A stretch of DNA of 64,000 nucleotides from Zygnema cylindricum (taxonomy: Eukaryota; Streptophyta; Zygnematophyceae; Zygnematales; Zygnemataceae). Position 1 is the stretch's first letter; the number at the start of each line of letters is the position of its first letter. Location of the stretch: NCBI GenBank assembly GCA_037447655.1, contig JBBHKE010000209.1:165680-229679 (forward strand). The letters are read 5' to 3'. The notes under the pieces were generated by a model that made no database searches, was not told where the DNA came from, and worked only from the letters and a program-made list of their open reading frames with translations. A program made the translations under genes and the position numbers. This document shows positions 1 to 64,000 of the stretch, in pieces.

Positions 1-389
1 AAACTCAAATGCTGTGGATGATATTTTTTTTGGTTGACGTCGTCCATCGTTACCTGCTAGCTGTCAGTTAACCGTGATCACGTCGACCATTTTCCAACAA
101 ATCTGTCGATCCGAATATGTTCGTAATGATGTACGGCTAAAACTGCAGAAATGTCAGGCTCTGTGAACGAACGGAAAGGAATGACCGTACAAAAGATCAC
201 ATCTTTACAGATCTGAAGTACGGACTATCATGATAGATCTTAAGTACGGACATATAAAATCCTGCACGTGGCAAAGGAGAGTTTCATTTGCGCGTGGAAT
301 GTCAGACACGAGTTTTAAAGCTACGTGTTCATTCATGCATGCTGCGTTGCTAATGCACTTGAGTGGTTGTAGTTTTATTAATACTGGAA

Positions 390-426
390 AGTACAGTACA
401 GTACAGTACAGTACAGTACCGTACCT
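390..426 (+). repeat. GTACA microsatellite
   Basis: A short run of AGTAC units ends in the variant ACCGTACC. GTAC-containing words are common elsewhere in the window. Confidence 0.7.
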
Positions 427-1189
427 TATTTACTGTACGATGGACTATATCGAATTTCTCCTTTGAACAAAAACTCTAAAATTGACGGGCAGTGTATCAA
501 ACGAACACCGGAGAAAAAAAAAAAAAAACCAAACCAAAGTAAAGAAAAAGAAAACCTAATGTGTACGTCGATCGGTCCTTTTTTTGTCTTTCTCGGGACT
601 TTGTCTGCTTCTCACCTACCTACCTTACATCCGTGCATCCAATCGTGTCCTGGCCACCACCTAGTCACACGTGGCAGATTTTCCTGCCGTGATGAGTTGT
701 TTCTGCAAGACCATGTGGCACAACTGGCTGCCTGGCTGCCGGCCTCGTACCGTACATCTCAGGTGTCTTCTTATCTGTACGACTCGTGACGTCATAACCA
801 CAGCAGGTTTTAGGGTTTAACATGTTAGATGTCAGAAAGAATCTTGTTAGGTTTTTGTTTCTTACAGACAAAAACAAAGGACGTAAGAATTGTTTTGTCG
901 CACTAAGGCAAAATAGTGTTACACAATAGACAATCCAATATTTAATTTTAGAAATGTGGACGAGTTAATGAAAGGTTATTAAAAGAATATTATGTTTGTA
1001 TTCATAGATCTTGAAAAAAAAAACAACCGATGGTTTGGAATTATCTACCAGCTACTGTAGCTGCTGTTGAAGGATTGCGAAAAGTTTCCATTTTCTCTTT
1101 TACACGGATAAATAAAAAAATGTAAGTAAAGAGGTTTAGAAAAAGGATCGCTCACAAAATACGTGCACTCTTCGGGATTAACAAACTGA

Positions 1190-1398
1190 ACTTGAAGAGA
1201 GGGAGTGGGAGAGTGAAGGGGAGAGCGACAGGAAGAGAAAAAAGAAAGAGCCAGATAGAAAGCGGGGAACAAAAAGAGGTAAAAAGAGACCTTGGAGGAG
1301 ATGGAAAGAGGAAATGGATATGATGTAGGAAACAAAAGCAGAAAAAAACTGGTTTCAATAGAATAGGGCGGAGCGTTAAAGGAGAGTGAGAGCGAAGT

Positions 1399-1450
<52 letters not shown>

Positions 1451-3150
1451 ATCAGAAAGAGTGAAGAATAGAGAGGAGGGAATGAGGGAAGGAGAGAGGA
1501 AATGAGGGAGGGGGAAGAAGGGAGTGGAAGGAAGGAGAGAAGTGGGTGAGGGAAAGAAGGAGAGATATAGACGATGAGGTAAAGAGTGCGAGGGTGGCAG
1601 AAAGTAGGAATGGAGGAAGTCATAAGGAGACAAAAAGGGAGGGCGGAAGCAAGAGGGGAGGGGGCCAAGGGCGAGGAAAGAAAATTGACAGTGACAGGAT
1701 AAAGAGAGGGGACCCTGGGGGGGGAGAGGAAGAGGAAAGAGGGAAGGGAAGGACAAGGGCAAAGAATGAAACAAAGACGCAAGCAGGTAAAGGAGAGGAG
1801 GGAGGAGGGGAGGAGGGAAGGATGAGAGAAGAAAAGGAGGGGGAGAAAGATAAATAGGGTACGAGAGTAGAAATTGAGGAAGGAGAGCAACGGGAAGAGA
1901 GGGTAGAATGAGATAGAAGAGAACGGGAAGGTGAGGCAGGGAGGGGAGGAAAGAGAGTGGATGGGAAAGAGAAAGAGGAAGATGAAAAGGGAGAAATAGG
2001 GAGAAAGTGAGATAGGAGGAAACTAGAGGAAGGAGATGGAGTGGAGCGGATGAGGAAGGATTAAGAGAGATGGTACGAATGCTTTAACGAGAGGAGACGA
2101 GAGAGGAAAAGAGGGCGTGCTGGAGCTGAGGGGGAAAGGGGGGAGGGGGGAGGGGAAGGCGGGGAGGGAGAAATGGGGATGGGGAAAGACAGGGGAAGGG
2201 AGGGAATGGAGAGAGGGAGCGAGCCAGCAAAGGAGAAACGGAGAGGGTGTATAATAGAGCTGGTCGAAGATGAATGAAGAAAGCAGGAAGGAACTGAATA
2301 GGAGGGCGAAGAGTAGAGAAGGAGGAGGGGACTGGACTGAAGGATGACAGGAGAAAGCAAGAAAGAGGGAGAGTGGAGCCGAAAAAGGAGTGAAACATGT
2401 GGCGGATGGGGAAAGGAGATAAATGTGGAGGGATTTGCGGCAATGAAGGAAATCGGTGGAGGAGGGTGGACAGAAGAAGAAATAGGAGGTGTGAACAGAT
2501 AGAAGATAGGGACTTGACATAGAGGGTGAAGGCGAGAAAGAGGGAGAGAGCAAGGAAAATGGAGTGAAAGAGGGATTGAGGGAGGGAGTAATGGTGAGAG
2601 AGGGATAGAGTTAGAAAGAGGACATAATTGTGGAAAGGGGAGGAAATGGGAGAAGGGGAGAGAGCACAAAAGAGGGAGTGAGAATTACATAGACAGATTG
2701 TCAGGAAGAAGTAGAGGTGGTGAGTGATAGAGAGTGGAACAGGCCGGACGTTGGGGAAGTGGAGAAGCACGACGGAGAAAAGTAGGAAATGATGAGGGTT
2801 CGATGGAAGGAGAGAGTGGATAGGAGGAATGAAGTGAAACAAACGAAAATAGAAAGAGGAAAGTTTCGGAAGGAGTTACTGACAGTAGATTGAGAAGGAG
2901 GAATGGGTTCGAAGGAGTGAAGAAATGGTGGCAACTTTGCACCAAAAATTGAGAGAGGGAGGGAATCGAGAGACCTGGATTGAAATCACGAAATAAGGAA
3001 ATCAAGAGAAAGTGGAAGAGGAGGGCGATAGGTGGGAAAATTGTGTGAATAAAGACATTTGTAAGAGGAGGGAAAGATGCCGGAGTAAGAGCATGGGAAT
3101 AAGGGTGGGAGAAAGGGTTGATGGAGACCAAAATATGACACCTAAGATAG
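1190..3150 (+). repeat. ~2-kb purine-rich low-complexity tract
   Basis: The plus strand is overwhelmingly A/G (GGGAGA, GAGGAA, GGAAGG variants) with a pure (GA)n core at 1402-1446. Long Ser/Pro/Leu-rich frames on the minus strand are by-products of this composition and are not genes. Confidence 0.9.
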
Positions 3151-6100
3151 TAAAAGGTGGGAAAAGTGAAATAAGAAAAATAGAATACGAACACGCTAAA
3201 AATGTGGAAATTTTGTTACACCTTCGAAACTAGAAATAAACATTTTGCTTCCATCATCAGCTTGACTCATATCTGTACTTTGCACATATACGCAACTGAT
3301 GGTAATCTAATACTTAACGGAATTTTGGCCACACCCAAGGAGAAGAGTTTGCGTTCGTTATGGTTCTTGCCAAACCAACCTTTCCTATTTTTTAGGACGT
3401 ATTTGTATACATTCGCACATGGAGACCAGGCATCTAACAGTGACAGGAGAAACCTGTCTTCTTGCTTGGTATCGGACAGAACGTTCGACCCATCCCCGCA
3501 TTTCGTTGGAGACGGACCTCCGTTTGTACTAGCTACGCCAGCAAACCCGAAGATCTAATATAATTTTATATACATTTTGACGGTAATGGACAAGAATGTG
3601 AAGATGTGGCAATCCTGCGAAAAAGAATTGTGTTAGGTGAGTGTCGATTTGATAGATGAAAAGGTGAGAGAGCCAAATCATCTCATCTTCACAACTTCTA
3701 GAGCTGGATTATTAGAGTGACTTTTTTTACTGCAAATAGAAAAGGGTGCTTTTTGTGAATCCAATTTAGAAAACATAAACAGCTGGCGCTTAGGTAAGAA
3801 TAGCAACAAACTTCTATTATCAATGTCAATGTCAATATCAGATATGTAAATATTCATCCCAATGTCACTATCGCCCATTTCAATAATATCATATGAATAA
3901 ACGTATCACTTTAAATTTATGTTTATGTCCCTCCATTAATCAATGATCCATTTTAAAGGCGGTTATTTGAAAAAAGTGAGTAATAGTTTATAACTGTATA
4001 CAAGTCTTGTACGTTTAGCTTACTAATCTAAGCGAATGATGTTAAACTCCTTTCCTTGTATGGAGTTCCTGGCACAGATGACAAGGAGTAGGATGAGCAC
4101 GTGGTCATTTTGCGAACGTAGGTAGGTGATCTGTATGACTATCTGTTCTAGTCTACTTAACATGCACATTGAAGGGTTTAGGAAGTACATAAGCTTGATA
4201 AAGATGACATTGGTGATTTTAAGTTCTCTGATATTGCTTGGTTTGTTAACCCAATGCTAGACAGTGCTACTTTTGGGGCATCCTCATCATGGGGGTCACA
4301 AGGACAATGTTGAAGAGAATAGAGAGGATATAGGAGAGTCACCTGGTTTGTGTTATGTAAAGATAATGGTAGGCCTCAAAAAGTATTGCGAGTGTATTTC
4401 ACAAAACTCAGGAACACTACGTTAAGAGTGACATTGCAAATTCTCAATTCGGTCAGTTGATTCAACAATACTTGTTGGTAAAGGCTGTTTAACCTCCATC
4501 TTTGCATCTTTGTTGATCCTAGCAAATCATTGCGGTCGTGATTACCTCGATTTGCATCCTTCCCATCCTTTTGGTAAATGACATATGGCAAAATGTTAAA
4601 GAAGGTATCATTGTAAGAGAGACAGAGAGGGAGATAGAGAGGGAGAGAGAGAGGGAGGGATAATGGGAGGGTGGGAGGGAGAGATGGACGGGAGGAAGCG
4701 GGGCGGGAGAGAAGGGAGGGGAGATAGGGGAGAAGGTGTCAGAAATGGGTAAAAATCTGTTGGTGAATATCATAATTTTTGACATGAACAGATCTCATCC
4801 AAGTGTTAGTTATGTTTGTCGAATAATGTGTGCTGAATATATCCCAAACAAAAAACCCGTGGCTCATTTAATTAGTATTCGCAACTCGCACTATTCAACA
4901 GTCAATAGCCCGTGGGATCCTATGGGGATCTGGCACCAGTTTTGGAGCATAATTGCCCTATTTATCCCCCCCACTTAGAAAGCACAATCCTTATCCGAAT
5001 AATGCATATACTAGCACATTAAAAAAATTTAGGGTTTAGTTTCCATGAGGAATTGGTTGGACTAGAAAGACGATTTTTGAAAATGCAGTTGCAAGAGGAA
5101 TGTGGAAAAGTTTGAAACTGCAATAAAAGAATTACAAAATGCACTCGGAAATCTATCGGAATTTGAAAACCTACTTTTTGTGCCGGGGATTCGGTACAAA
5201 GACTTAGTAATAGTAATTAGTAAACTCATAACATTCCAAATGGAAACATAACGGTAAAAATCTTCCGGGTTCGGTGTCTTTACGTTGTTGACATGATATA
5301 TTTTTTCAAAAAATTTTATTCCATGGGCCTTCTAATTTGCGTTATGTATTAGTACTAAAAATTAAAAAAATTGCGTTTGCAATTGACAATACCTTTTGTG
5401 TGGTCATTTTTTTTTTAGACATGCTCCTGTGAAGGTGACAATCTTCTTGGAGCTGTGGATTGGTCTTGTATTATTCATTTATATTTAAGACACTTCAAAA
5501 GTAATTGGAGTGAAAAAATCTTATAGGTTCTCTTTACAAAATTTGGAGAAAAGTTAATTTTGTCCCAATATCACTTGTACAACTTTTTCAAGTCTATAAA
5601 ATGAAACAGTAATGCAAAATAACGCTCATGACCATTTTTAAGATGCCTCTTCCTATAATTGAAAAAAATCGACATTTCAATTGGATGGAGATTCATAGGT
5701 AAAACATGTGTTCGATAAAGGGTCGAATGTGCTCCACACATGGAGCAATCTAGTGTTAAAAACAACCCATAATTGCTTTACTTCAACAAAATTTGATCTT
5801 AGGATGCTCTCTTGTAGTTGTGTTGTTGAGGAGTCCGTATTAAATGAGATTGCATACGAAAGGAAATGGTAAATTACATTCGACTCAAGTGAGGACAACC
5901 ACCTAAGGTCTATTGAAGTCCATGGAGTATTCTAATGTTTTTTCCTGCATAAACTTATACTTAAATTCAGTCAGGGTGAGGGCCGTTTCTATTACCTTTT
6001 TCTTATTGTTGTGGTATTTAATAGAGGTTGATTGAAAGGCTTATTGTTACAAGTTTCCCTCTAGAAATCGTTAATGTCCTTTAGGGGTTATACAAATAAG

Positions 6101-8439
6101 ATCTGTTGAGGTAGCTCAGGAATTGAGGCCAAATGGCCATGTTCCTTTTAGGTGTTTTTTAACCTTGCCATAATTCCAACGTTACAGATACACTGCACAT
6201 TTTCATGAAAGGAAATGCACTTTCGTTAGAAAAAAATAAAATAGCTGTACAAGGCTAAATGTTTTGTCAAGATGAAAAGAAATATCGAAAGTTGTGCTAC
6301 TTTCCAAAAAGACTCAGCTTGATTGTCACTTTCCTCTTTTATTTTCCATAAACATAACAAAAAAACAAGAGGGGCAATATTTATTACACAACACTTTCCT
6401 CAATCGGTGGGAAAGAGTCGCGACACTTCTTTTTTTGGTGAATTGAGATAAACCACAAAAGAAAACTCTGCTGAAATCTGGAATAGTCGAGAAAATCCTT
6501 CGAAGAAAAAACACGGGACTACAGTAAATTTTTAGGTTTCTTTTAGGAAACAACTATCGAAAATAAGATGACAACTTGCACATTGAAGAATCCTTAATGG
6601 AAACAACCTCAGTTCGCTCTCTCTCTCCCGGCCTTCTCCCTCTCTCCCTTTCCTTCTTTTTCTCTCTTTGATCCTCTACCTCTCTTTCTCCATCTCCTTT
6701 GCCCTCCTCCCTCCCATGCTATTCAGATTAATATGGAGTTATGAAAGAACGGTGTGGGTTTACGAGTAATCAATTTGAAATGTTTGTGTTCCTTTTAATC
6801 CGCGGCCTTTTCAATGGCTCGTATACGTCCTTGCACATAATAGGGCATCTTTTTAGATAAGCTGAAAGGAATGGAAGTGTATGTCTGTGGATGTTATAAA
6901 CACTTTAACTCTTCAAATGTCTTTCATGGATCTGCTATATCCGCTTGTTTTCTCCATACTCTAAATGTCAAGCTGTTTGGTTTTCAACAAAGTCTAACTG
7001 CAACCATATGGCTGTGTGGTGCTTTCATTTGATGACCTGCATGCTTGCCTATTGAATTTTGATGATGTGTCCCCAAGCTCTAGACACTTCGAACATGGAC
7101 TCTTAAACATCATCAGAGTGCTTTTAAGTGGTCAATCCTTTTGTTGTTCTAGTTGATTTTTTTTTTCAATGCGAATGAACGATCATAATCTCAACAGCCT
7201 GAACTTTTAAATGTTTGCCTTAACACTTTTGAGCCTAATTAATCCGATCATTTTTCTTACTTAACTCCTTTGCGTAATTTCCAGGTGACACGTTGTTTTC
7301 CTTTCAAAAAAAAATGTCAAAAGGCGTAAATAATTTTCCATCCATTTTTTCTCTTGTGTTTTTGTCAACTAGAAAAGCCATCCAGAATTAATATAGTGAA
7401 CAACCCAGAATTAAATTTTTCCTATCACGTTTGTTTATCCTCGGTACATTGAAGTCCTCTTATCCTCCCCCCACCAATACAGTGAAAGCAGCCACCATTG
7501 GTCTTTCCAGTCCCTCTCTCAAACCTTTGACCCCCTCACCACTCTGTGGCTACGTGTGATGTCACTGAAACCCTCTCTCATGTCAATGAAACCCTCTCTC
7601 AGTTTGCCAAAACACATCTCTTTAAAGTCGTGTGTTCTTTATCAAGTCGCCTTTTCCTTAGATCAATGAATAAACTTTGACATGATTTAAGTCATGAATT
7701 AAATTTGGACTATAGAATTTTGCCACAAATTTTGTGGTGTGCAACATCTAATTTCCAATGTACCAGTTTAAGCTGTAGCCTGAGTGTTGCATAAGTATGG
7801 AGCGTCTTTAATGCTATTTTGAATAAATGCTTCACCGATGAATCGTCATTTAATTGAATTGTCTAATTTCTTGAATATAGTCACAGGTGTCATGCTCATG
7901 GTCATGGTTTCTTTTTTGAAAAATTCTGGAGATCATAACCTCCCGGAACTACAAAACGTATCACCAAATTATAAATGCAAAGTTTCGTGGGGCTATTTTT
8001 TTTCCTTTATGTATAACTTGTGAATCTTAAGGGATTCATGTAAACGGAAAATGACTTGCAAAAAAATACTATGTCATTGATTTAAAAAACTTAATCTTGC
8101 TGCAATTTTTGCGTTTCATTTCCATTAGGCCTTTTTTAACATTTTTTTTAGTTTAATATAAGACCATTATGTATATTAAAATTTCAGTTTCAATAGCTGG
8201 TTTATAATTCCTTATGAATAAATATCATTTTTTTTTGCTTGCAGTTTTAACATTTTGCGTTTTTTTTTCTGTAGCTAAGTTTCAAATCCACGTTTTTAAT
8301 TTTACCAAATTACTATGTAAAGTAGACAGTAAGATCCATTTAATAGGCTATTACGTACGTTGTTAGCATGGATGGGGAATCTAGGCAGGGAGGACAAACG
8401 TGTCAAATAATTAGTGTTGCTTATCCATCAAAATCGAAT
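3151..8439. other. Intergenic DNA, nothing recognised
   Basis: AT-rich sequence with a purine-rich patch at 4610-4735 and a pyrimidine-rich patch at 6618-6715. Short open frames have no recognisable motifs. No RNA gene or transposon was identified. Confidence 0.6.
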
Positions 8440-8750
8440 AAGATATAATTGTGATTTTTATATACTGGATTATCTGAAAGTTTAAAACTCGATATTTATC
8501 GATTTTTTTCACAATATTGATATCGTGATAATCGCCAATAACCGACTACATTATTTTAAAGGAAGGTATTTCATATGTGAAAAATAGACGAATTTTTGGA
8601 ATGTACGAAATGTACTGAAAAAATGGCTGTACCGACTGTACTTTGTGATCTCTGATATGGCCATATCGATTACCGTGTCCCTGAATTGATTATCGAGACC
8701 CCCAAAAAAGGGTCATATCGATTACTGGCGAAACCTGTTTGATATGGATC
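8440..8750. repeat. Diverged TATCGATT-rich element
   Basis: This AT-rich stretch has repeated ATATCGATTA/ATTATCGA words on both strands and GGCGAAACCTG near its right end. It is similar in style to the element at 45.65 kb, but the ends are not clear. Confidence 0.3.
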
Positions 8751-11700
8751 ACTATTAATTTTCCTTCTTTACTAGAGCCTCCCAGGTCCCACAAGCTATC
8801 TAGTGCTTATCTGAAATTTCATATTTGTGTGTTTCTCTATTATCTCACTGTTGGAAGAAGAACCATTCCACTATTCTGACAAGTACTGAAAACAAGTTCT
8901 ATTTTTTTATCTCAAAACATTCATCGATGTTAGATCTTCTAAGATGGAGGATCAAATGCCCAATAGAAGAAACCATCACTCTCATCATTCTCACCTCCAG
9001 TTCGTGAATTGCTCATTACCACAGAAAATTGTTATTATTCATGGAAAATTTTACACGAGGAATTTGGCCATGGAAGTCTTTTTATTTAATAACTTTACAG
9101 CATTGACATCTATCCAACGAAAACCTCCTTTCACCTATGCAAAAATTTCCCTTCATTTTTTTTGTTGAATCCATATCAAGAGACGATTAGCATTTTTTTA
9201 GAATACTAGTAAAATACCTTTCTTTCATCTTTCAAAACCACTTAGCTTCTAAAGTGACAGAGCGCCAAGTTTAGTATGGTTTATAATAGTTGTATGTCTA
9301 CAGATTTTCAGCAGTTTGTTGTGGATATATTGGTGTGCTTATTCATCTATTACCCTTCCTACTTTAAATTTCAAACATCCACTACTACTATAGTTGTTGT
9401 TAACTTATATATGGGTTGCCTCGTCGGAGTTCCTCAAAAAATAGAGGGTGTTTGAAAGGAAAAAGTAATCGTTGATTTGCTAATACACATTTATGACCCG
9501 GTCATAGTTCTTACATAGCTTCGAAATTCAAAGTTTACCTGAGGTAGAAGTCGTGGGGAGTCTTGGTCTCTATAGGCGAAAAATAATGGTGAAACTATGG
9601 TAAAGGAATGAAGAACGTTGAACATATGGTTTGCTCATTTTTTGACATCTCAACATCATTCAATGCCCTTTTATTTTTTTACGTGTCAAGCGTATCAAAA
9701 CATTCATTGATGTCAAATCTTGTAATGGAGGATCAGATGTCCAATAGAAGAGACCTTTTAATGAGAGATTATCATACGCATTTTATTTTTTATTTTTATA
9801 TATTTTTTTATATTTATGGTAAAGATATATTTTGTTTTATATCGTCACTTTATTCAATTCGATACGCTTTACCAATTGCTGGGCCAAAGGGGCCCGAATT
9901 CACATGTATCTTCACACCTCAGTCGAGGCGCGCACCGATTGCAAACCTTAGGAGTTATTGCCTCATCTCTTAGACTCTAGTCTGTTTTTTCTTTTTTGGT
10001 GATTTTCCTGTTCCTACACCCATCATTCCTCGTGTCTCAATTGATGACCTTCTTCCTTTCCGTTAGTCACTTTTACAACATGTTCCTTCTATTGTATTGA
10101 CAACGACGCTTTCTTCTCCTCCCTCGTTTTGGAGCCGGTTACACGACTCAAGGAATTAATTTTTATGAGAGTGTCGCCACCACTTGATCAGAGCTTATAG
10201 TGGTTCTTTCTTCAAACGCTTCTTCTAGCTATTTTTTTCTCTTGTGCTAGCTGCTTTGCGAGCTTAGCTTCATGTGCCCATTTTCTCTTTTGTTTGGACT
10301 CTGCATTTTGTAGCTTGACTGATGATTATACCATGCTTTGTATCACGCCAAATCATATCATCGTTGCTTCCGGTTCAGGCTTGAGCTCCTCCCCATCCGC
10401 CCTTAGCTTGTTTGACTGCTTGCGCAAACCACTTGAGTCAGAAAGCATCCATTTGCTACATTGCTTCTATGGGGCGAGATGGTTCATGGACTCGACACTG
10501 TTCGGGACATAGGCATTGCTAAAGGAGGACCGTTGTATTCAGCATGAAGTCTCCAAAACAATCCATTCTTGTTGGATTGATGTTCTGCGTGATGGTGCCC
10601 TTGCGTCTTGTGAAACAATTCATTCGGTGGCCCGATACAATGGAGCGGTGATGCGAGATTCTTTTGAAGATAAGGAGCGTGATAATGCAAGTTGAGATAC
10701 TAAGTAAAACTTTATTTTGAGGGCTGTCGAGATATTTGGCTACCCGGATGTTGCTTTGGACGAGTTCCTCCCAATACTTAGTGGTTTACTCTCATTTGAG
10801 AGGACGAAATCGGGGATCCCTCTATCTTCTGTATTCACGAACTTTGTCGTCAGTGTTTGTCTGTGGCCCATGCTTCCATCCTTGATCTACTATTGTGGTG
10901 ATTGGTCGTCGCGGTGTTGGAAACCTCTCTCAGCGAGCTTCACCGAGCATGAGAGATATATGAAGGTGAGCTTCCTTTTTAGGAAATAATTTACTTTAGT
11001 GGCTGAGTAGGTATTTTTATTGAGTTGTTATGTTTTTTGTTATTTGAGGGGTTTTATCTGCGTCTTTGGCTAGTCCCTTCTGCTCATTATTTGGTTTTTG
11101 TAGCATTTTTATTTTTTTTCTGTTTAATCAAGTGTGACATTTTCACATTCGTTTTGCCTTTTCCTTTCATTCTTATACTCAGATTTTACCGTTGCACTTT
11201 TTGTTAATAAGCCTATTTTGTTTTGTTAGTTTAGAAATAAATAGCTAAGTCCATAACAAAGACAGCTTCAAATGACTCTATACTCTTGGAGGAGGAAGAA
11301 AGTCATGTAGAAGATTATTATGAGGGATGATACAGAAATGATGTAATCATTAACTATTTTGAGAGGAGTAGAGTGGCAGAACGCACATTGTACCCTAACC
11401 ACTCCAGCTACTAGACGAATTCAAATCTAAATTTCTCCTTCAAAGATCCCATCATAACCAAAAAAAAAAAAACCAAACAACTCTCAGCTCTGCCGTGAAG
11501 ACCATATGATACCGAACGGAAAGCATTTAAAACAAAGAAGAAGAGTCAAAAATTGCAGCGAAATGAATCTGGCCCCATCTTTAGATATAGCTCTACAGTT
11601 TGGCACTTTTTGTCTCGGGGCCACCTCAGGCAGGCAGCATTGATGCCGTAATACCTAGTGACATTGGACTGAAATCAAAACACTGAAATTTGTTTCACTG

Positions 11701-11929
11701 GACTCTTGCATCAAAAATAGTTTGGCATAACTATGTTGGTGGATACTACCATTAGTCTTCCTCGCGAGCTCTCACTAGCCTCTAAAGGTTTAAATCTGGT
11801 GTAAAGAATGCCAGTGATTATTGTTAACTAACACAACTTTCTTAGGAACCAAATAGGAGGGATGTGGAGCTGCGTTCAATTCTTAAATAGGCTTCCTTTT
11901 TTAGAAAGAGTGAAAGTAATATAAGAAAT
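8751..11929. other. Intergenic DNA with a short dispersed direct repeat
   Basis: About 60 bp is repeated at 8915-8977 and 9699-9757 (both contain ATGGAGGATCA followed by AATAGAAGA). The stretch 10290-10990 is unusually open in changing plus-strand frames and could be a decayed gene, but I recognise no family. Confidence 0.45.
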
Positions 11930-12110
11930 AATTGCATTATTGATAAAAGAATAAAGCATCCAAGATATTAGGCTATTTAACCATGTTTTTGTACCACCAT
12001 TATAAGCAACACAACATGAGTTCCATCCTTGTGGAAATAAACATCCAATATTCTTCAGTTTACCACTAGTCCAAGCCATTGCATTTCAAATGAGGAACAA
12101 AGTTGTAGGT
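11930..12110 (-). pseudogene. Possible copia RNase H remnant
   Basis: A short reading MAWTSGKLKNIGC, followed after a frame disturbance by CCVAYNGGTKTWLNSLI, resembles the copia RNase H pattern W.SK.Q…STEAEYVA…G.KEA.WL..LL. The evidence is weak and nothing else of the element is recognised around it. Confidence 0.3.
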
Positions 12111-13847
12111 TTATACATAAAAGAAGATCCCAAATGGAATGAATTTCTAGTGTAAAATTGCATGCTCTGACTTAAGTCATAACCAGAGGAAGCGAGAGAA
12201 TTTCATACAAATTGAGATAGTCTGTACTGAAGAAGAACATGTTGCACTAAAAGATGCACTGTCAGTTATTTAGTTTTGCAAAACAATGTTTATTCCCACA
12301 ATGTTTATGGAGGCCATGATTGTCACTTATACGTAAAATTGGTATAATTTGATGTCTACTGACTCGTGTAAGGATTTTTAGAGGAATATGAAAAGCACGA
12401 TGGTAAACCATCCAAACAGAAATGGAATATATGGCCAATGAAAAAGAAAATGTCAGACAGGACCATGCTACAAAAAATCGAGAACATTGCGAAAACCAAA
12501 TGAACAAAAGGACAAACTATAATACCCTGAAAGTCTAATAAAAGTACTAACCGTAACCCTAACGACAGTGTGAATAAAGTCTAAAGGACAAGAATCTAAA
12601 CGAGATAGAAAGTGCCACAAAAGTAAGTATTGTAAACAAAACTTACTAATTAAATGCAAAACAGAAAAGGTATCACGAAGTAATGTAGCAGGTTGACAAC
12701 TCAGATTGTCCTACAACCAACACTCCGTTTCCAACCTAAGAAACAAGGACGATCTATTTGGAAAAAACCATCAACATTTGGAGACATTACAGAGAATGTT
12801 AGTAGTCAAAACTTTAGAAGCAATAAAATCAGCATACAGAAGCGCAATCAAATTCATCAGCTGAGTTCATGCAAAGTGAAAAAAAAAAGTTGAAATCAAA
12901 TTACTTGTACGTATGTCAGAAGTCCTTTCCTTCCTAATCGGGTGAATTTTGTTGTCTAAGGGTGCATTTATTGCATAAGTACGTAGAAGAAATTTGAATG
13001 AGACTCCTTTGGCTTACATGTGAGTGTTTTATAATCGCGAACCTTCTATAGTTAGAGCGAATATTTAACTGAAGATGCATAAGTTGAAAGAGAATGAGAG
13101 AAACTGACAAGGGTTCTTTCGGTTTTTTCGGAATTTTAGGTTGCAGTACATAAAAAAGGTGGCAGAACGACTCGGTTTTCGAGTGAACAAGAGAATTTGT
13201 ACTACACACAAAAAACACAGAAAAATTAAGAAACATACGCATCAGTGTTACTTCTTTTGATAACTTAAAGTTTTGGCACATATCACAAGAAAAAAGTGGC
13301 CCAACACAGTTCAGTTATTTACGTCATGGTTGAATGAATGATCGTCCTTTATACCTCAGCAGACACAAGTTTGCAAGCCAAAATTGGAGTTACAAAACAT
13401 ATTTACAATGTTAGCTTCAAGCTCTTCATCTCCAAGACGAGTACAACATATTTTGCGTTTATTAATGCATAGCATAACAAAAATGAAAATGAAGTGCCAG
13501 GCCATTTATTAAAGTGGGCTAAACTACTCCACATGAAAACATAACAAACTTCTCTATAATAGAATTTAGTCTAATATTGGTTCTAACTATGCCTGAAAAA
13601 ACACTGATGCCTAAGACATGTACAAAACAGAAACCATTAGCTACATACATCAAATAATTTCACGACAGTCCCAAACTTGCATCAATACAGACGCTGATTT
13701 TCTGCCAATTTTAAGACTTCACGATTTCTACATTCAATCTCCAACTGTCAGATTGAAACTTTCAAAAATGAAACCAATCAAGGCTTGTTGTTTAAGAAAT
13801 GGATTCTGTAGCCCTATATTTTTTCTCGATGCTGAACGAATTAGGCT
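12111..13847. other. Downstream region of the M8 gene
   Basis: Presumably includes the 3' untranslated region just below 13848. No other gene was recognised on either strand. Confidence 0.5.
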
Positions 13848-13951
13848 TCATGCCATGTTTTCTCCTCTTGTATCACTTGTGATTGGATCAGCAGCGACTT
13901 GGTTGATTCGTTGCAAGGACCCACGAGAACGCTGCTTTTTCCTCCTGGTAA
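13848..13951 (-). CDS. M8 peptidase last exon, cytoplasmic tail
   Basis: The exon has 2 bases plus 33 codons and a TGA stop at 13850-13848. The tail starts TRRKKQRSRG, a basic stop-transfer sequence directly after the membrane helix. The acceptor is TTTGCAG. Confidence 0.8.
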
Positions 13952-16900
13952 CTGCAAAATAAGGAAGGAGCTTGAAAGATTAAGCGTTTTCAACCAATTA
14001 ATACAGTCAATATTATTTACGAATGAGCCATTAACTAGACATTGAAAGTAGGTTGGTCAAACATGCAAATAGAAGATATGTTAAAAGTGAAAACCATTTG
14101 ATGTGGTGCCAACATTAGTGCGGATTAGAAATGGTATCACAATTATTAATATAACACTAGAAATAATGGTGACCATGAGTTAAATAATAACCATTGATCA
14201 TTGTTCAATTTCAAAGTTTAAAGTCTAATACTATTGTCCAGTATCTAATATGCAAAATTTCATTTCATTAAATCTACAACACTAGAATGAGAGTTTAATT
14301 TCAAAGCCTAAAAACCACCAGAAACTGCCCTTCAAAAAAACCAGGATAATCTGGAATGCCATTGGACACCGAAATCGAGTCTTCCCCAATGTACAAATTA
14401 CCTGACAGATGCTTGTAACCGTACCAAATAGAAGCTAACAGAAAAACCACAATCCCAAGTGATGCCACCAGTATTGACCACATGGGAGCACTAACGGCTC
14501 CCACATTGTGATTCGCGGTAAGCCAACGTAAACTGGCGGTTTCCGTTGGCGATCTCCCGGAGTTTAAGTCGATTGCATAAGCAGGGCCAGGGAAAATGAG
14601 ACAATTGTTTGTTGTCGTATTGCATAAACCAATAGGGCAGTCAGAATCTGTGGAGCAAGAAACCTGGTAATCAAAGGAAAAGCGCAAAAAATGCTTGTAA
14701 AGATACAGGTTTTTACCTTAAAATTAGTGTGCTATTAAAACTATTTGAAGGAGATAAACCGGAAGAAAATGATGGAATGGTGAGAGATAGAATACATGAA
14801 AAAGAAGGGAGGAATATTCTTTTATGAACATATCAGAATCTGAAATGGACAACAAACATAGAGAAGATAGAGAATCCGAAATTCCCATTATGTTCCCACC
14901 TGGTTACAAGAGAGCCCCGAGAAGCCTGGGAAACAGAAGCAGGTGCCTTCATAACAGTTTCCTGCAAAGTGAAATCCACCGGAAAGGGTAAAACCAACAA
15001 ACACAATATTTGAGAACACATGACCGGAAATTCCAAATGCTGAACTTATGAGTGTGGCACGTTATGTTTAAAATCAACATGATGTCAACTGATTTTCAAA
15101 TGATAATGTTACATAAGATAATATGACTTCAACCATGTGAAACATCTAAAGTTATGAAACTGCACACACCGAAGTACATAGTTAGTTGAGAGACATTAAA
15201 AAACGGCTATGAGATATTTACAGAAGAAAACAGAAAAAAAATCTCCATTTGAAACATAAAAAAAACAACTTAGGAAGCGCAACTTTTGGTCCTGTTAACC
15301 TACCAATTTTCCTACCAGCACCATTAACAAATCCCAAAAACCAACTCTACTGTCATAACATGTTGCAAAACTCGGCAAAATGTGTTTCATATCCTCCATG
15401 TGGACAATGCACATATTAACAGATTTACCCGAATTTTTCTTCCTATACCATAACAATTCCTCTCGACTGAAATCCTCAGACAAGTAGTAGCATTCCATAA
15501 GAAGTCTATCCCCAAAAAAAACAAAAATTTCTGCGTATCTCATTGTTAGAGTCAACGTTTTTGACTCAAATTCGATTTCCTTTGGGTACACTTTCTGAAA
15601 TTCCATCAAAACTTAAAATATCGATTTTGACTGGCCACTTTTAAACAATTATGCACGGAGAAAAAAAGGTATGTCGAGACTAGAAAACATTAACTCTAAT
15701 ACAAAAACATGGTTTGCGTCAACATTCATAGACAACAAATGCTTAAATCAAGTCATACTAGACCCTTTTCACTTCCCCCCAAAAAGGCACATCCATGGAT
15801 GACATGGATCAAGAAACAAAAAGTCTTCCACTTTCATTCAATTCAGGATCTATTCCCTTGGACTTGACATTCTCAAGAAAATAGATGCAACACTGTGAAG
15901 CTTGGTTGCATCCACTCGATGACTAAAACAAATAGCGGTATTTAAGCTTATTGTTTCAAGCTTTTTGTTTGTATCCATTGTCCAATCTACGATATAAAGT
16001 GAGATTTAAATGTGTAACGACTCATTTCAATTTTCTATGAGGTCCCATCATATTCACTATCCTTCGAATATCGAAAAGGAAAAAAAGGTAAAAAAAAATC
16101 TTGAAGATAAACCTTTCACAAGCATTATGCAAACAAAATTTTACCTCTTGTCATGTTGGACACATGATTAACAGAGATATGTCAAAAAAATTACGAAAAC
16201 TGGTTTTTGGACAAGATTTCCTCACTTTGCCATTGCTTCCCATACATCACCTAGGATCAAATCCAAAAAATCTATCTAAAAGGATGTTTGACAGAAAGTG
16301 ATGAAAGAAATAAAGGAACGGATTAGCATACGTGAACTCCTAGATAAACTACAGAGACTTGCGTTGCAGTTGAATCACCTCATCAAACAATGTCCCATGT
16401 ACAACTCAAGTTCAATGTTCGTAGTATTACATATATAAATTGAATTGTCATCTTTAGCATAAAATGCTTCACAATTTTCATCGTTATAAGATATTCCTTA
16501 CATTGCAGTCGACATGGTAATGGGAGCCTCTCCTTGAAACATTCCAAGGTAGCACTAAAACACTTTAATAGGCCACATTTCATATCGAGACAGTATCACA
16601 TGTAGCGTCCTGCATGTAGACGCTATAATATTCACCTTTTTGGCAACAATTCAAAGAGTTTTAATAGCACATAAAGTGATACTAAAAAGGAACAAGGATG
16701 CACCAAGGGTACGACTACACCAGCCAATTGAGCCACTCAGTTTAATATCACACGTGGAACCCGGGCATTAACTCACATAAACCGCAAGGCTCTTCAAAAC
16801 CTATATCGCGTCCTATGACACGTGGCTCTACGTAAGCCTGCCACTTTCTTTTAGAATCCTAAACGGATTGGTGCCAAAAGTTAACTTAGCACAAACAATT

Positions 16901-17787
16901 TGGTCCATTTAACTGATATGTGTGAGAATAAAATCAAAGAAAAAGCCAAATGCATCCCAAATAGAGGATCTTCGCATGGCTTATGAAGGTTCACTTAGGC
17001 TTTTGTTTCCATTAGAACAGTTCACACACGACTTAGCACAACGCCACAGTCCGTCCTACACATCAAGTCAAGCCTGCACTTTATGTTGCATGTGTTTACT
17101 CAATGGGCTTTAACTTGAAACTCAGTTGAATTAGATTGATTTGAGTTGAATGACTGACTTGGTTTGGCGTAAATTTATTTGTATTGAAAAGAAATGAAAT
17201 TATTTGGGTTGCCTTGATTTGAATTGACTTGGCTTGACTTGACTTTACCCCGAGGTAGCCATTCTCCGTAGCATATTTCCTGCTTTGATCTCAGTAGCCC
17301 ATCAAAAGCCTTCAATCTCAATTTAATGTAGCTCAATCGCTATTCTGTTGCCATTGTGGTCATAATCCATCACTCATTTTCCGCCAATTCCTCGAGGGAA
17401 TTTACTTCTTAAGAAAGAATCAATTTTCTATTCAATACATGTATGGCAATTAAATCCTACAATGAAGGTCAAAACTAGACGGGGCTATCATACAGAGGTG
17501 AAGTCCCCACCGAGAGCTGAACAGTCATCCGGGCATCCAGAGAATCTGCAGAAATTGGCAGCAATTGGGCATTGAAGCAATCCACCCTCCCAATTTCCGA
17601 CTCTCCGGAGATCCACATTCTGTCCATCGCTGCATTGGATCCAGTCTTTCCCTACCTGCTATCACATAGGTCAACAGAAAATGTCAAAAAGTGGAAATTT
17701 ATTTTTTCCTGTAGAGATGAGAAGAGAAAGCGAGAGCGTGAAGGTGAGGGAGAGGGAGAGGGAGAGGGAGAGGGAGAGGGAGAGGGA

Positions 17788-17857
<70 letters not shown>

Positions 17858-20800
17858 CTCATTCTTTTACGAATCAATTTGTTATTGGATATGTCAGAGT
17901 AAGTAAAGCAAGCAAATCGACATTATTTGCAATTAGAAGTATGCAAATTCAGAAGCTCAAAGACACTTACTTAACTTTATTTTACATGAAACTGTTGGAT
18001 TGGCACGTGAAGCCGGTCCAATACGGGGAAGAATATGGAACATCCATACTCGAGCCGCCCGTAATAAATGGGTACGAACCCGCCAGTCTCTACATCAAGC
18101 TGGTGGCACAGTGGTAGTGCGTTCGCAGCTGAAGTGAAAGGTCCCAGGTTCGAACTCCAATTTTCCCTAGTATGGGACATGCTGATTCCCGGATTTCTTG
18201 GATATCAACAGATACGTCTTTCAATTCTGGGAGTGCTCTCTTTCTGTGACATAAACTGTTGAAGCTTCTTGCCGGCCTAAATCATTCGGAATCTCTTACA
18301 CCTCAAATATCCTTAATCTGTTACGTTAACTGTCGTATGGGCCTTTTAAAAGCAGTATTCTTGTTTGGCTTTTCGTTTTGGAGTTCCAATTCAGGTGTTT
18401 ATTCTAAAATTTACGCATGCTTCTTCCGTATTTCGTTCTTCAATTTTCTACAGCGAATGGTTACCATCTCTGAAGATTGAACCTGGATGCTTGCCTCTTG
18501 ACATACAGAGGAGCAATACAAGCCATGAGTTTGCCACGTCAGTTTTCCTTCAACCTTCAGTACTGTAGCCTGGTTTCTGAAAGAATCCGTAATTGTTCAC
18601 GTTTGGTTCCAGGAATTTAGTACGGTTTTTTGGAGTCTATGGGAGAATTACCAAGGTGCAAACTTTCGAGGATTCGGACGGTAAAGCGTTCTGCATGAAG
18701 TACCGTATCGTATTTTATAGAGATTCCCTTGGACAGCGATCCGAATACAAAATGTTAAACTGTTGTCGGCTTGTGACTTGAAATAAGCACTGTTGGCATT
18801 TTGAGCACCAATCAGAACTAGTTGCAATAATAACATGCTATACTGCCTACCGATAAAAAGTGCGGTTTAGTGCGACTATAATATATGCACTATTAATAAT
18901 GGTTTAGTTCTGAAAATACCCCATATCATATGCACTTCAAAATTGCGCAAGTCAAAATTTTGGCATGTAGAGAAATGAAAATCTAAATTAATTGGCTGGT
19001 TTGCATTATTTTGTGTCCTATATTTTAAGGGTAAAAGAGGATATAAAAGAAAAGAATTTGTGAGCCATAGAATCATCTTCATCGGACGGATGCAATAACA
19101 AATGGCAAATGTGTACCAACCACACTAATTAAAGTAGGTAATGGAGCGATATCTTATTATCCCATATCCGACTTTACTTTGATGTTCGAACCCACAAATC
19201 ATTTTTTAACGGGAATAATGACATAAAACTGACGCCCATTGACGTCATTTTAATGGCGTGCACTGTGCATTACCGTACTATAAACAAAAAATACGCACGT
19301 GTTTTGCTATGCATTAAAAAACCAATTGATGGTACACCTTAAATCCCTATTAGTGTAAAAAAATTATTAGAGTAAAGAAACAAATAGTGTTATTAACTCT
19401 ATTTTGAGTTCAACGCGTAACACCAACAAACCACTAAAGTTAATTTAATGATTTATACATATAACACTAATTTGTGTAAGCATTCCTATATCGTAGCATA
19501 TATCGCGCTAGTCTTCACATGGTCGACATTTTGAACATGTGATAACAAATTCGCACGATTTTCCCCCGTATTTTTTGCAATGCACCGAATTTGAATTTTG
19601 AGTGCGCTTTCACCTGGCGACGCCACTCAGTTTCTCCCGTCGACGCCGTTATCTGACAATTTTATGTACTTTTGTACGGAACAAAGAGCATTTCTAGTAC
19701 GGACTGACATAATTTGTACAGTACACCATTTAAAACCCGCTGAAATTAGAGTAATCGACACTAATTAAACTATATAAGCGTAAATACAAAATATAATTAT
19801 CAATTCTATTTTATGTTAGAGGCTCAAAATGTAAGGGCGCCTAATTAATGTTATTAACACTAATAGCGATCCACGGTGTACGGCCAATTTGGAAACGACT
19901 GAATGAGATGACACGTGGCGATGTTTCCGGAAATTGAAACTACTAAAGCATTTGGAGACCCGAAAATTTCACGCTTAAAATCTTCCGTACAAGACAAAAA
20001 ATCATTAAATATGTGCCGTCGCACAAAAATTGCCGTAAATAAAATCCGGCAAAAGCCATAAGTGCTTTGTCGTTATCGTAAGTCAACAGTATGATTTAAA
20101 CCCTAATTGCACCCTACGAATATATAAATAATTAATACCGGGCACCGGTTTGAATCCGTTTTCACGTAATTTTTTTTTGCCAAAATCCCCTTTGAGGTGC
20201 GGGCAGCCCGTTAAGAAAAAAATGTTTTTTTAATGTTTATTCACGCGTCTCAACGTTTTTATAAAATTAATCTCTCAAATTTGGGCGAATCAACTTCCTC
20301 TTTGAAAGGAGAAATAAAAAAGCTTCTCAAACTATTTTGTATTTTACAATCAACTTTAATTACCTTTTAATTTTTCCCTTCTGCAAACGACACGTGTAAT
20401 GAAATAAACGGCGCGCATAATATCCGGCGGCACAATCGCAATCATTGAGATTTCACGCGTTTTTTCGCGTCGTATTTTTTGCGGCTCGTCGAATCTTTCA
20501 AAAACGAGCGTTTTCGTGACCCGGAAATTGGGCCAATGGGATCTTACCATGCCCACTTCACAAATAGAGTTACTCCGGCGAAATTTCCAGGCAGGTGTCA
20601 GGACAGCCGTACGACCAATTATTCATTGCAAAAGTTTTTATTTTTTATTTTTTATTCACTCTTCCCGGAAGTCGCTCGAAACGGCCTTGCAGGATTTTTT
20701 TTTTTTTTTTTTTTTGCAGCACTATTCTGGTAAGGGTTGGCCTTCTAAAAAAAGTAAGCGTGTAGGTTTTCCAATTGCCGAAAACTTCGGGCATCCAAAA

Positions 20801-23800
20801 GGTTACGTGACAAACGTACGGTCGACAAATAGTCTTTCGTAGTTTCGCATCTTCGTGACAATCCATAAATCATCTGCCCGCCATTCGCGGCTTGCATCGT
20901 TTTTCTTCAAAACCGTACAGCTGCTCTTCACAACCGTACAGCTGCACTTCAAAACCGTACAGATTCTCTTTACAACCGTACAGCTGCTCTTCAAAACTGT
21001 ACTTCTATCGAACTGGAGCTAAAAGTGACAGCCATGCAACAATAAACCTCCGGCAGCCATCGCCGGCAAATCCGCTTAGCTGCCACGTGGCAATCAAGAA
21101 TTGATTCTTTCCGGGTTAAATGGCAGCGTCAGAAGCGACGAAGTTTGGTGCCCAAAAGAAAAAAAAAACCCTAAAAAAAATAAAAATGGCAAAAAACGGA
21201 CTGAGAAGCTCCTCTCGATTTATAATATTCTCCCAAATTGTACGAATGTACTTTCAATCTACCCGAAATGTTGGGCACTGAAAAATACCGTGACAAAAAA
21301 AAGCTCCTCCTGTTAAAAATAGTACAAAAGGGGCGGCAGATGGTTCCAGGCAGGTACAAAAAGTACAGTACTTTGCAGAATTACACATAAATGCAATTTT
21401 TTTTGCGCTTGTCGTTTCCCAATTTTTTTCATTTGTCGTTTTGCGCTCGAGGCATCAATCCTTCACAATAAAACGGGCACAAACCGGCGCAACACATTTA
21501 AGTATTTAATTTTACATAGAGTTCAATATAGGTAGTATCCATACTATTAAAGCGAGGAAACGAAAATATGCACTTTCGGCTTTGCCGGCTTTTGTGGTAA
21601 GGCATTGCCCTAAAAAAAGAGGAAAAAAAAAAAAAAAAGTAAACCATAAGTTTTTAGTGTGGCCGAGACGACGAAACTGCGCCGTTAATTTTAACGGAAC
21701 TGAGCATGCAGGTTTACTGCCGCCTAGATCAGATTCGCAAACATTTCACAGCGACAGTTACTGAACTGGCTTAGCTACGAGCATAGAACTCCTCCAGTGG
21801 ATGTTCTGTAATCGTACAGAATATTTTTTGGAAATCGTACATCCTGTACCATTACTGCGGTTACCTGCCAATAATACCGTTAAATTCCGTATGTATAATT
21901 TTATTATTCTACCTTCGTCTGACGTGGACCATCATACGATTCACACGCGTAAGTTCTGCTAAGTTTTCCGGCGAAAAATCTTCGTACGGTCGAAGGGCGG
22001 GTGCCGGACGCGGTCCCGCCAATCATTGGAGAGAAAGATTACATTTTGTCGCTATTACCAGAAGTTCTGCAGAAGTCTCCAGAAGTACAGACTACGTACG
22101 TTACAAGTTTCGCCCGCCGTGTGGGGCATGTGGGAGATTGCCGTACAGAGCCAAATAAGGGTGAAGTTCCATTAAGGAAAAAATGAGGTTGGTTACTTAA
22201 GCCCAGAATCAGATACGCCATCGGCCGAACCTTCCAGTTTGCAACAAGTGACCTGAAGGAGGTAAATTTTAAGAGCCTGAACGTATAGCATTGTGCCGCG
22301 CGTAAAATTCAAAAATATCCACTATGAACGCGCCATCAGGTAAACGGGAGTTTGAGCACTTAATGATTGATTGGCTGGCTAACCATAGGTCTTCCGAGAC
22401 CGGCGTGGCGACAGGAGTACCGTACGTACTGCAGCCAGTTGGACGTACGACGAAATGGTCCTTCTATTTCATCGCACGTTTTCCTACACGACAATACTGT
22501 ACTGTTACTGTAGCTGGCACAACTGTACGTTGTATTTCTACGTATGGTAAAGGATATCTGTACTTTTGTGTGCGGTTACATTACATTGGCACAATAATTT
22601 GTGATGACATGAAGGCGTCTACCGGAGCGAATAACAATGGTGTCATCACCCGCTTCGAAATAGATGTAAGTTTAAACGGTTAAATGTTGTTTAAACAATA
22701 GTTGACCGTTTAAACTTTTATATTTATAAGAAGTCAAACAGTTTGATTCGAACGGTAAATCTAAGAGTGTAGACGCCTATATTTTTTGTGGATTTTATAC
22801 AATATAGCAACGAAAGTAAAAATTTCATTGCTAAATGGACTTTCAACAAAATGAATGTTTAAATCCATTGTATTCACGTGTCCAATACTGAAATTTTGAA
22901 TAGTCATTTATCAACGTTGAATTGTATTGTTGAATTCAATTGAAAATGTCAATCATGTTCTATGTCCAAAGTAGAAAGCGTGATTGTTAGAAATTATTGA
23001 ATTCCCTGATGAATAAAATTGCGGAAACTACGTTTATTGAGTTTCAATGGTTCACACTCTATTATTCACCACATCAATTAGGTCATAGAGACAAGTTTTT
23101 CAAGGTTAAAAAAGGTTTAAAATGATCAAAATTAGGGTTTAACCATTTGAACGGCCGTTTATGTAAATGTAGGTCTATTGGGGTATCATTTGAATCCAAT
23201 AGTGAACATTACATAGTGCAAATTAGGGTGTTGGATCATGAGGGCATTTTCAAGGTCGATTTTAAGACCGCATTTTGAGCCCATGGGATGACCAAAGTCC
23301 ATTCACAACTCACCACGTGGTGAATAACGAGGAAAAAAAAAAAAAAAAAACAACGAACAAAATATGTGATAACTTTTATAATTTGCTGTGCTTTACGTGT
23401 CTCACAACTTTTTCGGGATAAAATCCGGCGAAGCAATTTCATTTCTGTGACGGATAAAGGGATATCTCACAAATTTCACATTTTTTTTTTGTTTCTGTAA
23501 AATGACACGAATAACAAATTAGCAGACCCACTTGATTTCCAGCGGATTTGCAAATGTTGAGCTTCCGCAGGTCTATTTTTGCCGGTCGACGCATCGTGCA
23601 AACGACCTTAATATGAAAAATTGCCCCGATGGGCCAAAGCCCATAGGACAGAGGCTCATTACGCAAAATTTGGGACGATAAAACGCTCGTTTGGATAAAT
23701 GCGATGACCCGCAAAATTTGATCTATAAAATCTCAACGATTGCCATAACCACGGAAAATCAGGTGGGCCTTTAGTTTACTACGTTTGTAACGTAGGAGAA

Positions 23801-26800
23801 ACAAAAGAAATTGGCCATCACATATTGCGAAGGGAATTTTTTCTTTTTATTAAATATCTTATCTTGCTGTTTCTGGAAGATTTTTTTTTTAAACATTGTT
23901 AACATTAAAACATTAAAATTGTCAAGAACAACCTGGATATGAGTTATTCCGTATATCCGTACAAGTACAATACTTTTCAACCTTTTGAGATACTTTTGCT
24001 TCCATACTTTTCTAGTTTTGTACTGTACGGTACCGTACTTATGTCTTCTGTATTCTAGGCGACGTTAACATTAGTGCAAAATCTCTTTCAACTATAAACA
24101 TTCAAAGGTAAAAATGTTGCCCTGCAACACAAGTTAATACTGTTGAATTGGCACGAGGCTGCCGTTCAATAGGGTGAAATGTGGTCCGTACACACTCAAA
24201 GCCGCCCAAAATAAATGGTTAAGGACCAACTAAACTCAACATCGAGCCGGTGGCACAATGGTTAACGTGTTTAAAAGAACCCAGGTTTAAGCCTTGACCG
24301 GCTCAATTTTCCTTAGAATGGGACATGCCAAATCCCAAATTCTGTGTAAATTCAACATAGTATCGCAACAAATGGTATTGCGGATGTGTTTGATAGCCTC
24401 CTCGGAGGTGTTAAATAGCCTCCTCTAAAGGGGGGGTGTTGATATGACACAAGGTCGCGGTTCAATATCAGTGTCTAATGAGCTCCATCCACACTTGAAG
24501 CCGCCAAAAATAAATCAAGCTAGTGGTGCAATGGTTAGTGCGTTCATTAAGTGAAAGGTCCCACGTTTGAGCCCTAGCCGGCTCAATTTTCTATAGTATG
24601 GGACATGCCAAATCCCAAATTTTGCAGAAATCTAACATGGTATCGAAGCTAATGGAGTTGTGGATGTGATGATTGACCTCCTCGTGAAGGGGGGGGGGGG
24701 TGATATGGCACGAGGTTGTTTTTCAATATCAGGGTGTAATGTGAACTCGCCCAGATCTTCCTTGGGTCAAAACTTGGTCAATAACTATCGCTAGTCTCAA
24801 AAGACTAAAAGCTTGTTGAAAATAGGAACCGACCATTCTACCGAACGAAGACAGGATCCCGAAGGTAGGATCCCGAAGGTAAGCAAAAATGGGTTCGACA
24901 AAACGTAACATAAAATTTGTGCCTTCGTGGAATGATTGGACCGATAGCAAACAGTCTCACCATAGAGGCAACACACACAAAACAAATTACTTGGCTCTCA
25001 TCATAGAAAAATCCGACCAATGCACAGATTATGTTGAAAGGCTTTTTGTTAACAAAGCTCTCACTCTCACTCTCGCTCAAAAAGATTGCTTAACTTAGTC
25101 TAGAAAATAAAAACACTAGAATGCAGGATAGGAAAAACGTGACTCACTGCCACGCTACCACAAAAGCAACACCCATACACAAAGTCAATCGACCGAACCG
25201 TGTGCTTGATGGAAAGCATGCCGGCCCAAATCGCAATTCTAGGCGACACTACGTACATAAACGAACAAAACGTACGGCTACCAAATAATTGTATTGAACG
25301 AAAAAAAGTGACGCAAACTGATACAAAAATATAGATACGAATCCTCTGCCAACATGTCGATTTCCTGATTCACCGATTCATCGATTCATTGCTTCCACAA
25401 TGTTTCACAACATTCCCCCTCCCATTTTGGGAATCCTCTCAACTTACAGCCAACCGAGCTTAGGTTTAGCCCTCACAAAAACATCCTACATGGCTGACCA
25501 GGTAGGCATCTCATCACCTTCCTCAACAGTAGGCACAAAGTTACATTTTAACCCCTTATCTCTCACAAGATCTTTGACCAATGGTATTGTCTCCTATTAT
25601 GTTTAATCCTCTTATAAAACATAAGATCTTTGATTAAAGCCATTGAACTCGTGTTGTCTGAAAAGATTGTCATACAACCAACAAGAATGCCTAACTCTCC
25701 AAGCATTTGTTTGACCCAAATAACAACCTTTGCGTTGGCCTTTGTAGAACTGAATGCCACTATCACCTCGAGTCGAGAACTCCACGAAATTGCAGATCCA
25801 CCGAAAAAAAATGATTAACCGGAAGTAAAATTTCCAGATTTGTGGAACCAAAATCTCCTCCCCAAATTGTACTACAATATAACCAAAACACTCCAAATCT
25901 CCACAATTTGAAATACCAATCTGATACTCAATGTTCTAACCAAAGGGCGGAAGACTCGCTTCACGGCCTCCAAATGAATCTAATTCGGTGCCGGACAATG
26001 CCTGTTGACTACTCAAACTACACTAAAAATGTTTGGTCTAGTCCCTATGATTTAGTCCCGCCACTCAAGTACATAAGGGAGTCGATTGCCTCTGGATATG
26101 GAACATCCAGTCTCCAACTTCTTCGGCTTATTGTACTGTAGTTTCAGATCCAAAAGAGTCAAAAATGGTTTATCATCGGTCATGGAGATTTGTGTTAGCA
26201 CCTCTTTACAGTATTGCTACATACTCAATTTGACAATCCCAGAAACATCCCGTATTACCCCAATTCCTAAAATGTATCTCACTTCTCTCATATCCATCAC
26301 TTTAATATGTTCTCCCAAATACGTCTTCAATTTATGAATCGCCAAATTACCCGATATTCTGAATTCATTCAGGTAAACTGAAAATAATCGATGATCCTCA
26401 CTTTCACCTTTCACATACACATCGCAATCCAAAGTAATTCTTACAAATCCAAATTTTTTCATTACTTTGTGCAACTGTTAATGAAATCAAGCTCTCAACA
26501 ACGACTTTGTACTCCATATCCCATGCGTGTTTCTATTTAGTGTCCCAATAACCAGATTTTCTCGCTTTTACATAAGATTGAAGATCGTTGGACATATTAT
26601 TACAAAAAAAATGTTTTAGTAGATAATCATTTCCTTTCGCCTTTGAAATAAAATAGTAGGACAGAGATGTCCCCTCCTTGCTGGCCATACGACAATTTAC
26701 CACGTTTTTTCCCCTTCGTCTCGTAGGTACTCCTCCGAACCATTCTCATGTCCTCTTTCTCATGTTCTTTTTCACTAATTGAAGGTAAGTTTGACTTCAA

Positions 26801-29800
26801 TATTTGGCAACTTTGGGTTCTCTGTGAAGACCGAGAAATAAGCATACCGTTACTTCGTATCTCACTGTCTCTGTCCGAGCTTTAAGAACCATTCTTAACT
26901 TAGTGCCTGACTTTCGTCCCCTTAGCTTCGAGTTTTAGGGTTTTGGTTAGTCCTCTAAATCCAATTCCCCCTATTTATAATTCTTCCTACTTGCTTTCTG
27001 TAAAGACCAAGGTCGATTTCAAATTTCTTAAAATCTCCATCGACGATTTCAGGTCCTCCTGAAAATCAAATTTCCAAGACTCAAGCACAATGATACGCTG
27101 TAGATCAAACACACAGTACATGCTACTCTTTGAGCTGTATCCCACAAAAACTGTGAACTAGCTTCTTGGGGCAAACTTTCCTTTAATCTGGGTTCACTCT
27201 AAGTAGACGGTCGCAAAATAGCGCTAGTTTTTCAGGTGTTGAATCATCACTCCTTAACTAATCAGGTGTCTTATGCCTGAATATTGAGGTCAATCTTCGG
27301 TACAAACATCATTCAGAGACAAAATGATGTTGTGCTTAGTGCTGTCCATCATGAAATGAACCATCCCATGCAAGGTCCGATTCTTTCATTTCATGACTCC
27401 GTTCAACTCAAAGACTACCATATCCCCTATTTTTTTTACATAAATCTCGACGCTTCATGAGCTCTCCGCCATACAGCTTTCAATTTCCACTTAAATTGTC
27501 TTTTTACCATCACATCCCCACTTTTTAAAATCATACGTTTCAAGTTCACCTCAGAAGCATGGCACATCCGATAATGCTACAAACTCAGGTCGCCTTTCGT
27601 CAATTCTGAGATCTCTTTCCATTATGACGCACTTACTGAACTTCAGAGCCGCTGACCAGATTCACAACGCTAATAGGAGGAATATACAAGGCATTAAAAT
27701 CCTCGTTTTTCGTGACTTTTTCACTTCCGTACTTGTCCAACACAGACAAGCCTAATCTGGAGGACCTAACAGTATAAACCGGGTTTACGTGACAACATGC
27801 CACCAAATCTTCTCGTAAACATCAGAATCCTCGTATCCTCACACAATATTTAGTCTGTGCTCAAATGGTGCATTGCGCCCGAGTCAATAAACCACTCCTT
27901 GACTTTCTTCACATCACCGCTAACAAATGGAAAAATTCTCCGTCCCATCACCAGAATTGTTCCCCGAATCGGTGTAATCCTCCTTCACAACCACGTCCTT
28001 GGTCCCCTCTTCCACAGGTTGCTCACTACCACCATCACCTCGATCATGGATCATGGCACTGAGCATTGATATGGCCCCAACGTCCACATCAATAACATTG
28101 TCTCTCCCTACCTAAACAATTTAATACCAAGTGCCCGAGTTTTTAGCAGTTGTAGCACGTCACGTTACTTGTGTCAATCTGACCTCGTATGTAACATCCC
28201 AGTCCTTACTCTAGCTCAAGCTCTAGGTGTACTTTTGGCACCCCCTCTCCCACAGAGTGAGTTTAGCTCTAGGGGTTCTAAGTGTGCTTACTTTCAGATT
28301 TCCTCTTCTATAGGGCCCTCTAGATGGACTTTCTCCATTTTCCCTTTGTCGTCTTCAAATAATTGACCGCAAATTCAAAACGAGATTCTATCTTTGCCTG
28401 CAAAATATCTTTTAGGTTCACAAGTTTCCCTGACCATTCAGGAATACTTGTGCCTTCTCACTATCTTCTAATGTTTTTTCGTGAATAATCTGCTGGTCAA
28501 TCAAAATAATGTTCCGCTTAACAACATCATCTATGGACTCTTTAAGCTTGAACGTCAACTGAATGAAATCTTGACACAAATATTGACTCTTATTTTTCGT
28601 CTCCGTTTCGAACTGATTTTCTAACGACTTCCTGCACTTGTTTGCAATGTCGTGTGTCAAATAATAGTCATGCACTGAATCGGTGCAGCTTTCATAAGTC
28701 TTGTGGTGCTGCAATATCCTCAACCGCCACAACTTCTGTGACTTGCAACCTTTCGGTTTTGGTTCCTCTCCACTGGAGATCTTCCACAGTTTTTTCAGGA
28801 TCATCTATCTCTTAATGTATTTCTTCAAATCCACAGTTTTTTCAGGATCAGCTATCCCTTAATGTATTATTTCTTCCAACTGGCGTAATCTGGGCTGTTA
28901 AAGCGAAATGGTTTTTTAGACATTGAGAATTTTTTCTCGTTTTTAATTTGTTTGTCAAAATGACGGTGTTCTTCCTCCACTTTGTGCTTGCCTTTACGTT
29001 ACCTTTCTTTCTTGGCGTCTTCATCTTCATTCTCCAAAATTTCATCATTACAGCTGCGATCCGGCTCCTCAACATTTTCCTTTCTTCCTCTCGTTCTAAA
29101 CCTTGTTCTCAATATATCTCAAGAGGTGTTGAAACAAAACGTGGAGACGATCATTCAAATTGCTAGCACCTCCAAATCTATCTAGTCCAAAGGGATCGGA
29201 CGGAAGATATTCCTCATATTGGTTTCCTTTAAAACTGATTGCTTTCTCGCTAGGCTCACGGGACGGAGCTTTGGGAGGAGGATCTTTTGAAGGCTCCACA
29301 AGAGTCCTAAGACCAACCGGTGGCGAAGGCGTTCTATTTTTCTTCCTTCCCATCACTTCTTCACTCACTGGAGCACTATCATGGTCCGATACCAGATGAT
29401 ATGATCGCGTATAAACAGCAACACAAAGTGCGCGTCAATAACAACTCTTACACGCGAAAGCAAATCATCTCTCGCATAAGAGCATTCACCATAAAAAATA
29501 CACAATGGGTCGGCCAATATCAATATATTAGCCGAAGTCTTTTCTCTTCACTCCTACTCTCACAATGTTAGTCACTCAGAATCCTACTATACGATCCGAC
29601 TGAATGCTCAGTATCTAACTTTAAAACGAATAATTGCCATACTGGATGTTCTCCACTACTCACACGAGACAAATTCTGATCCCCCTAACTCCTATAACAT
29701 ATACCTCACCGAAACACAATATGCGTTTGATCTCAGGCAACGTACAAAGTAACTAGCACTAAATAACTTACATACATGCTGACCCAAACGTACGAAATAC

Positions 29801-32800
29801 CAAACCGTACACACTAACCTGAACGTGGCTGGTACTATGTTTCGCACAATGCATACTAACGGTTTATCCCCCGATAAAAAATAGTGTGTGTTGATGGCGG
29901 AGTAATTTGAGAACCACTCCTTTTTGAAGCAAATGTGCTCTACGGATTTGAGACTTATCGTCCAGTTATGAGACTTTATTTGCGTGGCCGACGCCATCAT
30001 AGTAGGTGAGCCATGCAGCTCCTTCCCTTTGCCTTTGACCTTTTTGGTCTTTCAATCGTCCGCATAGTCCTTCTTGCCGTAAGCTCATTTTCGGTAGGCC
30101 GCAATTATATGGTCGGATTTATTACCGCAGAAACATTTTTTTTTTCTCGCGTGTTGTTGTCATAATTGTGATTGCTACGCTGATATTTGTTGTGGTGCTT
30201 ATTCTCGCGTTTGATTCCACATACGGATGCAAACCCCTGGGAATGCGTCCTTTACGCGTCATTTTAATTCTCATCTTTCAACAACATCATTCCAGTCCCA
30301 CGTAGCTCTTTCTAATCCAACCAAGTGACAATGGGTTTAGAGCCTTCTAGGAGGAATAGTAGCGACGTCGTGATTCTTGTATCCAAGGGAAGATTGAAGC
30401 CAACAAAATCACCCTCGGCCAAATGCCCTCATATACATTCCATCTTGATAGAATGTCCACACCCAAATTTTTTGTAGCTTGATTCTTGTACTCATTATAA
30501 ACAAGTCGTGGGTTTTCAGTAGCGCCTCCCCAAGGCTGCTTAAATCTGGGCACATATCGTAATTGGTTGTCCGTGTCTTTTGTGCTCTGACTTCTTGCAG
30601 TTCTCTATCTTGCATCGTATTTTTTCTTATCGTGAGTTACTGCTGCTATTTCTGTTGAGAAGGGTTGCCGTTTGACTCGTGTCACAATTCCTTGGCAGTT
30701 CCTCTCATCAAAAGCCGCTTTAGCTGGACATCTCTATGATTGTTAATTCGAGCTTTCAAAGTTATGAAGGTGACCCTGTAGCCCCATCACTTGGAAATCA
30801 AAACTGGTCGAGTGATTGAAGACAAAACTCCACAGCCATGCATAGGCACATGTTCACAAGGAACTGGTGCTTTCGGCAAACCATGGAAGTGAAATTAGCA
30901 GTAGATGGTTGATAAAGAGAAGGAGAGAATCCACGACAAATTGGGTAGGCTAATTCAATCCAGCTTTTACATTCAGAATCCAATCAAGGGATCACTTAGC
31001 GTAGCTAGAGATAGCCTCACAAGGAGACTACAACAATATTTAAACACTTATAATTTTTCAATCGACTTTTTAAAGCCGACATTGTCTCATAACTGTTGAA
31101 GTAATAAAAAATTCTACACGACTTCATTTCTCTATTCCTTGCCTGTTGTTTTGTAATCTTATGAAATGCCTTGAAACAGTTGTCGTATCTGATGATTACC
31201 TAATTACAACGACACGTTTACTTGCACAGCCACTAGTTGGCATCGTCTACATTATTTGAAATGTTGCGGATCTAACGGTCCCCCTTTTTCTTGATGTTAA
31301 TTTCCATACACGTCAATCTGTCTCATGGTACGGCTAGGACGGATCCGTATGCCCATGTCGATCTAAATAATTTAGTTCCTGGCGCAAAAGAATTCTCGTG
31401 AAGTGTGGAAGCCCCTATGTGGTACTTAGAAGACTGGCACTTGCCCGAATCAGCTCCTAGTACCTAGGCAATTTGTTATGATTCCAAAAAAAAAAAGATA
31501 CTATGCTAACATTCATTCTAAAAATCCAATCTGTTGCTGGTCAATAGGATTGTACTTCATGACAATGTCATTGATGAAGATATGAATATCGCTATTTTGG
31601 GCGTGGTACATCCCACTTTTGATGCTTTCATTATTACGATCAACAACAATCAACTATCAAGATTATTAGATTCTCGCTCAAGCCAACATTGTCGAAGTTG
31701 CATCACTTTTATTATTTAACTTTGTTCTAGTAATTAGGTGAATTCAAGATGGAGAAGGCATTGACAGACATTAGTCTCAAGTTGCTCAAGAATGTATTGA
31801 AGTATCGGAGCCTGATGCCACTCTATTTCACATCTGCCCATTACAGTCTCATGCCACGAGCTTCGGTCGAGCGAAATTCACCACCTTATGCAAAATTTGC
31901 TTACCAGCCAGGAAATGTTTCCATGCTAGCGAAGAACCATTTGACACAAATGGCCATTAAAGAAATCTAACCATGACCTAGAAATATTGAATACTAAAAC
32001 GAACAGAATATAGATGTTGTGATCCGTCATTGGAAATCATTTTGTAATATCTAGGAAAACAACCGGCATAACTAAAATAATGGTGTCAATAGTAATAAAG
32101 ACTTTTTCATTACTACTATCTTTATCGCTACATTGACAATGCTTACAATAATGTCCAGCGCATAACACAACGGGATGTTGAAGCATGTCAGATGTGCATA
32201 ATCTGCTTGAACACATTCGATTGATTTCTTTACCTCGATAGTTTGACATCTCATGACCACCCATCAGTTGACAAAAAATCAAGCACAAGAAATTTTGCAC
32301 AACAATGAGTATCCACTCTCCGCTTTCGCCTTTTAAAAATGCTAACAATAATGTCTAAAGCGTAACAGAACTGGATGTCGTTGTCATGTTGCCATAACAT
32401 AAATTCGGATGATTTCCGTCCCTTGACAGCTTGACATCGCATAAGATCCCATCATTTTTCAAGAAATCAAGCACATGAAATTTTGTACCTGGACATTGAG
32501 AATCCACTCTCCGCTTTCGTCTTTTTCGCATTGATGCTTGAAGCAGCCTCCACCTAATGTGGGGGACCTTTTTTTTCCATCTCTCGTCCATGTGCTTCCA
32601 GAATCTCCAAAACATCGAGCTCCTAGTCCAAAACTTTGGCCCCACGCTGTCCAGTCGGGCCGTGCATTTGTGGACCATTGGCAGTGTCGATCTGCATACC
32701 TGTAAATAGTAGCCACAAAGATTTATTTATTTTATCTGTTAGAATTCGCTGGTTTACCTTAATCGGTAGTTTAAAAAGCCAATGTTTCAAACTCTAATGA

Positions 32801-35800
32801 TAGGTGGTCCAATGTTTGGAAAATGAAGTGCAGAATTCAGTATCCACTACTCTTACAGCAAGTTCTCTATGTTTTTCAATTTTACCAATCATTCAATGCT
32901 CAAATTTGTTTTAAAATTTCAAATGGAAACATTTATGCGCAATATCAAGTTTCCCTGGACCGGAACCAGTATACTCGTTTTGTGAAAATGATGTATTTCA
33001 CCACTTCAACAGGAGAATATGCTCAAGCTAAATTCCTGATTTTTTACATTTAACATTTTCTCTGAACCTCCAGCATCATTATGAGGATCTAATTATAGTT
33101 GCTGATCCTCTTGGACAACAAAGCCCATCAGAAAACTCCTAAAATCCCAAAAAATAGGGTTTGGAAATTAAGATTCGGAAATTAGGGCTTGGTAATCACA
33201 TGCTAATAACGGGACATTCGTCAGCAAAACAGGCGGTAGAAGGTGAAAGAGTATTGTTGTCACATGTTTCACAGTATCCAATGCCAAGAGAGTCAAAGGT
33301 ACAGCCCTGCCATTTATTCAATCAAAAATAAATAAAAAAAACAAAATTAAACACAAAAGACGTCAGTAAAACAATTAAAAATAGAAGAGCAAAATACAGA
33401 ATTCCGGAATTTCCATTGATTCCAGTGATCTTCATCAATAAGTATAGGATTTAAATTTATTTCAAGCACCCGATGGGTAGGAAAAGGTTGCTTACCGCTC
33501 CAGCTGAACAAAAAGTGGCTGGAATGGACTCAATTTGACCTGGAGACCAAAAAATTGGAGAGATAGGAGTGTGAGAGTGGAGCTCCTTCCGTACAGGATT
33601 GATGGAGAGAAAAATAAATTGTGCTAGTTAGATGAGGAAGGAGAGAAAAAAAAAATAGAAAAAATGGAATGGAAGGAGAGAAAGACTGGTGATAGCAGGT
33701 TGAATGAGATCTGGTCGTGCTGACACGTAGAAAAGTTTACATTATAAATGAAGAAGACAAAAGAGAAGGGAAGGGACGGATGTAGTATTAAGAAGGGAAA
33801 TGGAGAGAATCAGAGGAAGTGAAGAGTGCGGAGTGGAAAGAATTAAAGAAAGAAACAAAAGAAAACATTATCCGACAAACATTATAGAAAATTTGGTAAA
33901 AAACATTTTAAATACTTGAAACCGTTAAACAATCGAAATATAATGCATAATTTGAATGCATTTTATTTCAAGTTCTACTGCAGTGGTTTCTGATGAAAAA
34001 ATGCCCCCAAATTGCAAGATTGATCACACTCGTTTTTATAACTGATAGCATTTAGTTTATTGTACAATTGTCAATAGGCTTCGATCTCAATTTAATTGCG
34101 TCAACTTCTGAGATTCTTACTTGGATCGTCACAGGGTCCCATCGCAAATGCACATCCTTTTTGAAAACCAAACGGTAGGATACTGCCAAACTGGTAGTTG
34201 GGTACATACCTGTAACCGAGAAATCAATTAATATCCACTTCAGAGAATCATGGTGCCTAAATTGAGTCAAACAACGATAGCGAGACTGGATGATTTGTGA
34301 TGGTAGATAGAGTACATCGTTTTTGATTTTTAGAAGTAGACAAATAATCACAAATGAGTAGTGAAGAAAAATAGAAAATAAAGAACTAAGAATGTCATAT
34401 TGCGAATATTGGAGACCAAACAGTAAATGTCAAACACATTATCTCGTTAACAATTCACATTCTACACTGATCATTTTGGAAAATAAAAATTTATCTTAAG
34501 CGATAAATAGTGGGATATGGAACATTGAACGCCAAACGTAAAAAAAAAAAATGAAATCTTACCAACCACTATCCTCCAAGAGGGCAAGTGTCAAGTTGCT
34601 CAATGTCGGAAACGTATACAATTGAGCAGTCTGTCATGACATACTTTCCAAACCCATAAACCACTCTGCTCCTTCCTTCCATCAGTTTCAAACTATCTAA
34701 ATTTTACGCTGATTTTCTGTTGTCAAAAATGCATAGCTGACTGGATCATAAGCGACTATTACACAAGACCATTTTCAGTCTTGGAGAGGAAAAATCTATC
34801 TAGACGTACTGTTTTTCCATTTTCAATCGCATCTACTGCTATCTTGATGTTTGCAATTAAAGGTTTTTTTTTCACTAACAGTTGGTTTATGATTCATTTT
34901 TTATTCAAATAGAGCATTCGCCAAAACTGCATTTCCTTTTCAATCATGCCCTCTAATATAAGTTTGTTGCGATTACAGTCTTCAATGGAAGAAGATTCGA
35001 ATGCCTTATAATGCCAAAAATAACGGACCCCGAATAAATAAGAAATCAAATCAAGGAGAAGCTCCATCTAGCCGATTACTTATGATGATATATGGCAGGA
35101 TCTACTCAGAAAAGAAAACTCAACACATACACAATAACATGATATTTCGTGCTTAAACCTTAAGCATGTATAGGTTGACCATAACATTGTTAGGAACGTT
35201 ACTAGTGATTAAGACGGAAAAAGAATCCACCCAGGAACTAAAAAAAAAAGTTACAATGACACTGCAGCGTGAGGCCCAAAAATATATGGGGTTTTCAATC
35301 TATGAGGAGAATCACACCATGATTTCTCCACGAAAGATTCTTGTGTTCCAATGGCTTCCTATTTGTCCACTGCCTCCATCTCCTTCCAGTTCTGCTCCGT
35401 TCAACGAGTCACAAGAGAATTGGGCTCGTACAGCTTCAAGCACCTGCAGCGCAGAAAAGGGAGATGCCCTGGTTTTAAGTTAGCGGAGCTGGTGTTAACT
35501 TTTTAAAGCTTTTTGGGTGGTTATTTATGCGATTGTGGACGTTGAATGCACTCTACTAAAGCCTATTTCGTTTTCAAAGTGAACCACAAAATTTGAGGGA
35601 ACGAACTTGTCACCAGGTTAATAGATGGAGAGAGTAGAGAGACATAGAGGTATTGTACACCGTGAATAGCTACTAGAGCAGAAATATTATTAGCGTGTAT
35701 CTATTAGCAGTGTTTAACGGTTATTCAGTTCTGCGTGACATGACAGATTTCAAACAGTTTAAAAACTAGCTTCAAGGGGAAAAACAATCGGTGTGATTAA

Positions 35801-38386
35801 CTCTATTTTGCAGTATGAAAGTAGAAAAAATAGGCGCCGAACTAATGTTGTTAACACCAATATCGATTTACGGTATAGTGTCCAGTACAAAGGAAACTGA
35901 AAAACAAGCAAGATCATTAGCCTTCGATTATCACTCTTTCAACATATTGGGCACAAAAAGACTTCAGGATCATGAACAACTGAACATTCATGTACATTGA
36001 ATACTTGATACTAAACACTAGGAGGTCAACTCTAATAAACATTGAAATTGAATATTGAACATTGAACATTGGACAATGGAGTTTTGACATTCATCAACGG
36101 ATCTTCAACACAACAAATGACGTAAATATCAAGATTGAAACAATAAACGAACATTCAACCTTGAGCATTCGCCATAGAATGTTGAAAAATGTTGAAAAAT
36201 GAACATTGCACAACGAATCTTGAACAAACCGAGAATGATCATAGTGTTTAAATGTTAAACTTCGTCAAATGAACTTGAATATAATCAAAACTGAACATTG
36301 AAATCTAAACATTCAATATTGCAATATTGGAAATTGAATAGAAATATTGCACAATCAACAGTGGATAACAAACATTGATTATTCAGTCTTACACACTAAA
36401 ATAAAAATTATGGCTAACATGGTCAATCTAGAGGTTAAGAGCTGTCAATAAAAGGTCACGAGAACGTAAATAGATCAGTTCACAGTCAATGTTGATGTAT
36501 TTTTTGTTTTTAGACATAATATTTCAGGTTTTCAGCAATTGCAATTCTTTTCGTACCTTTGGGGATACAACTTTTGTGATATCGCGACCACGTTCCTGAA
36601 ATGTCTTTAAAACTGCAGTCACATCAGCTCCTACAGGAACTGGTTGCACTTGATTCGCCACTAAGCTTGTGAAACGTGGCACCATTGGTTCCCCTGAATA
36701 TTCCATATTATCATAAAATAGAGATTATATTTTAGCAGTGGTAGGGATTTAAAAATGATTTGGTAATCATCATACGTTAGACATAGAACCAACTATAGCA
36801 AACACTAAGAACGTCAAAACATGAAATTATTGTGTATACACCATGGAGTGTGGAAAACTGAAACTCCTTGGTTACCGATTGTTAGCAACAGCGACTATCT
36901 CAAGCAATAGAACACACAAAACTGAGTTTTTAAGACACAGAGTACCCTCTTTAAGTCCCATAAACATGTTTGGCTGACTAGAAAATTACATTTCTAATGA
37001 TGATGATGATGATGACTATAATGCGAGGTGAGAGCTGACATTATGTCATTAGAACAATGTCAAATATCACCAACATTATCTTTATGATGCAAACAAGTCC
37101 AGCACCGATGGGATAGATTACTATGACATATTTTACAGAAATTGACATTCGTATGACCAAAAAATACATTCTTTTGACAAGAAATTGTACCACTCGCATT
37201 TCGGAAATACGCCATGAGATTTGGAGAGAAGATAAGACCATGGAGGAGCTCATGAAAAGTGATGGTCACCTGGCAGAAGTGGAGACCCGGAAAACTTGCA
37301 AATTAGTGTGAGGGGAAAATGGATAAAAAGAACATGATTAAGATCAGCATTGAAAATGGTTCTGTAGGGTAAAATTTGTCATTGAAACCATTAGCCATAA
37401 AATCAGATGCTCACTGCCTAATGTCTATCATCCAACTTTCCATTCTTAATGATGAGCATATCCGTATAAATGTCAAACATGCAAAATAACCTCCCCGGCA
37501 TTCACTATCTCTTATTTCAAATATATTGTATTTAGCTTTATATTCCAAATATAGGTAATGCACAAAAACTCACTTTGAACAAAAGTTAATAATGCTCTAT
37601 TTTGTCATTTATTACTATTTTTATTCTATCTATTGCATTACAGACCACAGAAGCAAAGTCGGTTGGATTCGATGCTGAAAATGTAGGACAAAAGTTTATA
37701 TTTGCAGCCACCGGGCGGTCCCATTGGGTCTCTTGGAAGCAAGTTCCTGTGTGGGCCAAAGTTCCTATCTGGTCACAAAGTGGACTTGCCTGCATAGTTC
37801 CAATATTAAAACAGGGTTTATATCAACAAAATTTATATAAATGAAGGACAGCATACGACGAAAGAATTTAATACGATGGACTGGTCTTTAAATTATAGTA
37901 CAAGTGTCATTGTATTTGAAGAATACATGCACGGCCTTGGTGCCTACATCAGAAAGATAAACTTTTACCAGCATGATGCTGATGTAAACAACGGCATAAA
38001 ATGAAATCTGAATCATCCTCTCTATGGACAATTATATGAAAATCACTACTCGCGGGCACATTACACTCAGAAAAATGTTGGCGTCGATATTCTAAAAGTT
38101 TAACTACGCTAGCATCAATATTTGGCACATTCACGTTTCTAAAACTGACTACCGAAGTCTTCTTTCTAGCTTTTGGGTATAACATATTTGTCATCTATTG
38201 CAGTTTCGAGCAAGTCAAACATCCACCATCCTAATTGTGCAGAAAAGAACTAACCTGTGATGATACAAAAAGGAGAAAATCAGAGTTCGGAAGTCCTGGG
38301 CCTGCTTCGGCATGTGAACAATTTCCCGTCAAACCATCGCAAGTGGTATGGGAAGAGAGAAATGAGGCATTGACTTCTGCCCGACC
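13848..38386 (-). CDS. M8 zinc metallopeptidase (leishmanolysin/invadolysin-like), 14 exons seen, 5' end not found
   Basis: Secreted or membrane-anchored zinc endopeptidase, family M8. Exons, in coding order: 38386-38255, 37789-37646, 37269-37191, 36693-36557, 35443-35318, 34630-34563, 34209-34121, 33539-33496, 33306-33200, 32699-32489, 17655-17511, 14961-14900, 14663-14402, 13951-13848. All introns are AG/GT bounded and reading phase is kept across every junction (about 569 codons). Visible features: HELLH zinc site, downstream third-ligand His in GSHWN, a Met-turn candidate (EIMT) split by an intron, the Cys-rich C-terminal domain, an EGF-like segment, one transmembrane helix and a short basic cytoplasmic tail ending in TGA. 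Family members usually have an N-terminal signal and propeptide; those exons lie above 38386 and were not recognised. The largest intron (14.8 kb) is packed with transposons, yet the coding exons show no stops, so the gene is probably functional. Confidence 0.88.
14402..14663 (-). CDS. M8 peptidase exon, Cys-rich stalk and transmembrane helix
   Basis: The exon has 87 codons plus one base. A short Cys-rich stretch (CSTDSDCPIGLC) is followed by a linker and a clear hydrophobic helix (PMWSILVASLGIVVFLLASI), so the enzyme is probably a type I membrane protein with the catalytic domain outside. Donor is GTAATT. Confidence 0.88.
14900..14961 (-). CDS. M8 peptidase exon, EGF-like core
   Basis: The exon has 2 bases plus 20 codons encoding NCYEGTCFCFPGFSGLSCNQ. 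The spacing of cysteines and the C.C.PGFSG..C pattern are those of EGF-like domains, which plant-type M8 peptidases carry near the C-terminus. Confidence 0.9.
17511..17655 (-). CDS. M8 peptidase exon k
   Basis: The exon has 48 codons plus one base. It reads GQNVDL, LLQCPIAANFC and SGCPDDCSAL, then a split Gly completed by the next exon. This is the M8 segment linking the catalytic domain to the EGF-like motif. Phase matches both neighbours although the upstream exon is nearly 15 kb away. Confidence 0.88.
17745..17853 (+). repeat. GAGGGA/GA microsatellite
   Basis: A (GAGGGA)n tract runs into (GA)n of about 60 bp. It lies in the M8 intron, about 90 bp upstream of exon k in the transcript sense, and produces spurious Arg/Glu or Ser/Leu frames. 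Confidence 0.95.
17993..18210 (+). mobile_element. Solo LTR of a TRIM-like element with internal tRNA-like module
   Basis: The element is 218 bp, starts TGTTGG and ends ATCAACA. It aligns along its length with the 217-bp LTR at 24141. Flanking five-mers are GAAAC and GATAC, a near-matching target duplication. The tRNA-like part (about 18096-18160) has a box A-like GTGGCACAGTGGTAG and a near-perfect box B GGTTCGAACTCC at 18147-18158. It lies in the large M8 intron. Confidence 0.65.
19332..19881. mobile_element. MITE, GTACACCGTG family, copy 1
   Basis: The element is 550 bp. The 3' end, read inverted, is GTACACCGTGGATCGC then TATTAGTGTTAA. The 5' end is GTACACCTTAAATCCC then TATTAGTGT. The interior is AT-rich and non-coding. 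It shares its termini with copies at 35655 and 41881. Confidence 0.6.
20905..21008 (+). repeat. 21-bp minisatellite, about 4.8 units
   Basis: The units read CTTCAAAACCGTACAGCTGC plus one base, with small changes. Unit starts are at 20905, 20926, 20947, 20968 and 20989. Because 21 is divisible by three the array is open in frames on both strands. That does not indicate a gene. Confidence 0.85.
24244..24304 (+). other. tRNA-like sequence inside TRIM LTR1
   Basis: The ends GAGCCGG and CCGGCTC could pair as an acceptor stem. The D-arm region reads GGCACAATGGTTAA and box B is degraded (GGTTTAAGCCT at 24284-24294). At 61 nt it is shorter than a tRNA, so it is not a functional tRNA gene. It may act as a Pol III promoter. 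Confidence 0.5.
24516..24584 (+). other. tRNA-like sequence inside TRIM LTR2
   Basis: This is the same module as in LTR1 but 69 nt long. The D-arm region is GGTGCAATGGTTAGTGCG and box B is degraded (CGTTTGAGCCC). The 3' side ends CCGGCTC, while the 5' partner has mutated to AAGCTAG. Confidence 0.5.
25563..25896 (-). pseudogene. copia 1 RNase H fragment
   Basis: The frames contain STKANAKVVIWVKQMLGELG and SDNTSSMALIKDLMFYKRIK, matching the copia RNase H pattern (STEAEY…W…LL.ELG; .DN.SA..L…P..H.R.KH). A frameshift separates two overlapping frames. Confidence 0.75.
26217..26474 (-). pseudogene. copia 1 reverse transcriptase fragment
   Basis: The translation HKVMKKFGFVRITLDCDVYV and then GNLAIHKLKTYLGEHIKVMD…VRYILGI matches copia RT around the YVDD box. 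The box itself reads YLNE, so catalytic aspartates are lost. Confidence 0.75.
27350..27600 (-). pseudogene. copia 1 integrase remnants
   Basis: Two short matches are visible: MCHASEVNLKRM, like the H..H zinc-binding N-terminus, and NGVMK followed by a stop then KNRTLHGMVHFMMDS, like the copia NGVAERKNRTL motif after the catalytic Glu. The sequence between them is too decayed to follow. Confidence 0.55.
27855..27930 (-). pseudogene. copia 1 aspartic protease active site
   Basis: The translation KEWFIDSGAMHHLST matches the copia protease signature W(I/L)xDSGAxxH. The flanking protease sequence is not open for long. Confidence 0.7.
28116..28157 (-). pseudogene. copia 1 gag zinc knuckle
   Basis: C-x2-C-x4-H-x4-C is preserved (CYNC, then KLGHLVLNC), with a TAA stop directly after the second Cys. 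This is the nucleic-acid-binding knuckle at the end of gag. Confidence 0.65.
28418..29368 (-). pseudogene. copia 1 gag remnant
   Basis: The best stretch (28804-28418) has TYESC..SVHDYYLTHDIAN and IQLTFKLKESIDDVV, which resemble the UBN2/gag helices of copia elements. The N-terminal segment (29368-29096) is Pro-rich. The frames are broken by several shifts. Confidence 0.5.
29690..30620 (-). mobile_element. Decayed copia element 2, gag-protease part
   Basis: Near 30615-30347 there are gag-like readings (RVILLASIFPW). A broken knuckle-like KCFCGNKSDHIIAAY lies at about 30150-30110. A protease-like stretch (HICFKKEWFSNYSAI, then FLSGDKPLVCIV) lies at about 29960-29850, with the DSG active site lost. 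It sits next to copia 1 in the same orientation. No LTRs were identified. Confidence 0.45.
32139..32525. repeat. ~190-bp diverged tandem duplication spanning the M8 exon j 3' end
   Basis: Copies are 32139-32335 and 32338-32525. The second copy includes the real exon j end and donor. In the first copy the donor GT is changed, so it should not splice. Both copies stay partly open and repeat a CYALDIIVSI-like reading in one frame, which I take as chance. Confidence 0.7.
32489..32699 (-). CDS. M8 peptidase exon j
   Basis: The exon has 1 base plus 70 codons. It contains FGLGARCFGDSG and GGGCFKHQC, matching the 'SRCF…GGGCY…C' block near the end of the M8 catalytic unit, and ends WILNVQ|GTACAA. A diverged duplicate of the 3' end of this exon lies just below it at 32139-32335. 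The following intron is 14.8 kb. Confidence 0.88.
33200..33306 (-). CDS. M8 peptidase exon i
   Basis: The exon has 35 codons plus two bases. It begins GCTFDSLGIGYCETC and continues with more cysteines (STACFADEC), typical of the disulfide-rich C-terminal M8 domain. The donor is GTGATT. Confidence 0.85.
33496..33539 (-). CDS. M8 peptidase exon h (small)
   Basis: This is a 44-base exon encoding (S)QIESIPATFCSAGA between acceptor CTCCAG and donor GTAAGC. It is supported mainly by exact phase and by its position between two strongly recognised exons. Confidence 0.75.
34121..34209 (-). CDS. M8 peptidase exon g
   Basis: One base completes the split Trp, followed by YVPNYQFGSILPFGFQKGCA and GPCDDP. 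This matches the M8 block reading W(Y)..NY......G...GC.F...C. Donor is GTAAGA. Confidence 0.9.
34563..34630 (-). CDS. M8 peptidase exon f
   Basis: The exon has 22 codons plus two bases. It encodes SNLTLALLEDSGW, a strongly conserved M8 helix that follows the Met-turn. The Trp codon is split by the intron (TG|G). Confidence 0.92.
35318..35443 (-). CDS. M8 peptidase exon e, third zinc ligand
   Basis: The exon has 42 codons and phase 0. It reads AQFSCDSLNGAELE and then GSHWNTRIFRGEIM. The His at 35353-35351 fits the distal third zinc ligand of metzincin-type M8 peptidases, and the final Met, joined to TAQ in the next exon, fits the Met-turn. Confidence 0.92.
35655..35878. mobile_element. MITE, GTACACCGTG family, copy 2
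   Basis: The element is about 224 bp. The left end is GTACACCGTGAATAGCTACT. The right end carries GTTAACACCAATATCGAT then TTACGG. It shares the motif ATTAACTCTATTTTG with copy 1. It lies in the M8 intron just upstream of exon e. Confidence 0.5.
35980..36390 (+). repeat. Degenerate AACATTGA-rich repeat
   Basis: Words such as GAACATTGA, GAATATTGA and TGAACATT recur irregularly over about 400 bp in the intron between M8 exons d and e. It looks like a decayed short tandem repeat. Confidence 0.6.
36557..36693 (-). CDS. M8 peptidase exon d
   Basis: The exon has 2 bases plus 45 codons. It ends GRDITKVVSPK, which corresponds to the M8 stretch reading 'V(T/S)P(K/R)V' before the conserved Cys. Donor is GTACGA. 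Confidence 0.85.
37191..37269 (-). CDS. M8 peptidase exon c, HELLH catalytic zinc site
   Basis: The exon has 26 codons plus one base. HELLH is encoded at 37254-37240: two zinc-binding histidines and the catalytic glutamate. GLIFSPNLMAYFRN follows, as in M8 enzymes. I chose the donor AGTG|GTACAA over a later GT because only this one restores phase with the next exon (…NASG|EPMVPRF). Confidence 0.92.
37646..37789 (-). CDS. M8 peptidase exon b
   Basis: The exon has 48 codons and phase 0. It carries GTLAHTGTC and DRPVAANINFCP, which match the conserved M8 block just before the zinc helix (a Cys, then DRP.AG..N.CP in relatives). The donor GTCTG follows DFASV. Confidence 0.9.
38255..38386 (-). CDS. 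M8 peptidase exon a (first recognised)
   Basis: The exon has 44 codons, phase 0 at both ends, acceptor TTGCAG and donor GTTAG. It contains the family signature GLPNSDFLLFVSS, which precedes the Cys-rich strand leading to the active site. Upstream exons with the signal peptide and propeptide are missing from my reading. Confidence 0.8.
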
Positions 38387-40368
38387 CTGCAACAAATGAT
38401 AGGTTTAAAAATGATTCGTGACTTAAATGGGGGTAGTCCAGGAAGCTAAGTAAGAAAGTAGGTTCAATAATTGACGACATCGTGGAAATTTCCAATTCGC
38501 AAAAATACCAAATCGAGTGGAAAATAGGATGTCCGGAAAACCAATCTCTTGGTTAAAGCAAAAAAACACATTTTTTCACTAGTTCATGTGGGTTTGAACT
38601 TTGGAGACTAAAGGAACTGAACAACATCTTAACCAAACCTTTAATGAAATCATAAATCACCATATTGTAAAATAACAACGAATTTTTTTCTCATTCTCAA
38701 TATATTATGAGCATAAGATGGATCAAAGAAGAAGCAAAAAAAATCTCCATAGCTCCATTAAATGGCCAATCCCACTGACTATTCTTCTCATGAGCAGTGG
38801 TAGAATAGCAATCGGAATAAATCAGCTCATACCACCCGATAAAAATATTGCAATAAAAAGGAAAAGGATCTACTCGTTGTCCATTAGGCTCCAACATAGG
38901 CAGTAATTGCATTTTAAATTCACGTTACTCCAAAATTTAATGAAGAAAAATGATGTGGATCAATCACCGCTTTACCAAAGTTAAATTTCTCAAATTCTAC
39001 CTTAATTGGAGGCCGTTAACTCTTGTCACAATAAAAATTTATAAGAAAGATTGACTAGCCTGGTCCGCTTTAATGTTTCCCAAAAGATTGAGCAAAGAAA
39101 GTCAAATGACTTTAAACTGAATGTCATTTCGATTCCCACAACGCCAACTCATATTTCTCAAAAACCCCAAGCCTCAAATCCATAGAGAAATAAATGAAGG
39201 AACGGTGCATCAAAGAGTAGAAAGTGGTTTCACGAGAGGGAGGGAGGGAGCGAGCGGTGAATATCTCAGCTCTTTAAAAATGTCTGTCGAGCCAGTGTCC
39301 ACTTCCAAGATGAAATGCTTAATGCTAAACAATTACCTAAATGGAAAATCTTGTTCGCAAAAAACCCTTGTCTTATGTTGTATACCGTTAGAAGTACACT
39401 TGATGCTTATTATATATGATCAGGATAATTCTTATGCGTCTTTGTTCAACGTGTGCAAGTGTGCAGTTTACAAGAAATTTGAGCAAAAATGCACATAACC
39501 ACCAATGACATGTGTCCAACCCAGGCTAGTTTCCAGCAGAGATTTAGTAACAAATTAGCATTCACAAAGAAGAAATTAAAAGCTGCCCTGCAGTAGGCAT
39601 CAGTTTTACATCCGTCGTTTTTCTAGCTGGGAAATAGATCCTTTTCAACACCATAATATGTATACCCGTATTTAAGCGTTTTAATGCATTGAGCATTTTA
39701 ATAAAGATATACAAATTGCAGTTTTGGCACAAGTAATGTCGTGTTTTTAACTTCTCTCGATTAGCACATTGTACCTTATAGGGCACTGATTGTCAAATCT
39801 GGATCCAAGAAATTTGATGTGAAACTTTTGAAATCTTAGTGCAATCAAAATTTAAAACTGATGATAGGTAATATCCAGTCCTAATCGTGTAAAACAAAAT
39901 TTGCCTATTTGGCTTATGTGACATATGTAATGCTGTTAATATCCGAAAACAGGAGATCTTTTGAAAATGATCTATAAACATGCTCTCTGCCATATTCACT
40001 CTCATTTATCCGACAATTTTTGGATTTCCCACGTTAACTTGCTTAACTTCTTAGAATTCCCGATTTTATTGACGCACATGACATCTTTACCATCCCAAGC
40101 TTTATTTTTTTATCTATTTTCCGTGCTCCAGGGGACATCTATAAATATCCTCAATTTTCATGCCGTGTGTCATATGGCATCATGGATGCCTAATGTCCAA
40201 CATTTAAAAAAAAAAAAGCAACACAAAAATCTCAAAAAGTAGTATATTTTTTTTCCGTCAAAATTCAAACCAGACTTGTACGGAAAAAACAAAAATTGAC
40301 GTAAAGTTTCCTTTGCTGTGGACCGACACTCCCCTCCCCTCCCCTCCCTCCCCTCCCTCCCTCCCTAC
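38387..40368. other. Gap between SEC15 exons and first recognised M8 exon
   Basis: This stretch should hold the 5' exons of the M8 gene and, if SEC15 is complete, its last exon. I could not recognise either. Several short minus-strand frames (38912-38697, 39786-39562) carry no M8 or SEC15 motif. Confidence 0.5.
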
Positions 40369-41299
40369 CTTGTACTTCTCGCACACGATAATAACTTTCT
40401 CCGGCCTTAGCGCGTAATAACTCTTCTCCCTCACCGGCCTCGCCATGAAGTGCTCCGGCTGGTTGCTCAGCAGCAGACTCACCAGCTGACGAATCTCCGC
40501 CAGCTGGACCTTCAGCGGAGCGACACCTGGCACGTCCTTCAGACCGGATCGCTCATACTGGGGAGAGGAAGAAGACAAGACAGAAAAAGACAAAGTGGAA
40601 AAAGGCAAAATGAGGGTTTCTTTTTTTTGAAGGGTTTTTTTTACAAGAGCAGGTCTCTCTGGCAAGTCCTTCAGACCCGACCGTGCGTACTGCGGGCCGG
40701 GAAGAAGACAAAACAGAAAAAGACAAAGAAAGGAGATGCCACACAAAAAATGACAGATGGGGAAACCGTAAAGCGCACAAAAAAGAGACATATCACACCA
40801 AGTACCATTCTCTCTCCGACCCCCTCTCCCTCTCTGACTCCCTCTCCCCCTCCATCTTTTGCATCTCCCTCTCCCTCTCCCCGTCCCCCTCCATCTTCTT
40901 CTGCCTCTCCCTCTGCCTCTCCCCCTCCCCCTCGATTTTCTTCTCCTCTCCCTCTGCCTCTCCCACGCACCCACCCTCTCACTCTTCCTTTCCCTCTCCT
41001 CTTCTTCTCCAACTCCTTCCCAGACTCCCGCTCCTTCCCAGACTCCCGCTCCTTCTCCCTCTCCCTTTCCCTCCCCCTCTCCCTTTCCCTCCCCCTCTCC
41101 CTCTCGTCCCTCTCCCTCCCCCCCTCCCCCTCTCCCTCCCTCTCCCTCCCCCCCCCACCTGGTCCTCCGCGAAGGCCTCCAAGACCCCCAAATCCGCCTG
41201 CAGCCCCTGCAGCGCGTGACAGTTGAAGCGCCTCACTCCCTCCCCGGTCAACGCGTTGACCAGGCGGTCGCTGACGTGGCGCAGCATGCCCGAGGCCAG
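40369..41299 (-). CDS. SEC15: Exocyst subunit SEC15 (EXOC6), two C-terminal exons
   Basis: SEC15 is a subunit of the exocyst, which tethers secretory vesicles to the plasma membrane and binds Rab GTPases. Exon 41299-41159 (47 codons) reads LASGMLRHVSDRLVNALTGE then VRRFN…ADLGVLEAFAEDQ. Exon 40557-40369 (63 codons) reads RQLVSLLLSNQPEHFM then PVREKSYYAL…CEKYK. These match the conserved SEC15 C-terminus (in relatives: HVSD, KRFN, LEAFAD, RQL.NLL.S.QPE.F, VR…Y…CEK). Both exons are phase 0 with AG/GT borders. The last exon after CEKYK and all upstream exons were not found. The exons are very GC-rich, unlike the AT-rich M8 exons next door, and each has a duplicated 5' edge. It could be a fragment instead of a complete gene. 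Confidence 0.8.
40660..40696 (-). repeat. Diverged duplicate of the next SEC15 exon 5' edge (possible mini-exon)
   Basis: The copy resembles 40528-40563, including the acceptor, and translates as YARSGLKDLP against YERSGLKDVP in the real exon. A GT follows 45 bases after its acceptor (…CTT|GTAAAA), so it could in principle be spliced as a 15-codon alternative exon. Confidence 0.6.
40797..41158 (+). repeat. Pyrimidine-rich low-complexity intron of SEC15
   Basis: CTCCCTCTCCC-type sequence fills the intron between the two SEC15 exons. The complementary purine tract continues on the plus strand at 41300-41830. Confidence 0.9.
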
Positions 41300-41428
41300 C
41301 TGGGGGAAAGGGAGAGGGAGGGAGAGGGAGAGTTTGTGGGGGGAAGAGAGGAAAACGTGGGATTTTTTATGGATTATTTTGGGGGAGGTTTGGGGGGTTG
41401 GGGAGGGAGGGAGGTTGGAAGGCAGAAG

Positions 41429-41468
41429 GTTGACCAGGCGGTCGCTGACGTGGCGCAGCATGCCCGAG
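41429..41468 (-). repeat. 40-bp exact duplicate of a SEC15 exon 5' edge
   Basis: The 40 bases are identical to 41255-41294 inside the SEC15 exon. The copy lies about 170 bp upstream in the transcript and lacks the exon remainder. Confidence 0.85.
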
Positions 41469-41880
41469 TGGGAGGTAGAGGGAGCGAAGGGGAGGGAGGG
41501 AGAGGGAGCGAGGGAAAGGGAGGGGGAGGGAGAGGGAAGGAGCAAGGGAGAGGGAGCGAGGTGGAGGGAGGGAGAGGGAACGAGGGAAGGGAAGGGAAAG
41601 GACGGGAGAGAGGGAGGGAGTAGAGAGTGAGGGGAGGGGAGAGGGAGGAGGCGAAAGATAAGGAGGGGATGAGAGGGAGAAAGGGAGGGAGGGGAAGTTG
41701 ATAAGAGGGAGAGAGAGAGGGATGGGATAAGAGTGAAAGACGGAGGGAAGAAAGGAGGAAGAGGAATTAAGAATTGGAGCAGAGGGAGATAAAAATTCTG
41801 AAGAAAAGAAAAAGAAAGTTAGTGTGCCTTTCCAAAAGGGAGGGAGAGGTCTTCGTTTTCACGAATATTTTCAGTGTCCG

Positions 41881-42115
41881 GTACACCGTGTATCGTTATT
41901 AGTGTTAATATTTTTTCCGCCACTTAAAAAATATTTTCTCTGTGCACACTTGTCCTATTTTCAATTGATTTTCAATTTGAGACCGCCAATCGGAAGCTGA
42001 GAATCTTTCCTTTCAATCGAAACCGTCGGATTAAAAATCCGACAAGTGTGTACGGAGAAAAGATGTTTTAATTGGCAAAAAAACACATCAACAGTAATAG
42101 CGATACACGGTGTAC
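41881..42115. mobile_element. MITE, GTACACCGTG family, copy 3
   Basis: The element is 235 bp with well-preserved terminal inverted repeats: GTACACCGTGTATCGTTATT against GTACACCGTGTATCGCTATT when the right end is inverted. No coding capacity. Confidence 0.75.
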
Positions 42116-42480
42116 TGTAGTTTGTCGGCACGTGAAGCTATTTATCATCAGAATGATGTTAGTACTCAGCATACCATCTATTCGCCACGTGTTAGTGCAC
42201 GGAAACCGCCACCGACCATAGGAGAGATGAGAGATGACATGACGCGCGGCAATGTAAGGTCGTGTAACAAAAGCTTGGATCCAAAAAAAATGATTTTGTC
42301 GTTTGTGGCGCTAACTAACGTTTTGTCGGCGCATGGTTCTCACAATTCTAAGAGAACCACATGGACCCGAAGTAAATGTAAACTACTGTACAGTACTGTA
42401 CTGTAATCCTAGGATTAAAAAAGATTCCTAAAAAAGATTTGGTCTTCTCACCAGCGCAGCATCAAAAGGAACGCATGATT

Positions 42481-44405
42481 TTCCGTACAGTACGCACAAA
42501 AGGTGTAAAATAGGCGTAGTCCTCAAGGGGTCTCAACCATAGTTGTTCACGGCGATTAGTGCGAACGTACCGTACGTGACGAATTATACGTAACAAACGC
42601 ATTGAACCTTTTGATCAAATCGCAAAAAATCGTTAATGAATTCCTTCCGTACTGTTCCGTACATAAAAAAAACAAAAAACTATTACATATAACGCAGTTT
42701 GCAAGTTTTTCGCGTTAAATGAGCGGTAAGAAAATAAACTGTTTATATTTTTATCACAAATATTTTTGATAAAGGAATGGTCTACCAAATGGTAGCCCTG
42801 TCATCCACCATAACATATGCTACAGAGGGAACGCACCCGGGTTCGAATGTTATCAAGATAGTCTTTTTAGCAATTTCGTCTCTGTTCCATGGCGTCTTCT
42901 TTCAAAAAAAATTGAAGAAGACGCCCGTACAAATTTCAAACTGAATGCGCGAAATTATTGTGACGTCCAACGTCTCTTTTCGAAAATGTCCGTACATTTT
43001 CGATTATATAACGTACAACTTCCGTGGTATTTCTGTTCAGTTCACTGAACAGAAAGTACCAATAAGTGCGACGCATATTTCCCGTTATATTCCGTACATA
43101 TCCGTGAAAAAATGTACAGTTACAGTAATTAGTTTACAGATTTCCGTAAAATTTCAGTTTCAGTTTACAGTACACGTTTTTTTCCGATTTTTTCAAAAGT
43201 CACGAATTATACGTTTCAATCGCAAAAAAGGAAAAAATCGCGCGATTTGAACAACTATGGTCTCAACTCTCAAGCCTAGTTGTTCAATACGCGCGTTTTT
43301 TTCATTTTTTCCAGTTTCTAAGTATTGTACGTGACTTTTCAAAAATACGCAAAAAAACGTCTACTGTAAACTGAAACTGACATTTTACAGCGACTAATAA
43401 AAAAAATACTGTAACAGTTAGATTTTTTACGGGAACTGTACGGTAGATTACAAAAAAGATTCGAAGCACGTATCCGTACTTTCTGTTCAGTAAACCGAAC
43501 AGAATGTACATGGATTGTACGGGAAAAGAATGTGACGTCTACAAATATTTCCAAAAAGAGACGTTGCGGCGTCACACTATTTGAGTGCCGTGAGTTCAAA
43601 TTTTGTACGGGCGTATTCTTCAAATTTCGAAAAGAACCCGCCATTATTACTTGAACAGCTGAACGCGAAAAATCACAGAAGATGCCATTACCGACGCCAC
43701 GGCAGTAGTTATTAAACTGAATAAAATCTGATAGAATGGGAAGAAGAGAAAGGGGAGGTTAGGGAAGACGATTCAGTTGAAGACATGATAGACTTCGGTA
43801 TAGGGGAAGAAGATTTAGAGTAAAAATAGTTAAAGGACATATATGTATTTTTTTTTTGTTCTAATGTGATTGTTTTTGTTTTTTTTATCAATGTGTTACG
43901 TCGTGCAATGTTGAATGATGAAAAATGGAATCCGCATATGGCCTGAACTTTGTTTTTTTTAAGTTGCATGCCCTCGGAGAGGTAGAGAGAGAAGGCCATG
44001 GCTGCCTGTCAGACAGGCAATTTTATTATAATAAAAATACATTTCGCAGGATTTGCACCTACGCCTGTTTACATCGTCAATTACACACCGGTACACTCGT
44101 CCTTAACCAGTTGATGTAGATGGTCCGATACATTCATGCGGTGTGATAATAATTTAGTTACATATTGTTTTTCACCGCTCATTTAAGGGAAAGCGTACAA
44201 ACTGCGGTACATGTTCAATTCATTTTTTTTAAATGTACGGATTTGTACGGAAATTCATCAACGTTTTTTACTATTTTTTCAAATCGACCTCTCCAGTTTC
44301 TACGTATTGTACGCGCGTTCGAAACGTGCGTAAAATAACGTTTTGAACAACTATGGTCTCAAGCGCACTACGCCTATTTTACACCTTTTGTGCATATAAT
44401 ACGGT
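42481..44405. mobile_element. Nested foldback (long inverted repeat) DNA element
   Basis: The outer arms, 42481-42741 and 44161-44405, are inverted copies sharing GCACAAAAGGTGTAAAATAG and the motif AACTATGG. An inner near-palindrome of about 690 bp (arms about 42925-43260 and 43265-43612) has almost no loop. Inner and outer arms share sequence, so both belong to one family. There is no transposase-like reading, so it looks non-autonomous. Confidence 0.65.
42925..43612. repeat. Inner ~690-bp near-palindrome
   Basis: Left and right arms of about 340 bp match when one is inverted, for example CAGTTTCAGTTTACAGTA and CTGAACAGAAAGTAC occur in both senses. The centre is near 43264. Such a structure could form a hairpin RNA if transcribed. 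Confidence 0.7.
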
Positions 44406-45651
44406 AAAAAATGCGCTACGTATTCAATTTCTCAAACACGCCGCGCTGGCATCTCCAGTTTCACTTGGATTCGAGAGAACTTTCTGGAACATGAAAAGAG
44501 TACTTACAAAAATTGCAGAATTTACTATTGATTGGAAGAGAATCGCGAACAGGGAAACGAGGTCTAATACATTAAAATACACTGCGATACGTAATACATT
44601 AAAATACAGTGCAACAAATGCCCATTGTGACTCGTGAGCACTTTTTCTCTCAAAGCAAAAAACTCCGACCAGAAGGATTCTGTTGTTTCAACCATTATCG
44701 TATATGACAAAATGAACGAAGGACTGTCTGTTACAGCCGCCGATATTTGCGCTTAAAAAGCCAGGACCGTACTGTATTGGCGGCTCGATGGCAAGCCAAA
44801 AACGGATCCGACAAAACTACGGTTGTCCTTGAGTCCAGGTGTACGAACAAGTGAACACACAAAAAGTGCGGCAGAATTTCCTGTCGTTACCGTGCAAGCT
44901 GGCAGTGTTAGTGGCAATGGTTGCGGCAGAGATATAGTGTGGGAGTATTACGTGGAAGGAATTTGCCCTTATTTTTAGGGTAAATTCACTCAAATGTACG
45001 GTCTTAGGGTTAAGACCTACATGGAATCACTCAGAAAACGTACAAATTGTACAATCACTGAGAGCGTAAATATTGGAGTTTACTGTAGCTTGTCAGCGAC
45101 GGATTCACGCCGACCTATCCGTACCGTCAGATGATACAATTTGTACCCTCTTACCGAAGATGGACCAAAATTATACACGTGGAATCACTCCATCCAAAAG
45201 ATTGCAATAGAATACTTAAGGACGATTGTGACCGGAACTACCACATGGCAGCAGTAGGGCTACCACGTGTACAGCTGTAAATATTTGTACTGGACCACTT
45301 TCCGTTTCGAGTCTGAGCCACATAGCGACAAAATTCCAGGCTGTTCAAAACTTCTGACGGAAGCGCTAACCACCGTTAGGGTCTCGTAAAATCGGTTGAA
45401 GATTCTTGTCGGATTTTAGCCGACAGGAATAAGTGACTCTCGATTGGATTGGACGAGAGAATAGATTTTATTTTGCCAAAAACGCGATGGTAAGACCATC
45501 AAAGTACAATACTTAGTACAATAGAATCAAAGTACAGTACCTCATTTTACGAACAATATAATATCCCATTTTTTAATAAAGGCGTATGGCACGCATATAA
45601 TATAATATGTGTGCACCCTCACAAACGCCAGAAATTTGATTTTTTTAGAGT
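44406..45651. other. Intergenic DNA between two DNA elements
   Basis: GTAC-containing words are frequent. A 22-bp sequence (AATACATTAAAATACA core) is duplicated at about 44566-44606. No gene was recognised. Confidence 0.5.
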
Positions 45652-46113
45652 TGTGTATCGGCAAGAAATTTATCGCTATAATACCAATACCGATATTTAT
45701 CGGTTATCGAACGGTCAGGGGTTCCGATATATCGCTCCGAGACCAACAAATTCCTTATCGGCGATAAGTGGAAAATATATAGTACGCTATATAATACTAC
45801 TTTGTAATATACTGTATTATATTTTTACTGCATATAGTGTGGCATGTCACGTGTAACAAACTGTGCAGTAAGCTGTGTAATGTAAAATCGGCGGTTCAAT
45901 ACTACGACATAAACCGTATGCCCGTACAGTATGATCCGTACAATTATCGCCGTTAGTTATCGGTACAGGTGTTATCGCGATAAAATACCGATACGATCAG
46001 TCCTGTATTAGCAATAACACCAGTTTCAATATATCGTGCCGATATATCAATTATCGGCAAGCCGAAAAAGGGTACATATAAATTATCGGCAAAACCTTGC
46101 CGATACACAACAC
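45652..46113. mobile_element. MITE with TATCGGC-rich inverted ends
   Basis: The left end is GTTGTGTATCGGCAAG and the right end is its inverse (CTTGCCGATACACAAC). The flanks both contain TAGA, a possible target duplication. Many TATCGGC/CGATA words occur inside, and there is no coding sequence. Confidence 0.6.
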
Positions 46114-47517
46114 TAGAAATTTCACACAGAGACAATTGTGTCAATTTGATGTGTTGTGTATCCTCCCATAAAAAAGACCATAAATTATAGAATCGATATT
46201 TTATATTTATCAGCTTTGCGATAAGACGGATTTGTCGTTATTGCAAAGAGGAGGCACGCCCAGTTTTTGACACATGAAATCATTCATAAAAGGCTATTAT
46301 TCGATGCCCATTGTTGTGGCATTGTGCGAATCGGCGAGCGGCGGAATATCGACACAATGTTTTGTTTCTATTTAGTGCATCGAAATGTACTATACTATCT
46401 CATATCGTGCGCATTCGTTGTTTTTGTGCGTATGGCCTGGTACTTTGAGCCTTCCGAGATGTGCCCATGTAGCCGAAACATGGACATGTGACTCTGTACT
46501 TTACTTACGAATCTACTTAATATTTTTTAGTGAGCTAAAACGAAATTGTACTTAAACCTGTACGATTGTAAACGTGTATAAAACTTGTGACAGTTGTAGA
46601 GACCTACAGTAGGGACAGTTGTAGACGTAGTTTTTTTTTTACATTGTAAATGGTTAGGATTTGGTTTTTGACATTATGATGTTATGCTCACCTACGACAG
46701 CGTCGACGTCACTAATTCCAAAACTTTAAGCCGTGGTTTCTCTATTATTACTTTTTTGACTTTTGTCACTAATCTCCCATCAATCCACACCCAAAGGTAG
46801 TCAAACAAAAATTGTTTTATGAAATCTTTCATTTTTTATTAGTATTGTCTTCTTTCACAAGAGGAAAGAAAGAGGAATCGTAGGGTGGCAAGGAGAGGGG
46901 GAGCCCACGACGTCGTAGAATTTTGCAAATGACCCACGAATAAAAGTGGAAATCCGAGACGCCTACAATTTCGTTTTTCAAACATGACTAGATGAGAGGA
47001 AAAAAACAAAAGTCTTCTCTCCCCCGTGCAAAAATGTTCAAATATGTGTGGCAAGTGCAAAAAATATTTCATATTTGTTGTCAACTGTTGCTTTAACTAA
47101 AGTCAAAGCTCGAGTTGATTTCAGTATAAGTTTGACGATGAGCTTTAATGACGCGATAATGGGTCAAAAAAAGTAGACACAAAATTATAATGCATTCAAG
47201 GTTTCAGATGACGTCAATTGTGCTATGGATTTTACACATTTCCTTTATAAAAGAAGATTTTCTCGTTGCATATTAAATTCTAGAGGAAAACAACAGAAAA
47301 AACATCTCGCACATCCCTTTAACCAATCGCACGACAATTCCGGTACAGATGCATTAACTATGGCATCGTGTGTTTTTCCTCCAGTCAGCTTTCAATAAAA
47401 GTATGAAGGGTTGTCTGTTGGTGTTTGTGAAGCATGTAAAATAGTGTAGCTGCCCTGTAGGATAAAGAAGGGATGTGTGTGGACAGGTTGTGTGGGAGAA
47501 TTTCAGGTGTTATGTCA
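46114..47517. other. Intergenic DNA left of the gypsy element
   Basis: No recognisable gene or repeat. The sequence does not match the region preceding the right-hand copy of the LTR, so the left LTR appears truncated. Confidence 0.5.
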
Positions 47518-48828
47518 TGTCACATCTCGTCGGACATTTTAATTATTTATATTTAGGTGTTAGGACGGGCAGCCGCCACACTAATTTGTATTTGGCTGTT
47601 ATTTAGGTTTTGCATGAGTGTGCGACGTGTAACGTACGACCTATATTTCCCGCAAATTCCGTAATGACGATTTTGGACCGTACCAGCAATCCTATCGTAC
47701 AACATATATTTTCCGCGATTTCCGCCGACGAAGGATTTGATTATTTCGCGTCGACCGTACGACTTACGTTGACCAGAATTCCCGCGCCACAAATTGAACT
47801 GTACCGGCGGTCGTGTCTTACCTGCTTTCATTTCTCACATTATCCGCCAACGAACTGTTTTCGAATTTACAGCCGTACAAATAATCTTTGTACCTGCATC
47901 TCCCAAAATTCCGGCCGACGATGAATTTGACCGTTAAGCACGAAGGAGCATCTCGATCGTCGATGCGGAAATATACAATTGCGTCGTGAACAATTTGGAG
48001 GTTCACGCATTCACATGTAGATAGGAAGGGTTTTAATCCGTTGGTTATAGTTTCTGTAACGTAGGGCATAGGATTTCGACCTTTTATTGGCTGAATTCAA
48101 ACTAGACGCAAATACTTACATAGCACGCTATACTATGATTGACCTGTTTTCACTAGGCGTAGTTTTTGTTTCTTAGTTCATTTCGAATCATTTCCTGCAC
48201 ACAATTTTGTTTTCACTAGGCGTAGTTTTTGTTACTTAGTTCATTTCGGATTATTTCCTGCACACAATTTTCAAGTGCAAGAATTTTTTATTTTCAGTAT
48301 TAAGGATTTTCTGCAGCCATTTTTTATTTGTAAAATTGTCCAGACAACTTAGAGGCGATTTTCTGCCTTTGCGTTAAGCGTCTAGTTTTCTATTACATTA
48401 TCAATATCTTTTAAAGCCTTACATATTAATCTATACGGCTTTGGCCAAGACCTACACGGTTTCCTTTCACTTTTCTCGTCCTTTTGAGTGGATTTCGACT
48501 GCGTTCTCACGACACAAACTTCTTTTCCCGGCTGTGGTTGAGCTTTAATTAGTGTGGAAGTTGCATGTTGGGATAATTGATTTGTTGTTTTTATTTCTTG
48601 TGATTGTGTATTTATTCCTATTTGGCTTATTGCCATCTTTTGAGTTTGGCTATCTCAAACTTCATAAGTGTCGGCATATTGTCATTTTCAATTTGTGTTT
48701 GTCTTTCTCGGTTGTTTATGCTTTGATTTGTTTTATTTACGTATAAATTCAGATTATCCTTGATAAGATAACTCATGCAAGGAATATAAATAGATCGTGG
48801 GGCCTAGTGGTCATCCATTGGCTTAGTA
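47518..48828 (+). repeat. Left LTR portion
   Basis: This segment is homologous to 58358-59757. It begins TGTCA and contains a TATA-like AATATAAATA at 48783. It carries an internal 63-bp tandem duplication (48146-48208 and 48209-48271) absent from the right copy. The small open frames inside both copies are not genes. Confidence 0.7.
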
Positions 48829-50133
48829 TTCCTGCACTTGAAAATTGTCGTATTTTCTTTTCTCGATTGTTTGTTTTTATTCTAATTTCGGTTTTCTTTT
48901 AATTTAAAGAAAAAATAACAAAAATATTAAAAAAATCAAAAATATATATTTATAGATTCATTTCTACAAAAATCTATACCTAGCTTTACATTTATAATTA
49001 CCATTTGCTTGTTAGTTGACGTTTTATCTTATTGGCCAATTTTCGGCCAACGATATACTACACTAACTTAAATATTTGGTTTTTTTTTCCCTATTTTCTT
49101 TGTGATATATAAGGGGCATCGTTTGCTCACATTGAGACATACTTCACTAAGGAGTGGAGTCAGTGGAGCGGATCCGTTCTAGGGAGCTCTGCAAAACTTC
49201 GGTTGTAGCGAACATCCGCAGTTCACCCTTGGCAATCACCAGATTGCTAAGAGTGTTATGTAAGTATCACGATGCCACATCCGCAGTTCAACCTTAGCAA
49301 TCACCAGATTGCTAAGAGTGTTATGTAAGTATCACGATGCCTTGTGGGTACAGGCGCGTGCTAAGGTAGTCGGTTGATCGTATAGAGGGATCGTGTTTGG
49401 AGTGGATTAGTGTTAATCCACTTGTATTGAGCATTCCATTTGTCTAGCTTTCCATGTTTGTTATCTGGCCTTGAGTGGCCTTGGCTGAGTTTGCTTTGCC
49501 CAGTGTGGGATTTCTTCCATAGATCTTGCCGGTGGAGGCATTGGTTAGCTCAATTGTGGATTGTGCCGCTTTAGATTTGCACTTGGGAGTGCTTGGATCG
49601 AAAGTTCTTTGCCTTTATAGATCTGGCCCTTCGGCCTTGTCCCCTTATTTGCAGGGTAGAAGGTTTTGATAATACGACTTCTTGATAGATCTAGCCACCG
49701 AGGCCTTGTTGGAGGTTGTTTGGCTGATTGGACAGGAGAGTGGTGTGGCCTGGCATTTGAAACATATCGGATTGATCGATTTTGTTATCTGGTCATCATT
49801 TCGTGTTATCATTTTTTATGCCCACCGATTGGGATAATCTCGATTATCCTATCGGAACCACCCGATCCTCGGCCTCATTTAGGCCCACAGAATCAAAACC
49901 ATCAAATTTACCTAGTCTTTTGGACAATCATTTCCCGAATATCGCGGGTCAAATTACCACTTCTTTTTGATCGGCCCTTACTTTAGTATATTTCCTTATC
50001 ATCAGTCCCATCCACATTTTTCGAGGAGGAATCTGACCACGATTCCCTTGACAGGTCGGATTCTAATTCATTGTCTTTTTGGTTTCCACAAATTACAAAT
50101 TCATTATTATCCCCAATCATTCCATTATTGGAA
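48829..50133 (+). other. gypsy leader region
   Basis: AT-rich sequence with a second TATA-like TATATAA at 49106 and a 65-bp tandem duplication (49212-49276, 49277-49341). I could not identify a convincing primer-binding site. Confidence 0.5.
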
Positions 50134-51490
50134 ATGGCTTCCACATCCAAGGAAGGTGGTCGCCTTCATTTCTATATTTCAGGAATGAAGGACGCCATGA
50201 CTTTATTGCGTTTTCGAATGCTATCCGATACCGAAATGTGTGATCTTGCATTTCGGTACCGAGATCGGTTTGACCTACGGGTCGCTTTCTCTCTTTTAGG
50301 CCGTTAACTTTGCGGTTCAGCCCTTCCTCTTTATTCCCGCAAGTATGATTCCGTACTTGCGATGACGGAGTTTTGTGATTACGTACTTGCGATGACGGAG
50401 TTTTCTCCAACGTTCGCTGGGAGTCTTGCTATTATAGGACAACCAAAAATTCCTTATCAACCGGCTATCGCGGAAGTCCTTGATCTCAAGGGCGATGTTA
50501 TTACAGCAGCGGTTGCAGAAATACCGCAACAGTTTGTTATAGTTGCACGTGCTGGAATCCCACCACGACCACCGATGACGACCCGTATACTGGATCCGCT
50601 CTTTGTCATGTTTGAAATGTTGCAAGCAGAATACCGTATGCAAAACCCCGACCAAGTTTGTGAGTTAATGAACTTCGAACGGAAGTCCGGAGAGACCGCC
50701 CCTGCCATGCGTACTCGTATGGAAGCTCTTTGTGAAGCATTGCTGGCTTAATGTCGGATGCTGAAGCTGTCCTGAAATTTGTCAGACAATTTCCTAGTCA
50801 GTCTAAGAAATTTATTCAGAGTCACCTGACTCAAATGTACGGCTTGAAGTTCACTTACGACCAAGCCGCCTAGAATGCCGTGGAATACGAAATGCAAAAT
50901 TGTTGGTGGGAAGCCTATGACCATCCTAAAGCGGTCCCGAAAGAACCAATTGTTCCACCATGGAACAATCCTCGTCCTAACAACCAGACTCCTAAAGTCC
51001 CGGCCATAGGAACCCCACCTATTGTTCCCGGAAACCGATAATGTTTTCGATGTGGGAAGATGGGGCATGATGCCCGAATATGTCCAGACAAAACCGTTAC
51101 CTGTACACATTGCAAGCAAACCGAACACTTTGTCCAACGTTGTCAGATAAAGAATCCGGAATTTTCTTATCAAAACCAAATTAAAAATGGTGGCATTCCC
51201 TCTCAATCCGAAAAACCGGTTCAACCAGTTAAAGAACCGGAAAAAAACACCACTCCACCTAAGGTATCTCGAAAGAGAGAGAGCGTTTAGAAATGCAAGA
51301 GCAAATGGCGGCTATGATGAAGGAACAATTCCCAGCCTTCATGACTCAAATGAAACCACAATTTACTGGCATGGCTCGCACTGTTGTACACATGCCCACG
51401 TTGGCAAGTCAAATCTGACGAGATTCCACCATCCAACAATGAGAGGCTATGTTCGACAAAGGTTTAACCGATCACAGCCCTGATGGTAAA
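50134..51490 (+). pseudogene. gypsy gag with two CCHC zinc knuckles
   Basis: The start MASTSKEGG at 50134 is followed by one long coding stretch broken by TAA at 50305 and a one-base shift near 50750. The capsid-like helix block includes RQFPSQSKKFIQSHL. TAG at 50871 and TAA at 51039 interrupt the frame. Knuckles are CFRCGKMGHDARIC (51042-51083) and CTHCKQTEHFVQRC (51102-51143). A frameshifted tail (EMQEQMAAMMKEQF) contains two TGA stops. A 30-bp in-frame tandem duplication (50352-50381, 50382-50411) repeats ten residues. Confidence 0.8.
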
Positions 51491-51573
51491 ACCCCTAACA
51501 CACGCATTCCTTTGTCATTCACTAAAGAGCCTCCTCCTCCCTTGCCGAAATCGCTTCAGCCATCGCGGCTGAA

Positions 51574-51697
51574 GCTCTTAATATAGTGGATCGAACTATA
51601 CATGAGGCACACCGCGTGAAAGAACGCTTTTGCAAGCTCTCAACATAGTGGATCGAACTATACATGAGGCACACCGCGTGAAGGAACGCTTGTGCAT
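51574..51697 (+). repeat. 62-bp tandem duplication in the gypsy coding region
   Basis: Units are 51574-51635 and 51636-51697 with a few differences. The length is not a multiple of three, so it shifts the frame between gag and protease. Confidence 0.9.
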
Positions 51698-51865
51698 TCT
51701 ATCCACTATGATTTCCGACTCACCAAAAATCTCCCCTATCTCCTTTACCTCCGAGAGCTAGCTGGACCTTCCGCGTTACAAGCACTTTAGCTGCACAAAA
51801 ATCTTGCTGCTATTTAGCCTATTTCCATAGAGGAGAGAAATTCCCTCGATCCTCACATCAGTTTT

Positions 51866-52200
51866 TTGGATAACGGGAAGGGTGCATTATTGATCAATGG
51901 TATAGCCCCTTCCCTGCCTTTCAAGGATACGGGTGCAAAGCCGCTGATATTGGGCTCTATCTTTGCACTCAAGCTTGGTCTAACTCCGGACAAACTTCAA
52001 TCCACTTCTACTCGCTTGTTAACATCAGCGGGTACAACCGAGCCAGTCTTAGGAATCATCAACGAACCGCTTGTTTTCAAGTTCAGAACGGAACGGCCAC
52101 AGACTTTGCTGAGATCTCGGTTCACGCTCTGGTCACTAAATGTAGTGACTCTGAATGCCTAGTGGGACAGGACGTTATATTTTGCGTAGGGGGTGGAGTT
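51866..52200 (+). pseudogene. gypsy aspartic protease
   Basis: The active-site triad DTGA is at 51926-51937 within PFKDTGAKPLILGS, followed by FALKLGL as in retropepsins. A frameshift near 52100 moves the continuation (LVTKCSDSECLVGQDVI) to another frame. Confidence 0.8.
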
Positions 52201-52559
52201 GTTATGCATGATCAGACTTTTTCTTATAGGCCCACTAACTTCCCAGAACGCAAAATCTGCATTCCACTAATTTCCGCCAAGAAGCCCATGCATGTTATGG
52301 CAAATTCGGCAACATCTATACCTGGATTTTTAGGGAATTCGGTGGGGGGCGAAATATTTCATTCATTGTCAGCAGAAGAAATTTTGCCTGATAGTCCTTA
52401 CTTACCAAAATATTTTAGTGACCCAAGTTTTCTTATAGATACGAAGGAATTTGACCGAATCCATAAACAAACCTTGTCAATTCCACTTACTCCGGTCTCT
52501 CTTACAATACCAGTCCCTATAGACTTTTTGGGTTTCTTCCCATTAATTAGAATCTTGTC
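52201..52559 (+). pseudogene. gypsy linker between protease and methyltransferase
   Basis: This is open sequence in one frame with AEEILPDSPYLPKYF and FDRIHKQTLSIPL. I recognise no domain. It ends at a TGA, after which the methyltransferase is in another frame. Confidence 0.5.
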
Positions 52560-53568
52560 GAATTGAAACCTCATCCAAACGGATTAGTGATTTTGGACCT
52601 CTTAGCTGGAATAGGCACTTCCCTTCTTGCATGTTTGCGAAATGGATTATTAATCCGATTTTATTATTCTGTTGAGATAGGTACTTTCGCGTGGAAACCA
52701 CAGATACATCATTGTGATCTGTTGCATTCCCTATACATGCATTTGTTACCAAAATTCGCATATCAGCATATGCATACTTCCCTTCCACAAGACATACGGA
52801 TTGTGGGCAACCATCATTTACAGGATATTGGTCCAGCCGATCTAGTTTTTGGCGGATGGGAGTTCCAAGGAATGCCTTGGGTTGGGAAAGGTCTCGGATT
52901 AGCCGATCCCCGCACCAAATTATTTTTTGAATGGGTTCGCATTCTGCATTTTCTACAAACTTTAGGTCATCCTATGGGGTATATCTTGGAAAATGTTGCA
53001 GCTTATAATGACCCAAGACTTTAGTTTTGGCTGATTATCAACGGATCGAACAATTAATTTGTCCGCCTCTTATTATTGACGCGGCTCGCCATAGCTCACT
53101 AGCATAGCGTGTTCGCTCCAAATAGACGAACCTGATCGATATTGGTAGACTTCGTGAGGCCAACTTGTCAGTTCGTCCTCCTCCTATAGACATTTAGGCT
53201 ACCCTTCTTCCTTTTCATAAGGTGTAGTCTTGCACTTAAAGGACTTTCCCCTTAATTCCAGTGTCAATGTCCCGGGTCAACCTCTCAAGGTGCTACCTAC
53301 CTTAGTTTCTTACCCACATTAACATGCATTCTCTCATGACGGACCTAGCATGCTCCGAAACATTCATACCGGTGAGCTCAAAGAGCTTACCTCTACAGAA
53401 CGAGAACACATCATGCATTTCATTCCTGGCACTACAGCCGCTATAGGTATTACAAAATGTCAAAGATGCACTTTATTAGGTCGTGTCATGGACCCTCAGT
53501 CTTTGTCTTTTGTTTTAGGTCTTGGGTTTGCAGCAGGTCGCCACTCTCACGCACATCTGTCTTAACCA
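52560..53568 (+). pseudogene. Retrotransposon-encoded cytosine-5 DNA methyltransferase
   Basis: Motif I is LDLLAGIGTSLLACL (SAM binding) and SVEI follows as motif II-like. Motif IV region is FGGWEFQGMPW then GKGLGLADPRTKLFFE. Motif VI is ENV at 52989-52997 in YILENVAAYNDPR. A motif VIII-like block (DAARHSSLA, stop, RVRSK, stop, TNLI) lies at about 53080-53135. The C-terminal block has ELTSTEREHIMHF and LLGRVMDPQSLSFVL, before TAA at 53563-53565 or so. The catalytic Cys of motif IV is Phe (52863-52865), so this copy cannot methylate. It is placed between protease and RT, about 330 codons. Stops and one frameshift occur in the second half. Confidence 0.88.
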
Positions 53569-53572
53569 GCTC

Positions 53573-53581
53573 GGGGGGGGG
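53573..53581 (+). other. Internal G9 tract after the methyltransferase
   Basis: Nine G's followed by AAT, preceded by CCAGCT. The element's terminal polypurine tract at 56968 has the same G9-AAT and a nearby CCAGCT. It could be a central polypurine tract or a scar of how the methyltransferase was acquired. Confidence 0.5.
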
Positions 53582-54006
53582 AATGCATCAAAAAAATCTT
53601 TCCGTCCTACTCTCGAAGGGACCATATTTCAATTTTTCCTTTTTCCTTCTTCAATTCTACCAGTTCCGGAAATCTCTATCTACGATTTCCTCAATCCTAG
53701 CCATATGTCTTGGTCTATACTTGCATACACGGCTGTCCAGTCTGCAAGTTTCATGCATATTCCACCCTCTCCTCATTGAAATGCTGCTTTTCGAACACGT
53801 AGTTGGAATCATTCGGTTGATTGCCTTAAACATTCACTTGTAGCTTACGAGTAAGGTCAAACGCTTATCGCAGATGAGCAGTTAGCCTTTGCACAAGCTA
53901 TGGAAGTTATGACAACCGAAAATCGAGATGCTCCTAAATGGAAATTCGGCACCAATCTAACAAAGGCCGAACAAGATTTAGAGAATGACGTACCTTTGCC
54001 TTTTCT
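53582..54006 (+). pseudogene. gypsy linker before RT
   Basis: The main frame reads AYTAVQSASFMHIPPSPH, a stop, then NHSVDCLKHSLVAYE and LIADEQLAFAQAMEVMTTEN. No known domain, but the frame is coherent and leads into the RT. Confidence 0.5.
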
Positions 54007-54690
54007 ATGAACGATTTCGAACGTTACACCGCTTATAAGATGTCGATAAATCTTAAAGATGACAGCCCGATATTTAAACCAAAACATGGTTTGTCAAAAA
54101 CTGAATCGGAAATTATAGACAAGCGAGGTGCTGAACTAGAGGAAGCTGGCCTAATTTATCGGCCAGACTCCACATTTGCATCTCCCACTGTCATGCCTCC
54201 GAAAAAGGATTCCGAGTGTAATTTTAGTGAACGTCGAATGTGTGGTGACTATTGTGAACTATATACGTCGAATGTGTGGTGACTATCGTGAACTAAATGC
54301 TAGAACAGTTCAAGATCGTCATCCCATGCCTTTTGTCGAAGAAATATTTCATCACGTAGGCGGAGCAAAGTATTTTAATATCCTTGAACTCCATCAAGGA
54401 TTCAATAAAATTGAGATAGAGGAGAAAGAATGGCATAAAACAACCTTTTGGGGTAGTGACGGCCGATGGGAATGGGTCGTAATGCCATTCGGACTGAAAA
54501 ATGCTCTGGCAGTATTTCAAAAAGTCGTGGACTCCGTTCTTGGAGGTTGTAAGTTTGCTAGATGTTACATCGATGACCTCATCATTGCCTCGGTAACAAT
54601 CGAGGAGAGTGCTGCTCACATCGAATGGGTATTGACTGAATTAAAAAAAGTCAGATTAAAATGTCATCCAGCGAAATGCACCTTTTAGGC
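54007..54690 (+). pseudogene. gypsy reverse transcriptase
   Basis: The N-terminal part has HGLSKTESEIIDKR and SPTVMPPKKD. A 34-bp tandem duplication (about 54232-54265, 54266-54299) repeats RRMCGDY and shifts the frame. The palm has QDRHPMPFVEEIF, MPFGLKNALAVFQ and the catalytic YIDD at 54566-54577. A TAG at 54686 interrupts just before VTYLGHFIS. Confidence 0.95.
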
Positions 54691-55380
54691 CGAGGGAGTG
54701 ACTTACCTCGGCCATTTTATCTCGGCTGAGGGGATAACTCCTCTCGAAGCAAAGGTAGAGGGAATCACTAAATTGCCTTCTCCCACCGACCTCACAAGTC
54801 TGCTAGCCTTTCTCGAACTTGCTAATTATTATCGTTGGTTTGTATCTAATTTTAGCACCATCACATGTTCGTTAAACAACCATCTCAAGAAGGAAGTGGC
54901 GTTTATATGGGGTCCCGATCAGATTTCCGCATTTAAAAAATTAAAAACCGCCTTATCGAGTGCTCCAACTCTTAGTCCTCCCAATCACAAACTCCCTTTT
55001 TGTCTCCAAACAGATTTTGGGAAACCCGGAATCGCTGCCATCTTGACACAAAGAGAGTTGAGCGGAGAGGAATACGTAGTCGCTTACGCGAGTAGAAGTA
55101 ATAATTAGGATGAATCAAATTATAGTAGCTACGAAAGAGAGTGTCTAGCCGCGGTTTGGGGAGTCGTGCACTTCCGCCATTATTTGTACGGAAAACCTTT
55201 CACACTCTTAAGTGACCACCAGCCCTTACATTGGCTGATGACGAACGATACGCTTTCCGAGAAGCTAGCCCAATGGGCTTTAATCTTACAAGAATATGAC
55301 GTTGAAATAATTCAACGACCTGGTCTGCTTAGTCTAAACGCAGACAGAATTTCCCGAAATCCTTTGTCCGAACGATAGAT
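54691..55380 (+). pseudogene. gypsy RT thumb and RNase H
   Basis: VTYLGHFISAEGI and LANYYRWFVSNFS are the RT thumb/connection. RNase H follows with CLQTDFGKPGIAAIL, YASRSNN, a stop at 55106, then ECLAAVWGVVHFRHYLYG and LLSDHQPLHWL. It ends near LNADRISRNP, a changed version of the usual HADGLSR motif. Confidence 0.93.
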
Positions 55381-55422
55381 AACGGAGTTCGACATGATTT
55401 CGATGATGACGAAGTTCTCGTC

Positions 55423-56430
55423 ATGTCAATGGGTTCTTATCTTACTTACTGCCTGGCCTCTATTCCGAACCCCCGTCTCGCCAAATATCGTTGGCGTGAT
55501 GGGCCTCTCATTCTTTTCCTATCCTCCCAGACCTTCAGGTCCGGCACAACCTCTGATGAAGAAGACAGAGTGAAAAAAAGGGCCAAAAGTAACCTTTGGC
55601 TTGGAGGATCTTTAGTTTGGTTGTTGGCAGACGGAAACCATAGGCACGTTCCATGGCCTACCGAGCGTCTTTCTCTCATTGAGCAGATTCACACTGAGCT
55701 TGGTAACTATGGTATTAAGCGGTCGTTAAGTCTAGTTCAGGCACGGTATTGGTGGTCAGGAATGCAAGCTGATGTCGTTGCTATTCTACACAAGTGTGCC
55801 ACCTGTGACCGTCTCCGAATTTCCTTCTCTAATCAGCAAACTACGCTCCAACCTCTACCCATTAGGGGTTTATTCTATCGATGGTCGGTTGATCTGGCCA
55901 GACCTTTTCCCATCTCACGTAGAGGGAAACAATATATAATGATTATGATCAGAAATTTCAATTAGTGGGTAAAAGTTGTAGCCCTGCCTCATAAGACAAC
56001 TAAGTTAACCACCGCAGTTTTTAAGGAACATGTCTTTATGAGATACGGTGCCCCAGCCGAGGTCTTTACGGATCAAGGTACAAAATTTCGGGGAGAATTT
56101 CAAGAGATGCTTGATGAGGCTCTCATCAGTCATCACCGTACCAGTCGGGATCACCCCCAGGCCGATGGCCTGGCTGAACGGGCAGTCCAAACATTTAAGC
56201 GTGCCTTGCGTAAGCATTGCTTAGAGAAACACATTTCGGTTTGGGACGAGTCTCTAAGCTACATTACCATGGGATATCCCATCTTAGTTCATGCTAGTCT
56301 GGCTAATTTCAACCCGTATTGTGTTTTATTTGGGCGACAACCGTTCCTTGGTCACAATATTCAAAAAGCTGCAGGCTTTCCACTTCCGCTGATGTTTGAC
56401 ACTATCTTTTTGAAAAACTCACTCGTTGTG
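55423..56430 (+). pseudogene. gypsy integrase
   Basis: The zinc-binding N-terminus has HTELGNYGIKRS and CATC, where the second His is Asn. Catalytic residues are all present: Asp 55891-55893 (RWSVDLA), Asp 56071-56073 (FTDQGTKF) and Glu 56176-56178 (DHPQADGLAE), with 34 residues between the last two, one fewer than usual. A TAG stop lies at 55963. The frame is lost after about 56400. Confidence 0.93.
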
Positions 56431-56555
56431 CTTTGCTTTTTGCCCATGAAATGCCCATGTCTTTTGATAACCTGCAGATTGCCTAGCATCGGGAAACAAT
56501 TCGGTTTGCCATCACTCGAAGCAACAGTTATAGGCCGCAACAGAAGCCATATCGG

Positions 56556-56960
56556 GTGGGAGACTATGTTTATCTTCGCAGGCAATCTTTTGACAGTTTG
56601 GACACGGATGTTTCTGCACACATCCTACGGATTATCGAGGTGGATCCGAACGGAATGTCGGGATTACAAGGAGCGGACACGCGGACATTTCGCGAGCACT
56701 CCAAGAATTGTGCTCCATGTTATTTACAAGATTTGTCGCAGGATATGGATCCTATGCGGATGCCAATTACAGAGGCGACATCATGTTCCTTTTGTCATCA
56801 ATAGGACGGGGAAACTACCATGTCACTTTGTGATCACTGCAATCAAAGGTTTCACATGGAGTGTTTGGTGCTACCATTGTTGGCGGTTCTGGATGGTCAC
56901 TGGTTTTGCTACGGATGTCGCGTGCTTCCGGTCATGTTGGCTAGCTCTTCTGCCAGCTAA
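56556..56960 (+). pseudogene. gypsy polyprotein C-terminus with PHD finger
   Basis: GDYVYLRRQSFDSLDTDV…ILRIIEVDPNG resembles the GPY/F-like module after integrase. A C4HC3 PHD finger follows at 56784-56918: C-x2-C-x11-C-x2-C-x4-H-x2-C, then W-x-C-x2-C (CSFC, LCDHCNQRFHMEC, HWFCYGC). One TAG stop (56802) lies between the first and second Cys pairs, and the polyprotein ends at TAA 56958-56960. PHD fingers typically read histone H3 tails, so it may guide integration, as chromodomains do in chromoviruses. Confidence 0.88.
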
Positions 56961-56967
56961 AGAGCTT

Positions 56968-56976
56968 GGGGGGGGG
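56968..56976 (+). other. Terminal polypurine tract (G9)
   Basis: Nine G's lie seven bases after the polyprotein stop and immediately before the sequence (AATAAACTGACC) that also occurs at 59758. This position fits the primer for plus-strand synthesis. Confidence 0.6.
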
Positions 56977-59757
56977 AATAAACTGACCTGACCATAACCA
57001 GCTAAGTCGTTGATCTTTCTTTTTCTTCCACCTTGTTTGTTGTTGTATTTATCCATTTTTTGTTAAAGAGTGATATTTTATATTCTACCTTTTTTTTGGG
57101 GTCTTGCAGTTCTCATACTTGTCGTAGTCACTAAAAATTGACATGCAGCTATGGCTGCCTTAGACACATGAGAAGATAGATAGAAGACAAGGCTCCTGCA
57201 AACTTTATGTTGCCACAGACAGGATTTGATCTTGTTACCTCCGGATGAAGGCCGTACGGAATAGGTGTCCGCCTTATCTGTTAGGTCCTTATGAATCAAA
57301 ACATTCATTATATTTGATAATTATTTAAAGATGACATGGCGACATGTTCCTTTTAACAATTTACGGAACAAAACGAAACATGGAACGTGCGGTACCGCAC
57401 GAAATAAAGTACACGAAATAAATGAAACAGACATTTAATTTCGACGAAAGAAATTAAATGTCGTGATCTACGTCTCGCAAAACAAAAAGGAAATTTAAGC
57501 GGTCAACACGGAATGTTGAGCGTTGAAATTCAACGGTCAACACCGAACTTTGACCGGTGGAATTCAACGGTCAACATTTATTCGGCGCGCTGTCATATCG
57601 AATGGCTGCAATTGATCACCATGAAATGAACGGATGGCACGCGTGAGTGTCGGTATGCAGGAACAACTATCTGGGAGCAATTCGGCGAAATGGGAGGAAA
57701 TGACAAGTGGCATTATCCTATAGGATGTTGAAAGAGAAAAGGGACAGAATGCCATTGACCTATTAGACACGTGGCAGACCGGGAGTGGTGCCGAATATAT
57801 CCGTACATAAAGTACGGAGGTTGCTGTACTTTGTATGTACAATAATTAGGGTACTTTATTTTGATTGGTTTAAAGTAGCTATTAGGAGTTTTTTAGGACT
57901 TAGACAAAATTTGGAAAGTCCTCTCTCCAAGAGGCTATCTGTACAAATATGATGTCTTTGAACAAGCATAACTTAATGCTCAGGTGAGCAAATTCAATGA
58001 GAGGCCATCTGTACAAATATGATGTCTTTGAACAACCATAACTTAATGATGAGGTGAGCAAATTCAGTGATTCTTTTTGCAGCGGACCCAGGGGAGTCCA
58101 GGCTACAAAGTGTTGTAGTCATTCAAAGTTTTTTCATGCCAGGGTGGCATTTATTCATTGCCAAAGTCGAAGTGCTAATATTATCCTAGAGGCTTCATAT
58201 AAGCTGGACATTCTGTGTACCAATGGAGGTCAAAGAATTACATTTTTCACTTTTACGTCTTATTTCATTCACAATATCTTTCATCATTTGGGTTTAAGTG
58301 GAGCACAGCTGATGATATTGCATGCATGCTCACGTTATTTGACACATGCACGACAGCTGTCATTCCCAATCTCGTAGGCCATTTTAATTGTTTATATTTA
58401 AATTTTAGGACAAGCAACCGCCACACTAACTAATATTTGGGTGTAATTTGGGTTTCGTAGGACTGTACGACTTGTGCAGTACTACATGTAGTTCTCGGAA
58501 TTCTCGCGACATCTTGTACCGTACGACCGATATTTTTCCTGATTCCCGCCGATAGTGAATCAGGTCGTTTTGCGTCGACAGTACTTATTTATTTGTCCAA
58601 GAATTCCACCGACGACTCATGTTCAAATTCACATCGGTAAAAATAAACTTACGAAACTGCATATATTCTCCGCGATTCCCGCCGACGGTGACTTCGATCA
58701 TTTCACGTCGACCGTATGATTTACATTTTTCGGAATTCGCGCGATGACAAAGTGGACCGTACCAACGGTCTTACTGTACAAACTTTCAATCCCTTAAATC
58801 CCGTCCGAAAACAAATTTTAATCATTTCGTGTGGAGTAGCATCTCGTTCGTTGATGGAGAGTATTCAATTTTCGTAACATCACATCTTGACCGGCGACGC
58901 AAGTGACACACAAAGCAGCTGTCTGTTCTGACGAAGCGACGTGATTGGACCATTTTTAGTCGTGAACCATTTTGATGTTCATGCGTACACATGTAGATAG
59001 GAAGGGTTTTACTTCGTAGGTTATAGATTATGTAATGTAAGGCATTGGATTCCGGCCTCCTATTGGCTGAATCCAAACTAGACGCAAATACATACATAGC
59101 ACGCTGTACTCTGATTGGCCTATTTTCGCTAGGCGTAGTTTTTGTTATTTAGTTCATCTTAGATTATTTCCTGGTCACAATTTTGAAGTGCAGGAATTAT
59201 TTATTATTCATTGGTTTATTTTCAGTATTGAGGATTTTCTGAAGCCATCTTTTTATTTGTAAAATTGTCCGGACAACTTAGAGGCAATTTTTTGCCTTTG
59301 CGTAAAGCGTCTAGTTTTATATTACATTATCAATATCTGGTAAAGCCTTACATATTAATCTATATGGCTTCGGCCAAGACCTACACGGTTTCCCTTCACT
59401 TCTCTCGTCCGTTTGAGTGGATTTCGACCGCATTCTCACGACACAAACTTATTTTCCCAGTTGTGGGTGAGCTTTAATTAGTGTGGAAGTTGCATGTTTG
59501 GATTTATTGATTTGTTGTTTTTATTTCTTTTGATTGTATATTTATTTCTATTTGGCTTATGCGCATCTTTTGAGTTTGGCTATCTGAAACCTCATAAGTG
59601 TCAAGCATATTGTCATTTTCAGTTGTTGTTTGTCTTTCTCGGTTGTTTATGCTTTCATTTGTTTTATGTAAGCATAAATTCAGATTATTCTCGATAAGAT
59701 AACTCTTCCAAGGAATATAAATAGACCGAGGGGTCTAGTGGCCATCCATTGACTTAG
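56977..59757 (+). repeat. Right LTR with ~1.2-kb insertion
   Basis: It starts AATAAACTGACC after the polypurine tract and ends with the segment homologous to the left LTR (58358-59757), including TATA-like AATATAAATA at 59714. Comparing with 59758-59945 suggests that about 57063-58245 is an insertion. LTR limits are inferred from repeats, not from clean TG/CA ends. Confidence 0.5.
57931..58070 (+). repeat. 70-bp tandem duplication
   Basis: Units 57931-58000 and 58001-58070, both containing ACAAATATGATGTCTTTGAA, differ at a handful of positions. Confidence 0.9.
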
Positions 59758-59945
59758 TAATAAACCGACCTAACCATAACCAGCTAAGTCGTTGACCTTT
59801 CTTTTTCTACCTTGCTTGTCGTTTTATTTATTTATTTTTTTCTTTCATGTCTTATTTCATTCACAATATATTCTCATCATTTTTTAGTGGAGCACAGCTG
59901 ATGATATCGCATGCATCTTCATGTTATTTGACACATGCACGACTG
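59758..59945 (+). repeat. Second, truncated LTR start
   Basis: Sequence 59758-59840 repeats 56979-57060, and 59850-59945 repeats 58258-58355. The LTR start thus recurs directly after the right LTR and is cut off at about 59945, where unrelated sequence begins. Confidence 0.6.
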
Positions 59946-62250
59946 CAGCCAGGTCGGCTGTTGCCCCAAGGGCTTCGGCGTCCAAAGCCGCATTTGAGTT
60001 TTTGATGGTAGGAGCCATCAATGAGGGTTGACGCTCCTTATAGTCAGCCAAAGCTCCCCCGGCTTGATAGTTGACCATCATAGGAAAAAGAGTTGTCTCA
60101 AAATACCATAAGATGGCCCCTCCGCTGTATTTGTTAATTTTAGACTGCATGTAGGATTTCCACATTAGTTCAAAATCAAAAAAGCAATTCTCGAGTTGTC
60201 CTCTGTGAAAATCTAGATGTCCCCCATTCTCTTTTCTTCCTCGTTAGGACTGGTGAACCCTGGTGAGGCCTGTCCGATGGGGCACACAAAGTGAGCCAGT
60301 GAGATGGCCCAAAGATCTGAAATCTCGAGATCCGAACCAGTCCCTCCTCCAATAGGAAGGGGGGTAGCAATAGCACTGGTTCCCTTCCCCACTGAGGAAG
60401 GTCTTGCTCTTGAAGAAGTTGTCTGATTGTGTGCTCTTCTATATCAAAGAGATGCTTGTTCCTCCCTGAGAACACTCTCCGCCAAGGGGACGTGGAGACG
60501 GGGTCTGTTCAAACGAGGTCCTTGGTGAATGAATGGTGGCGAAGACGAAGATGATTGGGTGCTTTTAGGAAAAAGTGTCTCTCTCCCATGCCGCTTTCAG
60601 GAGGTCTCGAGAGGAGGAGTTCATGAGCTAGAAGATGGGGAACGCATGTGAGGAGGTGAGTAGGCGGGGACGTGTGCGTAGGGTAAGACACGAGGGTCCG
60701 GTGAACCACGGACAATTGCAGCGGGAGAAAGAGATGACGAAGGAGAGGAGGCGTGAGGTGGTGATGGTGGAGGAGTGGAGAGTCTGAGGGAAATGTGTTG
60801 TCTCCGGTCGGGTTATAGTTGCACCACGACCTCCACAGTGGCAAACCCACCACCGAGACAAAGGTGGGCCGCTCTCTGGAAGCGGCTGCCAAGTTACCCT
60901 ATAGATCTTCACCCAACCCCTCTCCGTTAGGCCCTATTGTTTCCTCCCTTTCCGGATGAAGAGGAGATTTTGGTCTAGGTCCCGATGAAATCCTTAGTGC
61001 TTACGTCGCATGCGAGGTTGCCTGACCCTGAGGTTGTCCTCCCGCAGAGGGACTTGTCCTACGTGGAGGATCTACCTGTCCACTAAGGATCCCTCTTGAT
61101 CTCCGTCTAGCCTTTCGAATGAGGAGCATTTCGTGTTCCAGTGCCTTCTTCCTTTCCTCTTCAAAAGCCTCTCTGTCTATTGTGACGGGTTCGACCCCGG
61201 CCGTAGCCTTAATCTGCGACCGCAGGATATCAACCAATTTCTTGGTGCTGATTACCACACCGGAGAGATCTGCCATCCCCAACTTCAGTACCTCGAGATT
61301 TGTGGGTCTCAAACGCCATAACCCTTCGGAAGGTTGAATAATCGGTGCTGATGGAGATAGGGAGCTCGGAGAGACGGAGGCGAAAGGGAAGAATGACTCT
61401 TTTTTAGGTCAGGGAGCAAACCTGCCCTTGCTGTCTCGATGGTCGAACCGGTGTACCCTCTTGGGTTTTGTAACCCCCGCTTGATGGTTCCTTCCCCGGC
61501 CCAAGCTCGAGAGGTTTCTTTGCCCCTAGACAGTCCAGTGGTTGTAGTGTCCAAAGATTGGGTGGGTTGCTGGTGTGAGGTTGATGGCATCCCCAGTTGC
61601 TCTCGGACTGAGGTTGAAGAGCCGCTCTCGGACAAACTTCTTATTATTTCCACTACACCTCCCACTGGGCGTACGATCCTGGCTCGGTCTGTTCTGGCTA
61701 CCCGCTGCACTAACTCTTTCTTAACTTTCAACTCATGGAGATTTTGAAGGGCCAAGATTTCCTTACGACCTGGCCGGTTAGGATCTGCCAATATTTCAGG
61801 ATCCATGTACATCTTAGCTGTTGGATCCTTAGATCTTGAATAACACCCTACTTTGGGAGGGTGACCAGGGACCGATTCCTTATGGGCCAAACCCTTCCTA
61901 CGTGATTTAGGAGATAACGTTGATTTCTCAATCTCTGCGGCCCGAGCCCTAGCAGACTCGGACAGCGTAGAGAAGTTCTTTGGAGAAAAGACAAGCGGAG
62001 GTGGAGGAGAGGGTTACCTCACTGGGTATTTTGGAGGAGTCTCACCTATAACAGTCTCATGTATCATTCCATTAAGAAACTCCTATGTGTTTAGAGGCGA
62101 GGCAATGGGGGCTAATTCCTCGAGAACTTCTGACTCTTCCTCGTGTGCCACTGCTTCTTGCATCTCCCGCTATTCCGTCTTGACACCTCAAAGATCCCTA
62201 TCCTTAACTTCTCCTCCTCCCATAACAAAGTGGAACCAAGAAGCTAAATC
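59946..62250 (-). pseudogene. Unassigned transposon-like reading frames (gag/ORF1-like)
   Basis: A coherent minus-strand frame runs from about 62230 to 61309 with two stops, Pro/Ser-rich and charged (ESARARAAEIEKSTLSPKSR, RIVRPVGGVVEIIRSLSESG). It continues in another frame at 61312-61001 with a helical EEERKKALEHEMLLIRKARR. Lower down, 60165-59946 reads SGGAILWYFETTLFPMMVNY. I recognise no family. Composition and decay suggest gag or ORF1 of a retroelement inserted in the LTR fragment. Confidence 0.4.
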
Positions 62251-62299
62251 TCTTTATAAAAGTACTCCATTCTAAGAACCTATCCTCTTCACCCAAAGG

Positions 62300-64000
62300 G
62301 GACGGGTAGCTTTTTCAGTACTGTGCTAATCCACCGAAAGCCGAATAAATGCTACACCGCTGAGCACCCTCCAAAGAATAGAAAAGGGAATGCGAATCGT
62401 CAAATCTGGCCCACAAGAACTCCGGACAGAAACCAAGAACGACCACAATAGTGCGCAAATAACTCCCATGCATAAATATAGAAACAATAAAAATCGGCCG
62501 TTTCAGATTAAACAATATCACCTTGCCCTAGATAATAGAAATAAAGATAGAAATCAATGATAATGGTGAAGCAAGCTCACATACCCCGGACTGCAACGAT
62601 GACAAAACTCAGAAGAGGAAACCTCTCCAAATTGCCCCGAAGACAATTATAATTCTTCCTCACCCGTCAGTTCCGCGGTACGGATCTGACCAGACTCTTC
62701 TCAATTTCAAATAGCAAAAGTCCAAACCGCCCAAAGAGAGGATAGTGCCAACCACCCACCCGAGCTACGATTTCCACAAAAGACAACCCAAAACAAAGAT
62801 GGCAACAGAGTCCACGACACAATGCAATAGTTCTCCAACAGAAAGATTGATTGGATTCTTTCGGAGTTTTCTCGAAAGAAGTACTGAAAAAGTAACCTGT
62901 CTCCTTCAGCCTCAAGTGCCTTATACAACCAAGGTTTGTCCTACTACAGGTGCCAAAGTCAAAGTAATGCAAGAAGCTGATCAGCGGCCAACAATTGTTA
63001 TCGTACTGACATAAGACAAAATAGGTTGTACTACATTCAGGGCAAAAAGTAAGGCAACTGGCTCCGGCTGGATTTGCAGCCAAAGGTCTTCCTAAGGTAC
63101 ACTAATGGGCAACAAATTCTTGAATTGACGTGAAACCTCCTAGCTTTGACCCAACGTAATAAATTCTTTTCATGTCTGTTGGGCCTGAACCAACATTCTA
63201 TTGACGGCTAACAACAAAATCTACAAGACGATCCCAAAGGTTACATGCCTTTCCACAATGTACCCCTCCGCTAGAGCTACATAGATTAGATGCAATGTCA
63301 TGGTGACACCACCGTTGCAATGAACTAACTCTGTCATCTGACCTCCGTTTGAGGTGAACTGTAACAAAGACAACAATACACCACAACACGTCACAATGCA
63401 CAGCGGAAACACCAAGGACCTTCTCGTAGCAACAGTAGGAGCACACAGTACTAACAGACAAGGTTGCCCTTTATTGTTAGAAAGAGAGTACAAGGTTGCG
63501 CTCGCTGTATAGGTCTACTCAGGTCCCTATTCGCAAGGTCTACTCGACTATTTAAACTAACTAACTGCTAGTCATCCTAGTACTGTACAGCTGTACACGT
63601 GGACCTTCACGATCAACCGAGAACTATCCAAAACTTCCTTTTAGAACTATACAGCTCAATCTACATTTTGTGGCGTTGCTATGCTGCATTGCTACGCTGC
63701 TGCTTTACTAAGTTGCTACGCCGCTAAGTTGTTACGCTGCTATGCTGCTATGCTGCGATGGTCTGGAATCGCTGCTGCGCTGCTCTGGAATCGCAACTAT
63801 AGTAGCCTTGCCCTAGCCACTAAGTACCCAGCTGTGTAACCCTGTTACAGTGCCTCCCACTAAGGATTCTGAAACTCTGAGACCTCCATTGGCCCTCAGA
63901 GTATGCAGATCTAAAAGAAGCTAATCTAGATAGTGCCGACTCCAAGTTAATATAAACTCAAATGACTGACTGTCAAGCGCGTGTGCATCTTCGGCACATT
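62300..64000. other. Unrecognised end of window
   Basis: No gene was recognised. A short irregular GCTGCTATGCT-type repeat occurs at about 63676-63790. Confidence 0.5.

Follow-up and report, generated by a model that had tools for sequence, protein, structure and literature searches.

Architecture of the element in the window

The window, a stretch of 64,000 nucleotides of Zygnema cylindricum DNA, contains a broken Ty3/Gypsy element at positions 47513-59946 of the + strand. Its domains follow the order CCHC gag, protease, Dnmt3-type methyltransferase (DNMT), reverse transcriptase (RT), RNase H, DDE integrase and C-terminal PHD finger (Table 1). The parts named in the original prediction (protease DTGA, DNMT, RT with YIDD, integrase and C4HC3 PHD finger) were all recovered, in that order and on one strand between repeats; the extent given there, 50134..56960, proved too short.

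Table 1. Features of the element, in positions of the window
Feature	Position	Strand	Evidence or remark
A1, left split direct repeat	47513..48828	+	starts TGTCAT; matches A2 58358-59759; both boundaries as in C1915 and other copies
Self-primer segment within A1	48264..48284	+	reverse complement of 48828-48848, 21 nt, 95%
Candidate primer binding site, A1 end	48828..48848	+	complementary to the element itself, 19/20
Gag zinc knuckles, two CCHC	51042..51143	+	read in translation; Pfam zf-CCHC 2.2e-6, 2 stretches
Aspartyl protease fragment (DTGA)	51926..52084	+	tblastn with L001 protease 1.3e-6; Pfam 0.0035, below cut-off
Dnmt3-type cytosine methyltransferase	52578..53547	+	motif order I-IV-VI-VIII-IX/X; with frameshifts; no catalytic Cys
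Central G9 tract	53568..53584	+	same motif as 3′ polypurine tract
Reverse transcriptase (YIDD)	54046..54721	+	Pfam, PDB, tblastn with L001; contains 34-nt tandem duplication
RNase H	55004..55363	+	Pfam; tblastn with L001
Integrase: H2C2 zinc finger, DDE core, C-terminal part	55597..56606	+	Pfam, PDB, tblastn with L001
PHD finger, C4HC3, one internal stop	56784..56921	+	Pfam PHD 3.9e-9; kept across copies
Polypurine tract (G9), directly 5′ of B1	56968..56976	+	
B1 repeat	56977..58357	+	57062-58241 extra in window copy
Palindromic B/A joint GACAGCTGTC	58352..58361	+	GACA-NN-TGTC pattern
A2 repeat	58358..59759	+	matches A1
B2 repeat, right end of element	59759..59946	+	

In the window copy, the domain boundaries from the protease to the PHD finger come from a tblastn comparison with L001, a homologous contig. 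Pfam matches above the cut-offs were obtained for DNA_methylase (7.5e-6), RVT_1 (2.2e-18), RT_RNaseH_2 (1e-16) and Integrase_H2C2 (3.5e-12); the protease (0.0035) and the integrase core (0.055) remained below. The PHD finger, read with X at its stop, showed both the C4HC3 zinc ligands and a score above the cut-off (3.9e-9). In a PDB search, Ty3 was nearest for the RT (1.1e-23) and for the integrase (4.1e-6). By its Pol order (PR-RT-RH-IN) and its Ty3-like RT and integrase, the element belongs to Ty3/Gypsy. No chromodomain was detected after the integrase up to an E value of 1 in the window piece, in copy C1344 (L023:2-895) or in L001, and the PHD finger stands there instead. The G9-tract motif occurs at only two sites in the window, the central and the 3′ polypurine one; a G-run of similar length lies 3′ of the DNMT in 10/10 copies.

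The reading frame is disrupted by stops and frameshifts, one stop falling within the PHD finger; by its sequence, the window element is an old, decayed and dead copy of an abundant family. Ten other open reading frames of the window had no Pfam match above cut-off, and neither Rfam and tRNA scans nor scans of viral contigs with the DNMT, RT and integrase were informative.

The methyltransferase is of the Dnmt3 type

With L001, the window DNMT was matched in three pieces separated by frameshifts (E 2.5e-38 for the set). This full match comes via L001, whereas pieces VIII and IX-X alone barely exceeded shuffled sequences (75 and 48 of 2000 as good), and Pfam and PDB searches with the C-terminal piece alone were uninformative. 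The best matches in a PDB profile search were DNMT3C/3A/3B (3e-16 at best), followed by HaeIII (2.3e-7), HhaI (2.3e-6) and DRM2 (1.8e-5). The motif order is not rearranged. On motif order and PDB ranking, a DRM identity was rejected in favour of Dnmt3.

The C5-methyltransferase motifs announced beforehand are in order, but motif IV of the window copy reads GWEFQG and lacks the catalytic Cys. Among 15 distinct copies from the same genome, the window counted, 13 keep this Cys (12 GWECQG, 1 GLECQG); it is absent from the window copy and from C906. L001 also retains it (GWPCQG). The CpG observed/expected ratio was 0.88-0.95 in ten copies. These copies show no obvious CpG loss, and the idea that self-methylation had left its trace as CpG depletion was rejected.

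The methyltransferase and the PHD finger co-occur across the family

A search for full-length copies had been proposed. In the first batch taken from the host genome, all ten long copies have the order protease-DNMT-RT-RH-IN-PHD, and one of them encodes both the DNMT and the PHD finger in a single open frame of 2395 amino acids. Contig L001, from another source (GC 0.52), has the same architecture, including an integrase core (Pfam rve 6.7e-14); both domains are present, with one in-frame stop between them, at identities of 41-43% (DNMT) and 49-52% (PHD).

The PHD finger was present in 10/10 copies of the first batch and 4/10 of the second, that is, in 14 of 20 copies, all of which had been selected by their DNMT match. 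In one of the six copies without it, C2053, the integrase end is kept. For the other five, the integrase end was also absent from the expected place in the fetched stretch, so that their 3′ region is either missing or lies elsewhere. An intact relative without one of the two domains would have spoken against the original prediction; none was seen among these 20 DNMT-selected copies. The dN/dS ratios were low, with medians of 0.21 for the DNMT (5 usable of 28 pairs) and 0.09 for the PHD finger (10 usable of 45 pairs). Overall, the sequences support the view that one element family encodes a writer and a reader in one polyprotein.

Split repeats, target duplications and joints

The repeats flanking the coding region had been taken for LTR-like ones. 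Comparison of copies gave another layout, A1-coding-B1-A2-B2, in the window as elsewhere: A1 alone on the left and B1-A2-B2 on the right, with no full LTR at both insertion ends, and the terminal-LTR reading was rejected. Identities of the split repeats A and B were 99.5% and 99.5% in C1915, 99.6% and 99.5% in C829, and 100% and 99.6% in C1344. B1 measures 186-244 nt in six other copies. No B was found upstream of A1 in the 15 left ends with A1 found, window included. B1 was present in 15 copies, and in four of them (C2577, C783, C750 and C2293) A2 was not found after it in the fetched stretch; C2577 looks young, its A and B being 99% like those of C829. Such copies may have arisen through recombination, from one-LTR circles or by nested insertion.

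The outer ends of the element are TG...CA. Exact 4-bp target duplications, each expected by chance at about 1/256 per copy, flank 6 of the 12 copies in which both outer ends were located (C1915, C829, C232, C1344, C2602 and C2053). The other six have no exact duplication: C449 matches at 3/4 letters, and the window copy, C2526, C216, C2577 and C783 have none.

The joint between B and A is fixed. Its palindrome, GACA-NN-TGTC, occurs in 10 of the 11 copies that retain the joint, the window included, with a spacer of 2 nt in all 11. Counted genome-wide on the joint sequence, and not tied individually to DNMT-bearing copies, 182 B/A sites were obtained as compared to 0 for the reversed control; the spacer was 2 nt in all 100 listed of these sites. 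The A2/B2 joint is variable. A pattern search that covered a single subfamily and admitted gaps of at most 14 nt gave 24 forms, of 1-10 nt, among 54 sites. By a raw count without a null, 41 of the 54 joints, 14 plain joins among them, contain no letters other than those that run on into the primer site, the G tract or both. Primer-site letters are retained at this joint in C216 and C2526, and A2 is shortened in C232 and C1407.

Predicted self-priming

Complementarity between the repeat-adjacent candidate primer site and the element's own A was found in the window copy and in C1915, C829, C1344 and C2602. In the window it amounts to 19/20, with at most 17/20 in 8101 control 20-mers. Values reached 20/20 in C1915 and C829 (best of 500 controls, 15), 18/20 in C1344 (best control, 16) and 16/20 in C2602 (15). 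Three different primer sites occur among the copies, each complementary to its own A. The self-complement of C449 (15/20) was no better than its best control (15), and none was found in C2526 and C232 at the boundaries used. In C1344, the pairing of primer site and A is part of the leader's minimum free energy fold (z -4.1, 0/100 shuffles as good). The window leader folded only weakly better than shuffles (z -1.93, 1/20 as good).

Comparison with known retrotransposons

Tf1/sushi and Tcn1-like Gypsy elements have ordinary LTRs and a chromodomain, whereas the present family has split repeats and a PHD finger. REM1 of Chlamydomonas, likewise an algal Ty3/Gypsy element, carries a PHD finger and a chromodomain; it is not known to encode a DNMT. 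Its integrase is described as truncated and in reverse frame (PMC2774666). Self-priming is predicted for Tf1/sushi and Tcn1-like elements (PMC6317226), and the complementarity of the candidate primer site suggests it here.

DNMT capture by retrotransposons of charophytes and dinoflagellates, mentioned in the original prediction, is indeed published (PMC5890265). The closest description in that text is KnitGypsy-Dnmt3 of Klebsormidium nitens (de Mendoza et al. 2018, PMC5890265), for which the layout A1-coding-B1-A2-B2 is reported. The two share Gypsy domains, a Dnmt3 without DRM rearrangement within Pol, DIRS-like split repeats and, in the published element, purifying selection on the DNMT. The comparison is one of descriptions, not of sequences; a PHD finger is unmentioned in the main text of PMC5890265, and we found no target duplications, primer site, joint variation or integration route given for it. 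Judged from the copies, TG...CA ends with target duplications, a fixed B/A joint and a variable A2/B2 joint are new relative to that description. SymbioDIRS-Dnmt3 and SymbioLINE-Dnmt are likewise retrotransposons with a cytosine methyltransferase, but they are DIRS (tyrosine recombinase) or LINE elements and independent captures; SymbioDIRS-Dnmt3 enzymes methylate CG in yeast (PMC5890265). PAT and other DIRS-group elements share the A1-B1-A2-B2 repeats, and a circular intermediate has been proposed for DIRS1-like elements; they use a tyrosine recombinase, with no target duplication in the DIRS1 model, in contrast to the DDE integrase and 4-bp duplications found here (PMC4157794, PMC3266345).

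A circle opened inside one LTR as the proposed intermediate

From the genomic copies alone, we propose that the cDNA is self-primed and of LTR type, that its ends are joined to give a two-LTR circle and that the integrase opens this circle inside one LTR, with putative roles for the DNMT and the PHD finger; we give this model a probability of roughly 70%. The RNA would prime its own reverse transcription by pairing of a segment in A with the site just 3′ of A1, and the plus strand would begin at the G9 tract 5′ of B1, perhaps at the central one too. The expected cDNA is of LTR type, [B A]-coding-[B A]; it would begin with B and finish with A, and neither of these outer ends would have the TG/CA signal. 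Imprecise joining of these ends into a circle would account for the variable joint between A and B. The integrase would then open the circle by cutting GACA-GC-TGTC, the palindrome within one of the LTRs, and insert it, which would give every insert the form A-coding-B-A-B. Cutting of palindromic two-LTR joints has been reported for the integrases of HIV-1 and foamy virus (PMC1905944, PMC1180852). In those viruses the palindrome is formed where the two LTRs meet, whereas in the present family it lies inside the LTR. The weakest steps concern the captured domains. The DNMT might methylate the cDNA or the circle. In chromoviruses a chromodomain holds the position taken here by the PHD finger, which might tether the integrase to a histone mark. 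On balance, we favour a DDE-integrase retrotransposon that bypasses linear cDNA ends and keeps the circle joint as a scar; marking of the circle could fall to the DNMT, and its placement to the PHD finger.

The repeat layout is equally that of PAT elements, and the Klebsormidium repeats are described as having a DIRS structure by de Mendoza et al. (PMC5890265). In a DIRS/PAT-like cycle, the A1 and B2 ends would be joined on a B1-A2 splint and a tyrosine recombinase, perhaps acting in trans, would insert the circle. Yet the element encodes a DDE integrase, and a tyrosine recombinase of its own was rejected by Pfam scans of C1344 (gag-PR, DNMT-RT, RH-IN and IN-PHD) and of the scanned L001 stretches. 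Such a cycle predicts no target duplication, against six exact ones in 12 copies, nor a variable A2/B2 joint with polypurine and primer-site letters; we consider it improbable. We give equally little credence to the view that the element is an ordinary LTR one and that its split-repeat copies arose as by-products when two-LTR circles inserted. The primer site and the polypurine tract do delimit a normal LTR, [B A], but B is absent 5′ of A1 in 15/15 left ends, the target duplications lie next to A1 and B2, and the TG...CA ends are internal to the would-be LTR.

The DNMT and the PHD finger may also be passengers without a role in the cycle, or the DNMT may act on host DNA or RNA. The unlowered CpG content and the missing catalytic Cys of the window copy and C906 suit this view; the Cys kept in 13/15 copies, the low dN/dS in the few usable pairs and the retention of both domains in L001 at the identities given above make it rather unlikely. 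That the window copy is badly broken might suggest a chance composite of nested fragments. This explanation was rejected, its probability being negligible, because the same domain order recurs in 10/10 copies and L001; the 2395-residue frame also stands against it.

Whether two-LTR circles are true precursors for retroviral-type integrases is an old dispute. Many genomic copies of this family seem to preserve the circle joint, which makes the question accessible to sequence analysis and simple biochemistry. The circle model, if true, would explain how DIRS-like repeats occur in a Gypsy element. A DNA-methylation writer beside a chromatin reader in one element also provides a direct test case for the contest between transposons and host silencing.

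A degraded Ty3/Gypsy element belonging to a multi-copy family

Sequence and domain searches of the window identified a degraded Ty3/Gypsy element. All the domains named in the original prediction were recovered on one strand (Table). The reading frame is interrupted by stops and frameshifts, the PHD finger contains one stop, and the catalytic cysteine of motif IV is gone from the Dnmt3-type cytosine methyltransferase (DNMT). The LTR-like flanking repeats of that prediction were also found; however, self-comparison resolved them not as plain terminal LTRs but as split direct repeats in the layout A1-coding-B1-A2-B2. The window B1 carries an extra 1.18 kb absent from B2 and from the B repeats of the compared copies. 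Several near-perfect tandem duplications (units of 34-71 nt) within the element appear to reflect a local mutational tendency of the host genome. The window also contains two long inverted self-matches, of 725 and 245 columns, at roughly 73%.

Table. Features of the window copy, and target duplications of related copies
Feature	Position in window	Detail
Element	47513-59946	+ strand
Repeat A1	47513-48828	self-comparison
Repeat B1	from 56977	self-comparison
Repeat A2	58358-59759	self-comparison
Repeat B2	to 59946	self-comparison
Domain set		+ strand; two CCHC knuckles, aspartyl protease with DTGA, cytosine methyltransferase, RT with YIDD, RNase H, H2C2/DDE integrase, PHD finger
G9 motif, after DNMT	53568-53584	
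G9 motif, before B1	56963-56979	
Extra segment in B1	57062-58241	
Tandem duplications	48145-48271, 49212-49341, 51572-51696, 54231-54298, 57930-58070	
Inverted self-matches	42908-43627, 41881-42115	
4-bp target duplications		C1915 CCCT, C829 AAGG, C232 CCAT, C1344 TTGG, C2602 CCCC, C2053 GTGG

A search of the host assembly (353 Mb, 2689 contigs) for further copies, as proposed with the original prediction, used a DNMT piece (P0001) as query, gave 150 scored matches among 1187 candidates and revealed a multi-copy family. Twenty copies, named here by contig, were taken from this match list for their long open frames or stop-free match; the presence of DNMT in them is a consequence of this selection. 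In the first ten, protease (PR), DNMT, reverse transcriptase (RT), RNase H (RH), integrase (IN) and PHD finger follow in the same order (10/10), and the distances among these copies are in agreement between domains (DNMT-PHD r=0.95, DNMT-RT 0.82; lowest PR-RH 0.43). Among the second ten, the PHD finger was present in four (C750, C2293, C2337, C216) and not found in six. One of these six, C2053, retains the integrase end and has lost the PHD finger. In the other five (C1949, C2100, C633, C837, C1772) the integrase end was likewise not found at the expected place, so that the 3′ region of each is either absent or out of position. Co-occurrence of DNMT and PHD in one frame is borne out by C1344, where a single open frame of 2395 aa holds both and, by match coordinates, CCHC, PR, RT, RH and IN as well. 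In L001, a homologous contig from another source (CADCWO010000201.1), a stop intervenes between the two. A further DNMT match lies on the window's own contig, about 8 kb past the window's right end (G000:C157:237671-238102).

Median dN/dS, calculated from pairs with 0.05<dS<1.5 only (the remaining pairs fell outside that range), was 0.21 for DNMT (5/28 pairs usable), 0.17 for RT (8/45), 0.21 for RNase H (9/45) and 0.09 for PHD (10/45). CpG observed/expected was 0.88-0.95 in the coding stretches of ten copies; in the window, it was 0.87 for the element, 0.82 for the left flank and 0.62 for the right flank. Between A1 and A2 of the window, CpG was changed to TpG/CpA at 30/134 sites and transitions affected 94/729 other C/G sites. 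Methylation by the host would be expected to produce such a mild excess too.

Methyltransferase and PHD finger

A DNMT profile built from eight domains (seven own-genome copies and L001) matched DNMT3C/3A/3B best in the PDB (best 3e-16), followed by the HaeIII (2.3e-7) and HhaI (2.3e-6) methylases and DRM2 (1.8e-5). The motif order, I-IV-VI-VIII-IX/X, differs from that of DRM enzymes. Of 15 distinct own-genome copies, 13 keep the motif IV cysteine (12 GWECQG, 1 GLECQG), as does L001 (GWPCQG). Phenylalanine replaces it in the window copy and in C906 (G000:C906:59087-59554), reflecting either a dead enzyme by shared descent or a coincidence. The fingers closest to the PHD profile were those of Lid/KDM5, PHF12 and CHD4, which does not settle the histone mark read. 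No chromodomain was found beside the PHD finger by domain scan of C1344 or L001. A PHD finger is present in the algal Gypsy element REM1.

In the open PMC literature, we found neither a Gypsy element carrying DNMT together with PHD nor an account of an insertion route of the kind proposed below; this absence carries little weight, since most papers behind subscriptions lie outside that collection. According to the available text of a 2025 paper (PMC12344493), some DNMT3 members reside within retrotransposons, with LTR Copia and DIRS families given by name, and PHD domains of CR1-like LINEs are, from the text available, already published.

Split repeats and their joints

All four repeats were present in 7/10 first copies, with A and B identities of 99.5% and 99.5% in C1915, 99.6% and 99.5% in C829, and 100% and 99.6% in C1344. 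A2-B2 was not found in the fetched stretch of C2577 and C783, nor A1 in C1407. The element termini are TGTCATG...CACGACA. As far as the available text of PMC4157794 and PMC3266345 goes, PAT elements have the same split-direct-repeat layout; de Mendoza et al. (PMC5890265) likewise attribute a DIRS-type structure to the repeats of KnitGypsy-Dnmt3 in Klebsormidium. The tyrosine-recombinase DIRS1 model, as described in the text available, leaves no target duplication, whereas exact 4-bp duplications flank 6 of the 12 copies with both outer ends located (window included; left end of C2053 set by alignment). Three of four letters match in C449, and the duplication is absent from the window copy, C2526, C216, C2577 and C783. 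In the fetched stretches, B1 lacks a following A2 in 4/15 copies having B1 (C2577, C783, C750, C2293); unrelated DNA follows instead, and C2577 and C750 break directly past the palindrome GC spacer.

The two inner joints behave in opposite ways, B1/A2 being constant and A2/B2 variable. B1/A2 reads GACA-NN-TGTC in 10 of the 11 copies keeping it (GACG-GT-TGTT in C216), with a spacer of 2 nt in 11/11 and GC in 9/11. Genome-wide, the pattern CATGCACGACA-N{0,6}-TGTCATGCCG gave 182 B/A sites (reversed control 0), counted by pattern irrespective of a linked DNMT; the spacer was exactly 2 nt, mostly GC, in all 100 sites listed of the 182. The pattern GGCTTAGT-N{0,14}-AAACCGACCT gave 54 A2/B2 sites (control 0) with 24 forms of 1-10 nt. 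As a raw count, 41/54 (including 14 plain joins) can be read entirely as A running on into the primer site, as the G tract that precedes B, or as both; the remaining 13 require 1-3 extra letters. Among copies outside the search pattern, letters resembling the primer site separate A2 from B2 in C216 and C2526, and A2 is shortened in C232 and C1407. A variable joint of this kind would be expected if the ends of completed cDNA were joined to each other.

Proposed priming and insertion route

In the window copy, the 20-mer at the end of A1 could pair with a segment within A at 19/20 positions, the best of 8101 control 20-mers reaching 17/20. With 500 controls per copy, the self-complement was 20/20 in C1915 and C829 (best control 15), 18/20 with a different sequence in C1344 (16), and 16/20 in C2602 (15) and 15/20 in C449 (15), both with a third sequence. 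It was not seen in C2526 and C232, with boundaries that overshot or undershot the actual end of A1. Both the C1344 leader (z -4.1) and the window leader (z -1.9) include the pairing of the A1 end with A in their minimum-energy folds. One G9 motif stands both after DNMT and before B1 in the window, and the G-run just 3′ of DNMT, found in 10/10 copies, is a candidate central polypurine tract.

In LTR reverse transcription, the primer site and the polypurine tract set the cDNA ends. A primer site after A1 and a polypurine tract before B1 would yield an LTR-type cDNA, [B A]-coding-[B A], with ends lacking TG/CA. Joining of these ends would produce a circle with a variable A/B joint, and its opening at the palindrome inside one LTR would give inserts of the form A-coding-B-A-B that end in TG/CA and carry 4-bp duplications, which is the layout observed. 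Integrase cleavage of palindromic two-LTR joints is reported for HIV-1 and foamy virus in the available text of PMC1905944 and PMC1180852.

A related element from another source

L001 is assigned to a cyanobacterial bin, yet codes for a Gypsy-Dnmt3-PHD element; because this element type is eukaryotic, the contig is probably a contamination of that bin. One in-frame stop separates its gag-PR-DNMT frame from the RT-RH-IN-PHD frame, and identity to the own-genome copies is 41-43% for DNMT and 49-52% for PHD. The two ends of the contig share exactly 127 bases, a pattern typical of closed assembly paths. The single LTR-like zone contains a 12-bp inverted pair, CTTGACTTGACA-TCTT-TGTCAAGTCAAG, such as occurred in 0/300 mononucleotide shuffles, and a self-complement of 17/19. 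Together, the inverted pair and the self-complement suggest that the same priming and insertion scheme may operate in another organism.
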